Shown: piece after piece, positions 1 to 64,000 of the stretch
Position numbering within the stretch: the first letter of the stretch is position 1
How the letters are laid out: the number at the start of each line of letters is the position of its first letter
Source: Saccharophagus sp. K07
Lineage (GTDB): Bacteria > Pseudomonadota > Gammaproteobacteria > Pseudomonadales > Cellvibrionaceae
Direction of reading: 5' to 3'
Length of the DNA: 64,000 nt
NCBI RefSeq assembly: GCF_014336955.1
Contig: NZ_QRAI01000001.1
Location: 372,001-436,000, forward strand
Program-made: the position numbers and the translations under genes
The notes under the pieces: generated by a model
Told to the model about the DNA's origin: nothing
Databases searched by the model: none
Seen by the model: the letters and a program-made list of their open reading frames with translations, nothing else

Positions 1-1028
1 ATGGTTTCCATACCGATTTTTTGCAGGAAGGGCGCTTCTGTAGCAAAAGCAACGGCGGATGCAGTGTGGCCGGAGAGTTTTTCCGCCGCTTTGACGATGG
101 CGGAATCGGCTTTTTCTTCGTAGGGATCGATACCGGGGAAAAGTGAGGAAAACACTATATCGCAGCCGGCTTTTTCCGCGAGGGGACGCAGGCGGGTCTG
201 CATATCGTGACGCAGTTGCTCCAGCGGCATGCCGGGCAGCGGGCGCAAATCAAAATGCAATTCGCAGCTGGCACAAATGCGGTTGGGATTGTCGCCGCCG
301 TGAATACAGCCGAGGTTGAGTGTCGGCACCGCGACATTAAACCCGTCGTGACGATATTTGCTTTGTAGTTCGCCGCGATATTGCAGTAATTGCGTAATGA
401 TGGAGTTCATGACTTCCAGCGCATTTTTTCCCAGGCTCGGGTCGGAAGAGTGGCCGGCTTGACCTATCACGCGCACGCTTTCCATCACTATGCCTTTATG
501 CATACGAATCGGCCGCATGCCGGTAGGTTCGCCGATTACCGCATAGCGCGCTTTGGGCGAACCCTGCGCCGCCAATGCGCGTGCGCCGCACATAGAGGAC
601 TCTTCGTCCGCCGTGGCCAATACGATTACCGGCTCGCGCAATTCCACCTCGCGAAAGGTCTCCAGCGCGGCGAGTACCACCGGGAAAAAACCTTTCATAT
701 CAGTGGCACCCAGGCCGTAGAACCGCCCATCTCTCTCGGTCAGGGTAAAGGGGTCCTGCTGCCACAATTCCGGGTTGCACGGCACTGTATCTGTGTGGCC
801 GGCAAACACCAGTCCGCCGGGGCCTGTGCCTTTTACCGCGACAAGGTTGTATTTGCCCGGCCAGCCAGCGATTTCCTGTACTTCGCAACGAAACCCGAGA
901 GGTTCCAACCATTGGGCGAGCAGGGTGACGACCTGGTGGTTGCTTTGATCAAATTCGGGGCTGGTACAGCTGACAGAGGGGGCGCCTACAAGGGCGGCGA
1001 GCTGGGACTGGAATTGGCGGAAATTCAT
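1..1028 (-). CDS. argE: Acetylornithine deacetylase (partial; C-terminus outside window)
   Basis: Cleaves N2-acetylornithine to ornithine and acetate in cytoplasmic arginine synthesis; M20-family di-zinc amidohydrolase. Reading the minus strand from the ATG at 1028 gives 342 codons open to the window edge. Visible family motifs are the zinc-binding HTDTVPC at about residues 78-84, the GATDMKGFF segment with the bridging aspartate, the DEESSMCG stretch with the catalytic glutamate region, and GEPTGMRPIRMHKG, which is typical of ArgE rather than DapE. The remaining C-terminal part, including the last metal ligand, lies before base 1. It diverges from the downstream ATPase gene. Large plus-strand frames over the same bases are antisense shadows. 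Confidence 0.93.
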   Translation of the reverse strand, partial: MNFRQFQSQLAALVGAPSVSCTSPEFDQSNHQVVTLLAQWLEPLGFRCEVQEIAGWPGKYNLVAVKGTGPGGLVFAGHTDTVPCNPELWQQDPFTLTERDGRFYGLGATDMKGFFPVVLAALETFREVELREPVIVLATADEESSMCGARALAAQGSPKARYAVIGEPTGMRPIRMHKGIVMESVRVIGQAGHSSDPSLGKNALEVMNSIITQLLQYRGELQSKYRHDGFNVAVPTLNLGCIHGGDNPNRICASCELHFDLRPLPGMPLEQLRHDMQTRLRPLAEKAGCDIVFSSLFPGIDPYEEKADSAIVKAAEKLSGHTASAVAFATEAPFLQKIGMET

Positions 1029-1332
1029 AGGATCACAATCGGTATTTGTTTAACCGCAGAAGCGGTAGATGGGGTCGGATTATAGCCATATTCGCGGGTC
1101 GACCGGCTTTTGGCCTTCAGCCAGTTTTTAACGCGCTAATAACGGAGCGCTCCATCTATGGCTTGCCGCGAGTTGAACCAATTGAGCCTTCGCGAAGATG
1201 ATTGGTTCCGCAGCTACCATATCACCGCCATCTCAATTGGGACAGCGCAGGTGGTTCTGACGCGCTTGGGCGGTTCCGGCTACAATTCAAAAACATCTTT
1301 CTACACATAAATTCCAGTGGCGTGAGCATTTT
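1029..1332. promoter_or_regulatory. Divergent intergenic region with nested inverted repeats
   Basis: This spacer between argE (minus) and the GspE-type gene (plus) must hold both promoters. It contains the 10-base palindrome GGAGCGCTCC (1144-1153). It also has an inverted repeat GAACCAAT (1175-1182) / ATTGGTTC (1201-1208) enclosing the palindrome CTTCGCGAAG (1188-1197). This could be a regulator site or an RNA hairpin. No ORF or known RNA was recognised. Confidence 0.4.
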
Positions 1333-3096
1333 ATGACCGATCGTTTGTTGGACCTGCGCGGTATCCTGACGGATTTACAGAAAAGTGGACGCATTGCCCA
1401 AGAGGACGTCAATCGCGTTCTGGGCAGCTCTCGCAGCCGCGAAGAATCGGCACTCCATCCCATCACTTACCTCGGCACGCAACAATTGGCCGACCGCCAA
1501 CGCCCTGGCAAAAACTTGGATGAATTGGCCTTAACCGCCTGGCTGGCGGAGCAATGCAGCTTGCCGCTGTTTCATATAGATCCTATGAAGCTGCAGGTAG
1601 CGGCGCTGGCGGATGTGATGTCCTATGCCTTCGCCAAACGTCACGATCTGCTGTGCGTGAAGATCACCGCCGATGAGCTGACCGTGGCGGTGGGCCAGCC
1701 CTACAAGCGCGATTGGGAAGAACAGTTGCATCAGGTATCGCGCCGCAAGATTGTGCGGGTATTGGCGGTGCCCTCCGAAATTGAGCGCTACAGAGTCGAG
1801 TTCTACTCGCTGGCGCGCTCTATTTCTGGGGCTGCCGGCGGTGCGGCGCGGCCGAGTGGGGTGGCAAATTTTGAGCAGTTGTTGGAGCTGGGCAATCTCA
1901 AGGACCCGGAAGCCAACGACCAACACATCGTCAATATCGTCGACTGGTTGCTGCAGTATGCCTTTGATCAGCGCGCCAGTGATATCCATATAGAACCACG
2001 GCGGGAAACAGCGCGCATGCGCTTTCGCATCGACGGTATTTTGCATTCCATTTATGAATTTCCCGCCAATATCGCCACCGCCATTATCAGCCGGATCAAA
2101 ATCCTCGGCCGTATGAACGTGGCGGAAAAGCGCAAACCGCAGGACGGCCGCTTAAAAACCAAAAACTCCGACGGTGCCGAAGCCGAACTGCGTCTGTCCA
2201 CTATGCCGACGGCGTTTGGCGAAAAGCTGGTGATGCGGGTGTTCGACCCGGAAGTGTTGCTGCGCTCCTTCGATGATCTTGGGTTGATAGGCGAGGACTA
2301 CAACCGCTGGCACAGCATGATGAAGTCGCCCCACGGCATTTTGCTGGTGACCGGTCCCACCGGTTCCGGTAAAACCACCACGCTTTATTCGTCGTTGAAA
2401 ACTCTGTCCACGGACGAAGTAAATGTCAGCACCATCGAAGATCCTATCGAAATGGTGGAAGAGGCCTTCAATCAGACCCAGGTGCAGCACAATATAGGGC
2501 TGGATTTCGCCGCTGGTATTCGCACCCTGATGCGACAAGACCCGGACATCATTATGGTCGGTGAGATTCGCGACCTGGAAACCGCGCAAATGGCGGTACA
2601 AGCGGCTCTCACTGGCCACTTGGTGCTTTCCACTCTGCACACCAACGACGCGCCTACGTCGATTTCCCGTTTATTGGACCTGGGAATCCCAGCATATTTG
2701 TTGAAAGCGACTGTTGTGGGAGTGATGGCGCAGCGTCTGGTGCGAACCTTGTGCAAACACTGCCGGGTGAAAACCGAGGTGGATAAAGAAGACTGGGAAT
2801 CGCTGGTGCGCCCCTGGAAGGTGACCAAGCCGGAATTTATCTATACCGCTGGCGGTTGTCTGGAATGCCGCAACACCGGCTATATGGGTCGGCAGGGCAT
2901 CTACGAAATTATGCCTCTGACTGAAAGTCTGCAGCGTCTTATCCATGACGATACCGACCTCAACATGCTGCGCCAGCAGGCTATGAGGGAGGGAATGCGC
3001 ACCCTGCGTCTGTCGGGCGCGCAAAAAGTGGCCGCTGGGCTCACCACCGTGGAAGAGGTGCTGCGTGTCGCTCCTCCAGTGGAAAAGTATCAATAA
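1333..3096 (+). CDS. GspE/PulE-family type II secretion / type IV pilus assembly ATPase (orphan)
   Basis: Hexameric cytoplasmic ATPase of the type II secretion/type IV pilus superfamily, 587 residues. An MshEN-like N-terminal region (about 1-150) is followed by the N2 and RecA-like domains. Walker A GPTGSGKTT is at residues 341-349, the Asp box is around STIEDPIEM, Walker B is RQDPDIIMVGEIRD near 400, and the His box is STLHTNDAPTS. A tetracysteine zinc motif (CKHC near 474, CLEC near 509) is typical of GspE and PilB. No other gsp or pil gene lies nearby, so it is an orphan ATPase that may serve a machine encoded elsewhere. GspE versus PilB-like function cannot be settled from sequence alone. 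Confidence 0.9.
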   Translation: MTDRLLDLRGILTDLQKSGRIAQEDVNRVLGSSRSREESALHPITYLGTQQLADRQRPGKNLDELALTAWLAEQCSLPLFHIDPMKLQVAALADVMSYAFAKRHDLLCVKITADELTVAVGQPYKRDWEEQLHQVSRRKIVRVLAVPSEIERYRVEFYSLARSISGAAGGAARPSGVANFEQLLELGNLKDPEANDQHIVNIVDWLLQYAFDQRASDIHIEPRRETARMRFRIDGILHSIYEFPANIATAIISRIKILGRMNVAEKRKPQDGRLKTKNSDGAEAELRLSTMPTAFGEKLVMRVFDPEVLLRSFDDLGLIGEDYNRWHSMMKSPHGILLVTGPTGSGKTTTLYSSLKTLSTDEVNVSTIEDPIEMVEEAFNQTQVQHNIGLDFAAGIRTLMRQDPDIIMVGEIRDLETAQMAVQAALTGHLVLSTLHTNDAPTSISRLLDLGIPAYLLKATVVGVMAQRLVRTLCKHCRVKTEVDKEDWESLVRPWKVTKPEFIYTAGGCLECRNTGYMGRQGIYEIMPLTESLQRLIHDDTDLNMLRQQAMREGMRTLRLSGAQKVAAGLTTVEEVLRVAPPVEKYQ

Positions 3097-3135
3097 CCCG
3101 CCGCAGTCTCCTAAGCGGTGTGGCCCCTTGACCGC

Positions 3136-3159
3136 CGCAGGGTACTTTCCTACCCTGCG
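3136..3159 (+). terminator. Hairpin after the GspE-type gene
   Basis: A nine-pair stem (CGCAGGGTA / TACCCTGCG) with a six-base loop lies 40 bases past the stop codon. It lacks a clear T-tract, so a terminator role is only plausible. Confidence 0.4.
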
Positions 3160-3255
3160 CGCCCAGTAGTCCCTCGTAGATAGCTGCTCTCCTGACAGCG
3201 TCTAACGGATCGCAAGGGATGCAACTCTCGATGGTTTCCTAGGCCGAGGTCATTT

Positions 3256-4731
3256 ATGGCGTTATTCCCAAGGGTATGTCTGTTTGCGCTGCTGACTTTG
3301 GCCTTCCCTGCAGGCTGGGCGTCTGATGAAGAAAGCCACTCTTTAGGAGAGGAAATTGCGGAAAGCGCATCTGAAGCTTCTACAGATTCGGGAGCTGTGT
3401 CGGCGACGGAAACAATCGCGTCCGAATCCGAAAATCCTGCCTCCGAGACTTCCTCTGCACCCGAACCAGCTGGCCCACCGCCGGAGCCGGTTCCCGCCTT
3501 GCCGCAAGCGGAAAACGTCAATTTAAAAGAAGTGATTTCCAAACCTCTGCAAGAGGTATTGCCGCAGGTGCAGCCTCCGCCAGTGGTGGAGGAGACTGCG
3601 CCGGACCAAGTGACAACCACTGAGCCAGTCGCACCCCCGGCAGAACCTGCACCACCACCGGTAGTAGAGCCTTTGCGTATGCTCGGCGCGGAAGTATTGC
3701 CGGGCACCTCGACCCGTCTTGCCTGGTCTGCCAAAGATTTTCTGGCGGGGATTTCCGTGCCTACGCCAGTTTTGGTGGTCCACGGCGCCAAACCTGGTCC
3801 TAGGGTGTGTCTGACTGCGGCACTGCACGGCGACGAGCTCAACGGTATAGAAGTGGTGCGGCGAGTGCTCTACGACCTCCAGCCGGACAAACTGAATGGC
3901 ACAGTGATCGGTGTGCCCATCGTCAACCTGCAGGGTTTCCGCCGCGCGTCCCGCTATCTGCCCGACCGACGCGATCTCAACCGCTATTTTCCTGGGCACC
4001 CCACCGGCAGTTCAGCGGCGCGCATCGCCCATTCTTTTTTTAATGAGGTGATCAGCCATTGCCAGTATCTGGTGGACTTGCATACAGGCTCCTTCCGCCG
4101 TACCAACCTGCCGCAATTGCGCGCCGATCTGACCAACCCGGGGGTAGCCGAATTGACCCGTCATATGGGCGCGATCGTGGTATTGCACAGTAAGGGAACG
4201 CGCGGTTCCCTGCGGCGCGCGGCGGTCAACGCAGGTATTCCGGCAGTGACTTTGGAGGCAGGGGAACCTTTGAATGTTGAACCGGATGCGGTTCAGCAGG
4301 GCGTACACTCCATAGAAGCCCTGCTCAGCAAATTGAACATGTACCCCTACAAAGGCATGTGGGCGCGCAAAACGGAACCTGTGTACTACAAATCCCGCTG
4401 GGTTCGTGTGCCGGCAGGGGGTATTCTGCTGAACAAGGTGCGCCTGGGTGAGCGGGTCAAGGCGAATCAATTTCTCGGAACCGTAACCGACCCGATTACC
4501 AATATCTCCCACGAAATCCACGCGCCTATTCCGGGCCGGGTGATCGGTATGGCGCTCAATCAGGTCATGCTGCCGGGGTTTGCCGCTTACCATCTCGGCT
4601 ATCAGGCGACCGCGGAAGAGGCGGCGGAATTTGACGCAGGGCCGGAGGACGCCGCCGATGACGACGCCGACGTGGAAGAAGAGGAGGATGGATTTGAGCC
4701 CTCTCTGCCTCAAACCGGAGCGGTGCAATAG
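3256..4731 (+). CDS. Secreted succinylglutamate desuccinylase/aspartoacylase-family protein
   Basis: A zinc-dependent M14-like amide hydrolase of the AstE/AspA family, 491 residues, with a probable export signal (hydrophobic residues about 5-22). A long Glu/Ser/Pro-rich spacer (about 25-140) separates the signal from the catalytic domain. Zinc-ligand motifs are visible as LHGDELNG (H-x-x-E) and the later VDLHTGS histidine, with the substrate-side DRRDLNRYFPG in between. The C-terminal domain is beta-rich, with a final acidic tail. True AstE enzymes are cytoplasmic, so the signal and disordered linker suggest a periplasmic or envelope substrate, which is unknown. A GAGG ribosome site sits about 6 bases before the ATG. 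Confidence 0.8.
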   Translation: MALFPRVCLFALLTLAFPAGWASDEESHSLGEEIAESASEASTDSGAVSATETIASESENPASETSSAPEPAGPPPEPVPALPQAENVNLKEVISKPLQEVLPQVQPPPVVEETAPDQVTTTEPVAPPAEPAPPPVVEPLRMLGAEVLPGTSTRLAWSAKDFLAGISVPTPVLVVHGAKPGPRVCLTAALHGDELNGIEVVRRVLYDLQPDKLNGTVIGVPIVNLQGFRRASRYLPDRRDLNRYFPGHPTGSSAARIAHSFFNEVISHCQYLVDLHTGSFRRTNLPQLRADLTNPGVAELTRHMGAIVVLHSKGTRGSLRRAAVNAGIPAVTLEAGEPLNVEPDAVQQGVHSIEALLSKLNMYPYKGMWARKTEPVYYKSRWVRVPAGGILLNKVRLGERVKANQFLGTVTDPITNISHEIHAPIPGRVIGMALNQVMLPGFAAYHLGYQATAEEAAEFDAGPEDAADDDADVEEEEDGFEPSLPQTGAVQ

Positions 4732-4825
4732 CCTCGCTTCTGACACTTGGGGCGAGCCTTTGTTATGATCCCGCACCCTGCTTGGCGAAGCAGGGCCAAT
4801 GTTTCACTCTGAGAAGGCCATTTCT

Positions 4826-5761
4826 ATGACCCATCCACAAAAACTGCGTATTGCCACGCGCAAGAGTTTACTGGCGCTCTGGCAGGCCAATTACGTGAAG
4901 AGCCGCCTGGAAGCGCACCACCCCGGTTTGGTGGTGGAACTGGTGCCCATGAGCAGTCGTGGCGATGTATTGCTGGATGTGCCGCTGGCCAAAGTGGGCG
5001 GCAAAGGTCTGTTCGTCAAAGAGCTGGAACAGGCCCTGTTAAGAGGCGAAGCGGACATAGCCGTGCACTCCATGAAAGACGTGCCCATGGAATTCCCGGA
5101 AGGGCTCGGCCTAGTCACCATCTGCGAGCGCGAAGATCCCCGCGATGCCTGGGTTTCCAATACCTATGATTCCATCGACGACCTGCCCGCCGGTGCGGTG
5201 GTAGGCACATCGAGCCTGCGACGCCAGAGTCAAATCCTCACTGCCCGCCCAGATCTCACGGTCAAATTCCTGCGCGGCAACGTGCAGACCCGTCTCGATA
5301 AACTGGACGACGCCGAATACGACGGCATTATCCTGGCCGCCGCCGGCCTGATCCGCCTCGGTCTGGAAGAGCGCATCCGCGGCTATATTTCTACCGAATT
5401 CAGCCTGCCTGCCGGTGGCCAGGGAGCAGTAGGGATTGAATGCCGCGTGGCGGATGCCGCCATTATTGATTTGCTGAAGCCCCTGCATCATTTGCCTACG
5501 GCGCAAGCCGTATTGGCCGAGCGCGCCATGAACCGGCGTTTGGAAGGCGGTTGCCAGGTGCCCATCGCCAGCTATGCGGTGCACCAGAATAACGAACTCT
5601 GGTTGCGCGGTTTGGTGGCGGAGCCCGATGGCTCGAAAATCCTGCGCGGCGACGTTCGCGGCCCGGCGGAAGAGGGCGAGGCCATGGGCATCAAGCTCGC
5701 AGAACAACTGTTGAGCCAAGGGGCCGACGAGATTCTGCGCAAGGTTTATGGTCGTGGCTGA
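4826..5761 (+). CDS. hemC: Hydroxymethylbilane synthase (porphobilinogen deaminase)
   Basis: Polymerises four porphobilinogens to hydroxymethylbilane in cytoplasmic tetrapyrrole synthesis. The 311-residue protein matches the usual length. It begins [14 protein letters not shown], and the dipyrromethane cofactor cysteine is C243 in [11 protein letters not shown]. The substrate-binding segments [10 protein letters not shown] and [10 protein letters not shown] are present. An ATG at 4799 is in frame, but the start at 4826 is preferred because GAGAAGG lies about 8 bases upstream and the family begins here. It overlaps hemD by 14 bases at the head of the hemCDXY run. Confidence 0.97.
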
Positions 5762-6533
5762 AACGCGCATCTGGGCGACACGCCCAGAGGAGCAAAACGC
5801 CGAATGGCGGAAGTCGCTGGAAGCGCTTGGGCGCAAAGTCATCGACTTGCCATTGCTGGCCATAGAACCGGTGCAAGAGCCGGAGGAAATCCAGGCGATC
5901 AAAAACCATATCCTGGATTTTGATCAGTTCGACAAAGTGTTTTTTGTCAGCCAGAACGCGGTGCGCGAAGCATTTAACTGGTTGCACAACTACTGGCCGC
6001 AACTGCCCCTGGGGGTGGAGTATCTAGCGGTCGGCAGCAAAACCGCCGAAGCCGTGCGGGCCGAGGGAGTGCCGGTGGTCGCTGGCGAAACATCCATGGA
6101 TACGGAGGAAATTCTGGACCTGCCGCAAATGCAGAATGTTGCGGGTCAAAAGATTCTGATCTGCCGCGGAAAAGGTGGTTATCCCCGCATGGGGGAAATC
6201 CTACAGAGCCGCGGCGCCACAGTGCGCTATTGTGAGTTGTACCACCGGCGTTTGCCGGCGGAAGCGGCCGCCAAAGCGGCGCCGCTGCTGGCGGCGGGTT
6301 GTGCCGCGGATGTGGTGCCGCTGTTCAGCGGCGAAACTGTGCAGAACTACATACAAGTCCTGGAGGCCAATCGCGTTAGCGAGCGCGGCATGGTCCTGGT
6401 TGTACCGGGCAAGCGAGTGTTACAGGCAGCGGAAAGTGCCGGCTTTAGCCGGGTAGTGGCGGTGGAAAATGCCACGCTCCCCGTCATGTTCGCCGGTGTA
6501 CAAGAGGCTCTAAGATCCATAGGCGCGCCATGA
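5748..6533 (+). CDS. hemD: Uroporphyrinogen-III synthase
   Basis: Cyclises hydroxymethylbilane with inversion of ring D to give uroporphyrinogen III. The 261-residue protein has the usual low conservation of HemD, but position and features fit: N-terminal WATRPEEQ, the [11 protein letters not shown] segment and the [12 protein letters not shown] stretch near the C-terminal half. The start overlaps the end of hemC by 14 bases, implying translational coupling. Confidence 0.93.
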
Positions 6534-6565
6534 GGCGGCCATTCCTTCAACTCTGAGTGAGTCTT

Positions 6566-7768
6566 ATGGCGGACAACAACGACAAATCACCCATCGACCC
6601 CGCTCTTCCATCTGAATCTTCTGCTGAATCCTTGAAACTGCGGCCGCCTGCGGCAGCGGAACCTGCGAAGCCGACCACAACAACTCCTCCGAATTCCAGC
6701 GGAATAGGGTGGCTGCTTGTGCTGATCGTGCTTATGGCTGCTTTGGGCGGCGCGGGTTACTGGTTCTGGCAGCAATGGCAAAGCCGCGAAGCCGCGATTG
6801 ACCGCCAACTGCAAAATAATCAAAGCGAGCTTGGCGAGCTGCGCAGTCAGCTGCAAGAGGAGTTCGACGCGCAAGTTGATGCGCTGGTGCGCTCTGCCAA
6901 TGAGCGCGAACAAGCGCTGCAACAGCAATTGCGCCAGCTCCAGCAAACGCAAAATGAGCTGCAACAGCAGCTGCAGGGCCAGCAGCAACGTCTTAACAGC
7001 CTGTCGACTACCAGTCGTGAAGACTGGCTGCTCGCCGAAGCAGAATATCTGCTCAATGTGGCCAATCAGCGTGTGCTGATGGAGCGCTCGCCAGAAAATG
7101 CCCTGGCATTGTTGCGCGCGGCGGACGATCGCCTGCTGCAGGTGAGCCAGGGCAGTGGCGATGCCACTGTATTTGCGATTCGCAAAACTCTGAATGAAGA
7201 AATAGCCGCATTGGAAAGCGTGGAGCCAGTAGATAAAGAGGGTATTTATTTACGCCTTTACGCCCTGGCGGAAACCGTCGAGACCTTGCCGCGACTTGCG
7301 CCTACCGGATTTGAAACAGAAGTTGAACAAATCAATGAAGAGCCTGCCGCCGACTCCGAGCCGGAAAATTGGGCAGGAAAATTGTGGCGTGAGATTAAAA
7401 ATATCGCTGGCAGTCTTGACCGTTATGTACGCATCGATGACGTCACTACGCCAACAAAACCTTTGGTGGACACTTATTCCGCTCAATTGGCCGCATTAAA
7501 TGTCCGCCTGCTGCTGGAACAAGCGCAATTGGCGGTGTTGCAGGAAGAACCGCGTGTTTATCTCCACAGTTTGGAACAGGCGCAAAAACTTCTGCAGCAA
7601 TATTATGTGGATAGCGAAGCCAATCGCCGTTTGCAAAACGCCCTGCAAGAATTAACGCACATCAATGTGGCGCCGTCCCTGCCGGAAATTACCGAGTCCA
7701 AAACCCAATTGCGGAATTATTTACGGCAACTGCACCGGGTTCGCCCAGCCGCTGAGGGACAACTATGA
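6566..7768 (+). CDS. hemX: HemX-like inner-membrane protein
   Basis: A proteobacterial HemX-family protein of about 400 residues, encoded in the conserved hemC-hemD-hemX-hemY order. A short acidic/Pro-rich cytoplasmic N-terminus leads to one transmembrane segment (GWLLVLIVLMAALGGAGYW, about residues 48-66). A Gln-rich coiled coil (about 75-150) and a helical domain follow. It is often annotated as a uroporphyrinogen methyltransferase, but no methyltransferase motifs are seen, so a scaffold role is more likely. A GTG nine bases upstream (6557) is an alternative start. The stop overlaps hemY as ATGA. Confidence 0.88.
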   Translation: MADNNDKSPIDPALPSESSAESLKLRPPAAAEPAKPTTTTPPNSSGIGWLLVLIVLMAALGGAGYWFWQQWQSREAAIDRQLQNNQSELGELRSQLQEEFDAQVDALVRSANEREQALQQQLRQLQQTQNELQQQLQGQQQRLNSLSTTSREDWLLAEAEYLLNVANQRVLMERSPENALALLRAADDRLLQVSQGSGDATVFAIRKTLNEEIAALESVEPVDKEGIYLRLYALAETVETLPRLAPTGFETEVEQINEEPAADSEPENWAGKLWREIKNIAGSLDRYVRIDDVTTPTKPLVDTYSAQLAALNVRLLLEQAQLAVLQEEPRVYLHSLEQAQKLLQQYYVDSEANRRLQNALQELTHINVAPSLPEITESKTQLRNYLRQLHRVRPAAEGQL

Positions 7769-9000
7769 GAAAAGTGATTCTCGTCAGCGTGCTCGCCATA
7801 GTGGCGGGCGCCGGATTGTGGCATTTGCTGCAATATGACACAGGTTATGTATTGGTTGTCGTCGCCGGCAAAACCATTGAAATGCGTTTGGTTTTTGCGC
7901 TGCTTTGCGTATTGCTGTTCCTCTGGTTGTTGGGTGTGCTCTGGCGTTTTGTGCGCGGTACCGGAAGTTTTATGCGGCTTGGCTGGGGCGCAGCTGCGCG
8001 TCGCCGCGCACTCAAGGCGGAATTGCGTACGCAGCGCGGTCTGCTGAGTTTTATTGAAGGCGACTGGCAGAGCGCGGAAGAAAACCTGCTCAAGGCCGCG
8101 CGCAAGCAAGACAAACCTCTCGTGCAATATTTGGCGGCTGCGCACAGTGCTCATCAGTTAGGGCAATTTGATAAAGCGCAGGAATTATTAAATAAAGCAC
8201 AAGCCGTTTCACCTTCGCACTCGCACCTTATTTCTCTCAGCCGTGCGCAGATGTTATTGGATAAAGGCCAGTACGAATCCAGCCTTGCCACGCTTCACCG
8301 CGTCAAAACCGCGCTGCCTTCTCATCCGCTGGTGCTGAATTTATTGAAAAAAGTCTATGTCGCCATGGGCGATTGGCCAGCAGCTGAACTTTTATTGCCG
8401 CAACTGCGCGCGCATAAAGTTTTGCCAGAAAATGAAATACAGAAACTTGAACAACAAACCTACGCAGGCTTGTTAAATCAGACAGGCAAAAAATTGCGCG
8501 AAGAAAATAAAAGCGCAGTATTGGAAGAATTGGAAGAAATCTGGAAGCGCATACCAAAAATCAATCGCAAACAACCTGAACTCGTCTTAATTTACGCGCG
8601 CTATTTGGTGCTCGCCGGCGCGCACGATGCTGCTGAGGCATTAATTCGCCAAGCTCTTAAAGAGCAATGGTTTCCCGCGCTCGTCGAACTTTACGGGCTT
8701 GCCTCTCCCACCGATCGTCAAAGCCAGCTTCACTACGCGCAACGGTGGGAACAGGAGCACGCTGACGATCACGAATTACATCTCGCCTTAGGCCGCATCA
8801 GTCTGCGTAACGAACTCTGGGGGCAAGCGCGCGACCACTTCCTCACCAGCCTCCGCCTCCACCCAACCCCCGCCGCCTACGCCGAACTCGGCCGCCTGCT
8901 CGCCCACCTGGGAGAGCCGCAACAAAGTTCGGATTATTATCAGCGCGGATTGCTGCTGGTAACCCACGGGCTGCCTGGGTTGCCGATGCCGGGTGGGTGA
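7765..9000 (+). CDS. hemY: HemY-like TPR membrane protein
   Basis: A proteobacterial HemY, not the protoporphyrinogen oxidase of the same name. The 411-residue protein has two N-terminal transmembrane segments (about 4-20 and 42-62) and then TPR-type helical repeats through the rest of the chain. It is the last gene of the hemCDXY run, with a start overlapping the hemX stop (ATGA). It is thought to help organise haem-pathway enzymes at the membrane; that role is family knowledge, not shown here. The C-terminal 40 residues are rich in His/Pro/Leu. Confidence 0.9.
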   Translation: MRKVILVSVLAIVAGAGLWHLLQYDTGYVLVVVAGKTIEMRLVFALLCVLLFLWLLGVLWRFVRGTGSFMRLGWGAAARRRALKAELRTQRGLLSFIEGDWQSAEENLLKAARKQDKPLVQYLAAAHSAHQLGQFDKAQELLNKAQAVSPSHSHLISLSRAQMLLDKGQYESSLATLHRVKTALPSHPLVLNLLKKVYVAMGDWPAAELLLPQLRAHKVLPENEIQKLEQQTYAGLLNQTGKKLREENKSAVLEELEEIWKRIPKINRKQPELVLIYARYLVLAGAHDAAEALIRQALKEQWFPALVELYGLASPTDRQSQLHYAQRWEQEHADDHELHLALGRISLRNELWGQARDHFLTSLRLHPTPAAYAELGRLLAHLGEPQQSSDYYQRGLLLVTHGLPGLPMPGG

Positions 9001-9012
9001 GATAGGGATTAA

Positions 9013-9369
9013 ATGGAAATATTTCGCGAAATAGAAAATCTTGAAAGGGAGTTGGTCGATCCAAAAATCCGCAAAGATATTGGTCGTATTCAAGAACGGC
9101 TGTTTGATGAATTTGTCGAGTTCGGCAGCTCTGGCAGAGTGATTCTGAAAAGCGATGTTATAGCGGATGCAAATCAGTCGCGGATGTCTACTTATCAGCT
9201 GTCGGATTTTCGGTTCAAACTGCTCGGCGACTCCCACATCTTAGTTACCTATAGCTCCGTTGTTTCCCCCTCGCAACAAGTCGCCCTCCGCAGCTCCATT
9301 TGGATCAGTGAAAATGGCCGTTGGCAAATGCTGCATCATCAAGCTACTGTAGTTCCTGATAGCATTTAA
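9013..9369 (+). CDS. DUF4440 / NTF2-like small protein
   Basis: A 118-residue protein resembling the NTF2-like DUF4440 family. An N-terminal helix (EIENLERELVDP) precedes a region ending in the FGSSGRV turn, then strands, and the C-terminal WQMLHHQAT motif is common in this family. It starts 12 bases after hemY and may be read through from that operon. Function unknown; members are small alpha+beta barrels that often bind small molecules. Confidence 0.65.
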   Translation: MEIFREIENLERELVDPKIRKDIGRIQERLFDEFVEFGSSGRVILKSDVIADANQSRMSTYQLSDFRFKLLGDSHILVTYSSVVSPSQQVALRSSIWISENGRWQMLHHQATVVPDSI

Positions 9370-9440
9370 CAATGCACGGTGCGTGACGTTTTGTTCGCTG
9401 CGCGTGTTGCAATCAGGAAACTTTAACAGGAGGATGTTTT

Positions 9441-9755
9441 ATGCAATCTGTCTATCTCCCTTTGCAGTTGGCACCTAATAATCTGTATCAGCCGATTTTG
9501 CCTAATTGGTCGTTTAATTTTTTAAATGTAAACGCCGGCGTTTCCTCAAATGCATCTATGGAGCAGGAAATTCTTCAGAATGTAGGCAGCTATGGCAAAC
9601 AAATCGGTCACTTGGCAGAAGCGCTGGAAATTGTCATCGAGAGGCTGAAATTGCTTGATGATTCAGCGTTATCCGATTCAGATAAGGATGCGCTTAAGGT
9701 TTTTCTTGGGGATGTATCTGCGGTCCGCCAATTAAAAAAGAAAAATCCGCAATGA
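9441..9755 (+). CDS. Small hypothetical protein
   Basis: A 104-residue protein that I do not recognise. It is preceded by a strong ribosome site (AGGAGG, 7 bases before the ATG), which supports real translation. Residues about 40-75 form a predicted amphipathic helix, and the C-terminus is Lys-rich (LKKKNPQ). No signal peptide or membrane segment is seen. Confidence 0.55.
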   Translation: MQSVYLPLQLAPNNLYQPILPNWSFNFLNVNAGVSSNASMEQEILQNVGSYGKQIGHLAEALEIVIERLKLLDDSALSDSDKDALKVFLGDVSAVRQLKKKNPQ

Positions 9756-10069
9756 AGCGATTTATCTTATAAATTTTTCTTCTTCTTTAATAAGTTGTCC
9801 GCTGCTGTATAACCAGATATTTCAGTAGCGCTAAATCCTTTATGAAAAATTTTTCGACACCCTAGCCGCTTGGCCCCGGCAGATACCGTTCGTCACCTTA
9901 TTTCCAATCGCTATTGTTGGCTTTTGTGGCAAGTGTCAAATTTGCTTACAGCGCAGTACAAGGGCTTCTTAAGGTTTTTTGCTTAAGTGCTTGATGGAAA
10001 AGCCAAATTTGGATTTGGTTCAAATTGTGCTTTGCTTCGTTTGACTGTGATTTACTAGGAGATGTAACT

Positions 10070-10309
10070 GTGAATTATCGCAAAGGGGAGAAAGAAAAAA
10101 CCTGGTTCCGTACGGATCGCTTTTTTACCATCGGTGCTGAATGGTATGCCACCACACGGGAAGGCCGAAATCTGGGGCCGTTTAAAACCCGTTATCTGGC
10201 CGAGCAGGGGTTGATTCAATACATTATTGATGTGAAGAACAACCGCAAGCCGAGGTTACAGGTTGCCAAACCGACTAACGACGTTTGGAAAAGCAGTAAC
10301 TATATTTAA
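10070..10309 (+). CDS. DUF6316-like small protein
   Basis: A 79-residue protein starting VNYRKGEKEKTWFRTDRFF, matching the small family annotated DUF6316. The central text WYATTREGRNLGPFKTRYLAEQGL is typical. The GTG start is chosen because AGGAG lies 8 bases upstream; an in-frame TTG at 10025 has no ribosome site. Function unknown. It is monocistronic, with a 260-base spacer upstream that holds no other recognised gene. Confidence 0.65.
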   Translation: MNYRKGEKEKTWFRTDRFFTIGAEWYATTREGRNLGPFKTRYLAEQGLIQYIIDVKNNRKPRLQVAKPTNDVWKSSNYI

Positions 10310-10437
10310 TCCTCTAAAGGTTCAGCGCCTCTCTCATAAAGAGGCGCGGCTCTCCCCACGCCTCTTTAAATTCCTCATACATACGTATAGTTCAGGCAAT
10401 TGGATGTCTGTGAAAACACAGATTTCAGAGATGGCTT

Positions 10438-11457
10438 CTATAAGTAAATCTCTTCGCCAGTTTCCGCCGCCTTATAAATTGCCTCGATAATTTTCATATC
10501 GCTAAGCCCTTCTTGCCCAGAAGCGTAATCCGGCGGTGGATGGCCAGAAGAGATGAGTTGTCCCAGTTCTTCCATTTGCATCAGTTGATGATGTTCGTTG
10601 GGCAAATCGATCGGCTGAATGTGATCTTCGTCGGTGCGCAAAATACCGCTGAGCGGACCGTAGGAAAAAGCGGATTCCAATTTATAAAAAGCTTTTTCCG
10701 CTCGGATACAGAGTTCATCGATATAGTGCTCAAACCCCGCGTAGGCCGTGACATAAGTGCCGCGCGGAAATTTCATCTGCCAGGAAATACTGCCTTCAAC
10801 TTCGGCATATTTTTCGGTGTCTACAACCGGACCAAATTGCGCTTTTACCGAAACGGGTTCCTCACCAGTAACGTAACGTGCAGCCTGAATGCAATAAATG
10901 CCCACATCCATCAGGGCGCCGCCGCCGGATAATGTTTGGTTCAAACGCCACTGACCGGGTTCGCCGACATTAATGCTGAAAATTGCATTGATGTAATCTA
11001 CTTTGCCGTAAGTTTTATTGCGTCCCCATTCAGCAATTTGTCGGTGAAAGCGATTGAAGCGCAGGCGATATCCAACTGCCAAGTGCACACCCGCTGCGCG
11101 ACAGGCTTCGATCATGCGCTCTGCGTCTGCAATATTGGTGGCCATGGGCTTTTCCACAATCACGTGTTTTCCTGCTTTGGCTGCGCGGATCGTAAAGTCT
11201 GCGTGCATGCTGTTGGGCAAGCATATGTAGACGGCATCTATATCTGGGCAATCGACAATACGATCAAAATTTTCATAATTCAGAATATTGTCTTGTGCCA
11301 AATTCCATTCTTTTTGCCATTGGGCAGCCTTATCCGGGCTGCCCGAAACGATTCCTGTCAGTTTCCAGAATTGGGAATTTTGCAGGGCGGGGGCGATGCG
11401 GTCTGTGGCGTAATGCCCAAGACCGACTAAAGCTAACCCAAGTTTTTTCTTGCTCAC
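10438..11457 (-). CDS. Gfo/Idh/MocA-family NAD(P)-dependent oxidoreductase
   Basis: A sugar or polyol dehydrogenase-type protein of 339 residues. The N-terminal Rossmann fold shows the GLGHYA glycine motif, the nucleotide-fold middle has VEKPMATN (the EKP motif holding the catalytic lysine), and the C-terminal GFO_IDH_MocA domain follows. The GTG at 11457 is preferred because AGGAAAGAG lies just upstream; an in-frame ATG at 11496 would overlap the gene before it. It directly follows the GH67 gene on the same strand, so a role in sugar or uronate catabolism is likely. The exact substrate is unknown. Confidence 0.88.
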   Translation of the reverse strand: MSKKKLGLALVGLGHYATDRIAPALQNSQFWKLTGIVSGSPDKAAQWQKEWNLAQDNILNYENFDRIVDCPDIDAVYICLPNSMHADFTIRAAKAGKHVIVEKPMATNIADAERMIEACRAAGVHLAVGYRLRFNRFHRQIAEWGRNKTYGKVDYINAIFSINVGEPGQWRLNQTLSGGGALMDVGIYCIQAARYVTGEEPVSVKAQFGPVVDTEKYAEVEGSISWQMKFPRGTYVTAYAGFEHYIDELCIRAEKAFYKLESAFSYGPLSGILRTDEDHIQPIDLPNEHHQLMQMEELGQLISSGHPPPDYASGQEGLSDMKIIEAIYKAAETGEEIYL

Positions 11458-11473
11458 GGCTATATCTCTTTCC

Positions 11474-13669
11474 TTACTTACCTTGGCCTGGCGCATGGGG
11501 AAATTTCAATTTCATATATTCTTCCAAAGTGCCTTGCGGTTTTTCCAAACCTGTAGGAATTGGTTTCTTGGAAAAGCTCTGGAAATAAAGCACACAGGCG
11601 TTGCGCCACCAATAGGCTTCTTTCTCCTGAATACCCAGCGCCATTTGCACTTGTCTGAACTGATAAGGATCGATTTTTCCCTGCAAGCTGTTCCACGTAT
11701 TTTTCATGGCGGTGACATCGGCTGCGCCTTGGTAATAGCGATGTACAAGTTCATCCCACAAGGTGCGGCCGGAGCGGGTTTTATAATCCCAACTCACGTG
11801 GTGGAACCACAAAAGAAATTCTTCCGGAATGGTTTCTGGTGAGGCATAGAGATCGCGCACAGGTGGAAAATATTGTTCGACCGCGTTGACGCCCGAGGGT
11901 GAGCGATCAAAACCAATGCCGGATGGACTTGCGCGATGATAATAGACCGAGGTCCAGTCATCGCGGCCCAAATCTTTGATCCAAGGACCAGGGCCGTAGT
12001 GGTGGCCTTCATCCATAATGTGATGCAAACCGAGTGGCGTCATATAGTTCACGGTAATTTCCCGTGAGTCCATCATCATATCGGTTACGGTCGCGACAAC
12101 TTCGGCATCATTGCTCAGTGTCATGCGGACCCATTCGTCGGCGATTTCGCGCGCAGATAATTGATGATCCCACGCGAGTCGGCCAAAGACATACCAGTTG
12201 GATTGCAAAATAATATGGCCGGTCCAGTTGCGGTCGGTGCCTATATTGGCAACGCCGGCAATACCGGAAATATTGTTATTAAACAGTGAGCCATCGATGA
12301 CTTTGGCTACGCTTGAACCTGCGCCTTTCGCATAGGTGTCGCTATCCAAAACTTCTTTAAATAAAGTACCCAAATAAACTGCGTGAGTACTAAAGCCGAG
12401 ATATTCCAAGGTGATTTGGAATTCCATCATCAGAGGAGTTTTTGGCATGGCGCCAAACAATGGGCTAAAAGGTTCGCGCGGTTGAAAATCGATTGGTCCG
12501 TTTTTCACTTGAACCAGAACATTGTTGCGAAATTGGCCGTCGAGCGGTTTGAATTCTGAATAAGCTTGTTTAGACCGCTCTTCATTTTTCTCATTGGCAT
12601 AGACAAATGCCCGCCACATAACCACACCACCGTGGGATGCCAATGCATCCGCAAGCATATTGGCACCTTCTGCGTGGCTGCGGCCAAAATCGCCCGGGCC
12701 GGGTTGTCCTTCGGAATTGGCTTTCACCAGAAAGCCACCGAAATCCGGAATGATGCTGTAGATTTCTTTGGCTTTTTCCTGCCACCAGCGCTGTACTTCT
12801 GGATTGAGCGGATCGGAGGTTTTTAATCCGCCGATCAATTGCGGCGAGCTGAATTTGACCGACAAATAAACCTTGATGCCATAGGGGCGGAAAATATCGG
12901 CAAGAGCCGCCGCTTTTTCCAGATATTGCGGAGTCAGAATCAATGGATCTGCGTTGACGTTATTCAGCACAGTACCGTTAATGCCGATGGAAGCGTTTGC
13001 GCGTGCGTAATCGTAATAACGCTGCTCCTGATAATCCGGCAGTTTGTGCCAGTCCCAAATGGATTGCCCCGCGTAGCCGCGCTCCACATGTCGGTCCAGA
13101 TTATCCCAGTGATTTAATACGCGCAGATCCATTTTGGGTGCCGAAACAATGCTGACCTGATCAATGGATTGCTGGGTCTGCAGCAGGCGCAAAAAGTGAA
13201 AGGTTCCGTAAAGGGCGCCTATATCGGTGTTTGCCGCAATCACAGTGACGGTTTTGCCGCGCACTTTTTGTTTGCGGATCAGATAGCCTTCCTTGCCTAG
13301 ATCAGCCAACTCCGCTAGCTGCAGCTCCGCAATCAACGAGGAGTTCTGTGGTGTGCCAACAATAAGTTGATGGTTGGCAATGGAGGTTTTATTTGGCAGC
13401 GCTTTACCTAATAGTCCGCGCAGGGCATAACTTAACTCCTGCCGAATCACTTCGCTGGTTGGGGATTGCCCTTCCACAAGAACAGATTGCAGTTGTTTCT
13501 GATAGTGCTTTTTGCGCGTTTGGTCTTGCAATTCATCGTATTTAAGCCAGAGCCGGTAGCCATCCTCGCCAGCAAAATAAAACTGTGCCCAACTCAGTGA
13601 TGCCGTGAGCGTCAGAGCGAAAAAATAAACAATAAAGGTAATAGGACGGAAAAAATGTTTTATCTGCAT
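11474..13669 (-). CDS. Alpha-glucuronidase, glycoside hydrolase family 67
   Basis: Removes 4-O-methyl-glucuronic acid from the end of xylo-oligosaccharides. The 731-residue protein carries a cleavable signal (about 1-28, ending SLSWA-Q), so it is exported and probably periplasmic or membrane-linked. The family's catalytic residues are visible: E320 in KANSEGQPGPG as acid, D394 in VKNGPIDFQP and E422 in ITLEYLGF. Spacing agrees closely with the characterised Cellvibrio enzyme. The N-terminal alpha/beta domain, central barrel and C-terminal helical dimer domain are all present. It leads a two-gene minus-strand unit with the oxidoreductase. Confidence 0.96.
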   Translation of the reverse strand: MQIKHFFRPITFIVYFFALTLTASLSWAQFYFAGEDGYRLWLKYDELQDQTRKKHYQKQLQSVLVEGQSPTSEVIRQELSYALRGLLGKALPNKTSIANHQLIVGTPQNSSLIAELQLAELADLGKEGYLIRKQKVRGKTVTVIAANTDIGALYGTFHFLRLLQTQQSIDQVSIVSAPKMDLRVLNHWDNLDRHVERGYAGQSIWDWHKLPDYQEQRYYDYARANASIGINGTVLNNVNADPLILTPQYLEKAAALADIFRPYGIKVYLSVKFSSPQLIGGLKTSDPLNPEVQRWWQEKAKEIYSIIPDFGGFLVKANSEGQPGPGDFGRSHAEGANMLADALASHGGVVMWRAFVYANEKNEERSKQAYSEFKPLDGQFRNNVLVQVKNGPIDFQPREPFSPLFGAMPKTPLMMEFQITLEYLGFSTHAVYLGTLFKEVLDSDTYAKGAGSSVAKVIDGSLFNNNISGIAGVANIGTDRNWTGHIILQSNWYVFGRLAWDHQLSAREIADEWVRMTLSNDAEVVATVTDMMMDSREITVNYMTPLGLHHIMDEGHHYGPGPWIKDLGRDDWTSVYYHRASPSGIGFDRSPSGVNAVEQYFPPVRDLYASPETIPEEFLLWFHHVSWDYKTRSGRTLWDELVHRYYQGAADVTAMKNTWNSLQGKIDPYQFRQVQMALGIQEKEAYWWRNACVLYFQSFSKKPIPTGLEKPQGTLEEYMKLKFPHAPGQGK

Positions 13670-13705
13670 TGTGTGACCTTATGGGTTGTTGTCACATCCG
13701 TGCGA

Positions 13706-15100
13706 TTATTCTGGTAATTCAGCGGATTCTGAGGGCTCCATAGGTGCCACTGGATCATTCTCCGTTGTATCCACTGGTCCTTTTTCCTCTGACGAATCCA
13801 TTATCTCAATTTCTGGTTCATTTGCCTCTGCGGGTTCAACGGATTCGATTATTTCTGCCGGTTCATTGATTTCCGCTTCTGCAGGCTCGTTATTCTCGAT
13901 AGTTTGAGGTTCTTCTATTATTTCCTGAATCTCTTCTCTCTGTGGTTCATTTATTTCTACTGAAATATTCTCATTTATTGCGTCTGCGTCCGTTCCTGCT
14001 TCTGGTTGTATCGGTATAGGTGCATCCTTGACCGCTGGTTGCGCGCGATGCGCTTTGACTACGGTAAAGCGGAAAATTCCGATGACCTGATTGGCCTCGG
14101 TCAAAACATGAATTTCCCATTTCCCTGTGGGGTAGGGAGGAAAGTTTAGCTTATGTGTCCAAGCTCGGTAGCCTTCTTCACGCCCACCATTGATATCCAA
14201 CGCAATTCTATCGATGGTTCTACCGTTGAGCCGCCATTCGTGATAAATGCGCTCCCGCAAGCCTCTAGGTGCGCGAATAGCGGTATAGGCATAAAGCCCG
14301 GATTTTAGCTGTTCGTCCGTTATAACCTTTAATGCGCGCGTAGGCTCGCGTTTTGATACATCGATTTGATCGGTCACGGCCACTTTGGTAAGGCGCAGAG
14401 TAGCTGGAGGAATCCAGGTGCGCGTATAAAGACCTATACTCGCGGTAAGAGCGACTATCGCAACCACAAAAAGTGCACGCCACCACCAGCGCCAGCGCAA
14501 GGCTCTTATGATTCCCGGCAAAGACAAAATAATAGCTGCGCCCAAGGCCAGCAGATAAGTTTTTGGTGTTGGCAGATAAAAAATAATGGGAAGCGCGGTA
14601 AGCAGAACCGCGAATAAGGTGAAGCCGTGAAAAATAAAATAGCGCCAGCGTTGCGCGGCTATCCAGCGGTAATAAATAGGATCTATGATGGATAAAACGG
14701 CAAATAAAATCAGAATCGAGGTAAAAACGGCTTGGCCGGTATTCCATGCGGTGGTAATAAAGAAAAAGGGGATAACAAAAAACAGGCTTTCCTGATGCAC
14801 CATCTGGGTGACAAAGCTGAGCAGTGGGGGAGGCAGCTCAAAGCCGAACCAGTGGGAAATGCCGCGGCGTAATAATTTCTCCAGTGCCAACCACGCCCAG
14901 CTGGCCAACATCAACACGGAAAGAATCTGCGCAAATTTTTCCTGTTCGCGCTCTACCAGAAAAAAGCTCGCGGCGCCGGATACAAACCCAATAATGGCAA
15001 TCGCCCAGGGATATTTCTGTAGCAGACGTGCACCCAGCGCCAACAGCGCTTTTAATCGCGCCGTAGCTATAGGGTATCTGGCGGGATTTAAAAATGACAT
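13706..15100 (-). CDS. DUF5924/DUF2914 membrane protein with Glu/Pro-rich tail
   Basis: A 464-residue inner-membrane protein. About seven hydrophobic segments fill residues 30-240. A periplasmic DUF2914-like domain (about 245-355) follows, with VAVTDQI, the YHEWRLNG strand and the TGKWEIHVLTE ending. The last 100 residues form a low-complexity tail rich in Glu, Pro, Asn and Ile with a repeating NEPAE pattern. Function unknown. The ATG shares one base with the stop of the upstream gene (TAATG), showing coupling. Confidence 0.75.
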   Translation of the reverse strand: MSFLNPARYPIATARLKALLALGARLLQKYPWAIAIIGFVSGAASFFLVEREQEKFAQILSVLMLASWAWLALEKLLRRGISHWFGFELPPPLLSFVTQMVHQESLFFVIPFFFITTAWNTGQAVFTSILILFAVLSIIDPIYYRWIAAQRWRYFIFHGFTLFAVLLTALPIIFYLPTPKTYLLALGAAIILSLPGIIRALRWRWWWRALFVVAIVALTASIGLYTRTWIPPATLRLTKVAVTDQIDVSKREPTRALKVITDEQLKSGLYAYTAIRAPRGLRERIYHEWRLNGRTIDRIALDINGGREEGYRAWTHKLNFPPYPTGKWEIHVLTEANQVIGIFRFTVVKAHRAQPAVKDAPIPIQPEAGTDADAINENISVEINEPQREEIQEIIEEPQTIENNEPAEAEINEPAEIIESVEPAEANEPEIEIMDSSEEKGPVDTTENDPVAPMEPSESAELPE

Positions 15101-15723
15101 TAGTGTGAGGCGTTAACGCGCCGACTCTTTTCAACACGCGCAATCAATTCGGTGCGTTCTGCCAAGGTTAAAACCCGCGGTGTAACGATTGGAGTTTTGT
15201 AGTCCGGCTGAAGAAAGGGGCTGAATCTATGCTGTCTGCGCAAACTTTCGCTGGCGATCACACCTATGATCCGAGGCACACTGGTTGCCATCGCCAAAAG
15301 CCTTTTTTTCATCGGGCCGTGTGCATTGTGGGTGAATGCCCATACTCGAAGAGGTCCAAAGGTCTCATCCAAACTTGCTCCGCTACGCAAGCAACTATGT
15401 AGAAGTCCTATATAAGCGATACGTGGATTGGCAGGTGTGCTGCCGATCGGTGTGCGACAGCAGCTGGCATACCAGCGATAGAGCCCAGTGGGGGACAAAC
15501 GCATGCACGCGAGATACTTCAGTCCCTTGGTGAAATGCACGTCCGCCACAGAAGCTGGAATCACATCGCTGCCGGCGTTTTTGTCCAGAATTGTCTGCGG
15601 ATCACCTAAAAAATGCGCAAACGCCTGGCAGTCTCGGCAGTAACACAGAATGCGGCCGCGCGGCCGAGCATGAGCAACGTAACCGGCCAGCTGACCGCAG
15701 CGACACTGAAGTGGGTGATGCAT
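15100..15723 (-). CDS. DUF6151-family protein (GFA-like)
   Basis: A 207-residue protein with an N-terminal cysteine cluster (CRCG, then CYCRDCQ, and later ASCCRTP). This recalls zinc-binding glutathione-dependent formaldehyde-activating (GFA) proteins and matches DUF6151. A structural zinc role is inferred from the cysteines. It is translationally coupled to the DUF5924 membrane protein downstream. Confidence 0.7.
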   Translation of the reverse strand: MHHPLQCRCGQLAGYVAHARPRGRILCYCRDCQAFAHFLGDPQTILDKNAGSDVIPASVADVHFTKGLKYLACMRLSPTGLYRWYASCCRTPIGSTPANPRIAYIGLLHSCLRSGASLDETFGPLRVWAFTHNAHGPMKKRLLAMATSVPRIIGVIASESLRRQHRFSPFLQPDYKTPIVTPRVLTLAERTELIARVEKSRRVNASH

Positions 15724-15865
15724 AGTTGCGTGGCTCCATACTCGTGGAAGACGCGAATATATTACGCCTGGGATTTTCCGTCAGCACGAATTACGAAATA
15801 TCATCAAGGCTGTTTTGTAGTGCTTCGTTTGCTTGGGTTTCCCGCAGACTGAATAAATACGGATA

Positions 15866-15894
15866 AGAAAAAAGGCCCCAGAGGGGCCTTTTGT
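15866..15894 (-). terminator. Rho-independent terminator of the fimX-like gene
   Basis: A ten-pair stem (AAAAGGCCCC / GGGGCCTTTT) with a three-base loop, followed on the minus strand by a run of Ts. It sits about 25 bases past the stop of the gene at 15918. Confidence 0.88.
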
Positions 15895-15917
15895 CGATTG
15901 CGATAAAAAATGGATTT

Positions 15918-18023
15918 TTAACCTTCGGTGTCAAAATCGTAATCCATCGATTCTGTCGGTCCTTGCAGATAATAACCTTGAATATAATGCACGCCCGATT
16001 GCCAGAGTTTTGAAAGAACGCTGGCATTTTCCACGAAGGGCACAATGGTGATTTTTTCGTGTTCGTGAATTTGTGCCACCAGATTGCTCAGCGCTTCCGG
16101 CTCACCTGTGCCGTTTTGCAATTCTTTGGTAAATGAACCATCCACTTTTATGTATTGCGCAGAGACATGCTCCAGTGCGTTGAATGGATTCAGTGCACAA
16201 CCAAAATGGCTGATACTGCACGAACAACCTAAGGCGGTAATTTGTGCGGTAAAGGTTTTGGCAATATTCAGGTGATCATTAACGTCATTTTCCTGCAATT
16301 GGAAAATAATTGCTTCCGGTGGCAATTTTGCCGCTTTAAAGGCGACCCCGAGCCAAGGTGGCAGGGTAGTGTCTTTGAGCGATTCTTTGCTGAGGTTGAT
16401 GATCAAATGGGTGTTATTGCCGGAAGCGCGGTGTTGGGCAAGCACTTTGATGGCTTCGAGAATAACCCAGCGGTCAATTTTGGTGGTTGCGCCGATTTCC
16501 GCGGCAACATCCAAAAATTCCGTTGGTGACATGCCCATATTATTATCGTCCACCATTCGCAGCAGCACTTCGTAATGCTCTTTGTCGGAGCCGCGCAAGC
16601 TGAGGATCGGTTGGAACAACAAACGGAAACGCCCGCGATTGAGGGCGTTTTGCACCATTTTCGCAATTTCTTTGGGAGAGCGGCCGCTCTTGGTTTGTTG
16701 CTCTTCTTCCTCGAAAGTGGTTGCCAAAATGGCTTTGTCTTTCTGTGCTTTGTTCAGTGTGACTTCGTAGGCTTTCAGCGCTTGCGACACTGGTGTGTCG
16801 GAATTGCTGGTGGTTTCGTTGATAATGCTGACGCCCGCGTAATACATAAATTGCAGAGTTGCGCCGTCGATATCGACGATCTGACTGCGCATGGCTTTGG
16901 CAATTTCCTCGCCGCGGCTTTGTGCTATATCCACATTGATTTTGGGAATCAGCAACATAAAGCCAGCTTCATTGAAACGGCACAGGATATCGCCACTTTT
17001 CACCAGCGTTTTCAGATAGGCAGCTATATTGCCCAATACCAAATCGGCGGACGCCAGTCCCAATTTTTGTTGTACGGTTTCGAGAAAATCGGAGATGGCG
17101 ATGTAGAGCAGCGCTCCGGTCGTGTGATTTTGTACGGCGGAATCGACCGTTTCTTCCAGTTTTTCGATCAAATAATTTTTGTTGTACAAGCCAGTTACCA
17201 GATCCTGATTGCGGATCTGATTTAGCTGCGCCTCTAATTCGGTGTTGTTGATCGAATTCGAGCGAATGACAAATTGAATACAGAGTTCTTCTTCGTATTG
17301 CGATTTGCGAACTTCGACGCTGAGATTTCTGGGTTCCTGATCTTTGCCCAGTGCCTGAAATGTCAGCTTGGCCGTTTCGACATCACTGCCGCGCAACATG
17401 AATTCTTTGAGAAATTCTTTAACCCGCTCCTGGTCCTGTTCCTCCACCATATCGATAACCGGCATACATTCCAGGTCGTCGCGCTCCTGGTAGCCGAGCA
17501 GCTCAGCAAACGATTGGTTGGTGTACAGAAACATACCGTCCTGGACAAAGGCAATGGCATCGCGCGAGCTGTCCAGCAGCTGTTGGTTGCGGCGTTCGAT
17601 TTCTTTGTAGCGGCGTTCCGCCAAGCGTTGCTGCGCGCGGTTTTCCCGGTTGATCAACTCGCGGTTGATCACTTGCAGCAGGTGCTGGTCTTCATCCAAA
17701 CGCACAACGTCCGCCGCGCCCAACTTCAATCCCTCTACTATGGCGTGAGTGCCTTCTTCATCAGTGAGAAGGATCATCGGGATATCTTTGGCAAGGCGGC
17801 GGATTTGTTTGATGGCGGTGGCAGGCGGGACGTTTTGGGTGGAATCCAGTCCTATCACCAGATCCCATGACTGCTCTTGGAGAAGCTTTGCCAGGGCCTC
17901 TTCACTTTCAACGTGCTGTGCCCGGGTAGGTCGCCCTCCGTTATGCAGCATGCTGATCAGTCGTTCAGCTTCTGAGCGGGAGTCATTGAGTATTAATAAT
18001 CGTACGGTCGGAATCGAGGTCAT
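15918..18023 (-). CDS. fimX: FimX-like degenerate GGDEF-EAL c-di-GMP effector
   Basis: A 701-residue cytoplasmic protein with the FimX order REC-like (1-125), PAS (about 145-260), GGDEF (about 270-430) and EAL (about 460-690). The REC-like domain shows no clear acidic phospho-acceptor motif. The GGDEF site is replaced by a sequence around RFNEAGF, so cyclase activity is unlikely. The EAL motif is EVL at residues 485-487, as in Pseudomonas FimX, which binds c-di-GMP without cleaving it and controls type IV pili. Length is close to FimX (about 690). A FimX-type receptor is the best call. The next gene upstream on this strand is PilZ-like, as expected beside fimX. Confidence 0.85.
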   Translation of the reverse strand: MTSIPTVRLLILNDSRSEAERLISMLHNGGRPTRAQHVESEEALAKLLQEQSWDLVIGLDSTQNVPPATAIKQIRRLAKDIPMILLTDEEGTHAIVEGLKLGAADVVRLDEDQHLLQVINRELINRENRAQQRLAERRYKEIERRNQQLLDSSRDAIAFVQDGMFLYTNQSFAELLGYQERDDLECMPVIDMVEEQDQERVKEFLKEFMLRGSDVETAKLTFQALGKDQEPRNLSVEVRKSQYEEELCIQFVIRSNSINNTELEAQLNQIRNQDLVTGLYNKNYLIEKLEETVDSAVQNHTTGALLYIAISDFLETVQQKLGLASADLVLGNIAAYLKTLVKSGDILCRFNEAGFMLLIPKINVDIAQSRGEEIAKAMRSQIVDIDGATLQFMYYAGVSIINETTSNSDTPVSQALKAYEVTLNKAQKDKAILATTFEEEEQQTKSGRSPKEIAKMVQNALNRGRFRLLFQPILSLRGSDKEHYEVLLRMVDDNNMGMSPTEFLDVAAEIGATTKIDRWVILEAIKVLAQHRASGNNTHLIINLSKESLKDTTLPPWLGVAFKAAKLPPEAIIFQLQENDVNDHLNIAKTFTAQITALGCSCSISHFGCALNPFNALEHVSAQYIKVDGSFTKELQNGTGEPEALSNLVAQIHEHEKITIVPFVENASVLSKLWQSGVHYIQGYYLQGPTESMDYDFDTEG

Positions 18024-18251
18024 ACCACTTCAGCTTATATGGTCGGAGGGGGCCGCCCCTCGGCCTCCCAAGCGCGGCTTATATAATTGTCCGTCGTCAG
18101 TGGGATATCGAATAAGCGCAACAGTTTACTGAAATACCAAGTATAGTCCTAGCCTGCAAAGTCCCCACGAAAAATAACAATTCAAGTATTGGACAATCCG
18201 AATGATCGCCCAGGATTCTTATCTGAATTCGTGAACTTGTCAGTGGATTGC

Positions 18252-19943
18252 TTAAAAGTCGTTGCTGTCACTTGACAGGGTTTCGAAGCCAAACAGTTTG
18301 AGTTTAGCGGTGGAAAAGACGCATTTATTCAGTCGCACACTGATAACGTCGCCATCCTGTTTGAGTTTCAGGCGCATATTTTCTTGGAATGGCACCGACG
18401 CGGTTAACAGGCTGGGTGGTTGATCTTCCATAACCGGCGTAGGGATATGAATGGCGCGCATAAAATCGGTTTGCCCGCCCATATCCATCACACAGGCCGC
18501 GCCGTAGGGTACTGGCTGGTGAGTGAGCACTTGGATGCCGAGTTGTGAGCCGCCTTTGAGCTGGCGAATCCAGCGCACTACGCCAATGCTCCAGACCCGG
18601 CGATCCGGCTCGCGCAAACCGATCAATTCGCCCGCTTCCACACGACTGGTCGGCAGATCTCCCTGCCAAAAAATACAGTATCCGCCGCTGCTTTGATTTT
18701 GTAACACCACCCGGTAAGTGGTTTGGCGCGCGGGTTTGGGGGAGTCAATGCTCTTTTTACCGCTCATGCTGGCGATCAGAGCGTCGAAGCCGCCGGAGAG
18801 AAATGAGTCGCCGAGGATCTCGTCTTTCGGATTGATAAAACGGTCGAATTCGACGCTGCCGCACAGTTGATAGTGGCAATCGATCAAGCCGACGCACGCG
18901 TCTATCTCGACATCTATGCGGCGGCGGTCCTGGCGGCGCTGGGCCGGGTTGCCCCAGCAGTGCAACATATGGTCGATCAGGCTGGAGGGCATATCCGGTG
19001 GCGCAGTCACGCTGGGCATTTGCCCGAGCCAATCGGCGCCAGGATTGGGGCGGTTGCCCGTGAGTTTGCAGAGCTGGCCGACCAGGGAGTGAAAATCCAG
19101 CTCCAGCACCCGGTGATTCGGGTCGCCGTCAAAGCGGCTTTTGCTGACCGGGCCCGCGTCCTGATGCAGATCCACCAGAAACAGATTGCTTTCGTCCTCG
19201 GTGGCGGACGGGTGCAGTTGCACATGGCGCGCCCAGGATTCCAGGGCGCGATAGGCGATGGCTATATCGTTTTGCGCCAACTGGTTGGGGCGGATACTGC
19301 CCATCACCACTAGGCGCACATATTGTTCAGTAATGGTCTGGGCGCCAGTGCCGACCGCGACCGGTGCGGGGCGGTCGTGCAGATCGTAATACTCCGCCAC
19401 CTGATACAGAGTGTGGGCGCGCAGCCACATGGATGGTGGAATAGGGGTGTAGAGCTGATACGCGCGCAACATCAACAAGCTGAGCGCCGAGAGCGCGCGA
19501 TGCAAGGAATTCAGCAATATTGCCTGTTTTTGCGCTTTCAGTTTTTTTTGCTGCACCAGTTCTTTGGCGCACAGGGTATAACCGTCCAGCAGATGCTTCT
19601 GCAGGGCTTGCGCCAGCAGCGCTGTTTTCTGCGCCGGTTCCGGCAAAATCAAAGGCTGTTGCAGAAAATCTTTTAATAAACCGAGTAGGGATTGCTGGGT
19701 TACCGGCCAGAATGCTTCGAGCATTTCATAGCGAGTTTCGGGATCGGTCTTGAGGTGAGTGATTTCCGGGATGGCTTCGTAAAGCTCTATACAGGTGTTT
19801 TTGACTTGGGTCAGCTTGAGGTTGTCGAGCCAGATTTTGACCTTCGCCAGCTTGTTGCTAGCACAGAAGCTGAGCAGATTGATGTCCTGCGGCGGCAGCT
19901 TGAATTGGGAAAGACTCAGAATCGGTTCAAATATTTGGCTCAT
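18252..19943 (-). CDS. Helical-repeat protein with C-terminal PilZ-like domain (FimX neighbour)
   Basis: A 563-residue cytoplasmic protein. The first 400 residues are alpha-helical with no clear family motif. The C-terminal part (about 415-520) resembles PilZ: QNQSSGGYCIFW, then the RVEAGELIGLRE and WSIGVVRWI strands and LGIQVL. The usual RxxxR c-di-GMP motif is not obvious, so ligand binding is uncertain. Homologues sit beside fimX in pseudomonads and are sometimes labelled molecular chaperones. The start at 19943 is preferred over 19970 because AAAGG lies about 8 bases upstream. It precedes the fimX-like gene on the same strand, with a 228-base gap. Confidence 0.7.
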   Translation of the reverse strand: MSQIFEPILSLSQFKLPPQDINLLSFCASNKLAKVKIWLDNLKLTQVKNTCIELYEAIPEITHLKTDPETRYEMLEAFWPVTQQSLLGLLKDFLQQPLILPEPAQKTALLAQALQKHLLDGYTLCAKELVQQKKLKAQKQAILLNSLHRALSALSLLMLRAYQLYTPIPPSMWLRAHTLYQVAEYYDLHDRPAPVAVGTGAQTITEQYVRLVVMGSIRPNQLAQNDIAIAYRALESWARHVQLHPSATEDESNLFLVDLHQDAGPVSKSRFDGDPNHRVLELDFHSLVGQLCKLTGNRPNPGADWLGQMPSVTAPPDMPSSLIDHMLHCWGNPAQRRQDRRRIDVEIDACVGLIDCHYQLCGSVEFDRFINPKDEILGDSFLSGGFDALIASMSGKKSIDSPKPARQTTYRVVLQNQSSGGYCIFWQGDLPTSRVEAGELIGLREPDRRVWSIGVVRWIRQLKGGSQLGIQVLTHQPVPYGAACVMDMGGQTDFMRAIHIPTPVMEDQPPSLLTASVPFQENMRLKLKQDGDVISVRLNKCVFSTAKLKLFGFETLSSDSNDF

Positions 19944-20116
19944 CAAAAGACCTTTATGCCGTCCTAGCATTTACTGGTTATATTGCTCGCGCTCAACGCT
20001 CGCGTCAAAGGTGCTTGCGACTGATGCGCTGGTCCGAATCAGCTTTCTCCCTAGTATAGCGTCCAGACGATATAAGACGCGCCGAACCGCATAATCAGCT
20101 TCCCTGCTCACGAATG

Positions 20117-21130
20117 CTAGAGCGGAGGGATGGGTGTCTTAGAGCCTTCATCTGGGGTCTCCCTGACCAGTTTGGGAACCAGAAAGCCCGGCAGGAGTGT
20201 CAGCAATTCTCCGTAAAGCTCTCTAGCCCTGTCTTCAGCGACTGCGAAATGAGCGGCGCCCTGCACTTTATCGAGTAGGTGGAGGTAGTACGGCAAAACG
20301 CCCGCATCGAACAAACTTTCGCTCAGTGTCGCAAGAATTCTGCTGTTGTCGTTAATCTTTTTCAATAGCACCGCTTGGTTAAGTACGAGAATATCGGCAC
20401 CGCGCATCGCTTTAACAGCGTCGTGTACGTTGCCATCGATTTCCTGTGCATGATTACAGTGCATAACCATTACAGTTTTCAGTCGCGGATGGTGAATCGC
20501 CTTAAGCAGCTCCGGCGTTATGCGACTGGGCAAAATGATCGGATAGCGCGAATGAATGCGCAGCCGCTTTATGTGAGGGATATTGCCAATATTTTCTACC
20601 AGCCAGCCCAATTGTTTATCCGAGAGGGACAGGGGATCGCCGCCGCTCAAAATCACCTCGTTGATCTCGGGAGCGCGGCGGATATAGTCCAGCGCCGCCA
20701 ACCATTCAGGGCGGCTGAGTTGGTGTTCCTCATAAGGGAAGTGGCGGCGGAAGCAATAACGGCAATTGATCGCGCACTGAGTGGCGGCGACCAGCAGCAC
20801 GCGCGACTGGTATTTGTGTACCAACCCCGGCACCGGCGTGAAACGCGCCTCTTCCAGAGGGTCTTTTTGATAATCCGGAGCGGGTTTGAGTTCTTCCGCC
20901 AGCGGCAGAATCTGAAGTAGCAACGGGTCCTGCGGATCGCCCGGTCGGATGCGGGAAACGTAGGATTCCGTGGCTCTCAATGGAAAGTGAATGCTTGCAT
21001 CAAGGGCCGGCTTCAGCCATTCCGGGCCAAGTTGAAGACGCTCCAAGAGAATCGCCGGGTCCTGAATAAGATCTGACAGTTCTTCCTGCCAGCTTTTGGT
21101 CTGCCATGTCGGCACGGTTCGCGGTATCAT
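20117..21130 (-). CDS. epmB: EF-P beta-lysylation protein EpmB (lysine 2,3-aminomutase family)
   Basis: A radical-SAM enzyme that converts (S)-alpha-lysine to (R)-beta-lysine for elongation factor P modification. The 337-residue protein has the radical-SAM cysteines C119, C123 and C126 in CAINCRYCFRRHF, plus the SGGDPLSL and HSRYPI motifs of the aminomutase family. It is shorter than catabolic KamA, as expected for EpmB. It is divergent from efp with only about 50 bases between the starts, so promoters overlap. Confidence 0.95.
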   Translation of the reverse strand: MIPRTVPTWQTKSWQEELSDLIQDPAILLERLQLGPEWLKPALDASIHFPLRATESYVSRIRPGDPQDPLLLQILPLAEELKPAPDYQKDPLEEARFTPVPGLVHKYQSRVLLVAATQCAINCRYCFRRHFPYEEHQLSRPEWLAALDYIRRAPEINEVILSGGDPLSLSDKQLGWLVENIGNIPHIKRLRIHSRYPIILPSRITPELLKAIHHPRLKTVMVMHCNHAQEIDGNVHDAVKAMRGADILVLNQAVLLKKINDNSRILATLSESLFDAGVLPYYLHLLDKVQGAAHFAVAEDRARELYGELLTLLPGFLVPKLVRETPDEGSKTPIPPL

Positions 21131-21180
21131 GTGCGCCTTTTTTATCAGTACCCGATAACTTGAGATGAATTGAGGGCAAA

Positions 21181-21750
21181 ATGGCTAGCTATTCTACCAG
21201 TGAATTCCGCAGTGGAATGAAGGTGATGTTGGACGGGGACCCGTGCTCCATTGTGGAAAACGAATTCGTCAAACCCGGGAAAGGCCAAGCCTTCAACCGA
21301 GTGCGTTTGAAAAATCTGAAATCCGGCCGAGTCTGGGAACGTACCTTTAAGTCTGGTGAGACCTTGGAAGCGGCTGATGTTGTCGATCGTGAAATGCAAT
21401 ACCTCTACAGCGACGGCGAGTTCTGGCACTTCATGCATCCGGAAACCTTCGAGCAGCTGCAAGCTGATCAAGCTACCGTTGGCGAAGCGGCTAAATGGCT
21501 GCGTGAGCAAGATATAGTAACCCTCACCCTGTACAACGGTGAGCCTCTGGCAGTAACTCCGCCCAACCATGTTGAGTTGGAAGTGGTTGAGACAGATCCA
21601 GGCTTGAAAGGTGACACCGCGCAAGGCGGTACCAAGCCAGCCACTTTGTCTACTGGCGCCGTGGTGAAAGTACCTCTGTTCGTTTCCATTGGCGACGTTC
21701 TGCGTGTCGATACTCGTACTGGTGAGTATCTGGGTCGCGCCAACAAATAA
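21181..21750 (+). CDS. efp: Elongation factor P
   Basis: A ribosome-bound factor that relieves stalling at poly-proline. The 189-residue, three-domain protein has the modifiable lysine K34 in VKPGKGQAF, the site beta-lysylated by EpmA/EpmB. The C-terminal signature [16 protein letters not shown] is intact. Flanked by epmB and epmA, so substrate and modifying enzymes form one locus. Confidence 0.98.
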
Positions 21751-21782
21751 TTGATCGTCTAGGTTGCCCGGCAGGCGTCTTT

Positions 21783-22709
21783 ATGTTTCAGCCCAGTGCC
21801 AGCCTGGCCAATCTGCAAAAACGCGCGCAGCTGCTGCAACAGTTGCGCGCGTTTTTTTACGCCCGCGATGTGATGGAAGTGGATGTCCCGGCCATAGGCG
21901 CGGCCACGGTCACCGATATTCACTTGGAGCCATTGGTGGTGCCGGGCACCGGCTATCTGCAGACTTCGCCAGAATACTTTATGAAGCGCCTGTTGGCCGC
22001 AGGCAGTCCGTCGATTTTTTATCTGGGAAAAGCCTATAGAAGCGATGAATCCGGGCGGCGGCACCGGCCGGAATTCACCATGCTGGAGTGGTACCGGTTG
22101 GGCTTTGACGACCATGCGTTGATGCAGGAAATGGCGGAACTATTCCGCGAGCTTGCGCCGCATGTCGCCATCCGCTTTTCCAGTTACACCGATGCATTCC
22201 AGGCGGTGTTGGGGTTGTGTCCCCATCGAGCGAGCTTGGCAGATTTGCAGGCTTGTATCGCCAGCAAAATCGAACTCAATAGTCCGCTTACCGATAAAAG
22301 CTCCTGCCTCGATCTGCTGTTCAGCCATTGTGTCGAACCCGAACTCGGCAACGGCATCACCTTTGTGTATGACTTCCCGCGAGAACAATGTGCTTTGGCG
22401 CGCATGGCGTTGAATGATGCAGGCCAGCAGGTGGCACGCCGGTTTGAGGTGTACTGGGATGGAATGGAGCTCGCCAACGGTTATTGGGAACTGTGTGGCG
22501 CGGAAGAGCAGCGCAAGCGGTTTGAGTCCGACCGCAGAACCCGAACCGCATTAGGTTTGACTGTTCCGGAGGTAGATGAGCGTTTTCTCGCCGCGTTAGA
22601 GACGGGTTTGCCGGAATGCGCCGGTGTGGCGCTCGGAGTGGATCGCTTGCTGATGTGTCTGCTTAAAGTGAAGGACATTCGCGAGGTTATGCCCTTCGCT
22701 GACTTGTAA
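21783..22709 (+). CDS. epmA: EF-P--(R)-beta-lysine ligase EpmA
   Basis: A lysyl-tRNA-synthetase-like enzyme that attaches beta-lysine to EF-P K34. The 308-residue protein is the class II catalytic core without a tRNA anticodon domain. Motif 2 appears as RSDESGRRHRPEFTMLEWY and motif 3 as the GVALGVDRLLM segment near the C-terminus. It lies 32 bases after efp on the same strand and converges on cysE, with two bases between stops. Confidence 0.96.
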   Translation: MFQPSASLANLQKRAQLLQQLRAFFYARDVMEVDVPAIGAATVTDIHLEPLVVPGTGYLQTSPEYFMKRLLAAGSPSIFYLGKAYRSDESGRRHRPEFTMLEWYRLGFDDHALMQEMAELFRELAPHVAIRFSSYTDAFQAVLGLCPHRASLADLQACIASKIELNSPLTDKSSCLDLLFSHCVEPELGNGITFVYDFPREQCALARMALNDAGQQVARRFEVYWDGMELANGYWELCGAEEQRKRFESDRRTRTALGLTVPEVDERFLAALETGLPECAGVALGVDRLLMCLLKVKDIREVMPFADL

Positions 22710-22711
22710 CC

Positions 22712-23518
22712 TCAGCCACCACAGTCGTCACTGTCGCAACTGATTTCGTGGTTCATATCCAGAGCGGGTTTGGCGGAACGCGGTTTGCCCACCGGCACGG
22801 CCGGTACGCCTGCCACGGTGGTATGTGGTGGCACGGCTTTCAGCACTACGCTTCCCGCACCTATCTTGGCGCCTTCGCCGATTTCTATATTGCCGAGAAT
22901 TTTGGCACCTGCACTGATCAGCACGCCGCGGCGCACTTTCGGATGGCGGTCGCCGGTTTCTTTACCCGTCCCCCCCAGCGTCACCGACTGCATGATGGAC
23001 ACATCGTCTTCCACAACGGATGTTTCCCCAATCACTATGCCAGTGGCGTGATCCAGCATTATGCCTTTGCCGATGCGCGCGGCGGGGTGGATGTCCACGC
23101 CAAATGTCAGGGCAATATGGCTTTGGAAGAAGTAGGCCAAGGCAAACCGGCCTTGACGCCACAGCCAGTGAGCCACGCGGTAGCACTGCAGGGCGTGAAA
23201 GCCTTTGAAGTAGAGGAAGGGCAGGCAGTATTCGTTACAGGCGGAGTCGCGCTCGAAAACCGCTTTGATGTCCTCGCGCATCGCCTGGCCAATTCTGGGG
23301 TCGCTGGAAAGGGCTTCGTCGATGATTTCACGGACTTGCAGCGCGCTGATCGCGGGGCTGGCGAGCTTCTGGGCCAGGTGATAACTCAGAGCATCTTCAA
23401 AGGTATCGTGATTCAGTATGGTCGAGTGCAGAAAGCTCGCTAAGGCAGGTTCGTTTTGCGCCTGGTCGCGAGTCTCTTGTTTGATTGTCTCCCACACCGG
23501 GTCTTGGTGTGCATGCAT
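22712..23518 (-). CDS. cysE: Serine O-acetyltransferase
   Basis: Transfers acetyl from acetyl-CoA to L-serine in cysteine synthesis. The 268-residue protein has an N-terminal helical domain (FLHSTILNHDTFEDAL) and a C-terminal left-handed beta-helix of hexapeptide repeats. The latter includes DIHPAARIGKGIMLDHATG with its catalytic histidine and GAKIGAGSVVLK. Length fits the classical hexameric CysE, whose C-terminal tail binds CysK. AGAGG lies about 9 bases before the ATG. Confidence 0.96.
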   Translation of the reverse strand: MHAHQDPVWETIKQETRDQAQNEPALASFLHSTILNHDTFEDALSYHLAQKLASPAISALQVREIIDEALSSDPRIGQAMREDIKAVFERDSACNEYCLPFLYFKGFHALQCYRVAHWLWRQGRFALAYFFQSHIALTFGVDIHPAARIGKGIMLDHATGIVIGETSVVEDDVSIMQSVTLGGTGKETGDRHPKVRRGVLISAGAKILGNIEIGEGAKIGAGSVVLKAVPPHTTVAGVPAVPVGKPRSAKPALDMNHEISCDSDDCGG

Positions 23519-23935
23519 ATGGGTTTACCTCTAAATGAAGATGCTTGGAAATTATTGGGTTTGTTTGAGCGAATTGCTAGGGGCCGGGGGCGATATTAAA
23601 GATCTTTTTTGGTGCAGATTTTTTGCGTTGCATCAAGACAGTGCCTACGCGCAGCCGGATTTCCGCGGGTGAGTTTGTTGATTAATGAATTGTGCCGCCA
23701 TTTTTGTGACGCGCTTGTATTTTGGAGATGGGCACAACCTTGTTATTAGAATCTGGCATCACTATTGCTGAATACCCTTCGCTTGGTGCTTCTGATAATT
23801 CAATTTTCATTAGCGAAATAAATTACTGAATCATCGCGCTGCAAGCAGAGGACTTGTTTCGTAAGTATGAGTATTTACTCATTTTATGAAAGCTCGTTGC
23901 ATCAACCGTCCTGATTTATTCAGGGTGGTATAAAT
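23519..23935. other. Intergenic region between cysE and the guanidine locus
   Basis: About 420 bases without a gene. It holds the cysE promoter side, a candidate sigma-54 element at 23753-23769 and a TATAAAT box near 23929 that could act as a sigma-70 minus-10 just before the riboswitch. No other structure recognised. Confidence 0.4.
23753..23769 (+). promoter_or_regulatory. Candidate sigma-54 promoter
   Basis: CTGGCATCACTATTGCT keeps the invariant GG and GC separated by ten bases, as in the -24/-12 consensus TGGCAC-N5-TTGC, with one mismatch in the -24 box. It lies about 180 bases upstream of the riboswitch on the correct strand. Nitrogen control by NtrC would suit a guanidine-nitrogen pathway. 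A match of this size can occur by chance. Confidence 0.35.
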
Positions 23936-24063
23936 AGGACAGCTAGGGTTCCGATTATCGTCGCGATAATGTCTGGTCCGAGAGCTGTCGACCTTCTCCC
24001 TTCATTATTGTTGTCGGATATGAACTGCAGAAGGTTACACGGCGGGATAAAAGCCCGGGAGGT
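23936..24063 (+). ncRNA. Guanidine-I riboswitch (ykkC RNA)
   Basis: The leader carries the conserved ykkC blocks in order: CTAGGGTTCCG (23943-23953), then TCTGGTCCGAGAG (23972-23984), a variable stem pairing ACCTTCT with AGAAGGT, and ACGGCGGGATAAAAGCCCGG (24039-24058). These blocks define the class that binds free guanidinium. It ends about 75 bases before the start codon of the substrate-binding protein. No clear intrinsic terminator follows, so translational control near the GGAGG site is possible. Confidence 0.93.
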
Positions 24064-24139
24064 TCGAAAACAGCCAACTCATATTTATTGTGCTGTCGAG
24101 TCCTCTGTCCAAAATTCGTGTAACCATTTGGAGGTTCTG

Positions 24140-25204
24140 ATGACCGGCAGTTTGCGCACTTTCGTTTTGCTCCTCTCTTGTTTTGCTTTTTTCGCTTCCA
24201 CATCTGCCTATGCAGAGCCGCGAAAAAAATTCAGCATTTGCTGGTCGATTTACGCAGGCTGGATGCCGTGGGGATTGGCTGCGGACAACAGCATTGTTAA
24301 AAAATGGGCCGATAAATACGGAATCGAAATTTCCGTAGTGCAAATCAATGATTACGTAGAATCCATCAATCAATATACCGCAGGAAAATACGACGGCTGC
24401 TCCATGACCAATATGGATGCACTGACAATTCCGGCGGCGGGAAATGTGGATTCCACTGCGCTGATCGTTGGCGATTTTTCCAACGGTAATGACGGTATAG
24501 TATTAAAAAATAAAAATAGTCTGGCTGCTATAAAAGGCCAGAAAGTCAATCTGGTGGAATTGAGCGTGTCCCATTATTTATTGGCGCGCGCGCTCGATAG
24601 CGTCGGTTTGGCGGAAAAAGATATCAAGGTTGTCAATACATCGGATGCGGATCTGGTTTCCGCATTTAATACGGCGGATGTTACAGCAGTAGTAACCTGG
24701 AATCCGCTGTTATCCGAAATTCTCGCCATGCCCAACACCCACGCCGTTTTTGATTCGACCAAAATTCCTGGCGAAATCATCGACCTCCTGGTGGTCAACA
24801 CCGAAACCCTGAAAGACAACCCGAATTTTGGCAAAGCACTGGTCGGCGCCTGGTACGAAACCATGGCGTTGATGAGCGCCGATAGTGAAGCAGGAAAAGC
24901 CGCGCGCAACGCTATGGGTAAAGCATCCGGAACCGATCTTGCCGGTTACGAAAAACAACTGGCGACTACCAAAATGTTTTATCAAGCCGCAGATGCGGTG
25001 GCCTTTACCAAAAGCGCCAGCCTGAAAACCACCATGCAGTATGTGGCGGAATTTTCGTTTGACCATGGATTGTTGGGCGAGGGTGCATCAGACGCGGGAT
25101 TTATCGGCATAGAAACACCTGTAGGCATTTACGGCAATCCGAAAAATGTTCGTTTCCGCTTTGATCCGACCTATATGCAAATGGCAGCGGACGGCAAGTT
25201 GTAG
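24140..25204 (+). CDS. ABC transporter substrate-binding protein (putative urea/guanidine uptake)
   Basis: A periplasmic binding protein of the NrtA/TauA-like superfamily, 354 residues, with a signal peptide ending at about SAYA-E. WSIYAGWMPWGLA opens the mature domain, and KYDGCSMTNMDAL is typical of this transporter family, usually annotated 'putative urea ABC transporter substrate-binding protein'. GGAGG at 24130-24134 sits 5 bases before the ATG at 24140; an upstream in-frame start would translate the riboswitch and is rejected. The guanidine riboswitch suggests guanidine or a related compound as ligand. Confidence 0.88.
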   Translation: MTGSLRTFVLLLSCFAFFASTSAYAEPRKKFSICWSIYAGWMPWGLAADNSIVKKWADKYGIEISVVQINDYVESINQYTAGKYDGCSMTNMDALTIPAAGNVDSTALIVGDFSNGNDGIVLKNKNSLAAIKGQKVNLVELSVSHYLLARALDSVGLAEKDIKVVNTSDADLVSAFNTADVTAVVTWNPLLSEILAMPNTHAVFDSTKIPGEIIDLLVVNTETLKDNPNFGKALVGAWYETMALMSADSEAGKAARNAMGKASGTDLAGYEKQLATTKMFYQAADAVAFTKSASLKTTMQYVAEFSFDHGLLGEGASDAGFIGIETPVGIYGNPKNVRFRFDPTYMQMAADGKL

Positions 25205-25269
25205 AAGCTCACCAACGCCTGCATTTGGCGAATTTTAAGACAGCTTCATAATTACAATCGGGATGCCCC

Positions 25270-26094
25270 ATGAAAAAATTGATCAATTGTGTTCCTGGGT
25301 GGGCTGCGCGATGGACGCTGGGACTGCTGCCGTTCGTGCTCTGTCTGGTGCTTTATCTTGTGGCGTCCAATGCCCGGTTAGCGGAAAACCAACACGATAA
25401 ATTGCTGCCGTCTTTTTCCAGCATTGCGGGAGCCATCGATCGAGCTGCGCTAACGCCCGATAAACGCAGTGGTGAATATATTTTTTGGCAGGATACCGCT
25501 GCCAGCTTGTGGCGCTTGACCTTGGGGGTGGGGATAAGCGCGCTGAGCGCACTGATTATCGGTGTACTCAATGGCGCGATTCCCTATTTGCGCGCGCCTT
25601 TATCTCCCTTCGTTACTGCGTTGTCGTTAGTGCCGCCCATGGCCATTCTGCCGATTCTGTTTATCGTGTTTGGTCTTGGTGAGTTATCCAAAGTCATGTT
25701 GATCGTGATCGGTATTACGCCATTTTTGATTCGCGATATTCAGCAGCGGGTTTTGGAAATTCCATCAGAACAATTGATCAAGGCGCAAACCTTGGGTGCC
25801 AGCACTTGGCAAATTATCGTGCGCGTCATTTTGCCGCAGACTATGCCGAGATTACTTGCCAGTGTGCGTTTATCTCTCGGCGCTGCATGGTTGTTTTTAA
25901 TTGCCGCCGAAGCCATAGCAGCGACTGAAGGCTTGGGATACCGCATATTCCTGGTGCGCCGTTATCTCTCCATGGATGTGATTCTTCCCTACGTGGTGTG
26001 GATTACCTTGCTGGCGTTTTTACTGGATTGGCTGCTGCGGAAAATATCCCGCTTGTGCTATCCGTGGTTTCACGCGCAAACGGAAAACGCATAA
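25270..26094 (+). CDS. ABC transporter permease (putative urea/guanidine uptake)
   Basis: A 274-residue inner-membrane permease of the SsuC/TauC/NrtB type with about six hydrophobic segments. The cytoplasmic coupling loop is visible as EQLIKAQTLGASTWQIIVRVILPQ (the EAA loop), which contacts the ATPase. It follows the binding protein by 65 bases and precedes the ATPase by about 12. Confidence 0.92.
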   Translation: MKKLINCVPGWAARWTLGLLPFVLCLVLYLVASNARLAENQHDKLLPSFSSIAGAIDRAALTPDKRSGEYIFWQDTAASLWRLTLGVGISALSALIIGVLNGAIPYLRAPLSPFVTALSLVPPMAILPILFIVFGLGELSKVMLIVIGITPFLIRDIQQRVLEIPSEQLIKAQTLGASTWQIIVRVILPQTMPRLLASVRLSLGAAWLFLIAAEAIAATEGLGYRIFLVRRYLSMDVILPYVVWITLLAFLLDWLLRKISRLCYPWFHAQTENA

Positions 26095-26106
26095 GGGGAA
26101 TTGATT

Positions 26107-26892
26107 ATGGCATTAATCGAAATTCGCAATCTGTGGAAAGAATACGGCTCTCAGGTTGTGCTGGAACAGCTCAACAAAACGGTTCATGAAGGTGAATTTG
26201 TCACTATCGTCGGCGCTTCCGGCTGCGGCAAAACAACGTTCTTGAAATTGCTGTTGGGCACAGAGTCGCCGAGTCGTGGACAGTTATTGCTGGACGGCGA
26301 ACCTATGGTTGCCGAGCCGGGTGAGGAAAGAGGAATTGTTTTTCAGCGCTATTCCGTATTTCCTCATATGACCGTGTTGGACAATGTGGTGCTTTCCAGC
26401 GAATTAAAAAGCAGCCCATTTTTAGGCCGTTTATTCGGTAAAGCGCGCAAGGAAGCGGAAAAGTCCTCAATTGAAATGATCGAAGCGGTTGGTTTGGGGC
26501 ACGCTTTGCGTAAGTACCCCCACGAGCTATCCGGCGGCATGCAGCAGCGCTTGGCGTTGGCGCAATCGCTGATCAAACGCCCGCGCATTTTATTGCTGGA
26601 TGAACCTTTTGGCGCGTTGGATCCCGGTATTCGTGCGGATATGCATCAACTGGTGTTGTCGCTGTGGCGCGAGCACAAGCTGACCATCTTTATGATTACT
26701 CACGACATCAAAGAAGGTTTTTATCTGGGAACCCGTTTGTGGGTTTTCGATAAACATCGCGTCGATCCGCAGGCGCCCAACGCCTACGGTGCGCAAATTA
26801 CCTACGATTTACCCGTTGATCGATCCGCGCAAAAAACGGCGGAAAAAATTGTTTCTCCGACGCAGATCAAACTGGCTGTCGGAGCGGCGTGA
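26107..26892 (+). CDS. ABC transporter ATP-binding protein (putative urea/guanidine uptake)
   Basis: A 261-residue ATPase with Walker A GASGCGKTT, Q-loop VFQRYSVFPH, signature LSGGMQQRLALA, Walker B ILLLDEPFGALD and the H-loop ITHDIKEG. It belongs to the SsuB/TauB/NrtD-like class matching the permease. The start at 26107 is preferred because AAGGGGA lies about 8 bases upstream. With the two genes before it, it forms a complete importer. Confidence 0.94.
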   Translation: MALIEIRNLWKEYGSQVVLEQLNKTVHEGEFVTIVGASGCGKTTFLKLLLGTESPSRGQLLLDGEPMVAEPGEERGIVFQRYSVFPHMTVLDNVVLSSELKSSPFLGRLFGKARKEAEKSSIEMIEAVGLGHALRKYPHELSGGMQQRLALAQSLIKRPRILLLDEPFGALDPGIRADMHQLVLSLWREHKLTIFMITHDIKEGFYLGTRLWVFDKHRVDPQAPNAYGAQITYDLPVDRSAQKTAEKIVSPTQIKLAVGAA

Positions 26893-26932
26893 TCAAACCT
26901 GTAATTTAATCGACAGACATAGGAGATATAGG

Positions 26933-27655
26933 GTGAAACCTAGTCTTTACAGCTATGCCGTGCCCGGCGCAAGCCATTGGTCTTTCCGTGTAAGACGCGG
27001 TCTTTCCATAAAAATGACGGATGTGGAAGGTGACGCAAATGTGGGAATGTTGATGTACAACCCGGAAGATTTGCTCGAGCGCTACAACGCGCCGGACACC
27101 CTGAAATGCCAGCACACTTTTAAATTAACCAAAGGCCACTGTTTATATTCGGATATGGGGCGGATTTTTTGCTCGATTGTCGATGACACCGTCGGCTGGC
27201 ACGAAACCATCAGCGGCAACAGCAACGCGGAAACAGTCGCGACGCGCTGGGGCGCACGCGACTATCAGAGCGATCGCAATTTATGGAAACAAAACGGTTA
27301 CGACAGCTTTTTGGTTGAACTGGCCAAATACGGATTGAATGGCCGAGATATGGCCGCCAATATCAATTGGTTTAGCAAAGTGGGAGCCGATGACAACGGC
27401 GTATTGCGATTAGTGCAAAACCACTCCAAACCAGGTTCCAGTGTGACTTTGCGTTTTGAAATGGACACGCTGGTGGTGCTGCACACCTGCCCACACCCAA
27501 TGAATATTGAGGCGGAATATCCGCGCAAACCCGTTCTGTTTGAATTTTTCGAATCCAACGCTTTGGAGGCAGACGATATTTGCCGCGATAGTTGCGCCGA
27601 AAACCAGCGCGGATTTGCCAATAACATGCTGTATTACATGGGAGCTGCCCGATGA
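26933..27655 (+). CDS. cgdA: DUF1989 protein, carboxyguanidine deiminase subunit (urea-amidolyase-associated protein 1)
   Basis: A 240-residue DUF1989 protein, historically 'urea carboxylase-associated protein 1'. In Pseudomonas syringae this pair forms a carboxyguanidine deiminase that turns carboxyguanidine into allophanate and ammonia. Motifs include [37 protein letters not shown] and a cysteine/histidine-rich region with HTCPHPMN. The GTG start is chosen because AGGAGATATAGG precedes it; the in-frame extension upstream lies inside the ATPase gene. It is coupled to the next gene by ATGA. The symbol is given by homology only. Confidence 0.85.
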
Positions 27656-28299
27656 CTGCGATGGTGCGTGAAAGTCTATTAAACGCGGAAAATGCCGTGC
27701 TGCGCGAAGTGGTGCGCGCCGGTGATTATTGGTTGAAAGAAATCAAAAAAGGGCAGACCTTCCGTATTTTGGATTTAGAAGGAAATCAGGCGGCCGATAC
27801 CTTGTTTTACAACGCTGACGATCCCAGCGAGCGCTACAGCGCCACGGATACAGTGCGCGAACAAAGAAATTTGTATTTAACCGTCGGCAGTCAATTGCGT
27901 TCCAATTTAAATAACGTCATGTTGGAAATTGTCGCGGATACTTGCGGTCGGCACGATACCATAGGTGGTGCATGTGCAACGGAAAGCAACACAGTGCGTT
28001 ATTCCTTGGAAAAACGCTGCATGCATGCCTGCCGCGACAGTTGGATGCTGGCACTTGCGGAACACGAACATCTCGGCATCAGCAAACGCGATATCACCCA
28101 TAACATCAATTTTTTTATGAATGTTCCGGTAACGCGGGACGGTGGATTAACCTTCGCAGATGGCATTTCAGCACCGGGAAAATATGTGGAATTGCGTGCA
28201 TGTATGAATGTGATTGTGCTGATTTCCAACTGCCCGCAGCTGAATAATCCCTGTAATGCCTACAATCCGACGCCGATTGAAGTTTTGGTCTGGAATTAA
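27652..28299 (+). CDS. cgdB: DUF1989 protein, carboxyguanidine deiminase subunit (urea-amidolyase-associated protein 2)
   Basis: A 215-residue paralogue of the preceding gene: [27 protein letters not shown] aligns with its [14 protein letters not shown] region. The probable metal ligands are the cysteines and histidines of [20 protein letters not shown] and [11 protein letters not shown]. It acts as a heteromer with the partner in known systems. The start overlaps the previous stop (ATGA), so equal synthesis of the two subunits is likely. Confidence 0.85.
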
Positions 28300-28323
28300 T
28301 TTTTGCAACTCTGCTAACACGCT

Positions 28324-28370
28324 GACCAGGACGACCTGAGTCGGTTTACTGTGTATGTCGGGACGACCCG
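28324..28370 (+). ncRNA. Guanidine-II riboswitch (mini-ykkC RNA)
   Basis: Two small hairpins with identical ACGA tetraloops. The first is CAGG-ACGA-CCTG (28327-28338), extended by GAC/GTC across a bulged A. The second is CGGG-ACGA-CCCG (28359-28370). Tandem GG-ACGR-CC hairpins define the mini-ykkC class, in which the two loops kiss and bind guanidinium. The second hairpin ends 13 bases before the carboxylase ATG, beside a weak GGGAA ribosome site. That position fits control of translation start. Confidence 0.88.
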
Positions 28371-28383
28371 CCGGGAATCTCTT

Positions 28384-31300
28384 ATGTTTAATAAAGTCAT
28401 GATTGCCAACCGCGGGGCTATAGCCGTGCGGATTATCAAAACCTTAAAAAAAATGGGCATCTCCAGTGTGGCGGTTTATGCAGAGGCGGATGTCGATTCC
28501 CTTCATGTATCCCTTGCGGATGAAGCCTGGTCCTTAGGTGAGGGCATAGCCGCGCAGACCTATTTGGATCAACAAAAATTATTCGATATTTTGCAAAAAT
28601 CCGGTGCGCAAGCCGTGCACCCTGGCTACGGTTTCTTAAGTGAAAATGCTGATTTTTGCCGCGCTTTGACGGAAAACAATATCGCCTTTATCGGGCCTAC
28701 CCCGGAACAAATGATTGCCTTCGGTTTAAAACACGAAGCGCGTCGTTTGGCACAGGAGTGCGGTGTGCCGCTGTTGCCTGGAACATCGCTGCTGTCTTCC
28801 GTCGATGAAGCCGCAGAACAAGCGGAAAAAATTGGCTATCCGGTGATGTTGAAAAGCACGGCGGGTGGCGGCGGTATTGGTATGCAGATCTGCCGCAATC
28901 CCGAGCAGTTGCGCGCTTCCTGGCAGGGTATCAAACGGCTAAGCGCAAATAACTTCGCCAACGAAGGTGTATTTTTAGAAAAATACGTCGAACGCGCGCG
29001 CCATATCGAAGTGCAGGTATTTGGCGATGGCAAAGGCGAAGTGGTGGTGCTCGGTGATCGAGACTGCTCCACCCAGCGCCGCCACCAAAAAGTCATCGAA
29101 GAAGCACCTGCGCCCAATATCCCACCGCATGTGCGCCAGCAATTGCACGACAGCGCCAGTCGCCTTGCATCCTATGTGCATTACCGCAGCGCCGGGACGG
29201 TCGAATTTATCTATGACAGTGTGACCCATCAATTTTATTTTTTGGAAGTCAACACCCGCCTGCAGGTTGAACACGGCGTAACCGAAATGATTTACGGCGT
29301 GGATCTGGTCGAATGGATGATCCGCACGGCGGCGGGAGAAATGGAACCTCTGAATCATGTGCGCAAAAACTTGCAGCCAAAGGGACATGCTATTCAGGCG
29401 CGCATTTATGCGGAAAATCCCGCGCGCGATTTTCAGCCCTCGGCAGGCACGCTCAATGTGGTGCGCTGGCCGGAAGCAGAGACTGGAAAACTTCGTGTGG
29501 ATCATTGGGTTGGTTCAGGATCGGTTATTTCGCCGCTTTACGATCCAATGCTGGGAAAAATCATCGCTTGGGCGGATACGCGCAAAAATGCCATAGAGCG
29601 TTTGAACGCAGCACTGGAAAAAACAGTGCTGGAGGGAATTGTCACTAACAGCGCTTATATAGGGGCCATTTTAAAAACAGATGCGCTGCTGCGCGGTGAA
29701 ATTCATACCCGTTATTTGAATGATTTTTCTTATGTGCCGCAAAGTTGCGATGTGTTATCTCCGGGCACTTTGACCACCATTCAGGATTATCCCGGTCGAC
29801 GCGGTTATTGGGATGTTGGTGTGCCGCCGTCTGGACCTTTTGACGATCTGGCATTTCGTTTGGGTAATCGCTTGCTCGGCAACCCAGAAGACGCTGCTGG
29901 TTTGGAAATCACCTTTAACGGTCCGACATTAAAATTCAATAGCCACCAGCGCTTGGTTCTGACCGGAGCGGAAATGGAAGCTTCCCTGGATGGCGAACCG
30001 GTCGCCTTTTACGAAGTTTTTAGCGTAAAACCGGGGCAAGTGTTAAAAATTGGCAAAATCAAAGGCGTCGGTTCGCGCGCTTATTGTTTATTTTCCGGCG
30101 GTATTCTCTGTGAAAATTACCTCGGCTCAAAATCAACTTTTACGCTTGGCCAATTCGGCGGTATTACCGGAAATGCCTTGCGCACGGGCGATGTACTCAG
30201 TTTCGATTTTGCGCAGGATGCGGCCATAACAAAATTGCCGGAGCAATTGCACCCGCAATTGAGCAATCACTGGCAATTGCGCGTGATTTACGGCCCTCAC
30301 GGCGCGCCCGACTTTTTTACGCCAAAGGATATAGACACATTTTTTGCCAGCCACTGGCGCGTTCATTACAACTCCAGTCGCACCGGCGTACGTTTGATCG
30401 GACCAAAACCGGAATGGGCGCGTTCAGATGGCGGCGAAGCGGGAATGCATCCATCGAATATTCACGACAACGCTTATGCAGTCGGCAGTATCGATTTTAC
30501 CGGCGATATGCCGGTTATTCTCGGGCCGGACGGTCCTTCACTCGGCGGATTTGTCTGTCCCGCCACAGTTATTGCAGCGGATTTGTGGAAGCTCGGCCAA
30601 TTGCGTGCGGGCGATACCATACAGTTTATTCCGGTGAGCATTGACGATGCCGCGCAGCTTTTGGCTGAGAGACAACAGGCTCTGCAGTTGTTGGAAAATA
30701 AAATCGCCTGGGATCGCGAGATTGCGCGTGCAGAACTGCAATCGCCGATTTTGCGAACACTGCAAAAAAATCCCGAAGACGAGCCGGTGGTTTATCGTCC
30801 ATCAGGTGAGTGTCATCTGCTGGTGGAATACGGTTCTCTGCGCTTGGATCTGGTGCTGCGTTTCCGCGCGCACACTTTGATGTTGTGGTTGCAAGAGCAG
30901 CGCAAGAAAAACGGGCTGTTGCAGGATGCGATTATCGATCTCACCCCGGGAGTTCGTTCTCTGCAAATTCATTACGACCCGCTGTTATTGCCGCTTAATG
31001 AACTGCTCGATTTACTCGAACGCGCGGAAGACGAATTGCAGAATATCAAAACCACTCGCGTGCCTTCGCGCATTGTGCATTTGCCCTTGAGTTGGGACGA
31101 TCAAGCCTGTCGTTTGGCCATCGAAAAATATAGGCAGTCGGTGCGCAAAGACGCGCCCTGGTGTCCGAGCAATATCGAATTTATTCGTCGCATTAATGGC
31201 TTGGACTCCATAGAAGAGGTTAAAAAAATCGTTTTTGATGCGAGCTATGTGGTGATGGGGTTGGGCGATGTTTATCTGGGCGCGCCCGTTGCAACACCGC

Positions 31301-32010
31301 TTGATCCACGCCATCGTTTGGTGACAACCAAATACAACCCGGCGCGCACCTGGACGGCGGAAAACTCCGTAGGCATCGGTGGTTCTTATATGTGTATTTA
31401 CGGCATGGAAGGGCCGGGGGGTTATCAATTTGTCGGCCGCACTCTGCAAATGTGGAATCGCTATCGCCAAACCGAAGAATTCACCAAGCCTTGGCTGCTG
31501 CGCTTTTTCGATCAGATCCGTTTTTATGAAGTGTCCGCAGAAGAATTAGCGCAGATCCGCCGCGATTTTCCTCTCGGTCGCCATCACGTAAAAATCGAGC
31601 AGACCTATTTTGATCTAGAGGAATACCAGGCATTTCTTGCGCGTGAGCAGAAATCCATCGACGCATTCGTCAAAACACGCAACGTGGCTTTTGAAGAGGA
31701 ATTGCAGCGCTGGGTGGAATCTGGACAAATGCACTACGAAAGCCAGAGCGCCGACGAGGATGCTGCAGAACATGGGGAACTCGAACAGGGCGCTATAGCC
31801 GTGGAAAGCCCCGTGGCCGGGAATATCTGGCAAGTGCTGGTCAAACCCGGCGATAAGATTTCGGCTGGCGATATAGTGTGTGTTCTAGAATCCATGAAAA
31901 TGGAAATTGAAATTCCGTCACCCGAGTCGGGTATCGTCAAAGCGGTTAAACGACAACAAGGACAGTCAGTAGCTGCAGGGCAGGCGATAGCTGTATTGGA
32001 AATGGCGTAA
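28384..32010 (+). CDS. Biotin-dependent urea/guanidine carboxylase
   Basis: A 1208-residue enzyme using ATP and bicarbonate to carboxylate urea or guanidine. The biotin carboxylase domain (about 1-450) begins FNKVMIANRGAIAVRI and has the GGGGIGMQ ATP loop. Carboxyltransferase domains related to KipI/KipA (about 465-1040) include DGPSLGGFVCPATV and GLGDVYLGAPVATPLDPRHRLV. The C-terminal biotinyl domain holds the biotin lysine K1172 in ESMKMEIEIP. The start at 28384 is where the domain begins; the in-frame GTG at 28351 lies inside the mini-ykkC RNA. Both riboswitches and the DUF1989 pair suggest guanidine as the main substrate, although the name in databases is usually urea carboxylase. No allophanate hydrolase domain or gene is attached. 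Confidence 0.93.
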   Translation: MFNKVMIANRGAIAVRIIKTLKKMGISSVAVYAEADVDSLHVSLADEAWSLGEGIAAQTYLDQQKLFDILQKSGAQAVHPGYGFLSENADFCRALTENNIAFIGPTPEQMIAFGLKHEARRLAQECGVPLLPGTSLLSSVDEAAEQAEKIGYPVMLKSTAGGGGIGMQICRNPEQLRASWQGIKRLSANNFANEGVFLEKYVERARHIEVQVFGDGKGEVVVLGDRDCSTQRRHQKVIEEAPAPNIPPHVRQQLHDSASRLASYVHYRSAGTVEFIYDSVTHQFYFLEVNTRLQVEHGVTEMIYGVDLVEWMIRTAAGEMEPLNHVRKNLQPKGHAIQARIYAENPARDFQPSAGTLNVVRWPEAETGKLRVDHWVGSGSVISPLYDPMLGKIIAWADTRKNAIERLNAALEKTVLEGIVTNSAYIGAILKTDALLRGEIHTRYLNDFSYVPQSCDVLSPGTLTTIQDYPGRRGYWDVGVPPSGPFDDLAFRLGNRLLGNPEDAAGLEITFNGPTLKFNSHQRLVLTGAEMEASLDGEPVAFYEVFSVKPGQVLKIGKIKGVGSRAYCLFSGGILCENYLGSKSTFTLGQFGGITGNALRTGDVLSFDFAQDAAITKLPEQLHPQLSNHWQLRVIYGPHGAPDFFTPKDIDTFFASHWRVHYNSSRTGVRLIGPKPEWARSDGGEAGMHPSNIHDNAYAVGSIDFTGDMPVILGPDGPSLGGFVCPATVIAADLWKLGQLRAGDTIQFIPVSIDDAAQLLAERQQALQLLENKIAWDREIARAELQSPILRTLQKNPEDEPVVYRPSGECHLLVEYGSLRLDLVLRFRAHTLMLWLQEQRKKNGLLQDAIIDLTPGVRSLQIHYDPLLLPLNELLDLLERAEDELQNIKTTRVPSRIVHLPLSWDDQACRLAIEKYRQSVRKDAPWCPSNIEFIRRINGLDSIEEVKKIVFDASYVVMGLGDVYLGAPVATPLDPRHRLVTTKYNPARTWTAENSVGIGGSYMCIYGMEGPGGYQFVGRTLQMWNRYRQTEEFTKPWLLRFFDQIRFYEVSAEELAQIRRDFPLGRHHVKIEQTYFDLEEYQAFLAREQKSIDAFVKTRNVAFEEELQRWVESGQMHYESQSADEDAAEHGELEQGAIAVESPVAGNIWQVLVKPGDKISAGDIVCVLESMKMEIEIPSPESGIVKAVKRQQGQSVAAGQAIAVLEMA

Positions 32011-32158
32011 GACAAGTGGGCTTAAATTACAAAACCTATTGGGGTTTTCCTTCATTTGATGGAAACCTCGATCATACATTCAGTTTTGATTATGGCGAAT
32101 TTGAGGATATTGCAGAGGAGAAGAGTAATATAACGGGGGATAATTACTCGAGTAGAAC

Positions 32159-32311
32159 TCAATAACCCGGGTGATGCGCAAAAGATTGTGAAGAGTTGTG
32201 CTGATCAACAAGCGGGTGCACGATTCCGCGATTAGGTGTAACAGAACTCAAAATCAACGTAATTGCCGCCTGAACCAGAACGATAAATAACAATTCTTTT
32301 CGACGAAACAT
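32159..32311 (-). CDS. Small putative membrane protein, 50 residues
   Basis: A short gene on the minus strand, starting MFRRKELLFIVLVQAA. A single hydrophobic segment (about residues 7-24) follows a positively charged N-terminus, consistent with a small membrane protein. AGGAG lies 7 bases before the ATG, which is the main support. The C-terminal part is rich in His, Ser and Asn. I do not recognise the family. Confidence 0.5.
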   Translation of the reverse strand: MFRRKELLFIVLVQAAITLILSSVTPNRGIVHPLVDQHNSSQSFAHHPGY

Positions 32312-32614
32312 GGCCAACTCCTAAATGGTCCCGAAAAAATCCAGCAATAGCGGAGCAGGCTGTTGGACTTGAGGAGTTTCACATGACGCCAGAGCAAAAT
32401 GATTGCGCTGTAGCTGACGGTTGTGCGTCAGGTGACCCTGCCTCAAACAGATTCTGCCCCGCATATTGCTGGCAAACCGATTGATTATGAGAGCGTCCGC
32501 ACTAGACGACCTTGTATTGGTGCGAACAGAAAGCGACAACTCACTGCTTTCTGGGCTCCGCCGACATACTGTCCGGCAGATGACCGCATCTCCTTTTGCG
32601 GTCGACGTAAGCTT
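32312..32614. other. Spacer with one possible 33-residue cysteine-containing ORF
   Basis: About 300 bases without a recognised gene. A plus-strand ORF at 32383-32484 begins MTPEQNDCAVADGCAS, has four cysteines in 33 residues and a GAGGAG site 6 bases upstream. It could encode a small peptide, but length alone gives little support. Confidence 0.25.
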
Positions 32615-33235
32615 TTATTCTCTGTGATCGAGTTGCTCGGTCAGCTGAACCACAGCGTGTTGCGAGGACTCTGGGACAATTTCCAGTTTGTCCACAACCT
32701 GTTTCACGCCTTGGGTATTCTTGACCAGCCAATACATCAGTATTTTTTCTGCCTCGGAATTGACGGAACCGCTCAGTGTGACAACTTGATTGCGGGTTTC
32801 CACGTCGATTTCAATTCCGCTCGTGATTCTGTTAGCCAACAATTGCGAACGCACTTTGTTGGTGATAGTCACATTCGAAAGACGATTTTGATTATCTTTT
32901 TGTAACTCCACCGATTGCACCGAAGATTCCCACTGTTCCGGCGCCACTATTAATCGGTTAACAACCTTATTAATGCCTTTAACACTTAGAGCAAACTGTT
33001 CGGCTAAAGCTTTGCTCGTTTCAGAATCCACATATCCCTTTAGGATCGCGAAATTGTTTTGAATCTCAACTCGAATATCTTTGGAGCGAAGATAAGGGCT
33101 AAAAATAAATGCGCCTTCAATCACTCCTTTCTGCCAGCTTTGCAAATCATTTGCCCAGGCTGCGCTCGCAAGACTCTGCAATGCGATAGCACATAAGCAG
33201 GCAATGGAAAAAATACTGAGTTTTTTATTTTTCAT
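32615..33235 (-). CDS. Periplasmic double-BON-domain protein (OsmY-like)
   Basis: A 206-residue exported protein with a signal peptide (about 1-28, ending AAWA-N). It contains two BON domains. The first (about 35-100) includes KDIRVEIQNNFAILKGYVDSE; the second (about 120-190) includes GIEIDVETRNQVVTLSGSV. BON proteins bind phospholipid or envelope components and are often induced by stress. OsmY-like envelope protection is the likely role, by family only. Confidence 0.85.
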   Translation of the reverse strand: MKNKKLSIFSIACLCAIALQSLASAAWANDLQSWQKGVIEGAFIFSPYLRSKDIRVEIQNNFAILKGYVDSETSKALAEQFALSVKGINKVVNRLIVAPEQWESSVQSVELQKDNQNRLSNVTITNKVRSQLLANRITSGIEIDVETRNQVVTLSGSVNSEAEKILMYWLVKNTQGVKQVVDKLEIVPESSQHAVVQLTEQLDHRE

Positions 33236-33563
33236 TGCACGCCGGGGTTGAGTTCCAAAACATTTAGGTTAAAACTGCCCGTTCTTAGCCGGACCGACCG
33301 TAATCAAGGTTTGAGCTTTTAAGACTCGCCTCGATCATACATGGCGACTTGGCCTTTAGCGGCTTTCATGCCAAAAATTAAAAAATCTTTTTACATCAAC
33401 ATGTTATAAACTTTTCAACAAGTCCCAGGGGTGATTGGACCTGTTTGAACCCCTCGTTTTGTTGGTAAAAAGCAACGCGGTTTTATTGTTTTCATAAAAA
33501 ATCCTTTAAAATCAAAGGTCTGTTTTGTTGCAATTTTGCAACATTCGAAGTGGAATTCCTAAG

Positions 33564-34988
33564 ATGTTTCGACTCTTAAACCGTCTGACGCTGACCCGTC
33601 AGTGGATATTGGCGACATTATTGGCGATTTTGCCGCTCGTGATTGCGGTGCTCTACGCCGCGCAATATCTGATGTTGCAGGCGCAAAGCCAGAGGGAGAT
33701 GGTGGCTTCTGTTGGCCGCCTAAATGAGATGGATTCGCAAATCAGCAAACAGATCAGCAGTATCGAACGCTCGGCCCGCCAGTATTTGCTGTTGCGTACG
33801 CCTCGTTTTTTGGAAATTTTCCAGCAGCATATAGAGGTGGTGTTGCCAGTACTTAATCAGCTTGGCGCAGATCTGCCGCAAAGTCAGTCTGCGGCCTTGT
33901 TGCAGGAAGTGATCAAAGTAATTGCGCAGGAGCTGAGTCAGACTGCACCGGAGCTTATTGCGCAGGAATCGATCTCGGCCAATTTTCAGCAGGCCAACGC
34001 TTTGGCTCGCCAGCTGAGCGATGAGGTTGATCAAAGGGTGCAGGAGATGCTGGATGAGAGCGACCTGCAGTTTGAGCAAATCATGCGGCACCTTTTGTTG
34101 ATCGGAGTTTTCGCCCTGCCGGGCACTTTGTTGTTGGTCGTGTTGTCATCTGTCGCTGTGACTCGTCCGGTGAGAAGGTTGGCATACGCGATACGGCGTT
34201 TGGGGTTGGGTCATTGGGATGAGCCGATCCAGATCAGTGGGCCGGCGGATTTGCGGTCTCTTGGCGCAAACCTGGAGTGGATGCGTCATCGTTTGGATGC
34301 CACAGAGAAGCAGAAGCAGGCGTTTTTGCGTCATATGACCCATGAGCTCAAGACGCCGTTGGCCGCAATCGTGGAAGCGGGCGCGTTGTTACGCGACGAG
34401 GTGCCTGGGCCGGCGAACACTGCGCAACAGCAGGTTGTGTCCATTTTGATGAGCAATGCGGATAACCTGCATGTGTTGATTCAGCAATTGTTGAACTACA
34501 ACGCAGTGGCACATGGCATGCTTAACGCCGACGCAAACGTTGATCTGGCAGCCTTGTGCAATAGAATTCGCACCAAATTGATGGACTCCCGCCCATCGAG
34601 TCGCTGCGAATGGTCCATATCCGGGAAACCCAACATCATCCGGAGTGATCCACAGGCATTGGAAATGATTCTCAGTAATTTAATGTCCAACGCACACGAC
34701 TTTACTCCGGAATCCGGTAGAGTGGCGGTCACCTGGGGGCAGGAGTCAGATAGCTGGTGGCTGAAGGTGACGGACAACGGTCCCGGCATGACCCCGGAGG
34801 AGCGCGAAAAGATTTTTAAGCCGTTTTTTCAGGGCAGAGCCCGCCGGCGCGGTCCGTTAAAAGGAACCGGATTGGGGTTGGCCATTGTGCAGGAGTGCGT
34901 TGCCCACCTGCAGGGCACTATAGAAGTGACTTCCAGCGCAGAAGGAAGTGAATTTACTGCGCGTTTCCCGCTTCGCAGAGAGAAATAA
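33564..34988 (+). CDS. glrK: Sensor histidine kinase, GlrK/QseE-like
   Basis: A 474-residue inner-membrane kinase. Two transmembrane segments (about 14-34 and 175-198) bracket a helical periplasmic sensor, and a HAMP region follows. The HisKA domain has the phospho-acceptor H260 in THELKTPLAA. The ATPase domain has the N box (NLMSNAHDFTP), G1 (DNGPGM) and G2 (GTGLGLAI). The order kinase, small lipoprotein, sigma-54 response regulator matches the glrK-qseG-glrR operon of Enterobacteria. The ATG at 33564 is chosen as the first with a sensible N-terminus; the in-frame start at 33525 adds 13 residues. Confidence 0.87.
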   Translation: MFRLLNRLTLTRQWILATLLAILPLVIAVLYAAQYLMLQAQSQREMVASVGRLNEMDSQISKQISSIERSARQYLLLRTPRFLEIFQQHIEVVLPVLNQLGADLPQSQSAALLQEVIKVIAQELSQTAPELIAQESISANFQQANALARQLSDEVDQRVQEMLDESDLQFEQIMRHLLLIGVFALPGTLLLVVLSSVAVTRPVRRLAYAIRRLGLGHWDEPIQISGPADLRSLGANLEWMRHRLDATEKQKQAFLRHMTHELKTPLAAIVEAGALLRDEVPGPANTAQQQVVSILMSNADNLHVLIQQLLNYNAVAHGMLNADANVDLAALCNRIRTKLMDSRPSSRCEWSISGKPNIIRSDPQALEMILSNLMSNAHDFTPESGRVAVTWGQESDSWWLKVTDNGPGMTPEEREKIFKPFFQGRARRRGPLKGTGLGLAIVQECVAHLQGTIEVTSSAEGSEFTARFPLRREK

Positions 34989-34991
34989 GAA

Positions 34992-35549
34992 ATGAAATAT
35001 TGGTTATTGCTGGCTTTGAGTATTACCAGCGGTTGCTCGACTGCTCTTTTTCCTATTGATTCAGCGTTTACCCCCAAACCGGTGGAGGTGCGCGAGGGCG
35101 TGTTGCAGCCTAGCCGCTCAGTCAATCAGTTGTTGGTGGAACGGCTGACGCTATGCAACAAACCACCTGCCGAGCAGGACGAATATCTGAATCGCATCAT
35201 GATTTCCAAAGAGCGCGGGGCAACCAATGGGGTGGATGAGGATAAACTCAATGCGCTCTTGTTTGCTTCGTGCAAGCCCGCACGCACCCCGGGAATTCTC
35301 AATCAGTTGCTGGCGGAACTGACGGCTGCCGGCACTTGGCCGGAGGAGTACGCGGCGTTTTTTGATTTGATCATCGCTGGTCAAAGGGCGTACGCATCGG
35401 TGGAAAAAGTCTATGTCGATCTGGAAAAAGCGCACACGGACTTAAAACAGGAATTCGCCAATTTACAGCAGGAGCACGAAAAAACCATTCAGGGACTCAG
35501 TGAGATAGAGGCACAAATTGAGCAGCAAACCGTCAACAATACCCCGTGA
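34992..35549 (+). CDS. QseG-like outer-membrane lipoprotein
   Basis: A 185-residue lipoprotein with a short signal and lipobox ITSGC (Cys at about residue 15). The middle is helical; the C-terminal 50 residues form a coiled coil (VDLEKAHTDLKQEFANLQQ). Its place between kinase and regulator genes matches QseG/YfhG, which modulates kinase signalling from the outer membrane. Sequence similarity to QseG is weak by eye, so the call rests on context and topology. It is 3 bases from the kinase stop and 4 from the regulator start. Confidence 0.7.
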   Translation: MKYWLLLALSITSGCSTALFPIDSAFTPKPVEVREGVLQPSRSVNQLLVERLTLCNKPPAEQDEYLNRIMISKERGATNGVDEDKLNALLFASCKPARTPGILNQLLAELTAAGTWPEEYAAFFDLIIAGQRAYASVEKVYVDLEKAHTDLKQEFANLQQEHEKTIQGLSEIEAQIEQQTVNNTP

Positions 35550-35553
35550 TTTT

Positions 35554-36906
35554 ATGAGCCGAGCCAATGTTTTATTAGTCGACGACGACGCTGGCATGTT
35601 GCAGTTGCTGGCGATGCGCTTGGGGGCTCTCAATTACACCACCCGCAGTGCCAACAGTGGTGTCGAGGCCTTGGAGTTGATTCGCCAGGAATTGCCGGAT
35701 GTGGTCATCACCGACTTGCGCATGGAGGAGATGGGCGGGCTGGCGCTGTTCGAAAAAATCCATACCGATTGGCCGACTCTGCCAGTCATCATCATTACCG
35801 CCCACGGTTCCATTCGGGAAGCCGTGGAAGCCACGCAAAAAGGCGTGTTTTCGTTTTTGACCAAGCCGGTCGACAAAGACGAGCTGGTGACCACGCTGAA
35901 TCAGGCGGTGAGTCATCAGCCGGAAACGCCGCGGGATAAACAATCCTGGGCGCAGAATTTCAATACCTGCAGTTCGAAGATGTACCAGCTGTTGGAGCAG
36001 GCGCATCTGCTGGCTGCCAGTGATGTCAACGTGTTGATCAGCGGTGAAAGTGGTACCGGTAAAGAAGTGCTGGCGCGCACACTGCATCAACAGAGCCGTC
36101 GTTCAGATAAGCCATTTGTGGCGATCAACTGCAGCGCGATTCCCAGCGAAATGCTGGAGTCCGAATTGTTTGGTCATTTAAAAGGTGCATTTACCGGTGC
36201 CAGCCGCGATCACGAAGGTCTTTTTGTGGCGGCAGAAGGCGGTGTGGTATTTCTCGACGAAGTCGGTGATATGCCGCTGCCGCTGCAAGCCAAACTGTTG
36301 CGCGTGTTGCAGGAAAAAGTCGTGCGCCCGGTGGGCGGCACTAAGGATCGACCCATCAATGTGCGCATTCTCTCCGCGACTCACCGCAACCTGCTGGAAG
36401 CCATTCAGAACCAGCAATTCCGCGAAGACCTTTACTATCGCCTCAACGTGGTCAATCTGGCCCTGCCCAGTTTGCGCGAACGCAAAGAAGATATTCCGCT
36501 GCTGGCAAAACATTTCTTGCGCGCCATTGCCGAGCGCACAGGTACGGCCCCCAAAAGCCTAGCTCCCAGAGCGCTGAGTGCGCTGCTGGCCTACCATTGG
36601 CCGGGCAATATCCGCCAGTTGGAAAACGTCATAGAGCAAGTGGTGGCGCTCGCGCCCGGCATGGTGATTCCGGAAACCCTGGTGGAAAATGCGCTGCCTT
36701 ATTCCCACCAGGTCAAAACCAAAAATCTCACCGATGCGAAAAAAGATTTCGAGCGGAAATACGTTGAAGATCTGCTGCGCGCAACGCAGGGCAGTATCAC
36801 CGAAGCGGCCCGTCTTGCCGGGCGCAATCGTTCGGACTTTTACAAAATTGTGCAGCGGCACGGTGTTGATGTGGAACGCTTTAAAGTCGGTCTCGTCAAC
36901 GACTGA
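35554..36906 (+). CDS. glrR: Sigma-54-dependent response regulator, GlrR/QseF-like
   Basis: A 450-residue NtrC-family activator. The receiver domain has phospho-acceptor D54 in DVVITDLRMEEMGG. The AAA+ domain (about 135-375) has Walker A GESGTGKE, the sigma-54 contact loop GAFTGA and Walker B GVVFLDEVGD. A Fis-type helix-turn-helix closes the protein (ITEAARLAGRNRSDFYKIVQRHG). It needs RNA polymerase with sigma-54 for output; in Enterobacteria the target is a small RNA near glmS. The start at 35554 is preferred, with a conventional receiver N-terminus. Confidence 0.9.
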   Translation: MSRANVLLVDDDAGMLQLLAMRLGALNYTTRSANSGVEALELIRQELPDVVITDLRMEEMGGLALFEKIHTDWPTLPVIIITAHGSIREAVEATQKGVFSFLTKPVDKDELVTTLNQAVSHQPETPRDKQSWAQNFNTCSSKMYQLLEQAHLLAASDVNVLISGESGTGKEVLARTLHQQSRRSDKPFVAINCSAIPSEMLESELFGHLKGAFTGASRDHEGLFVAAEGGVVFLDEVGDMPLPLQAKLLRVLQEKVVRPVGGTKDRPINVRILSATHRNLLEAIQNQQFREDLYYRLNVVNLALPSLRERKEDIPLLAKHFLRAIAERTGTAPKSLAPRALSALLAYHWPGNIRQLENVIEQVVALAPGMVIPETLVENALPYSHQVKTKNLTDAKKDFERKYVEDLLRATQGSITEAARLAGRNRSDFYKIVQRHGVDVERFKVGLVND

Positions 36907-36926
36907 ACGCAACCCAGGGAATTTAT

Positions 36927-38015
36927 ATGGCCTCGCGGGATAAGTTGTGCCGACTTTTCGATGCCGCCGTAAAAAACAGCGGTTTTGGCGCATTTTTGGT
37001 GTTGTCGGGCGTTATTTTGGGGGCCATATCCTCGCTTTACGCCACGGAAATCAAAGACGGCAGTGAATACACCCTCTATTTTTGCATCGCCTGCGCCGCA
37101 TTTTTGGTGATGTGGACGCTGCGCGATTGGCGCTTGAATGTGGAGCGCATTCAGCACAATCAAAAATTGAATCTGGCGCAGCAGCAATTAATGGAAACCG
37201 TGCGCACTATGCCGCCGCAAAATATGTTGGGTGCGTACGGCAAGGCCTATCGATTTCTGTCCGAGCATTTTCACAATTTGCAGGAGTCGACGGAAAATGA
37301 TCCGCAAATTGCCTTGGAAAAAGTGGAGGAGGCCATTCGGCTTTCTCTCAGCGCCCTGTGTTCCATTATCAGCGCTTTCGAAAATTACCCGACCCATACG
37401 GTTTATTCCGCCAACATCATGCTTTACCGCAAAAGCCGGGATTTGCTGGCCGAGCCGGAATTAAAAGACGCGGTTCTCCGGCGGCTGAAATTTGTGGATG
37501 TCCGGTCTCTCGATGGTTTGGCGGGGGTTTTGGATTTGGAGCTGAAATTGTCTTTCTCCTCGCTTAATGAGGACGAAGAGACCACCTATCCGGATGCCCG
37601 TTTGGAACCTATCGCTTTACCCATCCCGGAGTTGGATGCGTCCTTACCGGGGCGCACGCGTTATATTCCGGGGGCGCCGACGGCCTTTCGCGACGAGCCA
37701 TGCCTGATTCCGGACAGCCGTGATATGGCCCGCATAGTGGAAGAAAACTGCGATGTGTCACCGAGTGTGGTACGGGCGGTGGAAACCTACTTCCACGAGC
37801 AGGCCAACAAAGGTCTGAACAGCTGGCTATCCGTGCGCATCAACGATCGCATCCCGGAGAGGGGCATCCTGAATATCCATTGCAATCGCCCCGATATCCT
37901 GGTGGACGAGAAACAGGTGTATACTTACGTCAATCTCATCATTCCATTTAAGGAAATGATTGATCAGCTGTTGACGCGCAGGCAGGCGTTGATGGTGCAG
38001 ATAGCCGGGGGTTAA
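36927..38015 (+). CDS. Hypothetical two-transmembrane protein
   Basis: A 362-residue protein not recognised. Two hydrophobic segments lie near the N-terminus (about 22-40 and 51-66). A helical, possibly coiled-coil segment (about 70-150) follows. The soluble C-terminal part (about 235-362) ends with a globular region. An AGGGAA ribosome site precedes the ATG. It lies 20 bases after the glrR-like gene and is followed after 2 bases by a 60-residue gene, so it may belong to the same transcript. A role in envelope signalling is only guessed from context. Confidence 0.6.
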   Translation: MASRDKLCRLFDAAVKNSGFGAFLVLSGVILGAISSLYATEIKDGSEYTLYFCIACAAFLVMWTLRDWRLNVERIQHNQKLNLAQQQLMETVRTMPPQNMLGAYGKAYRFLSEHFHNLQESTENDPQIALEKVEEAIRLSLSALCSIISAFENYPTHTVYSANIMLYRKSRDLLAEPELKDAVLRRLKFVDVRSLDGLAGVLDLELKLSFSSLNEDEETTYPDARLEPIALPIPELDASLPGRTRYIPGAPTAFRDEPCLIPDSRDMARIVEENCDVSPSVVRAVETYFHEQANKGLNSWLSVRINDRIPERGILNIHCNRPDILVDEKQVYTYVNLIIPFKEMIDQLLTRRQALMVQIAGG

Positions 38016-38017
38016 AC

Positions 38018-38200
38018 ATGAGCAAGTCCAGCAGTGCCGCGAATAAATCCGCCGAATATGTCGAGAGCGTCAGAAATCTGAACCGCATGTTGCGACAAAT
38101 GCGCAATGGCCAGTGGATGGAAGCTTCCAACGAGCCGGTGCCAGTCAAAATTCTAGGAAAACCCTCTCCCGAGCCCAACCGCTCCGCTAAGACAAAATAA
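38018..38200 (+). CDS. Small hypothetical protein, 60 residues
   Basis: Starts 2 bases after the stop of the preceding membrane-protein gene and ends just before a strong hairpin, so the two probably form the end of an operon. The sequence is basic with a helical middle (YVESVRNLNRMLRQMRNG) and a Pro/Lys-rich tail. No family recognised. Confidence 0.6.
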   Translation: MSKSSSAANKSAEYVESVRNLNRMLRQMRNGQWMEASNEPVPVKILGKPSPEPNRSAKTK

Positions 38201-38204
38201 GAAG

Positions 38205-38230
38205 GATTTAGCTCTTTTTAGAGCTAAATC
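38205..38230 (+). terminator. Strong hairpin closing the two-component operon
   Basis: An 11-pair perfect stem (GATTTAGCTCT / AGAGCTAAATC) with a TTTT loop, starting 5 bases past the stop codon at 38200. No long T-tract follows, so this may be an incomplete intrinsic terminator or an RNA-stabilising hairpin. Confidence 0.6.
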
Positions 38231-38449
38231 TGCGCAATTCTTCCTAATCAATCTTTTTTCATAAATGTTCTGCCCTGTATCCGTGCAAAAGAAGTGAGTT
38301 GGCCCCTTGGCAGGGCAACGGAAACGGCCTCAACAATCCATTCTGACGGATCTATCTTTTTGAAACGAAAGGATTTTTCCAGCATTTTTTGGTATTGGCG
38401 CAAGCGTTGCTGAAGAGCCTTTGCACCAATATTCAGAAGGGGAAAGCTT

Positions 38450-38653
38450 ATGAATATACCGTTGCGAGAAGCAGAACAATGGTTTGCCTGCATACGCTCC
38501 AGTAGCTGTACACCCGATCAGCGAGCGGAATTTCTCGAATGGCTGTACGAGGATTCCCGCCACGGCGAAGCATTTGCCGTAGTAGAAAAAGAAAACGGCC
38601 GCGTCCGCCCGGATTTTTCCTGGGTGCGAGCGACCAAATATGAATATGGTTGA
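38450..38653 (+). CDS. Stand-alone DUF4880 (FecR N-terminal-like) protein
   Basis: A 67-residue protein matching only the N-terminal anti-sigma region of FecR regulators (DUF4880): LREAEQWFACIRSS, TPDQRAEFLEWLYEDSRHGEAFAVVEKENG. The transmembrane and periplasmic FecR parts are missing, and no fecI-type sigma gene is adjacent. AGGGGAAAG stands just before the ATG, so it is probably translated. It is either a remnant of a FecIR system or a small free-standing anti-sigma-like protein. Confidence 0.6.
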   Translation: MNIPLREAEQWFACIRSSSCTPDQRAEFLEWLYEDSRHGEAFAVVEKENGRVRPDFSWVRATKYEYG

Positions 38654-38784
38654 TGTTGTTTAGATAAAAGAAAAAGTTATTGCCTATCCTGTTTGACGCA
38701 AAAAGGGTTATCAGAGTTGGCCAGTGTTTGATCGAAATCTGATTGTCGACAATACTCCACACATCAGAATTCGAGGGAACGGTC

Positions 38785-39399
38785 ATGGCCGCTTTGATAC
38801 CTGCCATCAATTCTTGCCTATCTCGTATGACTCCTGGCGAACGGCGCTTTGCCCAGCGCCTGGAGCAATTCCTGGAAGACGACTACCTATGCTGGTATGA
38901 CGTGCCAGTAGGCCCAAAAGGGCTGCATCCGGATTTCATTATTCTCCACCCTCGGCGTGGGATTTTGATTTTGGAGGTTAAGGACTGGCGGCTGGATACC
39001 ATTCAGACGATTGATAAAGCCTCGGCTACCTTGCTGACTGCCCAAGGCGTCAAGCATGATTCCAATCCTCTCGAACAAGCTCGTCAGTATTGCCACGCGG
39101 TAGTGAAATGCCTGGAACGCGACCCGCAATTGGTGTACCCACCTGATCATGCATTTAAAGGCAAGCTCATCATGCCTTTTGGTCATGGAGTGGTGTTGAG
39201 CAATATTACTCGCCAACAATTCGATAGCACTGATCTGCGAGAGGTGATTCCTTCCAATCGGGTGATTTGTCGTGACGAAATGACGGAGTCGGTAGACCCC
39301 GAAGTTTTTCAGTCTCGTTTATGGAATATGTTTACGGTCAAATGTCACTGTCCTTCCCAACAATCCTCATGTCACCAAACTGCTGAAGCAATTGGTTGA
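38785..39399 (+). pseudogene. NERD-domain protein, truncated (helicase part lost)
   Basis: A 204-residue reading frame starting MAALIPAINSCLSR, with the nuclease-related NERD domain: PDFIILHPRRGILILEVKDW carries the D...ExK nuclease-like pattern. In relatives this domain is fused to a UvrD- or DEAD-type helicase. Here homologous-looking text stops around SRLWNMFTVK (about 39340) and runs into an unrelated Cys/Gln/Ser tail read out of frame from the next gene. A deletion fusing two genes explains this. GAGGGAA lies before the ATG. Whether the shortened NERD protein still folds is unknown. Confidence 0.7.
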
Positions 39400-39751
39400 C
39401 GAAGTTGGGCAGGAGTTTGGATTGGAGCATGGACCGAGAGATAAATGGTTTAACGACAGTGTTAGCTTTATTGGTCTTCAATCTACTTCAAATACCATCG
39501 TTTTTAACCATTCTCATCTCGTCCTGAAAGCTGCTGATTGGCATGAGATGCTGGCACACAAAATAACGGCTTTTCGTGGTGAGCGCGATATTAATGACGC
39601 TATTCATTTCCTGAAGGAAATTCCGAGCCTGTCAAAACAAGACGTGTTTGCCAAAGTATCGAAATTCCGCCCATTTGTTCCGAGTATTGAGGATGCGAAA
39701 TTTCAATCCCGGTTTGATCTGATTTGGGAGCGGGTGCATGGAAAATCTTGA
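39345..39751 (+). pseudogene. DUF6036/nucleotidyltransferase-like C-terminal fragment
   Basis: The open frame here reads LPNNPHVTKLLKQLVDEV, then WFNDSVSFIGLQ, HSHLVLKAADWHEMLAHKI and FRGERDINDAIHFLKE. It resembles the C-terminal half of DUF6036-type nucleotidyltransferases, which can act in toxin-antitoxin or defence roles. The N-terminal half with the nucleotidyltransferase motif is absent, and no good start codon exists. The 3' end is intact and overlaps the next start by 14 bases, so the deletion removed only its 5' part. Confidence 0.6.
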
Positions 39752-40115
39752 TACCACTCTGGATCGCATGGTGGATGCGCTGGTTGCCCATGAGGAAATT
39801 CAGTTTTTAGATCTCGTTCAATACGTTTGGAGACGGGGTTGGCCTTTGTCTTCTGCTAAAAAGCCAAATGATAATGACGCTCTGCGCCTTGCGTTGAAAG
39901 CCTGCTTGATTGAGCGGATGGTAGAGATTTGGAATGCGCCTCCAAAAAACTCCAACGAGCAGGTACCTGATTGGTGCGAAAAGGTACCTTCGTCTCCTGC
40001 CCATTTTTCAGTAATAAGCCCTGAGAGCCGAGTCTTTTGGGAAAATGAAGACGGCTCTCCTATCTTCCAGCGTCGTAATATCTTCGCTCCTCGCGATTTT
40101 ATGTTTTTCTTATGA
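39738..40115 (+). CDS. Hypothetical protein following the DUF6036-like fragment
   Basis: A 125-residue protein that I do not recognise, coupled at both ends: it overlaps the preceding frame by 14 bases and the next gene by 4 (ATGA). It is rich in Trp and acidic residues, with a helical N-terminal half. It was probably part of an operon with the now broken nucleotidyltransferase-like gene. Confidence 0.55.
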   Translation: MENLDTTLDRMVDALVAHEEIQFLDLVQYVWRRGWPLSSAKKPNDNDALRLALKACLIERMVEIWNAPPKNSNEQVPDWCEKVPSSPAHFSVISPESRVFWENEDGSPIFQRRNIFAPRDFMFFL

Positions 40116-40603
40116 ACCCGATCCCCATTCTCGACATAGAAGCCAGCGGCCTTCACTTCGATTCATACCCGATAGAAATTGCTGTACTTGTTGGCAATGA
40201 GGTTCGATCTTGGTTGATTAAACCGGAGAAGGGTTGGGATTATTGGAGTGAAACAGCAGAGGAAATGCATGGAATATCTCGCGAGGTGCTTGAGCAAAAA
40301 GGAACGGCTGCGGAGCTGGTTGCGCTGGAGTTGAATGATTTAGCGGAAGCGGTCGGTGGGGTTTTTTATAGTGATGCTGTTTTTTGGGATGAGGATTGGT
40401 TAAAAACCATGTTTTTCTCAGTGAAATTGCCCATGCATTTTCGAGTTGCTTCTATATTTGATCTTCTTTCCTCCGAGGAAACGGATATTTATCGGAGCGC
40501 GGCGACTGAATTGGCTGCTTCTGGCCGTTATAAAATTCATCGAGCCGAAGGGGATGTGCTGCGGATATGGCACGCTCTTGAGGCGGCAAAGGCTGCTTTT
40601 TAG
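40112..40603 (+). CDS. DEDD-type 3'-5' exonuclease-like protein
   Basis: A 163-residue protein of the RNase T / DnaQ-like exonuclease fold. Exo I is LDIEASG (D8, E10), a central acidic segment SDAVFWDEDW corresponds to Exo II, and HRAEGDVLRIW is the Exo III region with the histidine of the DEDDh class. A metal-dependent exonuclease on RNA or DNA is likely; the substrate is unknown. The start overlaps the preceding gene by ATGA. It ends the accessory patch. Confidence 0.7.
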   Translation: MNPIPILDIEASGLHFDSYPIEIAVLVGNEVRSWLIKPEKGWDYWSETAEEMHGISREVLEQKGTAAELVALELNDLAEAVGGVFYSDAVFWDEDWLKTMFFSVKLPMHFRVASIFDLLSSEETDIYRSAATELAASGRYKIHRAEGDVLRIWHALEAAKAAF

Positions 40604-40657
40604 TCATATCTTATATCTCATTCCCTATTGGAAAGCTCCTACAGAACAAAAAAACGC

Positions 40658-40701
40658 TTGACGAACCCTCTCCACAAGCCTAATTTAACCAAATGGTTAA
40701 A
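40658..40701 (+). promoter_or_regulatory. Promoter with palindromic operator for the ArsR/SRPBCC pair
   Basis: A near-consensus sigma-70 promoter: TTGACG (40658-40663), 17-base spacer, TAATTT (40681-40686). Overlapping its -10 and start site is a perfect inverted repeat TTTAACCA-AA-TGGTTAAA (40684-40701), a typical ArsR-family operator placement. Autorepression by the downstream ArsR protein is the natural reading. Confidence 0.75.
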
Positions 40702-40707
40702 TACGAT

Positions 40708-41037
40708 ATGCAACTCGATTCCGTCTTCACCGCTCTGGCTCATCCGGCGCGGCGGGCTATGTTGGCTCGGTTGGGAAGGGGGGAGGCGACTGTGGGGGAG
40801 TTGGCGGAGCCTTTGGAGATGTCCCTGCCAGCGGTGACCAAGCATTTGAAAATGCTGGAGCGGGCGGGGCTGATCAGTCGAGGCAAAGATGCGCAGTGGC
40901 GGCCTTGCAAATTGGAAACGGCGCCATTGGAGATGGCGGCGGACTGGATCGAGAACCAGCGAAAAATCTGGGAAGACCGTTTGGATCGGCTGGAAAATTA
41001 TCTACATACATTGGCAGAGCAGGAGAAAAAGCCATGA
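40708..41037 (+). CDS. ArsR-family transcriptional regulator
   Basis: A 109-residue winged-helix repressor: HPARRAMLARLGRGEATVGELAEPLEMSLPAV is split across the first helices and the DNA-recognition helix (SLPAVTKHLKMLERAGLI). No metal-binding cysteine motif (CxC) is present, so it belongs to the non-metal ArsR group often paired with SRPBCC proteins. The ATG at 40708 is preferred over 40693, which lies inside the operator and too near the predicted transcript start. It overlaps the next gene by ATGA. Confidence 0.9.
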   Translation: MQLDSVFTALAHPARRAMLARLGRGEATVGELAEPLEMSLPAVTKHLKMLERAGLISRGKDAQWRPCKLETAPLEMAADWIENQRKIWEDRLDRLENYLHTLAEQEKKP

Positions 41038-41492
41038 GTCAGAGCGAGCAAGAACGCGAAGTGATTGTGCAGAGGGAAATTCCCTTTTCTCGGGAATTGG
41101 TTTGGAAAGCTATGTCGGATCCAAACCATGTGAACAACTGGTGGGGACCAGACGGTTTTAAAAATGAAAATGTGGTGATGAGTTTTTCCGTCGGCGGCAC
41201 CTGGACATTTGATATGGTTGCGCCGGACGGCACTCGTTTTCCCAATCACTCCGTATTTAAAGAAATTATTCCTCTGGAAAAAATTGTCTACGACCACGGC
41301 GACGGCACGCGCATCTGGTTTGAGTGCACTGTGACTCTAATGCAAACTGCAAAAGGCACGCTGGTTACTATTCGTTCTTTATTCCCAACCAAGGAAGAGC
41401 GCGACGAAGTAGTGGAAAAATATGGCGCAATCGAAGGTGGCAAACAGCATTTGGCAAGCTTGGAAGCCTATATTGCGCAGCATTTTATTTAA
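41034..41492 (+). CDS. SRPBCC/AHSA1-family protein
   Basis: A 152-residue START-like protein of the activator-of-Hsp90 homologue group. IPFSRELVWKAMSDPNHVNNWWGP opens the fold, with the family-typical F-x-VGGTW strand (FSVGGTWTFDM) and a long C-terminal helix (GGKQHLASLEAYI). These bind small hydrophobic ligands; the ligand here is unknown. AGGAG precedes the ATG. It is coupled to the ArsR repressor by ATGA, a widespread pair. Confidence 0.88.
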   Translation: MSQSEQEREVIVQREIPFSRELVWKAMSDPNHVNNWWGPDGFKNENVVMSFSVGGTWTFDMVAPDGTRFPNHSVFKEIIPLEKIVYDHGDGTRIWFECTVTLMQTAKGTLVTIRSLFPTKEERDEVVEKYGAIEGGKQHLASLEAYIAQHFI

Positions 41493-41535
41493 ATTCACCC
41501 TGCGGCAGACCAGATCTGGCTGCCGCTTTCTTCTG

Positions 41536-43107
41536 CTATTCCAATTCTTTGTATTCAAACCATTTAAAATCCGCCGGTTTTCTCGTTCCTGATAAATCCT
41601 GGCAGGCCATACCGACAAAATTCCCCGTAAATCCGCAGGGCATGGCGTGTTCATCGCTGAGAATAGAGGCATCTTGTTCCCAACTGACGGCGGTCCAATT
41701 TTTTTCATCAGCTGAATAATAAAAGCGAATGCGATCGTCCAGGATGGTGAGTTTCAGACAGACAGCATCCCATTTATCGAGCGGATATTCTTTTTCGATG
41801 GGATAGCTGATTACACCTTTTTCGCATTTCATCAGACCGAGACAGCGTTTGGAGTGGGGCGCACAAGTTAAATACAGATAATAAAAACTGTCGGTGTTGT
41901 AAAAGGCGACGAGCCCCGCCATTTGCTGGAAATTCTCCGGATGAAATTCCACGCAGGTGGAGGCTTCGATATGGAAATCTTGTTGCCGTCGCGCAATCAG
42001 GCTTTGTTCGAATAATGAGGTAATGCTCTCGCGGCCAAATAATCGCAAATAGCCTTTGCGGGCGCTCAGGCTGCTGATGTCATCGATGCGTACGCGCGGG
42101 GCCATCCAGTGAATGGGCAATTTGTCTGTGTCGAAGGTTTCGCGTTCGGGTGCTTTGGGCCAGGGGCGGGGCGGTAAATCCGGTACTTGTACTTCATCCG
42201 CAGGCTCCTGGCTGCTGCTCGCCAGGCGCGGCCAGCCGTCTTGCCAAACAATCGGCTGCAGCGATGTTTCCCGCCCGAGAATCGAGCGACCATTGGCTAA
42301 ACGACGACGGCATAAATGGGCGAGTAACCAACTGCCATCGGCGTTTTGCACAAAACTGCCATGGCCGGCGGATTGCAAGCGCAGTTGAGGGTTTTGGTTG
42401 CTGCTGATCAGCGGATTATTCGGCATAACTTCGTAAGGGCCGGTAATGTTTTGGGCGCGCGCAACGGTTGCCGCGTGCGTAGTGAAAGTGCCGCCCTCAG
42501 CGGTAAGCAGGTAATACCAGCCGTCTTTTTTATAAATATGCGGGCCTTCCACCAAACCTAATTCGGTACCGCGAAAAATATTGGTCACCGGGCCGACCAG
42601 AGATTTTTTCTGCTCGTCATATTCCTGCAACAAAATACCGCCAAAAGCATTATTTCCAGGGCGGTGGTCCCACACCATATTCAGCAGCCATTTGCGGCCA
42701 TCGTCGTCGTGAAATAACGAAGGATCGAAACCGGAGCTGTTGAGGTAAATCGGTTCCGACCAGGGGCCTTCAATGTGTGATGCGGTGACCAAGTAATTGT
42801 GTACGTCTTTAAAACTGCCAGCCCAGCGGCGGGAGATGGTGTAGATGAGATAAAACAGACCATTGTTATAGCTCAGGCAGGGCGCCCAAACGCCGCCGGA
42901 ATTTGGGCAGCCGCGCAGATCGAGTTGTGAGTAGCGGGTGAGTGGATAGGCTGCGGTGCGCCAATGGACGAGATCGCGAGAGTGGGCTATCTGCACACCG
43001 GGAAACCATTCGAAGGTGGAGGTGGCAATGTAATAATCATCTCCAACTCTGAGAATGCTTGGGTCAGGGTAAAAGCCGCGTAAAACCGGGTTTTGCACGA
43101 TGGGCAT
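41536..43107 (-). CDS. Glycoside hydrolase family 43 (beta-xylosidase/arabinofuranosidase type)
   Basis: A 523-residue enzyme with no signal peptide, so cytoplasmic. The five-bladed propeller begins NPVLRGFYPDPSILR, with the catalytic base D15; FDPSLFHDDDGRKW holds the pKa-tuning aspartate and LGLVEGPHIYK the catalytic acid. A C-terminal beta-sandwich (about 330-523) resembles the XynB C-terminal domain of GH43 subfamily 11 beta-xylosidases. It would cleave xylo- or arabino-oligosaccharides brought into the cell. GGAGG lies about 5 bases before the ATG. Confidence 0.92.
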   Translation of the reverse strand: MPIVQNPVLRGFYPDPSILRVGDDYYIATSTFEWFPGVQIAHSRDLVHWRTAAYPLTRYSQLDLRGCPNSGGVWAPCLSYNNGLFYLIYTISRRWAGSFKDVHNYLVTASHIEGPWSEPIYLNSSGFDPSLFHDDDGRKWLLNMVWDHRPGNNAFGGILLQEYDEQKKSLVGPVTNIFRGTELGLVEGPHIYKKDGWYYLLTAEGGTFTTHAATVARAQNITGPYEVMPNNPLISSNQNPQLRLQSAGHGSFVQNADGSWLLAHLCRRRLANGRSILGRETSLQPIVWQDGWPRLASSSQEPADEVQVPDLPPRPWPKAPERETFDTDKLPIHWMAPRVRIDDISSLSARKGYLRLFGRESITSLFEQSLIARRQQDFHIEASTCVEFHPENFQQMAGLVAFYNTDSFYYLYLTCAPHSKRCLGLMKCEKGVISYPIEKEYPLDKWDAVCLKLTILDDRIRFYYSADEKNWTAVSWEQDASILSDEHAMPCGFTGNFVGMACQDLSGTRKPADFKWFEYKELE

Positions 43108-43318
43108 GGCGGGGCCTCCTTGGGGCGATGATTTGTTATAGGTGTTGGTTAGAGATCACTTCTTACCGCAAGCCGCAGAATCCTACACCTTAAGTGCTTC
43201 GGACATAAATCCACCACAACGGCAGATCCCATAATTGCCAGCTGTATCACGGGCGGTGATGCGGTTAACAGGTACGCTTTAGCGTTTAGGGGCAAGTACG
43301 AATAAGAAGAGGGGCAAA

Positions 43319-44584
43319 ATGTCTGGCGTACAGTTTAGTCTTGGCAAAATGATGGGAATCGCAATAGTGCTGATGGGCTTGGTAGCCTGCGGCGGCAATG
43401 GTGGGGCGTCCTCTTCCTCTTCGTCCGGTTCTGCATCATCGTCCTCTTCTTCTAGCTCTGCATCGTCGAGTAGCTCCTCTTCTTCCAGCAGTTCGTCATC
43501 TTCATCCAGCAGTTCTTCGAGCAGCTCATCCAGTTCGTCAGGGGTTGCCTATAAAAATGGCGATTACATTATCGGGATGGATATTTCCTACTGGTCGGAA
43601 CAATTGGCGCGCGGCGCGCGCTATATAGACACCGATGGCAACACCAAGGATTTATTGGCGTTGTTGAAAAATCACGGCGTTAATTTTATTCGCCTGCGCA
43701 CTTTTGTTGATCCATGGGCGCCCTATGGATATGCCGCCAATACCAATGGTTGCTCGGGCAAAAGCCAGCCATTTTTAGGCAAGGAAGACATTGTCAGCAC
43801 GGCGCAAAAAATCAAAGCAGCGGGCATGGGGCTGTTATTGGATTTTCATTACAGCGATACCTGGGCTGATCCCGGCAAACAAATTATTCCCGAATCCTGG
43901 CGTGGCGCGCGCAATATCGATGAATTGGCAAATTATGTAAGCCTGTATACACGTGATGTATTGGAGTCCTTAAAGGCGGTTAATGCGCTGCCGGATATGG
44001 TGCAAGTGGGCAACGAAATTACGCCGGGAATGTTGATTCATGTTCCGAGCAACAATACGGATTGTTGGGGCAATAATTCTTCGGTTAATACTGGCTTCAA
44101 TGGTCAGGCGAATGACAACAACTGGCCGAATTTAGCGCGTTTATTGCGCGCGGGATTAACGGCAGTAAAACAGATTGATCCGTCCATTGAAACGGTTCTG
44201 CATATTGAAAGCACTGGCAAGCCTTCTACCGTGGAATGGTGGGTGGACAGCGCACTGCGGCAGAATCTGCAATTCGATATTTTAGGCTTTTCCGCCTATG
44301 CGGCGTTTCAGGGACCTGTTTCCAACTGGTCGAACTATTTTCAACGTTATGCGGCGCGTTATCCGCAGTTGGATTTTTTGGTTGTGGAATACAATCCGGA
44401 AGCGCGTTTGTTGAACGATATTATGCGTGCTCTACCCAATGGGCGCGGGCGTGGAACCATAGTTTGGGAGCCGACGGAATCCGGTTCTTGGGGAGGGGCG
44501 TTGTTTAATTGGTCCGCAGGTAATGTGTATACGGCAATTCCAGCGCGTTTTCAGGTGTATGATCAAATAAGATCGCAGTTTTAA
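43319..44584 (+). CDS. Arabinogalactan endo-beta-1,4-galactanase, GH53, lipoprotein with poly-Ser linker
   Basis: Cleaves the galactan side chains of pectin. The 421-residue precursor has a lipoprotein signal (lipobox LVAC, about residue 24). A nearly pure serine linker (about 31-75) follows, then the GH53 barrel, starting near YIIGMDISYW. Catalytic glutamates are in QVGNEITPGM (acid/base) and FLVVEYNPE (nucleophile). Surface anchoring by lipid with a long flexible linker is typical of this bacterial group. AGAGGGG lies 7 bases before the ATG. Confidence 0.94.
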   Translation: MSGVQFSLGKMMGIAIVLMGLVACGGNGGASSSSSSGSASSSSSSSSASSSSSSSSSSSSSSSSSSSSSSSSSSGVAYKNGDYIIGMDISYWSEQLARGARYIDTDGNTKDLLALLKNHGVNFIRLRTFVDPWAPYGYAANTNGCSGKSQPFLGKEDIVSTAQKIKAAGMGLLLDFHYSDTWADPGKQIIPESWRGARNIDELANYVSLYTRDVLESLKAVNALPDMVQVGNEITPGMLIHVPSNNTDCWGNNSSVNTGFNGQANDNNWPNLARLLRAGLTAVKQIDPSIETVLHIESTGKPSTVEWWVDSALRQNLQFDILGFSAYAAFQGPVSNWSNYFQRYAARYPQLDFLVVEYNPEARLLNDIMRALPNGRGRGTIVWEPTESGSWGGALFNWSAGNVYTAIPARFQVYDQIRSQF

Positions 44585-44587
44585 TTT

Positions 44588-44698
44588 TCGCCCTCACCCA
44601 GAAGAGGGGGAGTTTACAGGTGCTTGTTTTGATAGGACACGATCTTCTCCTCCTGCTTCAACTCCTCTCCCTCTTGGAGAGGATTTAGGTGAGGGCGA
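44588..44698. repeat. 111-base element with terminal inverted repeats
   Basis: Perfect 11-base terminal inverted repeats (TCGCCCTCACC / GGTGAGGGCGA) enclose an inner hairpin CCTCTCC/GGAGAGG (44664-44682). The element lies just past the galactanase stop codon. Similar 'ccctcacc...ggtgaggg' intergenic repeats are widespread in proteobacterial genomes, so it is probably a dispersed repeat or MITE. The copy number cannot be checked here. Confidence 0.6.
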
Positions 44699-44747
44699 TA
44701 TTGGGGCGTTCAATCGAGGGAAGTTAGAGATATTTGGATGTGTCGAA

Positions 44748-44779
44748 AAGGAAAAAGGCGCTTGAAAATCTCAAGCGCC
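44748..44779 (-). terminator. Intrinsic terminator of the DUF4142 gene
   Basis: A nine-pair stem (GGCGCTTGA / TCAAGCGCC, 44757-44779) that on the minus strand is followed by TTTTTCC. It lies 10 bases past the stop at 44790. Confidence 0.8.
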
Positions 44780-44789
44780 GGATAAGCTC

Positions 44790-45428
44790 CTATTGATCAT
44801 CTGCCGAGTCAGACAGCGATCGCTCTCGCGCTCGCTCTTCGGTATCCGTGCCAATATTGGATTCAGGGACTTCATCGTTTAAGTCCCGATTTTGCGAAAC
44901 AGCCTCCTTGTCTTTTGCTCCAACTGCCGCTTGCAGATTTACGGCTTTTTGCAAGTGATGTTGCAGCTTTGGCAGTGTTTTTTGAGTAAAGGCTTTTATT
45001 TCTGCGTCGTCGCTGTTGGCAGCTTTTTGAAACAAGCTCAGGGTTTGTTTATGAGCGGCAACCTGGTTGTTGGCATAAGCCTCGTCGAAGGATTGACCAT
45101 CACGCTGTTTGAGAACAAGCGCCTTGGCTTGGTTCATCAATTCAGCATCTTTCGCGATTTTTAAATTCTTTTTTTGCGCTAAGGCAGCCAATTCTTGATT
45201 CGCTTTTTTATGGTCTTCGATCATCGATTGGGCAAATTCGCGCACCTCCGGCGACTGGCTTTTCTGTAGCGCTAGTTGCCCCGTCTCAATTTCCGCCAAT
45301 CCTTTAGCGGAAGCTTCTTCCACAAAGTCTTTTGGATCTATTTTATCTTTATCGGCCGCCATAAGTGCGGTGCCAGGAATAGTGCCTGCTAAAAACACAG
45401 CAAGAAAAAATTTTTTCATGGAAGTCAT
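44790..45428 (-). CDS. DUF4142 ferritin-like exported protein
   Basis: A 212-residue exported protein with a signal peptide (about 1-24, ending LMAA-D). The mature part is a helical DUF4142 (ferritin-like four-helix) domain: FVEEASAKGLAEIETGQLAL, SMIEDHKKANQELAALA and YANNQVAAHKQTLSLF are the family helices. Its charged C-terminal tail is Asp/Glu/Arg-rich. The start at 45428 is preferred over the longer 250-residue frame, since GAGGCG precedes it and the signal begins here. Function unknown; family members are often stress-induced. Confidence 0.85.
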   Translation of the reverse strand: MTSMKKFFLAVFLAGTIPGTALMAADKDKIDPKDFVEEASAKGLAEIETGQLALQKSQSPEVREFAQSMIEDHKKANQELAALAQKKNLKIAKDAELMNQAKALVLKQRDGQSFDEAYANNQVAAHKQTLSLFQKAANSDDAEIKAFTQKTLPKLQHHLQKAVNLQAAVGAKDKEAVSQNRDLNDEVPESNIGTDTEERARERSLSDSADDQ

Positions 45429-45688
45429 TTTGTTCGCCTCAGTAAATGAAAAATAAAGGTCAAAAGCAGCACGCTTGCTTGATGAGATGGCAAGGGGTTT
45501 TAGCAATTCGTTTGCCAGAAGGCGAATCTGATTGAATAGCAATGACTTAGAGGAATTTTAAAAACAGGGTAATTACAAATGATTGTAGAGAACTGAGTGG
45601 CTTCGTTGTAACTTCTGCTAAAGACGCACGGGGCGGGCCTTAACATAAAGTTGAGCCGATAAAAAAACTCGTCCCTGAGTAAGCGGGC

Positions 45689-46228
45689 TCAATTCAGTTG
45701 TGGAGCAGCCCATTCCACAATGTCTTTACTCAAATCTTTCAGGCATTTGCGGGTTGCGGAGCAAACCGTTGAGACAGTGCCGAGATCGAGCACATTGCTG
45801 GACGGGGTTAGCTGATTAAGGGTTGCTATAGCGCAGGTGTGCTTGGCGGTGGTGAGGTCGTTTCCCTTGATCACTGCAGCGGTGACTTGGACTTTGGGCA
45901 GCGGAGAGTTGGTGTTGTCACCAAAGGAGCGCTTGTTGTCCAGTACCAACTGTTCTACGTCAATTGCAATAACCGGAATAACGCCATTGCGGATTTTGTC
46001 TGCCGTCTTGGCGGGTTCTAGTACCAGGCCTTCTTTTTTGCCTTGCTCGACCATCAACTTCACTAGATGTTTGTCGATATCACAAGGAAACTCCGATTGA
46101 GAGTAGTTATAACCTTTAACATTGAAGCCAAAATTTTCATTGATATAAGCCCTGGGTGCTTCTGCCGCAGAGACCCCGATCGAGCAAGCTAAGAAGGTGG
46201 CCAGGGTCGCAAAGTGAATCTTTTTCAT
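45689..46228 (-). CDS. Exported hypothetical protein
   Basis: A 179-residue protein with a clear signal peptide (about 1-21, ending VSAA-E). The mature part has four cysteines (FPCDID, KHTCAIA, STVCSATRKCLK) that may form disulfides. No family recognised. Monocistronic, between the DUF4142 gene and a ToxR-like regulator. Confidence 0.65.
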   Translation of the reverse strand: MKKIHFATLATFLACSIGVSAAEAPRAYINENFGFNVKGYNYSQSEFPCDIDKHLVKLMVEQGKKEGLVLEPAKTADKIRNGVIPVIAIDVEQLVLDNKRSFGDNTNSPLPKVQVTAAVIKGNDLTTAKHTCAIATLNQLTPSSNVLDLGTVSTVCSATRKCLKDLSKDIVEWAAPQLN

Positions 46229-46512
46229 ATCGCCTCCTTATAAGACGTTACAGTAAGTCGCCGTACGCTCAGCTCTTGTCGCTACGGCATGTACCCAATA
46301 TACGGCAACCCGATCCGCTTTCCCTGACGGTCCGTTAACCTGTGACTTACCTTTCTCTTACCAAATAAAACCCATTAAAAATCAACGGGTTAAAAATAGG
46401 GTTTGCACAGCTGTTGCTTGTATCTTCAGCTCCCGGTCCGGCAGAATGGACACTACTCGGTAAACGGTAATCCGAGGGAAAAATAATCATAAAGAGAATA
46501 GGTGTTCCGGCA

Positions 46513-48681
46513 GTGACAGACGCAGAAAGAAACCGGTTCATGCTGGGCGACCTTTTAGTGTCGCCTCAACACAACAAGCTCTCTTCTCAGGGCCGCTCGC
46601 TGACGCTGCAGCCCAAGGTCATGGCTGTGCTGTGTTATTTGGCCCAGCACCGGGATCGGGTGGTCAGCAATGAAGAGTTGTTGGACCATGTGTGGAAGGG
46701 CCGGGTGGTCACGCATGCTTCAGTGCAAAAGAGCATCAACGCATTGCGCAATGCCTTTGCTGAGCTGGCAGGGGACAAAGAATGTATCGCGCATTTCTCC
46801 AAGCGGGGTTACCAACTGCTCCTGCCCGTTACGCCATTGGAGCCGGAGGAGCCGGTAAGTCAGCAAGACAGCTCAAGCTCATCCTCATCCTCCAATAAAA
46901 CGAACCCCCGAGTGCGCACAGGGCTGGTGGGAGCAGGGGCCGTTTTATTGCTGGGGCTTGTGGCGGCAGTACTCTTTTTCACCTTTAGGCAACAGAACGG
47001 CCCTGAGCAATCCATCAGCGATATTGAGCGTCATCACGTCACTGCGTTTAAGGGCATCATGGGTGTGACCAATGAGACGGGACATGAGCGAGGGGCAGAA
47101 CCGCATCCGGACGGAAGGCGAATTGCTTATGTGAAGGATATCGGCAATGTCACTGGGCGCTCGCAAAGCCAAATCATGATTCGCGATGAGCGCGGCCGCG
47201 ACTGGCTTCTAGCGAGTGTTGACGGCTCCTGGGCCGATTTGGCGTGGTCACCCAGCGGACGCAATCTGGTGGCAACGGAGATTCGCCGCGCGGAAGGACT
47301 ACCCTGGGCGCCGGCCTATTTCGAAAAGCCCAACTATCTCTACACATTCCATATCTTCACCCTGGATTTTCGCGGTGAACGCTTGATCGAGAAGAATCTG
47401 CTCAGTCAGTGGCAAGGTGTCGTTGAGAGTGTGACCTGGTGGGATGAAAACACTATCGAATTTATCGCATCTCAGGGGCCCAATTCCGTCAACGAACGGT
47501 ACAGGTATGTGGTTGCTGATCAAACTCTTTCTTTGCATCCATCGCCGAGCGATGGTTTTGTTCCACTAAAAAGTGCCGTGCGCAACAAAATTTCCGCCTT
47601 GGTGAGCCAGCGTCGCGGATCTGCGCAACTGGAATTTATCGATGCGCGCGATCAGGTGTTGGCCCGCTGGCCACTGCCTACCAGTGGAGTGGATATCAGT
47701 TGGATTCCCGATGGCAGTGGCATTTTGTTAAGCGAAACAGATAACCAAAAACTTTATAACGTGTATTTAACGGGCGAGGTTGAGCCAGTTGTGTTGCCGC
47801 CTAACGCCGGTTTATCTATTTCCAGACCGCGCTACAGCAACGATGGTGAAACCATTTTGCTCTCCGCGGCGCAGGAGCGGGCGGAATTTTACCTGGATAA
47901 AACTGGTGCTTTGGCAAGCGAAAGCAAAGTGGCATCCGGCAATTACGCTAATGATTCGCCATTATTTTCCAGCGATGGCAACGACATTGTTTTTCTTTCT
48001 CGTCGCAACGGAAATTATCAGCTGTGGCGTTGGCATGGTCAGTCCGAAGAGCAATTGTTTAGCTTTACCAAACGCCCGAGCAAAATTCTGTGGCCAGCAG
48101 ATCAGGATTTTCTGATTTATCGGCAAGGAAAAGCCATTTGGCAATATCACCTTGGCAGCCGTACGCCCGTTCAATTGTTGGAAAAAGCTGAGAGGGCAGA
48201 GCCGCTTGGATACGATTCGGTGAATCGCTCCATCTGGCTGGTTAAACAGCTGAATGATGTGCGGAATATCTGGCGCCATGATTTGGAAAAAGGAGCAGAA
48301 AGACAACTGACGTTTGGCTCAGTCGGCAGCGCATTTGAATATCGCGGCAATATTTATTTCCAATACACAGGTCAACCCGGTTTATGGTTGTTGAGCGAAA
48401 CCGAACAAAATCCCCGAAGAATCAGTGTTAATTTGCCGGAAAACAGCAAGTTATTGCGTATCAGCCAAGATGCAGTCTTCTTCGTGTCTGGCGGGCCGTG
48501 CCGTGAATCTCCGCCACAAAAATTGGATTTAAAAACTGATACGGTTGTAGATGCCATGCAGCGAACTCGGACACAGGTGATCAGCCACGATTTCCACCCA
48601 CAGAAAGGTGTTCTCCACAGTCATTGCACTCTGCCCGAGTCCAATATTCTTAAGCTGACTGCGCAAGCGAACGAAAAGTAA
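46513..48681 (+). CDS. ToxR/CadC-like membrane regulator with beta-propeller sensor
   Basis: A 722-residue one-component regulator. The N-terminal OmpR-type winged helix (about 8-105) has SLTLQPKVMAVLCYL and the recognition region THASVQKSINALRNAF. A short poly-Ser stretch (about 120-127) precedes one transmembrane segment (about 137-158). The large periplasmic part (about 170-722) contains TolB/WD40-like repeats such as GAEPHPDGRRIAYV and AWSPSGRNLVATE. It would sense an envelope or extracellular signal and act directly on DNA. The GTG start is used because no better start exists. The target is unknown, but carbohydrate genes surround it. Confidence 0.85.
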   Translation: MTDAERNRFMLGDLLVSPQHNKLSSQGRSLTLQPKVMAVLCYLAQHRDRVVSNEELLDHVWKGRVVTHASVQKSINALRNAFAELAGDKECIAHFSKRGYQLLLPVTPLEPEEPVSQQDSSSSSSSSNKTNPRVRTGLVGAGAVLLLGLVAAVLFFTFRQQNGPEQSISDIERHHVTAFKGIMGVTNETGHERGAEPHPDGRRIAYVKDIGNVTGRSQSQIMIRDERGRDWLLASVDGSWADLAWSPSGRNLVATEIRRAEGLPWAPAYFEKPNYLYTFHIFTLDFRGERLIEKNLLSQWQGVVESVTWWDENTIEFIASQGPNSVNERYRYVVADQTLSLHPSPSDGFVPLKSAVRNKISALVSQRRGSAQLEFIDARDQVLARWPLPTSGVDISWIPDGSGILLSETDNQKLYNVYLTGEVEPVVLPPNAGLSISRPRYSNDGETILLSAAQERAEFYLDKTGALASESKVASGNYANDSPLFSSDGNDIVFLSRRNGNYQLWRWHGQSEEQLFSFTKRPSKILWPADQDFLIYRQGKAIWQYHLGSRTPVQLLEKAERAEPLGYDSVNRSIWLVKQLNDVRNIWRHDLEKGAERQLTFGSVGSAFEYRGNIYFQYTGQPGLWLLSETEQNPRRISVNLPENSKLLRISQDAVFFVSGGPCRESPPQKLDLKTDTVVDAMQRTRTQVISHDFHPQKGVLHSHCTLPESNILKLTAQANEK

Positions 48682-48859
48682 AGCTCGTTCGCTTTATGCT
48701 CCACATGCATTGGTTGCAGATCCTCACGCGTCGGTTGGACTTGTTGCAGACCAAGCAAAAATTCATGTCGATTTAGTTCTGGCTCGAACGACAATCATCC
48801 GTATCCATGGATTCTAGTAGCGCCATGGAGCTAAACCCGCTTGATCCTATCAATGCGAG

Positions 48860-49135
48860 ATGCCTATGCCTTTCATTGTTTGTACCTCTCATTTGCGTGA
48901 TGTAGGACCTTTGCAGCTGGAGCCGGTGGCTGGGCGCACGGTGCGCGAGGCTTTGCAGGATGCGGCGCAACGCTACCCGAGGCTGCTGAATTACATATTG
49001 GATGATCAGGGCGATGTGCGAAAACACATAGCCATATTTGTTGATGGAACACTGCAGGCGCGCGATTCGGTATTGGAGCGGGAGGTCGGGGAGAAAGACG
49101 AGATTTACGTTCTGCAAGCCTTGTCCGGCGGTTAA
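48860..49135 (+). CDS. MoaD/ThiS-like ubiquitin-fold protein
   Basis: A 91-residue beta-grasp protein ending in the Gly-Gly tail (LSGG) that in MoaD and ThiS carries the activated sulfur. RTVREALQDAAQRYP and GTLQARDSVL fit the family. No moaE or thiF-like partner lies nearby; instead it sits 57 bases before a BNR-propeller gene on the same strand. The pair recurs in proteobacteria under automatic names. Sulfur transfer is not shown. Confidence 0.8.
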   Translation: MPMPFIVCTSHLRDVGPLQLEPVAGRTVREALQDAAQRYPRLLNYILDDQGDVRKHIAIFVDGTLQARDSVLEREVGEKDEIYVLQALSGG

Positions 49136-49192
49136 TGCCGCCTGCGCGACGAAACGAGCACCAATTCACTATCTTTCGAGAAGGGAAATATC

Positions 49193-50263
49193 ATGAGAGA
49201 TCGAATTTTGCTGGCCACCCGCAAGGGGTTATTGGATTTTGCAAAACGAGGCAACACCTGGGTTATTGCCGGGCAAAGTTTTCTCGGTCAACCCGTCAGC
49301 GCGGTATTGCGTGATCCTGATAATGCATTTCTGTACGCCGCATTAAATCTCGGGCACTTTGGTGTGAAATTGCACAGGTCGAAAGACGACGGCAATTCGT
49401 GGGAAGAAATTGCCTGTCCCAGTTACACGGGAATCGCTACGGATTCGGAAGAAAAAGCCAATCTGCAATTGATCTGGATTTTAGAGCGAGATCATCAAGG
49501 TCATTTATGGGCAGGCACCATTCCCGGTGGCTTATTCAAAAGCACCGATAACGGTGACACTTGGCAATTAAATGAATTCCTCTGGCATAACCCGGCGCGC
49601 AAGGAGTGGTTTGGCGGCGGCTATGATTCGCCCGGCATTCATTCGATTTGTATCGACCCTAAGCGCGCTGGCTATATGGCGTTAGCAATTAGTTGTGGTG
49701 GCGTCTGGTTGAGCGAGGATTATGGTGAAACCTGGCGTCCATCTACCAAAGGCATGGTGGCGGATTATCTACCGCCGGAACAAGCAGATAATCCGAACCA
49801 GCAAGACCCCCATCGATTGGTGCAATGCCCAGGTGAGCCCGATCATTTTTGGGTGCAGCATCACAACGGGATTTTTTATTCAAAAGATCGCTGCGCTACC
49901 TGGACAAGGGTATACGCACCGCCGTCATCCTTTGGTTTTGCTGTTGTGGTGCATCCAAAAAATCCTGAACAAGCGTGGTTTGTGCCGGGTGTTAAGGATG
50001 AATACCGTTATCCGGTCGATTGTCGTTTCTGCGTGACTCACACGGCAGATGGTGGGCGGTCGTTTATTGCACAAACCAGCGGCTTGCCGCAGCAGGAGAG
50101 CTTTGACTTGGTTTATCGCCACGCCTTGGACATAGACTCCAGCGGCGATCGTCTGGTGATGGCGTCCACGACGGGAAATATGTGGCTAAGCGAAAATGGC
50201 GGGACGGATTGGAGCTGTGTATCTAACTATCTGCCACCGGTATATGCGGTGCGCTTTGTATAA
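49193..50263 (+). CDS. BNR/sialidase-like propeller protein (WD40/YVTN family)
   Basis: A 356-residue protein without a signal peptide. Repeated BNR-type Asp boxes (SKDDGNSWEE, STDNGDTWQL, SEDYGETWRP, SKDRCATWTR) make a beta-propeller. Automatic annotation is often exo-alpha-sialidase, but the sialidase arginine triad is not evident by eye and the protein looks cytoplasmic. Coupling with a MoaD-like gene suggests a distinct role. GAAGGGAA precedes the ATG. Confidence 0.75.
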   Translation: MRDRILLATRKGLLDFAKRGNTWVIAGQSFLGQPVSAVLRDPDNAFLYAALNLGHFGVKLHRSKDDGNSWEEIACPSYTGIATDSEEKANLQLIWILERDHQGHLWAGTIPGGLFKSTDNGDTWQLNEFLWHNPARKEWFGGGYDSPGIHSICIDPKRAGYMALAISCGGVWLSEDYGETWRPSTKGMVADYLPPEQADNPNQQDPHRLVQCPGEPDHFWVQHHNGIFYSKDRCATWTRVYAPPSSFGFAVVVHPKNPEQAWFVPGVKDEYRYPVDCRFCVTHTADGGRSFIAQTSGLPQQESFDLVYRHALDIDSSGDRLVMASTTGNMWLSENGGTDWSCVSNYLPPVYAVRFV

Positions 50264-50280
50264 AACATTTAAAAACGACA

Positions 50281-50312
50281 ATAAAAAAAGGGCCAACATA
50301 TGTTGGCCCTTT
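50281..50312 (-). terminator. Terminator between convergent genes
   Basis: A 12-pair perfect stem (AAAGGGCCAACA / TGTTGGCCCTTT) with a TA loop, followed on the minus strand by seven Ts. It ends the GH5 gene and may also stop transcription from the BNR gene. Confidence 0.88.
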
Positions 50313-50337
50313 CGGTTTCAGGAATTCACTTCCTGCA

Positions 50338-52026
50338 TTAGTTGGTGCCCCACAGACGCTTCAGCAGGTTAGTTTTGCGGGTATCGAAATCACCCCACTG
50401 ACCCCATGCATCTTCTGCAGAGACTGGATCGTATTTGTGCTGGTAGAGACCGTAGGTATCTGCAGACTCTGGGTTGATTGACCAGTAGCACGCTTCGATC
50501 TGTTGCTCTTTCATGTAGTCAACGAACAGGTTCTGCCATTGTTCGTCAACTGCAGTGGTGATGTGACCCCACATTTCTTTTTCTGCTGCGCGAGTTTTGT
50601 TCGGCCAATCCATGTTGCCACCGAATTCACCGATTACAACTGCGTAGTTCATGTCGCGCAGGAAGCCGAAGTGCTCTTCCCAGCCTTCTTTGATGATCGC
50701 AGAGTTGCCAGGAATGTTGATCTGACACTTAGCTTCACCAGCGGCGTCACCTTCCAGTTCACGGCAGCTGCCGTCCATGAAGTGGCTTTGAACGAACACT
50801 GCAGGACCGTAGGTGTGCGGAGAAATAACTACGCGATCACGTGGGATCTGCAGTGGACGGCTACGGAAACCGTAGAAGTTCTCACCCCAGTTCGGGTTGG
50901 TTTCCAGGCTGCCGTGGTCAACTTTGGTTCCGTCCTGCAGACCTGAACCAACACCTTCAACAAACACCAGTACGTCTTTGTTTACGCTGTCGATTGCGGC
51001 ATAAGCTTTTTCAGCCAGAGTAGCCCACTGATCCCAGGTGTAATCCCATGGCTCGTTGAAGATGTCGATACCGATAATGTTCGGATAGGTCTTCGCCAAA
51101 CCGGCCAAGTCTTTCAGGTTTTCCAGCCACTTGGATTCGTCGTAGGCCTGAACAGTGGTAACGCTTGCTGGGTTGCCAGTTGCAGAGCAAGAGTACTCTT
51201 CACGGGTGAATTCATAACCAACGCGGGTTGCGTCAACGAACGGTGGTTTGGAATCCAGTTTACCTGCGCGCCAGCCGAGGTAGTTGGAGCAGGAGTGGAT
51301 GTCGACCAGAACTTTCAAGCCGTTTTTGTTGGCCAGATCCAGGAAGCCCTCGAGTGCCTTACGAGCAGTTTCGTATGGATAAGCGCTGGCGGTGTTTTTC
51401 AGACGGCCGTTGGGGTTCTTAGAGCTGCCGTTCCAAACGCGGGTCATACCCTGTTCGTTGTTTGGCTCCAGAGTTTGCGGACTAACAGGCAGACGGATCA
51501 TGTTAATGCCGAGCTGCTTGATTTCGCGCATGGTTTGCTCGATGGTTCGACCGCTGTCTACCCACCACATGTTACCGATATAGAGTTCCAGAGGCGCGCC
51601 ATTCGGGTTGGATTCAGCGTCTTTCGGCTCATGCTGACCTTCCAGACCGAACCAGTTACCGCAACGTACTGGGAATACAGTGCCGTTGTCAGTGATTTTG
51701 CCTTGCGCGTTAACGCGATAACGACCAGGTACGCCGCTGTCTGGAGGCAGTTGACCGTTTCCAGAAGAGCCGCTAGAGCTGGAGCTTGAAGAAGAGCTGC
51801 TGGAGCTGCTTGAACTGCTTGAACTCGAAGATGAGGAAGAGGTAACTCCAGAAGACCCGGAAGAAGACGACGACGAAGAAGAAGACGAAGATGAGGTGTT
51901 ACCTGAGGTGCCGCCGCTGCTGCTATCGCCGTCGCTGCCACACGCTGTTAAAGCAAGAGCCAGAAGGCAGGTACTTGCCATTGTGATTGGTCTGCGCCAA
52001 TCCACGAACGTTTTGATTGAGGACAT
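50338..52026 (-). CDS. Glycoside hydrolase family 5 cellulase-type lipoprotein with poly-Ser linker
   Basis: A secreted endo-beta-glucanase-type enzyme of 562 residues. The lipoprotein signal ends at the lipobox LTAC (about residue 29), and a Ser/Gly-rich linker (about 35-90) leads to the GH5 barrel. Catalytic glutamates lie in IDIFNEPWDY (acid/base) and VVIGEFGGNM (nucleophile). Aromatic residues such as WYS in EACYWSINPES line the substrate cleft. No carbohydrate-binding module is seen. A GTG six bases upstream (52032) is an alternative start. Cellulase versus mannanase or related specificity is not fixed by these motifs. Confidence 0.9.
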   Translation of the reverse strand: MSSIKTFVDWRRPITMASTCLLALALTACGSDGDSSSGGTSGNTSSSSSSSSSSSSGSSGVTSSSSSSSSSSSSSSSSSSSSSSSGSSGNGQLPPDSGVPGRYRVNAQGKITDNGTVFPVRCGNWFGLEGQHEPKDAESNPNGAPLELYIGNMWWVDSGRTIEQTMREIKQLGINMIRLPVSPQTLEPNNEQGMTRVWNGSSKNPNGRLKNTASAYPYETARKALEGFLDLANKNGLKVLVDIHSCSNYLGWRAGKLDSKPPFVDATRVGYEFTREEYSCSATGNPASVTTVQAYDESKWLENLKDLAGLAKTYPNIIGIDIFNEPWDYTWDQWATLAEKAYAAIDSVNKDVLVFVEGVGSGLQDGTKVDHGSLETNPNWGENFYGFRSRPLQIPRDRVVISPHTYGPAVFVQSHFMDGSCRELEGDAAGEAKCQINIPGNSAIIKEGWEEHFGFLRDMNYAVVIGEFGGNMDWPNKTRAAEKEMWGHITTAVDEQWQNLFVDYMKEQQIEACYWSINPESADTYGLYQHKYDPVSAEDAWGQWGDFDTRKTNLLKRLWGTN

Positions 52027-52454
52027 TTTCACTTACCTTTATCTAGAGTCACGCACGTTGTGAGTTAAGAGTCGTTTCTTTATTAAATTGTTGTAATCGT
52101 TGGCCTCTGAGCTGACGCAACGACCTGACCAAACTTGGGCCAGAACAAGCAGGCTACAGTCATCATTCTCACTGTCGCCGCTACCTATCAACCGCATAGG
52201 CTTAAAGTCCATTAAGGTAAATCTCCCTTTCGCACACTCATTTACCCATTTCATATGAAAAAAATCATCCTTGATTTCTGCCAAATATTAACTACGTCTC
52301 AAGTTCAATTTGTATATAAGACCCGTTTAACATTTTTTCTGCTCACAAAATGAGCTGCTATCTGGTCGACGGAACAATAAGTTTTGATAGGGCGGGGTGG
52401 TCTGCTGATAAAACGGTTCGTACATCGATTAATTAGCAATGTAAGCGGGCACTT

Positions 52455-52478
52455 GCACAGCGAATTTATTCGCTGTGC
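52455..52478. repeat. Perfect 11-pair inverted repeat
   Basis: GCACAGCGAAT-TT-ATTCGCTGTGC, nested inside an outer GTAAG/CTTAC pairing. Role unknown: regulator site or RNA hairpin. Confidence 0.7.
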
Positions 52479-52625
52479 TTACCTTGTCTTTTACCGCAGA
52501 ACAGATTCTTGCCGGGTTACACATCCTGTGTGAGCAGCAGCACATGGGGTGCGAGACTTGGAGAGAATTGCAAGTATTAAAGTGTGGAAGCAAATTCATT
52601 TGCGCGGGGCTGCCTTGGATATCAG

Positions 52626-52666
52626 GCAGAGGATGTAATCGCACGTGTTGCGATTACATCCTCTGC
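52626..52666. repeat. Perfect 18-pair inverted repeat
   Basis: Arms 52626-52643 and 52649-52666 are perfectly complementary around a five-base loop. It sits 22 bases past the stop of the CAP-domain gene. No T-run follows on either strand, so it is not a standard intrinsic terminator. Confidence 0.8.
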
Positions 52667-52687
52667 GCGAAGAATTCCCCGGACATC

Positions 52688-53731
52688 TTAAAAATGAGTT
52701 GCGAACACTTGTGTCCAATAAGTTCTATTGCCACTGCGAGCGAAACCAAAGCCAAATTCGGTGAAGTTTTTCGACATGATGTTTTCGCAATGGCCAGGAC
52801 TATTTAATAATCCGCTCATGGCTTGTGTGACTGTGCTCACATTCCCGGCCAAATTCTCACCTACGTAGTGCCAGTTATATCCGGTGCGAGTCACGCGATC
52901 GCTAACTCTGGAGCCGTCACTGCCTATGTGCTCAAAAAAGTTATGTGCGGCCATATCGTCGGAATGAATAATGGCCGCTTCTTGCAGCAGGCAATTCCAC
53001 GTCAATTTAGCAACCGCGGGTTGGGCCTTGCTGCCGCAGGAACGCGCCGTACTGCGCGCTTGGTTAACTGCGGCGAGCATTTCCTCATCGAGTTCGGACA
53101 TGCATTCGTCGATAACGCGTTGCGGTGTGGTGTAGACATCCGCAGCGGTGATGAATTGCCAGCGGAGTTGCGCGTTGACCTTTAATCCGCGGGCCGACAT
53201 CAGCGCGGGGTTTACCTGGATGGTATAGGTGGTCTTGGGGTTCCAGAGGTCCTTGGGATGGAATACAAGCCGGTCTAAATCCGGTTGACTGATGGTGCCG
53301 TCCACACTTTTGTTGTCCGAAGAGCGGATGGTGAGGGCGGTGGCGAGATCAATTCCGCTGATCAAGGCATCGTCAAATTCGATCGTGATCGGGCTGATCA
53401 GGGCTACTCGAGGTTCCCCTGGTCCAGGGAAGGCGGCAATGACATTCAGTTCCTGATCGTTGCGCGGCAATGTTTCATCGGGTATGGGCTGAGGCGTGGG
53501 AGCGGGGATATTGGGGTTCCAGGGTGGAGGTGTGCCGGGGTTTGTGACGCGCGATGAGGTTTTGTCCGAGCTGCCACTATCACAACCGGAACCCAGAATC
53601 AGCGCTAGTATCACCGCCATCAAGCGGAAAAGCCGCAGCGGCAGATGGTAGCCCGCAGGCTTCACAAATGCTGGGCATTTATTGGACAGCTGTATTGCCG
53701 GATGAATTTTCGAATTATTCATATGTTTCAT
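52688..53731 (-). CDS. CAP/SCP-domain lipoprotein with Ig-like domain
   Basis: A 347-residue lipoprotein. After a basic N-terminus and hydrophobic signal, the lipobox is LGSGC, then a Pro/Asn-rich linker. A Big_5-type Ig-like domain (about 100-200) comes next: LISPITIEFDDALISG and the VNPALMSARGLK strands. The C-terminal CAP domain (about 220-347) shows IHSDDMAAHNFFEHIG, YVGENLAG and SPGHCENIMS, which carry the conserved His/Glu residues. Bacterial CAP proteins are secreted and of unclear function. The start is uncertain; ATGs at 53731 and 53722 are equally possible. Confidence 0.82.
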   Translation of the reverse strand: MKHMNNSKIHPAIQLSNKCPAFVKPAGYHLPLRLFRLMAVILALILGSGCDSGSSDKTSSRVTNPGTPPPWNPNIPAPTPQPIPDETLPRNDQELNVIAAFPGPGEPRVALISPITIEFDDALISGIDLATALTIRSSDNKSVDGTISQPDLDRLVFHPKDLWNPKTTYTIQVNPALMSARGLKVNAQLRWQFITAADVYTTPQRVIDECMSELDEEMLAAVNQARSTARSCGSKAQPAVAKLTWNCLLQEAAIIHSDDMAAHNFFEHIGSDGSRVSDRVTRTGYNWHYVGENLAGNVSTVTQAMSGLLNSPGHCENIMSKNFTEFGFGFARSGNRTYWTQVFATHF

Positions 53732-54143
53732 TTCCATTTGCAAATGTGCGAATGGCGCGGCTTCTCTTTGAGAATACGCGTTCTTTATTGAGATGGGCAA
53801 ATTCAGGGTAGCGCTTTTGTGATTTTCCATTCGTAAAGAATTGTCTGTGTGCTGCCACATATTCAGCGCTTGACTGTATATCTTTGGTGATTGGAACGCT
53901 TATCGGCTAATTAGCTGCGTTCATCGCGCAATAAAAATTTGATCTATATTGAAAGCAACAAAAGATCAGCAATCAGAGAAAAAAGGCCAATCAAAACGGC
54001 GCGGTACTTTCCATACTGTCCGACGGCCTTCCAGGCCAATTGCATTGGCCCTTCTGCGATGCAATTTCCGGTATTCCACTCTGCATAAAAGGCTGACTAA
54101 TAAAAATTGAGTGGGTGCAATCCAATAAATAAAGAGGTCTTCC

Positions 54144-56738
54144 ATGTCTGTTTTCTCCCCAGGTAAAAAACTGGCCCTGGCTGCGGCTATCAGCGGGGTT
54201 TTATTCATCGCCGGATGCGCCTCCCAACAACAAAAGCAAACTAATACTTTTACGCTTAGCGAAGCGGAGTATTTCTCGACACCGGGCGTCGATCTATTGG
54301 TTTTCAGCAATGCTCCAGGCGGTATGTTTTTCGATGCAAAAACCAGCGGCATTGAAATTATTCACCACGGTGAGCGTACGGTAACTAACGGAGATGTGAG
54401 ACTGCTGCATGTGCCAGAACAATGGGATGGCATGGGGCAATTGGTCGAGCGCATAGTTGATCGCGATACGCAAACGATCACTGCTACATTGGCGTACCCG
54501 GAGCACGACTTTTCTTACAAAGTCAGCGCTACACCAAAAGGTGATGGCAGTGTATTGGTACGCGTACTTTTGGATAAACCGCTGCCGCAAAAATTGGTTG
54601 GCAAAGCGGGATTTAATTTGGAATTTTTGCCAGCGGTTTATTGGGATAAAACATTTATTGCCGATGGCAAATCCGGTCGTTTCCCGCGCTCACCTTCCAG
54701 TGCTGGCGGTATGGTGACCAGTGATGCTGGCCTCACCGAGCCAGCACCGCTCGCACGCGGTCGCAATTTGGTTTTGTCGCCGGAAGATCCGCAGCATCAA
54801 GTTTCTATCCGCAGTCTCGATGGCAGCGGCGAATTAATGTTGTTTGACGGTCGCACCAAAGCGCAAAACGGTTGGTATGTGGTGCGCAGTTTGATTCCGG
54901 CTGGAAAAACGGGCGAAGTCGTGCAATGGGAATTGAATGCCAATGCCATTGCAGGCTGGGTGCGCGAGCCGGTTATTGGTCATTCGCAAGTGGGATATCA
55001 CCCGAAGCAGAAAAAACAAGCCGTTCTCGAGTTGGATCGCCGCGATTCCATTAAAGGTAAAGTCACCTTGTGGCGCATCGAACCCAATGGCAAAAAACAA
55101 GTTGTCGCTTCAGGTTCGCCGGAAAAATGGGGCACCTATTTGCGCTACAACTATTTTGTGTTTGATTTTTCTTCGGTAACTGAACCCGGTGTTTATCAAC
55201 TGGGATACGGTTCGCAAACCACCAGCGCATTCCGCATAGATTCGAATGTTTTTGCGGATGTATGGCAGCCGACGCTGGATTTCTTTTTCCCTGTCCAGAT
55301 GGACCACATGCGTGTAAGAGAGGCTTATCGCATTTGGCATGGTCTGTCTCATATGGACGACGCGCTGCAAGCTCCGCCGAATTATGAGCATTTCGATTTA
55401 TTCGCGCACGATGCCAATCTGGATACCAAATTCAAACCCTTCGAACATATTCCCGGGTTGAATTACGGCGGTTGGTATGACGCGGGCGATTTTGATATTC
55501 GCACCCAGTCGCAATATCACGCAGTGCAGGGTCTGGTTCACGCCTACGAAGAATTTGGCATCAACCGGGATAACACCACCATCAGCCAGGAAAGAAAATA
55601 TACGGAAATTAATCGTCCGGACGGTATCAATGACATATTGCAACAAATTGAACATGGCACTTTGGCACTGATTGCGCAGCATCGCGCTATAGGGCATGCG
55701 ATTCCGGGAATCGTCGAAGCGCATTTGTATCAATATCCGCACCTAGGCGATGGTTCCACCAAAACCGACAATAAAATCTACAGTGCAAAATTGGATCCGC
55801 ATGCGGCCAAGCGTAAAGTTGGACCTATGTATAACCCCTCCACCGTCGATCCAACGCCCTTGGAAGACCCAATGCCGGAGCAGGGAAATTACAGCGGCCG
55901 CTTTGACGATCGCTGGGCGTTTACTTCCAATACCACCGCGCTGAATTATGGTTCTGCTGCGGCGCTGACAGCGGCGAGCCGGGCGTTGCGTGGATATAAC
56001 GATGCCCTGGCGGAAGAGTGCCTGGAAACTGCGAAAAAAGTGTGGCGTTATGAGGCCGGTCGCAAGCCCAACACCTACTTTTACGGCAATACCACCGGTG
56101 GTCGATTGGAGGAAGAAAAACTCAAAGCCGCTGCAGAATTGCTGATTACCACACGCGATCCGCAGTACGCTCAGGCGGTGCGAGAGCTTCTGCCCAAAGC
56201 TGCAGAAATGTTCTTTGGCGATACGGTAGCCATGCTGGTGCTGGCAGCGCCTTTGATGGACGCTGAATTTAATGCAGAGCTGAAGCGCTTGGCGCAACTG
56301 CATTTGGATCGCGTGAAAAAAGTCGAAGAGGAAAACCCCTTCGGTGTGCCCATTACTCGCCAAGGTTGGGCAGGCAACAGTGCGGTTATGGATTTCGGTA
56401 TTACCAGCTACTGGCTGAATAAGCTTTTCCCTGACCTTGTCAGTGATGAGTGGGTCTATCGTAGTCTCAATTACCTCTATGGTACCCATCCGGATTCAAA
56501 TTATTCCTTCGTATCCGGTGTCGGCGCTAAGTCGCAGACCAAAGCCTATGGTAATAACCGCGCGGACTTTTCTTTTATTCCCGGTGGAGTTGTGCCCGGT
56601 GTATTGGTGTTACCACCAGACTATCCGGAAAACAAATCGGATTGGCCTTTCTTCTGGGGGCAGAATGAGTACGTGATTCCAATGGGAAGCCGTTATATCT
56701 TCCTGACTCACGCCGCTCACGCGCTGCTGAATAAGTAA
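54144..56738 (+). CDS. Glycoside hydrolase family 9 lipoprotein
   Basis: An 864-residue secreted enzyme with lipobox IAGC (about residue 25). A beta-rich N-terminal domain (about 30-280) is followed by the CelD-type Ig-like domain (about 285-370: VIGHSQVGYHPKQKKQAVLE). The (alpha/alpha)6 catalytic domain then has GGWYDAGDFDIRTQ with the nucleophilic/base aspartates and WGQNEYVIP with the likely acid glutamate. Beta-1,4-glucan cleavage is likely, though some GH9 enzymes attack glucosamine or other oligosaccharides. It has no poly-Ser linker or carbohydrate-binding module, unlike its neighbours. Confidence 0.9.
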   Translation: MSVFSPGKKLALAAAISGVLFIAGCASQQQKQTNTFTLSEAEYFSTPGVDLLVFSNAPGGMFFDAKTSGIEIIHHGERTVTNGDVRLLHVPEQWDGMGQLVERIVDRDTQTITATLAYPEHDFSYKVSATPKGDGSVLVRVLLDKPLPQKLVGKAGFNLEFLPAVYWDKTFIADGKSGRFPRSPSSAGGMVTSDAGLTEPAPLARGRNLVLSPEDPQHQVSIRSLDGSGELMLFDGRTKAQNGWYVVRSLIPAGKTGEVVQWELNANAIAGWVREPVIGHSQVGYHPKQKKQAVLELDRRDSIKGKVTLWRIEPNGKKQVVASGSPEKWGTYLRYNYFVFDFSSVTEPGVYQLGYGSQTTSAFRIDSNVFADVWQPTLDFFFPVQMDHMRVREAYRIWHGLSHMDDALQAPPNYEHFDLFAHDANLDTKFKPFEHIPGLNYGGWYDAGDFDIRTQSQYHAVQGLVHAYEEFGINRDNTTISQERKYTEINRPDGINDILQQIEHGTLALIAQHRAIGHAIPGIVEAHLYQYPHLGDGSTKTDNKIYSAKLDPHAAKRKVGPMYNPSTVDPTPLEDPMPEQGNYSGRFDDRWAFTSNTTALNYGSAAALTAASRALRGYNDALAEECLETAKKVWRYEAGRKPNTYFYGNTTGGRLEEEKLKAAAELLITTRDPQYAQAVRELLPKAAEMFFGDTVAMLVLAAPLMDAEFNAELKRLAQLHLDRVKKVEEENPFGVPITRQGWAGNSAVMDFGITSYWLNKLFPDLVSDEWVYRSLNYLYGTHPDSNYSFVSGVGAKSQTKAYGNNRADFSFIPGGVVPGVLVLPPDYPENKSDWPFFWGQNEYVIPMGSRYIFLTHAAHALLNK

Positions 56739-56870
56739 TAGGAAATGCACGCAAAAGATGGCTGTATCTCTTGATACAGCCATTAATGGCAGCTAGTAAT
56801 AGCTCACAAAATACCCAGTAAACTTTAAGTGGAACCAGCAGATGTAAACGGAGGCCATGTCCTCCGTTTT

Positions 56871-57347
56871 TTATGCCGCTCTGTATTTGCGTGAAACCGG
56901 TGGTTGATAACGCAGAATTTGCGGTGTGTGAACCCAAACACTCTTAGCGTATTCTTCGCAAGCGGAGATATAAGCTGCCCCAGATTTGTAGCGGATAGAC
57001 AAGACAAATTTATTAAATTCTTCGCGCGGGATGATTGCTTCCACTTCCTGCACTGACTGCCAGTAATCTATCGACAGGTCAGTTTCAATTTCGCACCAGT
57101 AAAGTCGGCAATTTTCCTGTGTTTCCTCGGTCTTTTTACCGCCGTCTTTGTACAACACAAAACCCTGGCGCGTTTCCGGCAAAAATCCGTGGTCTCTTAA
57201 ATATTCGTTGATATTGCGCAGGGCGGGATGGAAACGCGTGATATTTAAATCGATCAGTTTTCCACGTGGTTTTCCTTTCAGTGGTGATTCAATTCCGGCC
57301 TTGGCGTGGCTTTCGTTAAATAATCTCAGAGCGATAAACAGTCTCAT
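56871..57347 (-). CDS. Hypothetical protein
   Basis: A 158-residue soluble protein that I do not recognise. It is basic at the N-terminus and aromatic-rich throughout (YWCEIE, IDYWQSV). AAGAG stands about 7 bases before the ATG. No signal peptide, membrane segment or partner gene is seen. Confidence 0.55.
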   Translation of the reverse strand: MRLFIALRLFNESHAKAGIESPLKGKPRGKLIDLNITRFHPALRNINEYLRDHGFLPETRQGFVLYKDGGKKTEETQENCRLYWCEIETDLSIDYWQSVQEVEAIIPREEFNKFVLSIRYKSGAAYISACEEYAKSVWVHTPQILRYQPPVSRKYRAA

Positions 57348-57913
57348 GATTTCAACTCTTGCTTTTATTGGTTTACAGGGTTGTTAGTTCTTTTTGGTTT
57401 TACGCAGTGTTTTGTGCTACCGCCCGCTGATTGTTTTAGTGATGGCGCAGGCTAAATGGTGTTTGTTACCGTGTTTGTTACAGGGCTATGCAAAACAGGG
57501 GCCAGCGATTTGGCAGGTACATTACAAATTGGTAATCGCTTGTTAAAACAATGACATATAACGTCGACATACAATGGAAAAATATGCCGTTGTAAGCGAC
57601 TGCTCAGGGTTAAATTGTAGATCTGCGCAGCGCCTAGAAGTCTTACAACACGCAATGTTGATCTTTTTATCTCCGGGCGGATGTTGTTGAGATATTGACG
57701 TTTTTTGTCTCTGGTGTCCGAATTCCGACGAAGCGAGCCTCGATGGGATCTATCACTTCGAGCAGCTTGGTGTGAAATATGCCCTGCGGAACCTAGTTAC
57801 TGAGAATTAAAGATCAAATTGGTAGGGCAGGGTGTAAAGTTCTGTAATGTTGAGTCAATGCTATTGGCTGCGGCCTCAGCTGAATCTTTCTGTATTAGAT
57901 AGGCGGTTATGCA
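57348..57913. other. Intergenic region without recognised gene
   Basis: About 565 bases. The only structure noticed is a short tandem repeat of GTGTTTGTTAC (two copies, 57459-57481). A 67-residue minus-strand frame at 57452-57655 has no ribosome site and looks random. The right end must hold the promoter of the DUF3616 gene. Confidence 0.5.
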
Positions 57914-58948
57914 ATGGAAAATCGACAGCGAATATCTATGCGTTCTGCAATTTTAATTATGTCTATGGCTGCCTGTGTTGCCGGATGCAAAGCCCCGACG
58001 ATCAAACGCAGTGAAATTCAATCCGTGACATTTAACGGCATGTGTGACGCATCTGGCGCTGTACCACTGTCAGAGAGCTTATTTGCCATAGCGGATGACG
58101 AAGACAACGCTCTGCGCATCTACGACGCCAATGTCGGTGGCGATCCGCTGGCAATTTACGATCTCTCGGCGAGTTTGGGACTCTATCCCAGGCCGAGCAA
58201 AAATCCGGAAAAGCCGCCCAAGAATCCGCCTGAACTGGATATTGAGGGTGCCACCATTTATCGCGGCCTCGCCTATTGGATTACCTCCCACGGTCGCAGT
58301 GCCTCCGGCAAGTTAAAACCAGAGCGCCTGCACTTTTTTGCGACTAATTTGGGAAGTGAAACTCAACCCATCAATGTGGTGGGACAGGTATACGAAAATC
58401 TGATTGCCGACTTGGCTGCCGACCCGCGCATGAAGAAATTCAATCTGCTGGAAGCTGCGGAAAAAGCGCCGAAAGAACACGGCGGATTGAATATCGAAGG
58501 CCTTACAGAGCGCAAAGAAGGCGGCGGGGTCTGGATTGGGTTTCGCAATCCTCTGTTCAACAACAAAGCTCTTATGGTGACGTTGTTGAATCCGGATGAG
58601 GTCATCAACGGCAAAGCGGCGCGGTTTGGCGACCCTTTGTTATTGGACCTCGGTGGCCGTGGAGTGCGCGCCTTAAGCTGGTGGCGCGGCCACTATGTGA
58701 TAGCCGCTGGCTCTACGGCAGGAGATGGTCCATCCCAACTGTATTTGTGGAATGGCGGAAAAAAAGTGCGGGCTTTAACCATGCCTGTGGGCGAAACATT
58801 CAATCCCGAAGCGTTTTTTACACCGGAAACTCAGGATCGGTTTATGGTCTTTAACGATCAGGGTTCGCAACTGATCGACGGCGTTGAATGTAAAAAACTC
58901 AAAGACCCCGCGCAAAAGCACTTTACTGGGATTTGGTTGAAGCTGTAG
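57914..58948 (+). CDS. DUF3616 lipoprotein
   Basis: A 344-residue lipoprotein with lipobox VAGC at about residue 25. The mature part matches DUF3616: FNGMCDASGAVPL, FAIADDEDNALRIYD, LDIEGATIYRGLAYWITSHGR and LNIEGLTERKEGGGVWIGFRNPL. These repeats suggest a beta-propeller in the periplasm or on the surface. Function unknown. An alternative start at the ATG of MRSAIL (57938) would give a more typical lipoprotein signal. Confidence 0.78.
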   Translation: MENRQRISMRSAILIMSMAACVAGCKAPTIKRSEIQSVTFNGMCDASGAVPLSESLFAIADDEDNALRIYDANVGGDPLAIYDLSASLGLYPRPSKNPEKPPKNPPELDIEGATIYRGLAYWITSHGRSASGKLKPERLHFFATNLGSETQPINVVGQVYENLIADLAADPRMKKFNLLEAAEKAPKEHGGLNIEGLTERKEGGGVWIGFRNPLFNNKALMVTLLNPDEVINGKAARFGDPLLLDLGGRGVRALSWWRGHYVIAAGSTAGDGPSQLYLWNGGKKVRALTMPVGETFNPEAFFTPETQDRFMVFNDQGSQLIDGVECKKLKDPAQKHFTGIWLKL

Positions 58949-58975
58949 ATCATCTCCTAAAGCGGCTTGGTGAAA

Positions 58976-60337
58976 TTAATTCATTAACGCCGCTATTTTA
59001 TTAAAGGATTCGGCTATAACTTCCTGGTCGGCGGGTTCTACAATGCTCCGTTTGGCCTGATGTAATACCAGATTGGCGTGGTGGAATAGACGCTTTCGCT
59101 CCCCATCTTGTTTATTTGCCAGCTGCTCATCCAATAAATTTTTATCCTCCAATAGCTGGCGAATCAGTCGTAATAACCGCAAAAGAACCGCGACATTTTC
59201 CTTGCCGTTCTGACGAATTTCATTCAGTGCAATATCAATTAAATGTTCAGGTGTCCATTGCCGAATTTGCAGGCGAGGCTGGCCATTTTCCCAATACACA
59301 TTTGGCATTTCCGGCATTTGTAACGCGTGATGCAGAATTACGTGTAAATAATCCAAGCAATTGATCGCCGTGGTTGTATCGTTGATGCCAGGTGAAAGAG
59401 CGCGTAGAGCAATATCGACGATTTGTCGTATCCCAAATGCAGGATCCTGTTCAATGGTTCTGTAGGAATTAATAGCAAAGCATTTTTGCAGGTTTTGATC
59501 GAATGATTCCAAAGACTCATTGTTATTGTCATGGCGATAAATCCACAACAGCGGATGCTGCTCAACTATAAAGTCTCCTACCGCGCATTCCAGTTGAATC
59601 TGCACTTTATATTGGCAGGCAAGCACGCAGAGGTTGGCTATGTCGATATCCTGCACGTAACCGGATTTGAGCGCGGGAACGGCGTGCTGATCTGAACCCT
59701 GGTGCGTGCCGTGAACCTTTAATTTGTCGAAGTTTTTTAGCTTGTCGACGTCTGTTAAGTTGCCGAAGCCTTTTAAGCTGCATTGTATCGAGTCCATTGC
59801 AGCGATGGTTTCGCTAGTGATAATGGCAGTGATATCAGCAACTTGAATGGACGCCGCGGTTCGGTGAATAAAAGCGATAAGAAAAAATATGCCCACTAAA
59901 GCAACTAGAATTGCCAGCCACACAGAAATAAGGGGGATGAAGACGTGCTGTTGAGAATCAATTGCTTGCAAGACCAATAGGCTATAAACAAAACCTCCGG
60001 TAAAGATTCCCAATGTAAGCTGGTTCAGTCGATCCCGCATAAAAGTCCGCAGTATTCTCGGGCTGTATTGATTGGCCGTTAATGACAAGGCCACCATGGT
60101 GATGGAAAAAACCACCCCGGCAACCGTGATCATGGAGCTGGCAATGGTGGCGAGTATTTGCTGGGCGATTTCAGCTTCAATAGGCAAAAAATCAGGCCCG
60201 TATTGGCGGATAGCGGAATCGAAGCGTTGGTCCACTTTTATGAATACCAAAGCCCCAGTAGCGGCTGTCACTACAACGAGCGTAGGAATAAACCACAAGC
60301 TCGCCCGCAAAGAAAACCAAGCTCCTCGCCTAGTCAT
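58976..60337 (-). CDS. DUF2254 membrane protein
   Basis: A 453-residue inner-membrane protein matching DUF2254. Four hydrophobic segments lie in the first 160 residues, with the family text ITVAGVVFSITMVALSLTANQYSPRIL. A large cytoplasmic part follows, with the conserved RALSPGINDTTTAINCLD block. Function unknown in the family. It converges on the DUF3616 gene. Confidence 0.9.
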   Translation of the reverse strand: MTRRGAWFSLRASLWFIPTLVVVTAATGALVFIKVDQRFDSAIRQYGPDFLPIEAEIAQQILATIASSMITVAGVVFSITMVALSLTANQYSPRILRTFMRDRLNQLTLGIFTGGFVYSLLVLQAIDSQQHVFIPLISVWLAILVALVGIFFLIAFIHRTAASIQVADITAIITSETIAAMDSIQCSLKGFGNLTDVDKLKNFDKLKVHGTHQGSDQHAVPALKSGYVQDIDIANLCVLACQYKVQIQLECAVGDFIVEQHPLLWIYRHDNNNESLESFDQNLQKCFAINSYRTIEQDPAFGIRQIVDIALRALSPGINDTTTAINCLDYLHVILHHALQMPEMPNVYWENGQPRLQIRQWTPEHLIDIALNEIRQNGKENVAVLLRLLRLIRQLLEDKNLLDEQLANKQDGERKRLFHHANLVLHQAKRSIVEPADQEVIAESFNKIAALMN

Positions 60338-60596
60338 ATCATCCCTCCCAAGGGTTATTGGCTATCAGGAGAGGCAAGAGCTGGTCCACCCAAACCGCTT
60401 CAGGCTTGCTTATGTTGCGCGTAATTCATCCTAAATTTCTTGTGCCAACGGATTTTTGGTTCATACTCAGTAGAGCGCTACGTTTAAATAGTTAAATCGC
60501 GAAACTTTCAGTTATAAAAATCGCGAACTCAATAAATGTTTCGCTATTCACTTGGCTAAATAGACATAAGAATTGGCCTGGAGGCGGGTTTTGAAT

Positions 60597-61463
60597 ATGA
60601 ATATCCGGTTGTCCTTTGGCGCGTTTGTATTTACGGGTTTGATCAGTTTGTTGCCGTGCTTCTCGGTGGCCCAGACATTGCGGGTGCAACAGGGAACTCA
60701 TCCCCTGGATGAGTATGCTGTTGGCGCTTTGCGCGTGGCATTGGCGGAGATGTCCAGGCCGTATAAGTTGGACGTCAACTACGAGCAAATGACCCAAACG
60801 CGGGTTATAGAAGAGATTCGCGCGAATAAGCTGGATGTCATGTGGCTCGCTGCCAATCAAGAAGCGGAAGATACTTTATTACCGATACGCTTCCCGATTT
60901 TAAAAGGGTTGCTCGGATATAGGGTTTCTATTATCCATCCGCAAAATCGGGGCAAATTTGCCGCAGTGCGAACAAAAGAGGATCTTAAAGCGCTGTCGTT
61001 TGGCCAAGGATATGGATGGCCAGACGTGGGTATTCTGCGCAGCAATGGCTTGAACGTTGTGGTGACAAGTAAATACGAAAATCTCTTTTATATGACAGAG
61101 GGAGGCCGTTTTGATGGTTTTCCTCGTGGCGTTCTTGAACCGTGGGTAGAGCTGCGTCCGCACAGTGATTTGGGACTGACGGTGGATCCTCACGTGCTCA
61201 TGATTTATCCATTGCCATTTTACTTTTTTGTCGCACCGGAAAATGCCAAGCTCGCACAGGAAATTCACGAAGCACTGGAGCGCGCATTAAAAAAGGGATC
61301 CTTTGATCAATATTTCTATAACCACGATATGGTCAAAAGTGCGCTTGAACAGGCAAAACTCCACGAACGCACCGCCGTATTTGAATTGACAAACCCTACC
61401 TTGCCCAGAGAAACCCCTTTGGATCGTGAGGATTATTGGTTCGATATCCGAGCGCGGCTATAA
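60597..61463 (+). CDS. Periplasmic solute-binding-like protein
   Basis: A 288-residue exported protein with a signal peptide (about 1-25, ending FSVA-Q). The mature fold looks like a type II periplasmic binding protein related to amino-acid receptors: KLDVNYEQMTQTRVIEEIRANKLDVMWLA and LKALSFGQGYGWPDVGILRSNG. No permease or ATPase gene is adjacent, so it may be an orphan receptor rather than part of an importer. GGAGG is placed 6 bases before an in-frame TTG at 60591, which may be the true start. Confidence 0.75.
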   Translation: MNIRLSFGAFVFTGLISLLPCFSVAQTLRVQQGTHPLDEYAVGALRVALAEMSRPYKLDVNYEQMTQTRVIEEIRANKLDVMWLAANQEAEDTLLPIRFPILKGLLGYRVSIIHPQNRGKFAAVRTKEDLKALSFGQGYGWPDVGILRSNGLNVVVTSKYENLFYMTEGGRFDGFPRGVLEPWVELRPHSDLGLTVDPHVLMIYPLPFYFFVAPENAKLAQEIHEALERALKKGSFDQYFYNHDMVKSALEQAKLHERTAVFELTNPTLPRETPLDREDYWFDIRARL

Positions 61464-61605
61464 GCTGCGCTCTTGTTCAGCCTCGCTGCCTACATCATCT
61501 ACTTGCTGCCTACCTCATCTAAAAGTTTGCAAGTTTTCTCCCTCCCGCCATAATGCGGCACCTTTATTGCGTCGTTTTCCTGCTGAATTGCCAAAGGAGC
61601 TGCGT

Positions 61606-61956
61606 GTGTCCGCTGAAGAGATACAAGTGTTGGGTTGGGTATTGGCCTTAAGTGTGTGCGGGCTTTCGGTGTCCTGGTTGATTTTGTTGATGGAAGCCTT
61701 TTTTCACGATAAACGCATCGGCTTTGCGTGTGTGTTTGGCGGATTTGGTGCGGCCCTCGCCATGGGAATTTCCGAGAAAATTTCCCACGGTATGCTGATG
61801 GTCCTCGCCGTATTCAATTTGGCCTTGATCGGTTTGTTCGCTTTCAAAAATTTTCGCAAACCGCTTGTGTATATACCGCTGTTTGTATTGGTTATTAGTG
61901 TTGTAGCCTTGATTTGGGTGTGGCGCAAAATCGATTTGGCGGGGTTGTTGCCATAA
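61606..61956 (+). CDS. Small integral membrane protein (four hydrophobic segments)
   Basis: A 116-residue protein with four membrane segments covering almost the whole chain (about 9-33, 40-60, 64-82 and 88-108). I do not recognise the family. The GTG start at 61606 is chosen because AAGGAGC lies 6 bases upstream; the longer in-frame ORF before it is Ser/Cys-rich and overlaps the preceding gene. Confidence 0.65.
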   Translation: MSAEEIQVLGWVLALSVCGLSVSWLILLMEAFFHDKRIGFACVFGGFGAALAMGISEKISHGMLMVLAVFNLALIGLFAFKNFRKPLVYIPLFVLVISVVALIWVWRKIDLAGLLP

Positions 61957-62004
61957 TTGCAGGGGCTGCAGCCATAATCGTAGGTTGAAGTTTCCGTTGC
62001 AAAA

Positions 62005-62034
62005 ATAAAAAAGCCTCCAATTAGAGGCTTTTAA
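62005..62034 (+). terminator. Rho-independent terminator
   Basis: A nine-pair stem (AAAAGCCTC / GAGGCTTTT) with a six-base loop, flanked by A-rich and T-rich sequence. It could serve the membrane-protein gene on the plus strand. Confidence 0.85.
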
Positions 62035-62146
62035 AATTTCACTGGCACATCCTTATTTTTGTCTTAAATCGACGGCGCCTATATTGCCTTCACCTAAATA
62101 CTCTCCGAGGATTTGAATCAAAGCCGGGAGAGGGGGGGGTTAGGGA

Positions 62147-63670
62147 TTACCTTCTCAGATCTTCAACAATCGCCTGAACAATCAAGCAGTGATTGATTAA
62201 ATCCTGTTGTGTGCGACCTTCGCTAATGTAATTCAAACCGTAAGGCCAGAAATGCGTGCCGTCGGTTTTAATCACTTCATTTGGATTGCCGGATATTTCC
62301 CGCGCTTTTGCAGTAGTAATTGGACCGGTAAATATGCCATCGCGAATCAATGCGCGGAATTCATTAAAGCCGACGCCGAAAACGTGGGCAATTTCGTGCA
62401 TAGCGGTAACGTGGTGCATGGACGCGCGTGAGCCGAATCGGATAGAGCCATTGGTGCTGCCATCCGCGGTTGCCACACTCGGGTTGTAGCTGACATTGAT
62501 ATGGCGGCTCAAATTGGTGTAGCAGTTGTAGTTTTTTACTGCTGTGTCCATAGCCGCTGTGATCAGGTTATAGGCCTCCAATTGATCCGCGGTGGGGTTG
62601 GTGGCGCGCGCCAGGGTATAAGTCACATTGCCGCGTGCGATGCAGCCGTCTGTCGGTGGTGGAGGTGTATAGCTCTTGGTCAGGCGGATGTTGTCGATTT
62701 GCACCGTGACATTCTGCTCCTGATTAAACCAATCCGGCTGAATCACAAACACGTGATTGACCTTATTGATGTTGAGACCGGACGAAACCAGTTCGCGAAC
62801 CGGAAAGGTATGCGTCTGCCAATCGAATGATGTGTGGCCATTGCGAATCGGCATTTCAGCGCTGACGCATGGGTGAATACATTCCATTTTGAAAATAAAG
62901 GGGGCGGCAGTGCTCGGCTGCTCGTGGTAAACCACACGCATATCAAAACTCAATGCGCCGTCGATATAAGCACTTAAATCCGCTCCCTCGGTACCTGCAG
63001 CGCCCGGCAATGCCATACCAAACCAACCGCGGGCGTTCTCCTGATGGTTGGGATCATTGGCGTTCCAGCGAATTTCCATCACTTTGCCGCGCTGTGAGTC
63101 ACCGCTGTCGACCAATTGCCACTGCACGTGGTAATCGCCCTGGCCTGCATACTGGAAAAATTGTCCGTTGCGGGGACTGGACTCGTAGGACAGCCAGGGC
63201 CCGAAGCCGGGCGCTATACAGTCATCAAAAATGCGGTCGTCGCGGGTAGAGCAGGGGGTGACGGTGATATTGACTGTATCCCGTTCAGCGCCGTTGGCAG
63301 ACAGTTCGAACTGCAGATGGGTGGGTTCACGCACGTCCGGAGTAACCAGCGCCGTATTCAACGGATTACCGGTATGTTGCAGGGATACCGTCGGCCCACT
63401 GAGTTGCCGCCATGTGGGAGATATGCCGTTGGCGGGACCGTTGATTGCGCCGTTTAAGTTCACCCAGGTGCTGTTGAAAACTGTTTGATCCGGCCCTGCA
63501 TCCAGACGGGTTTGCGCAACGCCGGAGGACGAGTTGGATGAGCTTGAGCTGGACGAAGAGGCGCTGGATGATGAACTCGATGATGAGGACCCGTTGCCTC
63601 CGCCGCACGCGGTCAACAGAACGAGGGCGCTGCACACCAATGCACGACGGACGATTGTCAGGCTTCGCAC
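62147..63670 (-). CDS. Poly-Ser lipoprotein with carbohydrate-binding-like domain and zincin motif
   Basis: A 507-residue surface lipoprotein with lipobox LTAC (about residue 22) and a serine linker (about 28-49). A PKD-like domain comes first (about 53-135: DAGPDQTVFNSTWVNLNG). Next is a jelly-roll domain resembling the galactose-binding-like Exop_C module (about 150-330: GWFGMALPGAAGTEGADLSA, VQIDNIRLTK). The C-terminal domain (about 345-507) has HEIAH at residues 425-429, the zinc-metalloprotease signature, followed by a conserved-looking THFWPYGLNY that may give a third ligand. This may be a surface metallopeptidase recruited to polysaccharide. Proteolysis is inferred from the motif only. 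Confidence 0.78.
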   Translation of the reverse strand: MRSLTIVRRALVCSALVLLTACGGGNGSSSSSSSSSASSSSSSSSNSSSGVAQTRLDAGPDQTVFNSTWVNLNGAINGPANGISPTWRQLSGPTVSLQHTGNPLNTALVTPDVREPTHLQFELSANGAERDTVNITVTPCSTRDDRIFDDCIAPGFGPWLSYESSPRNGQFFQYAGQGDYHVQWQLVDSGDSQRGKVMEIRWNANDPNHQENARGWFGMALPGAAGTEGADLSAYIDGALSFDMRVVYHEQPSTAAPFIFKMECIHPCVSAEMPIRNGHTSFDWQTHTFPVRELVSSGLNINKVNHVFVIQPDWFNQEQNVTVQIDNIRLTKSYTPPPPTDGCIARGNVTYTLARATNPTADQLEAYNLITAAMDTAVKNYNCYTNLSRHINVSYNPSVATADGSTNGSIRFGSRASMHHVTAMHEIAHVFGVGFNEFRALIRDGIFTGPITTAKAREISGNPNEVIKTDGTHFWPYGLNYISEGRTQQDLINHCLIVQAIVEDLRR

Positions 63671-63911
63671 GCGAGACTCCTTATCGATTGTTATCAGAAT
63701 TATGTTGAATACCGGGGAATACAGCGGTTTTATCCTCGGCAGAATAACATCCCCCCGCGCGCGCTTCGGTGACTCGTTTCTGAATTTGGAGCGGAATTGC
63801 TCCCCTTATGTGACAGGCTCGTCAACCTTAAACCAAGTAGAGCATTATTCAGTTAGGGTTAATTTTGCGGCTCTTACATTGTCAGCACCGTTTCTGTGGC
63901 AGGACTGACTT

Positions 63912-64000
63912 ATGGCTTTAACTTGTTGGCAAAAAGTGCGCTGGTTGTTGGCTGCAATCTTGACCGTGGTTTCCAGCGCGTCATGGGCGCAGACCTATGT
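63912..64000 (+). CDS. Exported protein, partial (N-terminus only)
   Basis: The frame begins MALTCWQKVRWLLAAI and continues past the window end. The basic start, hydrophobic core and SSASWA-QTY cleavage-like site make a signal peptide. AGGA lies about 8 bases upstream. The product cannot be named from 29 residues. Confidence 0.6.
   Translation, partial: MALTCWQKVRWLLAAILTVVSSASWAQTY

Follow-up and report, generated by a model that had tools for sequence, protein, structure and literature searches.

The window, by which we mean the whole 64,000-nucleotide stretch of DNA analysed, carries what we consider, with a probability of about 0.9, to be a gammaproteobacterial operon for guanidine import and assimilation, with a guanidine-I riboswitch in its 5′ leader and a guanidine-II riboswitch gating the carboxylase gene (Table 1). 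Beyond confirming this arrangement, folding calculations give a hint that the guanidine-I elements of the order to which this genome belongs may often act on translation.

Comparison of the whole window with 4227 Rfam families (cmscan, gathering thresholds) returned two matches over threshold, one to guanidine-I and one to guanidine-II, both on the + strand. The preliminary description had placed a guanidine-I element before the transporter genes and a co-directional guanidine-II element with tandem ACGA loops before the carboxylase, and had proposed a check with the Rfam covariance models; both elements pass that check, the guanidine-II hairpins are intact, and the coordinates given were right to within a few bases. 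Across the genome (4.27 Mb, 19 contigs) the same models find a single guanidine-I element and two guanidine-II elements. The other of the two (45.6 bits), on another contig, precedes a gene for an SMR protein of the SugE type (SugE, 133.5 bits, cut-off 126), a kind of protein described as a guanidine exporter in a 2025 review.

Table 1 Features of the guanidine locus in the window
Feature	Position	Strand	Evidence
Guanidine-I (ykkC) riboswitch aptamer	23932..24063	+	RF00442, 95.8 bits, cut-off 63, E 3.8e-16, full length 1-107
Candidate anti-aptamer CGUGUAACC	24117..24125	+	Perfectly complementary to aptamer bases 24033-24041; proposed as the switching strand, adjoins Shine-Dalgarno
Shine-Dalgarno GGAGG of first gene	24130..24134	+	Read from sequence
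ABC transporter substrate-binding protein, probably for guanidine (presumed substrate)	24140..25204	+	TIGR03427, 571.9 bits, cut-off 333.9
ABC transporter permease	25270..26094	+	Best NCBIfam model TauC-type permease, 121 bits, under model cut-off
ABC transporter ATPase	26107..26892	+	Models such as NF006987 (184 bits) and TIGR01184 (179 bits), under cut-offs
UAAP1, DUF1989, probable CgdA-type subunit of carboxyguanidine deiminase	26933..27655	+	TIGR03425, 321 bits; PF09347, 206 bits
UAAP2, DUF1989, probable CgdB-type subunit of carboxyguanidine deiminase	27652..28299	+	TIGR03424, 341.6 bits; PF09347, 229 bits
Guanidine-II (mini-ykkC) riboswitch aptamer	28323..28371	+	RF01068, 34.1 bits, cut-off 32, E 0.0046
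Probable guanidine carboxylase, family model urea carboxylase	28384..32010	+	TIGR02712, 1824 bits, cut-off 1304; 1208 residues

We take the two DUF1989 proteins to be probable CgdA and CgdB subunits through their membership of PF09347, the family from which CgdA and CgdB are defined in PMC11410670. As in a pathway operon, both genes stand beside the carboxylase gene, which is the last of the cluster. The cluster is flanked upstream by a serine acetyltransferase gene and downstream by an OsmY-like gene (under its model cut-off), each on the − strand. Allophanate hydrolysis is the final step of the pathway, yet a gene for the hydrolase is not part of the operon in the window. A single match in the genome exceeds the cut-off (828 bits against 511; C1:601862-603511) and lies beside a gene for a GntR-type regulator, with no guanidine-I or guanidine-II match next to it. 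Among the relatives, allophanate hydrolase was matched within the same fetched stretch in 40 of 65.

This locus is an unexceptional example of an arrangement that is both common and already published. The 2025 review describes the pairing of guanidine-I with guanidine-II in three enterobacteria, in operons that, like that of the window, combine importer and deiminase genes under guanidine-I with a carboxylase directly downstream under guanidine-II; there the allophanate hydrolase belongs to the section controlled by guanidine-II, whereas in the present genome about 198 kb separate it from the end of the operon. In PMC12508155 (2025), the Vreelandella boliviensis operon likewise has guanidine-I in front of it, ‘like in several other bacteria’, and includes an ABC importer, cgdA and cgdB, with guanidine-II between cgdB and the carboxylase. 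It differs in also possessing mgdH, mgdL and allophanate hydrolase, whereas the window cluster ends with the carboxylase. The same paper reports that the proteins of this operon are raised on guanidine, and that in-line probing showed both RNAs to bind guanidine, with values of 44 µM for guanidine-I and 93 µM (guanidine) or 83 µM (methylguanidine) for guanidine-II. The locus of Marinagarivorans sp. UBA5868 (DJFQ01000226.1, L147) is also close: its CgdB is 86% identical to that of the window, its guanidine-I (87.5 bits) and guanidine-II (35.5 bits) elements match those of the window in position, and the leader from aptamer to start codon is similar; within what was examined, the two loci differ in nothing but sequence divergence.

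The preliminary description had called for a survey of genomes for loci with both classes. The survey found the linked pair widely, and with the published cases this leads us to reject the notion that the combination is unusual. Among 244 genomes from the same order, guanidine-I occurs in 70, guanidine-II in 64 and both in 46, and in 42 of the 70 guanidine-I genomes, from 18 families, a co-directional guanidine-II lies at most 12 kb downstream of guanidine-I (chance expectation, by a rough estimate, about 0.0015 per genome). In the sampled order it is thus commoner for guanidine-I to be followed, a few kilobases downstream, by guanidine-II than to stand without it. By hand count, both matches exceed the curated cut-offs in 36 of the 42 linked genomes, with guanidine-II below its cut-off in 5 and guanidine-I in 1. 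Across the class (274 genomes, including the window's own), guanidine-I was found in 22 genomes, guanidine-II in 19, both in 11 and the linked pair in 8. Eleven named relatives chosen from 80 fetched comprise 7 with both elements over cut-off, 3 with guanidine-I only and 1 with guanidine-II only.

Removing a half-match (genome G192) and a weak match (G111) from the 82 guanidine-I matches of the order left 80 loci in 70 genomes, most of which share the gene order importer, cgdA, cgdB, carboxylase. Two ACGR hairpins precede the carboxylase start in 47 of 65 stretches, among them genomes with no listed guanidine-II match (for example, G218 and G171). The other 18 stretches lack a two-hairpin guanidine-II, so the element is not obligatory; judged by eye, the start codon is probably misplaced in at least four junction stretches (L080, L107, L128 and L129), three of them among the 18.

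How the operon would work can be proposed by analogy with published operons of the same type. On that likeness, guanidine-I would be a guanidinium-binding ON switch, and guanidine binding to it would turn on the operon from the first gene. The genes would share one transcript, on which guanidine-II, also binding guanidine, would add another gate, at the level of translation, for the carboxylase, a long enzyme that uses ATP. The guanidine-II element resembles a further checkpoint along that putative transcript more than the head of a separate unit, and the arrangement raises the question of why two unrelated sensors of one ligand should be retained in a single operon.

The preliminary description had instead suggested that uptake and catabolism would be sensed separately. 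In its full form this would mean two independent units, with guanidine-I governing uptake and guanidine-II, served by a promoter of its own, governing catabolism. Wherever placement was read, guanidine-II does stand before enzyme genes, and in five genomes (G017, G064, G088, G134 and G174) it lies after the importer and shortly before cgdA, so that the two functions are cleanly divided; the substrate-binding proteins of these five are 29-33% identical to that of the window. A promoter inside cgdB is also conceivable. In the window itself, however, cgdA and cgdB are upstream of guanidine-II, on the guanidine-I side, the gap between cgdB and the carboxylase is 84 bases, and the first hairpin follows the cgdB stop codon by only 24 bases. 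A weak scan listed no promoter-like site near guanidine-II; the promoter and terminator scans of 23500-33600 yielded 4 and 9 sites against shuffle means of 12.3 and 14.6, and carry little weight. We therefore regard two independent units as very improbable here, and the idea of separate sensing draws weak support, from the five split loci.

Equally improbable, in our judgement, is that the guanidine-II element has decayed, with its guanidine binding weak or lost, and leaves guanidine-I as the only switch that matters. Its score is a narrow pass, 2 bits over the RF01068 cut-off. Read directly, the first hairpin (28324-28342) has seven pairs, one bulged A and an ACGA loop, and the second (28359-28370) has an ACGA loop on four pairs only, ending 13 bases before the carboxylase ATG (28384). 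A relative from the same family (G090) has retained a single guanidine-II hairpin, and in a plain fold the segment 28300-28400 gains no stability over its shuffled versions (z 0.02). Against decay, both ACGA loops and their closing G-C pairs are intact, the position is kept in relatives, and scores of 31 to 35 bits are widespread at the same place in other operons. A chance match was likewise considered and rejected, given the intact loops, the position before the carboxylase and the occurrence at the same place in relatives. A folding test for masking of the Shine-Dalgarno sequence by guanidine-II (47 two-hairpin cases, 11 dropped for want of a Shine-Dalgarno word, 36 scored) gave 0.01 kcal/mol against 0.01 for shuffles, a null that is expected if guanidine-II works through a loop-loop contact, which is invisible to such folding.

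Asp704 of the window carboxylase (codon 30493-30495) stands opposite Asn1330 of the urea amidolyase structure 5i8i_A, which we take to be the specificity residue meant by the Asp/Asn rule. As given in the 2025 review, without a residue number, that rule assigns aspartate to guanidine carboxylases and asparagine to urea carboxylases. The position is occupied by Asp in the carboxylases of 64 of 65 relatives, the remaining one being cut by a contig end. Together with the DUF1989 pair and the guanidine aptamers, Asp704 makes guanidine, not urea, the likely substrate. The ‘urea’ names are misleading because Asp704 is the change reported for guanidine carboxylases; the preliminary description was right on this point, the view is already in print, and the present locus confirms in one more lineage the guanidine reading of a widespread cluster. 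A true urea amidolyase system with a urea importer, its riboswitches sensing something other than guanidine, would accord with the NCBIfam names (urea carboxylase, urea amidolyase associated proteins and, for TIGR03427, ‘putative urea ABC transporter substrate-binding protein’), but we give it next to no credence in view of the Asp that replaces Asn at the specificity residue, the guanidine aptamers of two unrelated classes, and the published reassignment of these families.

The operon reading leaves the mode of action of guanidine-I to be considered. According to the 2025 review, guanidine-I usually acts through a terminator, and PMC12508155 presumes the same for V. boliviensis. In contrast, a weak scan of the + strand from the guanidine-I aptamer to the first gene of the window found no terminator-like site, and the terminator platform of the usual mode, which lies outside the RF00442 family definition, was not found in the window leader. 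Of the 80 loci, 76 have a usable start codon, 64 of these fit the motif landmarks and 63 were folded. No T-run or terminator-like site was detected in 59 of the 76 leaders; the other 17, from which the window leader is absent, contain a T-run or a site that is terminator-like by lax criteria, and some of them may thus be transcriptional.

We tentatively propose, at slightly under even odds, that guanidine-I is often translational in this order: without guanidine, the 3′ strand of P2 and the ACACG core would pair with an anti-aptamer near the Shine-Dalgarno sequence. In the window the element would then act near the Shine-Dalgarno sequence through the anti-aptamer at 24117-24125, not through an intrinsic terminator, a suggestion that comes from folding only. 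In the unconstrained fold ensemble of the window leader, the anti-aptamer helix has pair probabilities of 0.99-1.0 and aptamer P2 about 0. In this fold the Shine-Dalgarno sequence is only partly masked, with unpaired probabilities of 0.05, 0.98, 0.51, 0.22 and 0.28 along 24130-24134. The leader folds more stably than 200 of 200 shuffles (z −2.92).

When the aptamer is enforced, opening of the Shine-Dalgarno sequence becomes easier by a mean of 2.07 kcal/mol over the 63 folded leaders, compared with 0.34 for dinucleotide-shuffled linkers (15 shuffles per leader; highest replicate mean 0.77). The gain exceeds 1 in 40 of the 63 and a loss exceeds 1 in 7, counts that are not independent because the leaders are related. 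The crude aptamer constraint held at most 3 P1 pairs in 14 leaders; with these left out, the mean effect over the other 49 is 2.24 kcal/mol, and it is greater than 1 in 30. The gain of the window leader, 2.4, is matched by 1 of its 15 shuffles. Of 74 leaders, 23 carry a complement of length 9 or more to the aptamer segment; in 40 rounds of shuffles the mean number was 5.6 and the highest 10.

If the proposal is correct, two translational guanidine switches with unrelated folds would stand in series on one mRNA, in contrast to the transcriptional and translational pair presumed in print. A literature search of limited scope met no translational mode for guanidine-I, which may nonetheless be in print. 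Among the four leaders whose aptamer reads GGUCACAC, three (L105, L150 and L176; not L169) have GUGA where the window has GUGUAA, a change that, in these cases picked by eye, is suggestive of compensation.

In operons that encode a distant substrate-binding protein, the guanidine-II riboswitch precedes cgdA, a gene for a carboxyguanidine deiminase subunit, and not the guanidine carboxylase gene. A single ACGR hairpin lies upstream of the carboxylase gene in a relative from the same family as Saccharophagus sp. K07 (locus L082, genome G090), as if the first half of guanidine-II had been lost.

Some relatives carry two guanidine-I elements and one guanidine-II element within one cluster, which places three guanidine switches at a single locus. 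The guanidine-II element of one of these genomes, G191, lies 7.2 and 2.7 kb from its two upstream guanidine-I elements.

Features in Saccharophagus sp. K07 (G000) and its relatives
Feature	Location	Remark
Guanidine-II before cgdA	L064 region, L085, L095, L106, L108, L109	substrate-binding protein 29–33% identity
Paired guanidine-I	L071/L079 (G191)	one guanidine-II in cluster
Paired guanidine-I	L101/L104 (G061)	one guanidine-II in cluster
Paired guanidine-I	L113/L131 (G231)	one guanidine-II in cluster
Paired guanidine-I	L117/L124 (G025)	one guanidine-II in cluster
Allophanate hydrolase gene	G000:C1:601862-603511 (L065:2803-4632)	separate from guanidine operon
Second guanidine-II	G000:C6:133094-133141 (L002:1501-1548)	45.6 bits, higher than window guanidine-II

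The allophanate hydrolase gene of Saccharophagus sp. K07 is overlapped on the same strand by a GntR-type regulator gene, and its locus contains no match to guanidine-I or guanidine-II. Among relatives, an allophanate hydrolase match shares the fetched stretch with the carboxylase in 40 of 65.

The second guanidine-II of Saccharophagus sp. K07 precedes a gene for a SugE-type SMR exporter, so that this genome combines riboswitch-linked guanidine import and breakdown with export.
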